From assembly GCA_014859225.1 (NCBI GenBank), contig JACUUP010000102.1, positions 1 through 5,198 of the forward strand: a stretch of DNA of 5,198 nt, read 5' to 3'. Origin of the DNA: Candidatus Aerophobota bacterium. GTDB lineage: Bacteria; Aerophobota; Aerophobia; Aerophobales; B3-G15. The translations under genes were made by a program, and so were the position numbers. The notes below the pieces were generated by a model, which saw only the letters and a program-made list of their open reading frames with translations, was not told where the DNA came from and did no database searches. Of this stretch, positions 1 through 5,198 are shown piece by piece (within the stretch, counting starts at the first letter, position 1; the number at the start of each line of letters is the position of its first letter).

Positions 1-128
1 GGGATACAGTAGGTTAAAAGAAGCTCAAGCAGCTCGTAATCGCTAAGCCCCTCTGAGCCTGTTTTTCTGAATCTTTCTCTCAAGCGTTCCCTGTGCCCGA
101 GATAGTGAAGTTTAACGTTCTCATCCAT
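1..128 (-). CDS. radC: RadC family protein, N-terminal fragment (runs off the left edge)
   Basis: Translating the minus strand from the ATG at 128 gives 42 open codons to the window edge. They contain [10 protein letters not shown], then a Gly-Leu-Ser-Asp-Tyr-Glu segment and [10 protein letters not shown]. This is the typical beginning of RadC (UPF0758) proteins, the helical domain before the catalytic JAMM/MPN metal-binding domain, which lies outside the window. RadC was historically linked to DNA repair, but its real role is unsettled. The start is supported because the conserved block begins within about 10 residues of it; the SD is weak (AAGAAAAG-like). It is co-oriented with the antiporter operon but separated from mrpD by 123 bases holding a likely promoter, so it is probably its own transcription unit. 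The family call rests on recognising the N-terminus only. Confidence 0.88.
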
Positions 129-189
129 AACTTTTCTTTATTTTTTAAGAGATATCTTAAGGGTTGCAAATCAAACTTTGTACACTCTA

Positions 190-218
190 AGTTTAGTATG
201 ATTACTGATTAATGTCAA
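190..218 (-). promoter_or_regulatory. Sigma70-type promoter for radC
   Basis: On the minus strand a perfect TTGACA (218-213) is followed after exactly 17 bases by TAAACT (195-190), which matches TATAAT at 4 of 6 positions. Transcription would start near 183, giving a leader of about 55 bases before the radC ATG at 128. Position and spacing fit well; the -10 is imperfect and the assignment is by eye. Confidence 0.5.
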
Positions 219-251
219 TGAATTTTTTACACCATCTGAAAAATTATGTGT

Positions 252-1916
252 TTAAAATTGAACGAAACCCTTTGCTACTATCCAGCTCAATAGAATAAAA
301 ATTAAAAATGTCACCACTACAAGTAAAATAGAGTTGTTAAGCCCTAAACGAAAACCTCGTATAAAACGAAGCGTTTTTTTGCCGGGTGAGCTTCGTATGA
401 AAAGATACAGGGCAAAACCCAAGCCCACCATAAGCAAAGTAGCAACCAGTTGATGTAGAGAGTAAACAGTAGGAATAATGTCTAGTTTTCTGCCCGTCAC
501 AAAGGTATCAAGTGTTCGTATCCAGAAATGGGGTGCAATACCTGTTGCCAGGCAAATGATAGAGAGTGCAACAAGGGATAAACGCATCTTTGCGGGTATT
601 TTGTAAGAGATAAAAGATGTCTTTTCCTTATTGGGTTTACCTGTGAAGATTCCTGATAGCTTGAGAAACGAAGTTACGGTAATAATACTGGATAAAAAAA
701 TAAAAAAATAAACCACAGGATGTTTATTTAAAGAAATAGAAATGAGAGCTTTACTTGCATATCCATCAAAAGGTGGTATGCCACAAATAGCAAGCATTCC
801 GACTAAAAATGAGAAAAAAACGGTAGGCATTTTTTTTCTAAGAGCACCTAACTTATGAATGTGTCTTTGTCCAGTTGCATATATGACAGAGCCTATGCAT
901 AAAAATAAAAGAGATTTGAAAAAGGCATGATTTAAAAGGTGATAGTAAGAGGCATCAAGAGCAAGAGGTCTACCTACGCCAAAACTTACTACTATGAAAC
1001 CTATCTGGGAGATAGAATGGTAGGCAAGAAGCTTTTTGCTGTCTACTTGAGCTACCGCCCAGATGACTCCCAGGAAGGCGGTAAAAGCTCCAACCCACAA
1101 AAATATGTGCTCAATATCAAAAGCTTGGAAAAGAAGAATAATACGCCATATTGCAAGGAACGAGACCTTAATTGCGATACCTGAAAGGATAGCAGAGACA
1201 GGATGAGGTGCAAATGCATGTGCATCTGGAAGCCAGATGTGCAGGGGAATAAAAGCAGCTTTAATTCCTATGCCCACTACAAAGCAGATGAGTGCAAGAT
1301 TGAGGGTAAAATCACTGTTACCTGCTTTAGACATCAAATTAGCTATATCATTCAGGGAAAGAACACCTGTATGCTGGTATAAAATGACAATTCCCAGGAG
1401 AAAAAACCCCATCCCCAGGCTGCTTATAAGTAGATAGTTAAAACTTGCCAGTATAGATTTTGTTTTCCCTTCATAGGCGATGAGGATGTAGCTTGCTATG
1501 GAGAAAATTTCAAAGAAGACAAACATATTAAAAATATCACCAGTGAGTGTAACCCCTTGCATACCGGCTATGAAAATGAGGAATACAAAATAAAATAAGT
1601 TGCCGTGTTCTTTCTCTGCCCAGGCAAAAATGAGGGCAAAAAGAGCAACCACCATACTCATACAGGAGCTAATCCAGGCAAATCCATCCATATGGAGACT
1701 TATTCCCAGAGGCTCTTTCCACCCACCTACAGAGTAGCTGACAACATCGCCTCTGAAGATGGGTGGAAAAAGCACAGCTAAAAGTGCCATGCAAATAAGG
1801 GTGGCTCCTATGCTGACAATTTGTGCAAGTTGTAGGTGAGGTATATATTTATCTATTAAACAAAAAAAACTTGCTATGAGGGGGATAATTACGATTAAAA
1901 TGACCAGATTATTCAT
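252..1916 (-). CDS. mrpD: Mrp/Mbh antiporter subunit D (MrpD/MnhD/MbhH-like, NuoN/NuoM family)
   Basis: Large proton-translocating membrane subunit of an Mrp-type Na+/H+ antiporter or Mbh-type complex. From the ATG at 1916 it is 554 aa with about 14-16 hydrophobic helices. The Proton_antipo_M core is clear: FFEIFSIASY with Glu136 in TM5, GIKAAFIPLHIWLPDAHAFA with Lys219 in TM7, Lys250 in TM8, then KKLLAYHSISQIGF (Lys294/295, His300) and NHAFFKSLLF. Glu136 corresponds to the essential Glu137 described for Bacillus MrpD. That numbering supports this start over an in-frame ATG at 2021, which would overlap mrpC by more than 100 bases. The gene overlaps mrpC by 8 bases, implying coupled translation; its own SD is poor. 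It is somewhat longer than the roughly 500 aa usual for MrpD, with an extra C-terminal hydrophobic helix. MrpD and MbhH cannot be told apart here. No convincing terminator follows it. Confidence 0.93.
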   Translation of the reverse strand: MNNLVILIVIIPLIASFFCLIDKYIPHLQLAQIVSIGATLICMALLAVLFPPIFRGDVVSYSVGGWKEPLGISLHMDGFAWISSCMSMVVALFALIFAWAEKEHGNLFYFVFLIFIAGMQGVTLTGDIFNMFVFFEIFSIASYILIAYEGKTKSILASFNYLLISSLGMGFFLLGIVILYQHTGVLSLNDIANLMSKAGNSDFTLNLALICFVVGIGIKAAFIPLHIWLPDAHAFAPHPVSAILSGIAIKVSFLAIWRIILLFQAFDIEHIFLWVGAFTAFLGVIWAVAQVDSKKLLAYHSISQIGFIVVSFGVGRPLALDASYYHLLNHAFFKSLLFLCIGSVIYATGQRHIHKLGALRKKMPTVFFSFLVGMLAICGIPPFDGYASKALISISLNKHPVVYFFIFLSSIITVTSFLKLSGIFTGKPNKEKTSFISYKIPAKMRLSLVALSIICLATGIAPHFWIRTLDTFVTGRKLDIIPTVYSLHQLVATLLMVGLGFALYLFIRSSPGKKTLRFIRGFRLGLNNSILLVVVTFLIFILLSWIVAKGFVQF

Positions 1917-2247
1917 GTTCCGATTTCTTTTGTATCTTGTAGATGCTAAGAGTTTTATGGCGCCGGTAAATTTTAATAATGAAAGATAGAGCAAGAGCAG
2001 TAAGAGATATACCAATGACAATAGCTGTTAGCATCAATGCCTGGGGAAGAGGATCAACAATATCTTTTATCCCTCTCTCCATTATTGGAGCAGTTGAGCC
2101 GGTGCGGGAGCCAAGATAGATAAAAAAAATAACTATTGAGCTGTTGAAGATATTAAGAGCTATAACCTTTTTAATTAAATTGTCTTTTTTAACCATTCCC
2201 CAGATTCCCAGGATGAAAAGTCCAATGATAAGATATCCAGCTATCAT
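1909..2247 (-). CDS. mrpC: Mrp/Mbh antiporter subunit C (MrpC/MnhC/MbhG-like, NuoK family)
   Basis: Small three-helix membrane subunit homologous to NuoK of complex I; it packs against MrpD in the antiporter module. The 112-aa product matches the usual MrpC length. Helices lie at about residues 2-18, 26-45 and 70-92. The family signature DPLPQALMLTAIVIG (about 65-79) is intact, including Thr74, equivalent to a threonine (Thr75) studied in Bacillus MrpC. The ATG at 2247 follows the mrpB stop after 4 bases; the nearest SD (AGGGA) sits rather far upstream (about 11 bases), so translation may depend on mrpB. The last 8 bases overlap mrpD. The C-terminus is basic and polar, as expected for a cytoplasmic tail. 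Confidence 0.94.
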   Translation of the reverse strand: MIAGYLIIGLFILGIWGMVKKDNLIKKVIALNIFNSSIVIFFIYLGSRTGSTAPIMERGIKDIVDPLPQALMLTAIVIGISLTALALSFIIKIYRRHKTLSIYKIQKKSEHE

Positions 2248-2251
2248 TTAT

Positions 2252-2668
2252 TTATTTTTCCCTGAAAAAATAAAAACAGATAAGGCTAATTCCCGCTCCC
2301 ACCTTAAGACCTATTATAATGTTCAGAAAAAATATAAACCCGCCACTTGGTACTTCTCCTGCTTCTCCTAAGGGAAGAAAATTCTCCAGAAAAAATTTGC
2401 CGGCTAAAAGGCCCACTATTCCTATAAGAAGAAAGAGAAAAAAGGCTGATGTCTCCAGAAGACTTATTTTTTCCGTTGGAAATAACTTTTGTACCTGGGT
2501 CACTCCTTTGCTCAGGCAAAGAAGGATAACTGCGGAGGCTAAAACCACTCCTCCCTGGAAGCCTCCTCCGGGCGAGAGATGTCCAAAGGATATAAGGTAA
2601 AGACCAAAAAGCAAAATATAAGGTGCAAGTTTCCTTGATATCATGTCAACTATTTCTGATTCCTTCAT
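2252..2668 (-). CDS. mrpB: Mrp/Mbh antiporter subunit B (MnhB domain, MbhF-like)
   Basis: The 138-aa membrane protein carries the MnhB domain (PF04039-type) over nearly its full length. The hallmark is GHLSPGGGFQGGVV at about residues 29-42, between the first and second hydrophobic helices, followed by two further hydrophobic segments. In Mrp and Mbh complexes this subunit bridges the MrpC/MrpD part and the MbhD/MbhE helices, next to the proposed sodium path. The ATG at 2668 overlaps the mbhE stop as ATGA and has a good SD (AAGGTG, 5 bases upstream), so coupled translation is likely. The separate MbhE-type gene in front shows that this is the short, MbhF-style form. Nothing looks broken. Confidence 0.93.
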   Translation of the reverse strand: MKESEIVDMISRKLAPYILLFGLYLISFGHLSPGGGFQGGVVLASAVILLCLSKGVTQVQKLFPTEKISLLETSAFFLFLLIGIVGLLAGKFFLENFLPLGEAGEVPSGGFIFFLNIIIGLKVGAGISLICFYFFREK

Positions 2669-2931
2669 TTTTTCACCTTAAAAATAGCAATTATTCCTGA
2701 TACTGCTAAAAGTAAAACGATAGTCTCTCCCAGAGTGTCAAATGCTCTATAGCTAAGATATATGGAAGATACAAGGTTTATTGCCCCTGTTTCTTGCACT
2801 CCCCGGGAATAAAAATGCTCTTTTAAGTTTGTGCGGGGAATTAAGCTAAAATCCATACCTTTGATTAAAACCAGTCCTAAAATTATAAAAATTAATATCT
2901 CAAAGAAAAGCTTTACTATTTTGAATCTCAT
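2665..2931 (-). CDS. mbhE: MbhE-like antiporter subunit (equivalent to the C-terminal end of MrpA / start of MrpB)
   Basis: The 88-aa protein has an N-terminal hydrophobic helix (about residues 8-25), a polar middle, the conserved stretch ETGAINLVSSIYLSYRAFDTLGE (about 45-67), and a C-terminal helix. The ETGA...N.V...I...YRAFDTLGE pattern identifies the MbhE family (PF20501-type), which is fused into MrpA or MrpB in classical Mrp systems but separate in Mbh-type clusters. I chose the ATG at 2931, although the frame is open further upstream. This ATG overlaps the mbhD stop as ATGA and follows several SD-like GGAGG repeats, one 7 bases away. The longer reading would overlap mbhD by more than 130 bases and give an implausible Cys/Gly-rich N-terminus. 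Confidence 0.88.
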   Translation of the reverse strand: MRFKIVKLFFEILIFIILGLVLIKGMDFSLIPRTNLKEHFYSRGVQETGAINLVSSIYLSYRAFDTLGETIVLLLAVSGIIAIFKVKK

Positions 2932-3173
2932 TCCTCTTCCTCCACCTCCTCTTTTCTTCGGGTTTTGTTTATGGTCAACACAAAAATTACTGTAGCAACA
3001 CCTGCGCCCACCGCCGCCTCCGCAATTGCAACATCGGGTGCATGTAAATAGTAAAAAAGCAGTGAGCAAAGCAGGCTAAATATTGCAAGGCAGATAACCG
3101 CATTTAAAAGGTCTTTAAATTCCAACGATAAAATTCCCAGGATTATGAGCAAAATAAGAATGGTCTCAGTCAT
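2928..3173 (-). CDS. mbhD: MbhD-like antiporter subunit (DUF4040 / MrpA C-terminal domain)
   Basis: The 81-aa protein has three hydrophobic helices (about residues 3-17, 24-43 and 50-67) and the conserved block HAPDVAIAEAAVGAGVATV (about 44-62). This is the hallmark of the MbhD/DUF4040 family (PF13244-type), homologous to late helices of MrpA and NuoJ. It forms part of the ion path of Mrp/Mbh complexes. It ends in a basic then strongly acidic tail (KTRRKEEVEEEE), whose Glu codons also supply the SD repeats for mbhE. The ATG at 3173 is the only reasonable start: an in-frame stop lies two codons upstream. The bases in front of it contain no SD, unlike most genes here. It is the first antiporter gene in the window; the MrpE, F and G-type genes that normally precede it are absent. 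Confidence 0.88.
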   Translation of the reverse strand: MTETILILLIILGILSLEFKDLLNAVICLAIFSLLCSLLFYYLHAPDVAIAEAAVGAGVATVIFVLTINKTRRKEEVEEEE

Positions 3174-3289
3174 GTTTTAATATTTTTCTATTTAATTGGC
3201 AAACCTTACTAAAAATGCAATACCTATTATTTCCAAAAATCAGTCTATCCTGTGGAATTAAACTTTCTAATTTTTTCTGCTTGGGAAAT
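3174..3289 (-). other. Junction between antiporter operon and restriction-modification remnant; no gene seen
   Basis: This AT-rich gap of 116 bases lies where the 3' end of another mrp/mbh gene, or an operon promoter, would be expected. I found no SD before the ATG at 3173, no -35/-10 pair with good spacing, and no strong hairpin. It may be the boundary of an old rearrangement. Confidence 0.4.
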
Positions 3290-3538
3290 TCAAATGTTGT
3301 ATTCTGTCCTATGTTCATAAAGACATTCTTTCACAAATTTTGTGATTTGGTCAAATTCTTCTTTAGTGACATCCCGCCAATTTTCCTCAGTGATTGGCTC
3401 AATCTCCCAACCAAAACCATAATTGTTATTTTGTGCAGCCCAATAATATATTTTATCTTTATATTCAACTTTCCCACCAGCCAGCCAATCGTCAAATTGG
3501 TCACGGTGATATTGGGAATCAACAATTATTTTAATCAC
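3290..3538 (-). CDS. Hypothetical 82-aa acidic protein of unknown function
   Basis: I do not recognise this family. The product is small, soluble and acidic, rich in aromatics, with several Trp and Tyr (for example IYYWAAQNNNYGFGWEIEP at about residues 30-48) and a C-terminal segment that looks helical (VTKEEFDQITKFVKECLYEH). There is no signal peptide or membrane segment. It begins with GTG at 3538, preceded by a strong SD (AAGGGGGT, about 7 bases upstream); a stop a few codons upstream rules out a longer form. It follows a relic of the nuclease gene's 3' end, so it probably belonged to the restriction locus. Any role as an accessory or immunity protein is only a guess. Confidence 0.65.
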   Translation of the reverse strand: MIKIIVDSQYHRDQFDDWLAGGKVEYKDKIYYWAAQNNNYGFGWEIEPITEENWRDVTKEEFDQITKFVKECLYEHRTEYNI

Positions 3539-3543
3539 AATTT

Positions 3544-3573
3544 CTACCCCCTTCTTTCAGTGATTCCAAATTG
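3544..3573 (-). pseudogene. Relic of a second copy of the nuclease gene's 3' end
   Basis: On the minus strand these bases read Q F G I T E R R G stop. The last nine codons of the HARE-HTH nuclease gene (4007-3978) read Q F G I I G K G G stop. The match is codon for codon, with the same number of residues before the stop, and 23 of 30 bases agree by my count, including an unbroken run over QFGI. In both places the end of the reading frame supplies the SD for a downstream GTG-started gene. Upstream of this stretch the resemblance stops and the frame closes at 3612-3610, so only the tail survives. The stretch is short, but the codon-level match makes chance unlikely. Confidence 0.5.
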
Positions 3574-3669
3574 TCCACCCACGTAGGTCACAGTGAATTG
3601 TAAGCATGCTCAACTTACATTTCAACAACATATACTGGGATGAATTTAAGACTACCCGGTACATAAATT

Positions 3670-3975
3670 CTACAATTCTTGGTGTTTCAACCAAGCAGAT
3701 ACAGTGTCTTCTTTTTGTTCCTTCCTAAGGTTTAACGCTTTCTTTTTGATCTTATTAAGCGTAACAACATCAACTTTGTTCATATCTACCCATAATTCAT
3801 CTTCCTTACTTCCTTGCCCGAATTGCTCACCAGATACTACAAAAATTTCTCCATTGTTTAGAATAAATTCAAGTGCGCCCCAACCTGTAAGATCTTCTTT
3901 AGAATTTCTTTCTCTGACGAATAATATTCCTATTTTATTTGCTCTCTCAATAAAATGTTTTTTTGTTGTATCCAC
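3670..3975 (-). CDS. Hypothetical 101-aa protein coupled to the restriction nuclease gene
   Basis: I do not recognise this family. The product appears soluble: an N-terminal helix-like, basic segment (KKHFIERANKIGILFVRER), a likely beta-rich middle (WGALEFILNNGEIFVVSGEQ, about residues 32-51), and a Lys-rich helical C-terminus. The start is GTG at 3975, only 2 bases after the nuclease stop, with a perfect GGAGG 6 bases upstream that lies inside the last nuclease codons. An ATG two bases upstream is in another frame that closes after 15 codons. The arrangement implies coupled expression with the nuclease, so an accessory or regulatory role in the restriction locus is possible but unproven. Confidence 0.7.
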   Translation of the reverse strand: MDTTKKHFIERANKIGILFVRERNSKEDLTGWGALEFILNNGEIFVVSGEQFGQGSKEDELWVDMNKVDVVTLNKIKKKALNLRKEQKEDTVSAWLKHQEL

Positions 3976-3977
3976 AT

Positions 3978-4748
3978 TTATCCTCCTTTTCCAATGATTC
4001 CAAATTGTTCCCGCCTCTCGTTATGTACTAAGGCAGAGTTATATAATTCTTCTAACTCCTTATAAAGTCTAAAGATAAATCTATCTCTAAACTCCCTAAA
4101 CGGCGTCTGGCTGACATATTGATTGAATAAATCTTTTTCCTTTGCGCTTGGTCCAATTATAAAAAATTGAGCAGGAAATCTTCTTGGTATTTTTAACAAT
4201 CTATCCAAACCAGATTTTACTCTTGTTGTTTCCTCTACTTCAAAAGCGTAAACTGGAAAAAGTCCGTAGTCATCTTCATCAAACCACAATGTATCTACCT
4301 CTCTAATTTTTGCTAAGTTAGGACCCTTAAAGATGCTAGTGCAATTTGAGACAGTCACAAAATCTCTTAACGGTTTATCTTGGAAAGTTCTGATAGTTTG
4401 GTCATGTGGGGGTGCGTAAGTTTCATATCCGTAAATTTTACCGAGTGTAACTAACATTCCTTGAGCGATTCCGTGATCAACCTCTGGTTCTTTAGTAAAA
4501 CCTTGCGACTCAGGCTTTAGTGAAATTTCTTCCACAACTTTATAAATACCACTTTTCTCGGGTAACACTGGCTCAAAAATCTTATATTGCCTTACAACTC
4601 GCCTAATAGTATCCTGCCAAGTCGGATTAGTCTTAGTTTTGGGATGACCTTTTACGATTTTATTAATCTCAGATAAATGACCTTGCCCACCTAATTCTAA
4701 TAAAGCATTCCTGACAACATCTTTCCAAGTTAATTTCTCCTCTTTCAT
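3978..4748 (-). CDS. HARE-HTH domain protein with PD-(D/E)XK-like nuclease region, probable type II restriction endonuclease
   Basis: The 256-aa soluble protein starts with a HARE-HTH winged-helix domain at about residues 5-72 (LTWKDVVRNALLEL, then HLSEINKIV and a late GIYKV strand). This DNA-binding module is common at the front of restriction enzymes. The rest resembles a PD-(D/E)XK fold: a helix DHGIAQGMLVTLGKIYG (91-107), VDTLWFDE (Asp152), and YAFEVEETTRVKSGLDRLL with Glu170 and Glu172. The core would be Asp152...Glu170-Val-Glu172, with Glu in place of the usual final Lys. I infer nuclease function from this pattern and from the methyltransferase remnant directly upstream. The ATG at 4748 overlaps the remnant's stop (ATGA) and has an SD-like GAGGGTG. 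The frame looks intact, which is odd for a restriction enzyme without a working partner methylase in view. It could be inactive, or protected by a methylase elsewhere. Confidence 0.78.
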   Translation of the reverse strand: MKEEKLTWKDVVRNALLELGGQGHLSEINKIVKGHPKTKTNPTWQDTIRRVVRQYKIFEPVLPEKSGIYKVVEEISLKPESQGFTKEPEVDHGIAQGMLVTLGKIYGYETYAPPHDQTIRTFQDKPLRDFVTVSNCTSIFKGPNLAKIREVDTLWFDEDDYGLFPVYAFEVEETTRVKSGLDRLLKIPRRFPAQFFIIGPSAKEKDLFNQYVSQTPFREFRDRFIFRLYKELEELYNSALVHNERREQFGIIGKGG

Positions 4749-5045
4749 GATAAATCACCCTCTTTGGAATCTGTATAATGAATAATATTTGCATAGGGAG
4801 GATGAGCACAGATTAAATCTATTGAGTTATCTTTCAAAGATGATAAATCTCTTGCGTCACCAATTAGAAATCTTTAAAGAACTAATATTTAGTCCCTGTG
4901 ATTGAGTGATAAGTTTCTCGATATATCTAAATGTAACTCCATATTTTTGACCAATTTCTAAATCCGGAGTCCCTTTTACTTTTTCTTTTAAAATTGCTTC
5001 TTGAAGTTCTCTTTCATTTTTAAAATTTATTTTGCGATTGTTCAT
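4745..5045 (-). pseudogene. DNA methyltransferase (N4/N6-type), gutted remnant
   Basis: Two pieces of one methyltransferase lie in different frames. The first (ATG at 5045 to about 4872) carries the N-terminal part, including KGTPDLEIGQKYGVTFRYIE, a helix-turn-helix-like segment I associate with a family of RM methylases. The second (about 4871-4745) reads IGDARDLSSLKDNSIDLI, then HPPYANIIHYTDSKEGDLS, with catalytic motif IV (PPY) at 4801-4793, and stops at once. Missing are the SAM-binding motif (F-x-G-x-G type) expected between the pieces, and the whole C-terminal part after GDLS. The second frame is closed by a stop at 4876-4874, and the first ends at 4857. This fits an internal deletion plus a 3' deletion that joined the remnant directly to the nuclease gene. 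It cannot encode a working methylase. Confidence 0.82.
4857..5045 (-). CDS. Residual 62-aa reading frame from the methyltransferase N-terminus, HTH-like
   Basis: This is the part of the methyltransferase remnant that can still be translated from an ATG. Residues about 26-46 (TPDLEIGQKYGVTFRYIEKLI) look like a helix-turn-helix, preceded by a charged helix. The last four residues (ISNW) lie past the deletion point and are out of frame with the original protein. The SD is weak (AAGG, about 11 bases upstream). It may be made as a short peptide because the upstream promoter looks sound, but whether it has any function is unknown; it is most likely debris. Confidence 0.4.
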   Translation of the reverse strand: MNNRKINFKNERELQEAILKEKVKGTPDLEIGQKYGVTFRYIEKLITQSQGLNISSLKISNW

Positions 5046-5165
5046 ATTATCTTTTGCCTTATAAAATTAGAGAGGATTTGGGATTCCTATACCTTAAGTC
5101 CCGAAACAAAGTAGGCTATCATTTGGGTATATCAAATAAACATTGTCTTTGATCACTTATTATGA

Positions 5166-5194
5166 ATTATATCATATAAGAGCCTCACTACCAA
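5166..5194 (-). promoter_or_regulatory. Sigma70-type promoter (extended -10) for the restriction locus
   Basis: The minus strand shows TTGGTA (5194-5189), a 17-base spacer, and a perfect TATAAT (5171-5166) preceded by TG and one base, the extended -10 form. Transcription would start near 5159, giving a leader of about 115 bases before the ATG at 5045. It would drive the methyltransferase remnant, the nuclease gene and probably the small genes behind it. By-eye assignment; the -35 matches the consensus at 4 of 6 positions. Confidence 0.5.
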
Positions 5195-5198
5195 GAGC

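Follow-up and report, generated by a model that had tools for sequence, protein, structure and literature searches.

A predicted winged-helix nuclease recurs across bacteria and archaea without a complete adjacent methyltransferase gene

The window analyzed here is the whole of contig JACUUP010000102.1, 5,198 nt from a Candidatus Aerophobota bacterium (GCA_014859225.1), and represents contig C235 of the draft genome G000. The following features lie on its minus strand.

4857..5045, minus strand: N-terminal part of a methyltransferase (MTase) relic; a 62-aa ORF, open, whose codons 1-60 correspond to MTase residues 1-60 (the HTH-like region) and resemble the N-termini of near-full copies.
4745..4865, minus strand: motif IV part of the MTase relic, in a second frame, reading FLIGDARDL...HPPYANIIHYTDSKEGDLS* and corresponding to MTase residues 182-220 (HPPY..EGDLS).
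3978..4748, minus strand: 256-aa predicted nuclease, winged helix plus PD-(D/E)xK endonuclease; uninterrupted ORF.
4524..4748, minus strand: nuclease residues 1-75, a predicted forkhead/linker-histone-like winged helix, related to the HARE-HTH of distant homologs.
3984..4514, minus strand: nuclease residues 79-255, predicted PD-(D/E)xK fold, with D152 at 4295-4293, E170 at 4241-4239 and E172 at 4235-4233.
3670..3975, minus strand: orf101, a small ORF starting 2 nt past the end of the nuclease gene and a recurrent neighbor in 5 close loci.
3290..3538, minus strand: orf82, a small ORF that recurs as a neighbor in 10 close and 3 distant loci.
2928..3173, minus strand: DUF4040-type Mrp subunit (named by eye), found directly after mnhG in relatives.

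Translation of the minus strand yielded the 62-aa ORF at 5045-4857 and, in the second frame, FLIGDARDLSSLKDNSIDLICAHPPYANIIHYTDSKEGDLS*, whose TGA stop overlaps the nuclease start as ATGA. Both parts aligned by tblastn with a near-complete MTase paralog encoded elsewhere in this genome, the first with residues 1-60 (68% identity, E 2e-22) and the second with residues 182-220 (90% identity, E 4e-17), values that place the match far above chance. In a DNA search, query positions 362 and 370, 8 apart, corresponded to positions 386 and 755 of the paralog's contig, C123. The net loss inside the relic, relative to this paralog, is ~361 bp; because this is not a multiple of three, the reading frame changes. 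Motif I (DYFCGAGTT) falls within the deleted segment, and everything after GDLS, the C-terminal half, is gone. The motif IV scrap has accumulated zero amino-acid changes over 26 codons relative to the nuclease-linked MTase of locus L009. Since the scrap is unchanged at the protein level, loss of the MTase in the window appears recent, and the comparison suggests that selection acted on the gene in this lineage until recent times. The window thus carries what was lately an HTH-containing amino-methyltransferase gene, now a relic joined to the nuclease at its start codon.

The near-complete paralog lies at the start of contig C123, and its frame stays open past motifs I and IV and into the C-terminal strand, up to residue 310, where the contig ends; it is 84% identical to the nuclease-linked MTase of locus L018. 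On C123 the MTase lies beside two genes, of 356 and 423 aa, beyond which come mnhG-F-E (Mrp genes named by eye). In the relatives G001, G002 and G006, mnhE-F-G runs directly into a DUF4040-type gene and B-C-D, which places the insertion site just upstream of the DUF4040-type gene; in G000 the two halves of one Mrp operon are split between C123 and C235. We infer a single insertion between mnhG and the DUF4040 gene in G000, so arranged that the near-complete MTase probably stood just upstream of the relic, in the same interrupted operon, across the gap between the two contigs. The C123 MTase is a candidate that could protect the G000 genome from the nuclease. Its two neighbors (L004:1019-3344), the 356-aa gene being PD-ExK-like by eye (RPDLIL..CVLECK), possibly form a separate system; neither had a Pfam match above the cut-off, and a homolog of the 356-aa gene was not found among 192 other genomes searched.

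The nuclease was unnamed by Pfam, NCBIfam and PADLOC; phmmer found no relative of it in the PDB, and Foldseek alone gave no match to its model below 1e-3. Its AlphaFold model, built with 36 homologs as input, had a mean pLDDT of 92. In this model, residues 1-75 matched forkhead and linker-histone winged helices (Z up to 10.1) and the winged helix of DpnI (Z 7.8), a likeness that is one of fold only, and residues 79-255 matched the BspD6I small subunit (Z 8.5) and EcoT38I (Z 7.6). D152 and E170 were invariant, and E172 nearly so, among homologs down to 21-27% identity. The protein is therefore predicted with high confidence to be a winged helix joined to a PD-(D/E)xK domain with its D...ExE/K residues, the modeled fusion being the architecture of Type IV winged-helix nucleases; we infer that it acts as a nuclease. 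The Pfam HARE-HTH model did not match the window protein, which had a weak Forkhead match, and did match distant homologs, above the cut-off in L114 (1.1e-7) and below it in L101 (6e-4) and L119 (2.6e-3).

Close relatives of the nuclease were found at 27 loci including the window, of which 26 could be assessed; L031 is cut at its 5' end and was excluded. These loci span Cloacimonadota, KSB1, Chloroflexota, Actinomycetota, WOR-3, Ratteibacteria, Atribacterota, Planctomycetota, Methanophagales and others. A complete MTase in cis, such as a cognate Type II restriction-modification pair would have, was present in 0/26 loci with readable upstream DNA: the gene was near-full in 3, a remnant in 12 and absent in 11, with only about 150 bases of upstream DNA visible in L013 and L030. 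Eleven of the remnants, the window's among them, derive from this MTase and one is a zinc-finger remnant; the calls in L023, L024 and L025 were made by eye. The near-full copies (L009, L016 and L018) end at FWYAN or FWYDS, their last ~20 residues absent, whereas stand-alone relatives (the C123 MTase, viral contig L116 and Fusobacterium L120) run on to ...SIKYNFLLLAHEYLFVF or its counterpart, the C123 copy breaking off inside this end with its contig. No nuclease-linked MTase is therefore complete. Judging by general knowledge and by comparison of the sequences, we claim that lack of the C-terminal strand would inactivate the three near-full enzymes; the structure model of the MTase itself was of low confidence (pLDDT 41). 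Two junction types recur, GDLS/ATG in 5 loci and FWY..TAAA/ATG in 5 loci. We considered whether a GDLS junction shared by descent would prove that the MTase was lost long ago, and dropped the argument as unsafe, given an unresolved tree and the unchanged motif IV scrap. The tight coupling of the two genes wherever both are present suggests that they were originally a functional pair.

These comparisons bore out the anatomy that an earlier note had read from the window: an HTH-like N-terminus and an HPPY motif IV block in two frames, lacking the SAM-binding motif and everything after GDLS, beside an uninterrupted nuclease frame (4748-3978). Full-length relatives that ended at GDLS would have spoken against a truncation, and the stand-alone relatives continue past it. 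The comparison of related genomes that the note proposed uncovered different truncations of the same MTase at the same place, and its search for a second methylase led to the paralog on C123.

Several other peculiarities were encountered at these loci. Fragments of unrelated MTase classes lie, by eye, upstream of the nuclease at L026:5433-5678 and L023:95-379 (D12-like, and N6/N4-like ending DMIFSARI*). The Hakubella MTase (L018:5043-5999, genome G069) contains an insert, in frame and about 20 aa long (ITHAAHRTTSHENCVIFKG); pieces resembling it match many other places in that genome, and the insert resembles a mobile palindromic element landing in genes. Loci L011 and L012 (JACWAE010000091.1) are identical nuclease-locus copies in opposite orientation on one contig, which may be either a large inverted repeat or an artefact of the assembly. 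The genome of L013 carries a second, slightly different truncated HTH ORF (L041, G064:C97:6510-6734, ending KERDLS*). L009:1620, L018:5005, L041:1464 and L019:858 share a leader, GTTAGGCRAAACRGCRG..TTA, immediately before the start of the HTH; it occurs across phyla and is absent from the window.

The nuclease frame was open in 25/26 close loci, the exception being the MTase-free, frameshifted L028; the L018 protein has a divergent C-terminus. Pairwise dN/dS was about 0.08, alike in copies with and without an MTase. In two Methanophagales loci, L021 and L089, the nuclease sits beside the same GNAT gene without an MTase, and here its dN/dS was 0.14 at a dS of 0.45. This purifying selection is the best evidence that the nuclease is maintained without an MTase in cis, assuming that the MTase was already gone in the common ancestor; the GNAT gene beside it has diverged further (dS 1.77), and a later exchange is therefore possible.

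An MTase in trans was sought in 25 genomes with the L018 protein as query. A close full-length MTase outside the nuclease locus was found only in G000; the other genomes with a truncated or absent cis MTase yielded none, in a search of draft assemblies, where a trans MTase may be missed, and of close relatives of this enzyme as distinct from classes such as 5mC. Among distant nuclease relatives, 15/16 inspected had no MTase neighbor in the fetched flanks, so that occurrence without a protecting MTase extends from the 11 close loci lacking any to most of the distant ones. One distant relative has an adjacent MTase, and in L108 and L109 an amino-MTase and the nuclease domain are fused in one protein. 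Small ORFs are more constant companions of the nuclease than the MTase: same-strand ORFs follow it in most close loci (orf82 in 10, orf101 in 5, orf107 in 3 and a HicB-like ORF, by eye, in 5), and a HicB-like ORF, also by eye, overlaps its start in distant L111, L114 and L115. Carriage by phages was considered and is unsupported, no close nuclease having been found in viral and phage collections.

Solitary restriction endonucleases accompanied by MTase pseudogenes were described by Ershova et al. in 2012, who listed an MTase in trans, silence and absence of sites as alternatives for such enzymes (PMC3488263). As in their cases, an intact endonuclease gene here stands beside a corrupted MTase gene, and complete orthologous MTases exist elsewhere; complete restriction-modification orthologs exist for their enzymes, whereas here the nuclease-linked MTase is complete in 0/26 loci across many phyla. 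Solitary restriction enzymes are thus already known; the pattern of a never-complete linked MTase is new. The winged-helix nuclease fusions of Helbrecht et al. (2024) are 6mA-dependent and mostly stand-alone, with frameshifted neighboring amino-MTases in some (PMC11037411). Our nuclease resembles these DpnI-type Type IV enzymes in joining a winged helix to a nuclease, in usually standing alone and in the inactivated amino-MTases adjacent to some copies. In those fusions, however, the PD-(D/E)xK domain precedes the winged helix, which is N-terminal here, and any methylation dependence of our protein would be conjectural. Proteins that combine HARE-HTH with a restriction endonuclease (PMC10853773) likewise fuse a HARE/forkhead-like N-terminal domain to a restriction-type nuclease, but the window protein, unlike some of its distant homologs, does not match the HARE-HTH model. 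The BspD6I small subunit and EcoT38I (PDB 2p14, 7edb) share the catalytic fold, yet differ in domain make-up and are 10-12% identical over the aligned part.

The earlier note held that losing the methylase while keeping the nuclease should be lethal, a premise that assumes a Type II pair. It is not supported by the family at large: in all the close loci that could be assessed the nuclease lacks a complete MTase, while its frames are open in all but one and it is under purifying selection. Since the same nuclease occurs in more than 20 unrelated microbes without a complete adjacent MTase, it is probably tolerated without one. Taken together, the recurrent MTase-free state, the selection and the winged-helix architecture are better explained by an MTase-independent nuclease than by a Type II pair. 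We therefore give roughly an even chance to a mobile nuclease that does not need the MTase, is possibly modification-dependent (Type IV-like) and has lost its linked MTase again and again. Such an enzyme would most likely work without a cognate protecting MTase; its winged helix may recognize modified DNA, as in Type IV enzymes, or the nuclease may be restrained by other means, for example by a small protein whose gene is tightly linked. In that case the MTase would be dispensable, and its gene has been deleted repeatedly in different hosts. Against MTase independence stand the coupling of the two genes, the recent selection on the MTase, the two fusions and one adjacent MTase among distant relatives, and the paralog in G000.

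That paralog is the core of a possible but doubtful alternative, an ordinary Type II remnant in which the C123 MTase protects the genome and the redundant linked copy has decayed. The paralog's identity to a nuclease-linked MTase, its open frame through motifs I and IV, its probable position just upstream of the relic and the recent look of the motif IV scrap all favor it, and of the ways out that the note had offered, another protecting methylase thereby gains a candidate. This escape does not extend to the other genomes with a lost cis MTase, drafts in which no such paralog was found and the nuclease nonetheless persists; moreover, the C123 MTase may belong with its 356- and 423-aa neighbors, and the gap between C123 and C235 is unread. 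It is unlikely that the nuclease is silent or inactive and simply not yet decayed, the loci being restriction-modification systems that are dying out and were all caught at one stage. Such a course has a precedent in PaeR7I, whose endonuclease is inactive once its MTase is lost (PMC3488263), and would agree with the recent loss in the window and the frameshifted L028, but it sits poorly with the 25/26 open frames, the purifying selection between L021 and L089 at their shared site and the recurrence of the MTase-free state in distant relatives. A mobile, MTase-free unit restrained by orf82, orf101 or the HicB-like protein in the manner of a toxin-antitoxin pair, having repeatedly captured and discarded MTase genes, strikes us as quite improbable.

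The short HTH relic might instead be kept as a regulator, the pair having become an HTH-nuclease unit. The N-terminal HTH stays open in truncated copies whose deletions end at different points, and it looks conserved there, with a pooled dN/dS of 0.14 as against 0.147 in full copies and a third-position share of 0.56 in both. Because the MTase loss in the window is recent, however, the low dN/dS may predate truncation; L023, L024 and L025 have a broken HTH or none, L010 has one with several radical changes, and a search for a shared, conserved operator palindrome found none. We do not claim a retained HTH function, and regard a regulatory relic as very unlikely. That the MTase was broken only by an error of assembly or sequencing is scarcely credible: this is a draft metagenome assembly, in which a close paralog can cause chimeras, but the relic and C123 differ by 12-24% in DNA, and the same gene is truncated differently at the same place in other genomes.

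The loci point to an uncharacterized family of winged-helix nucleases and form a natural series across bacteria and archaea, in which the same nuclease occurs with a near-full, a partly deleted or an absent MTase. This series would permit a direct test of how a restriction-type nuclease persists after its methylase is lost.
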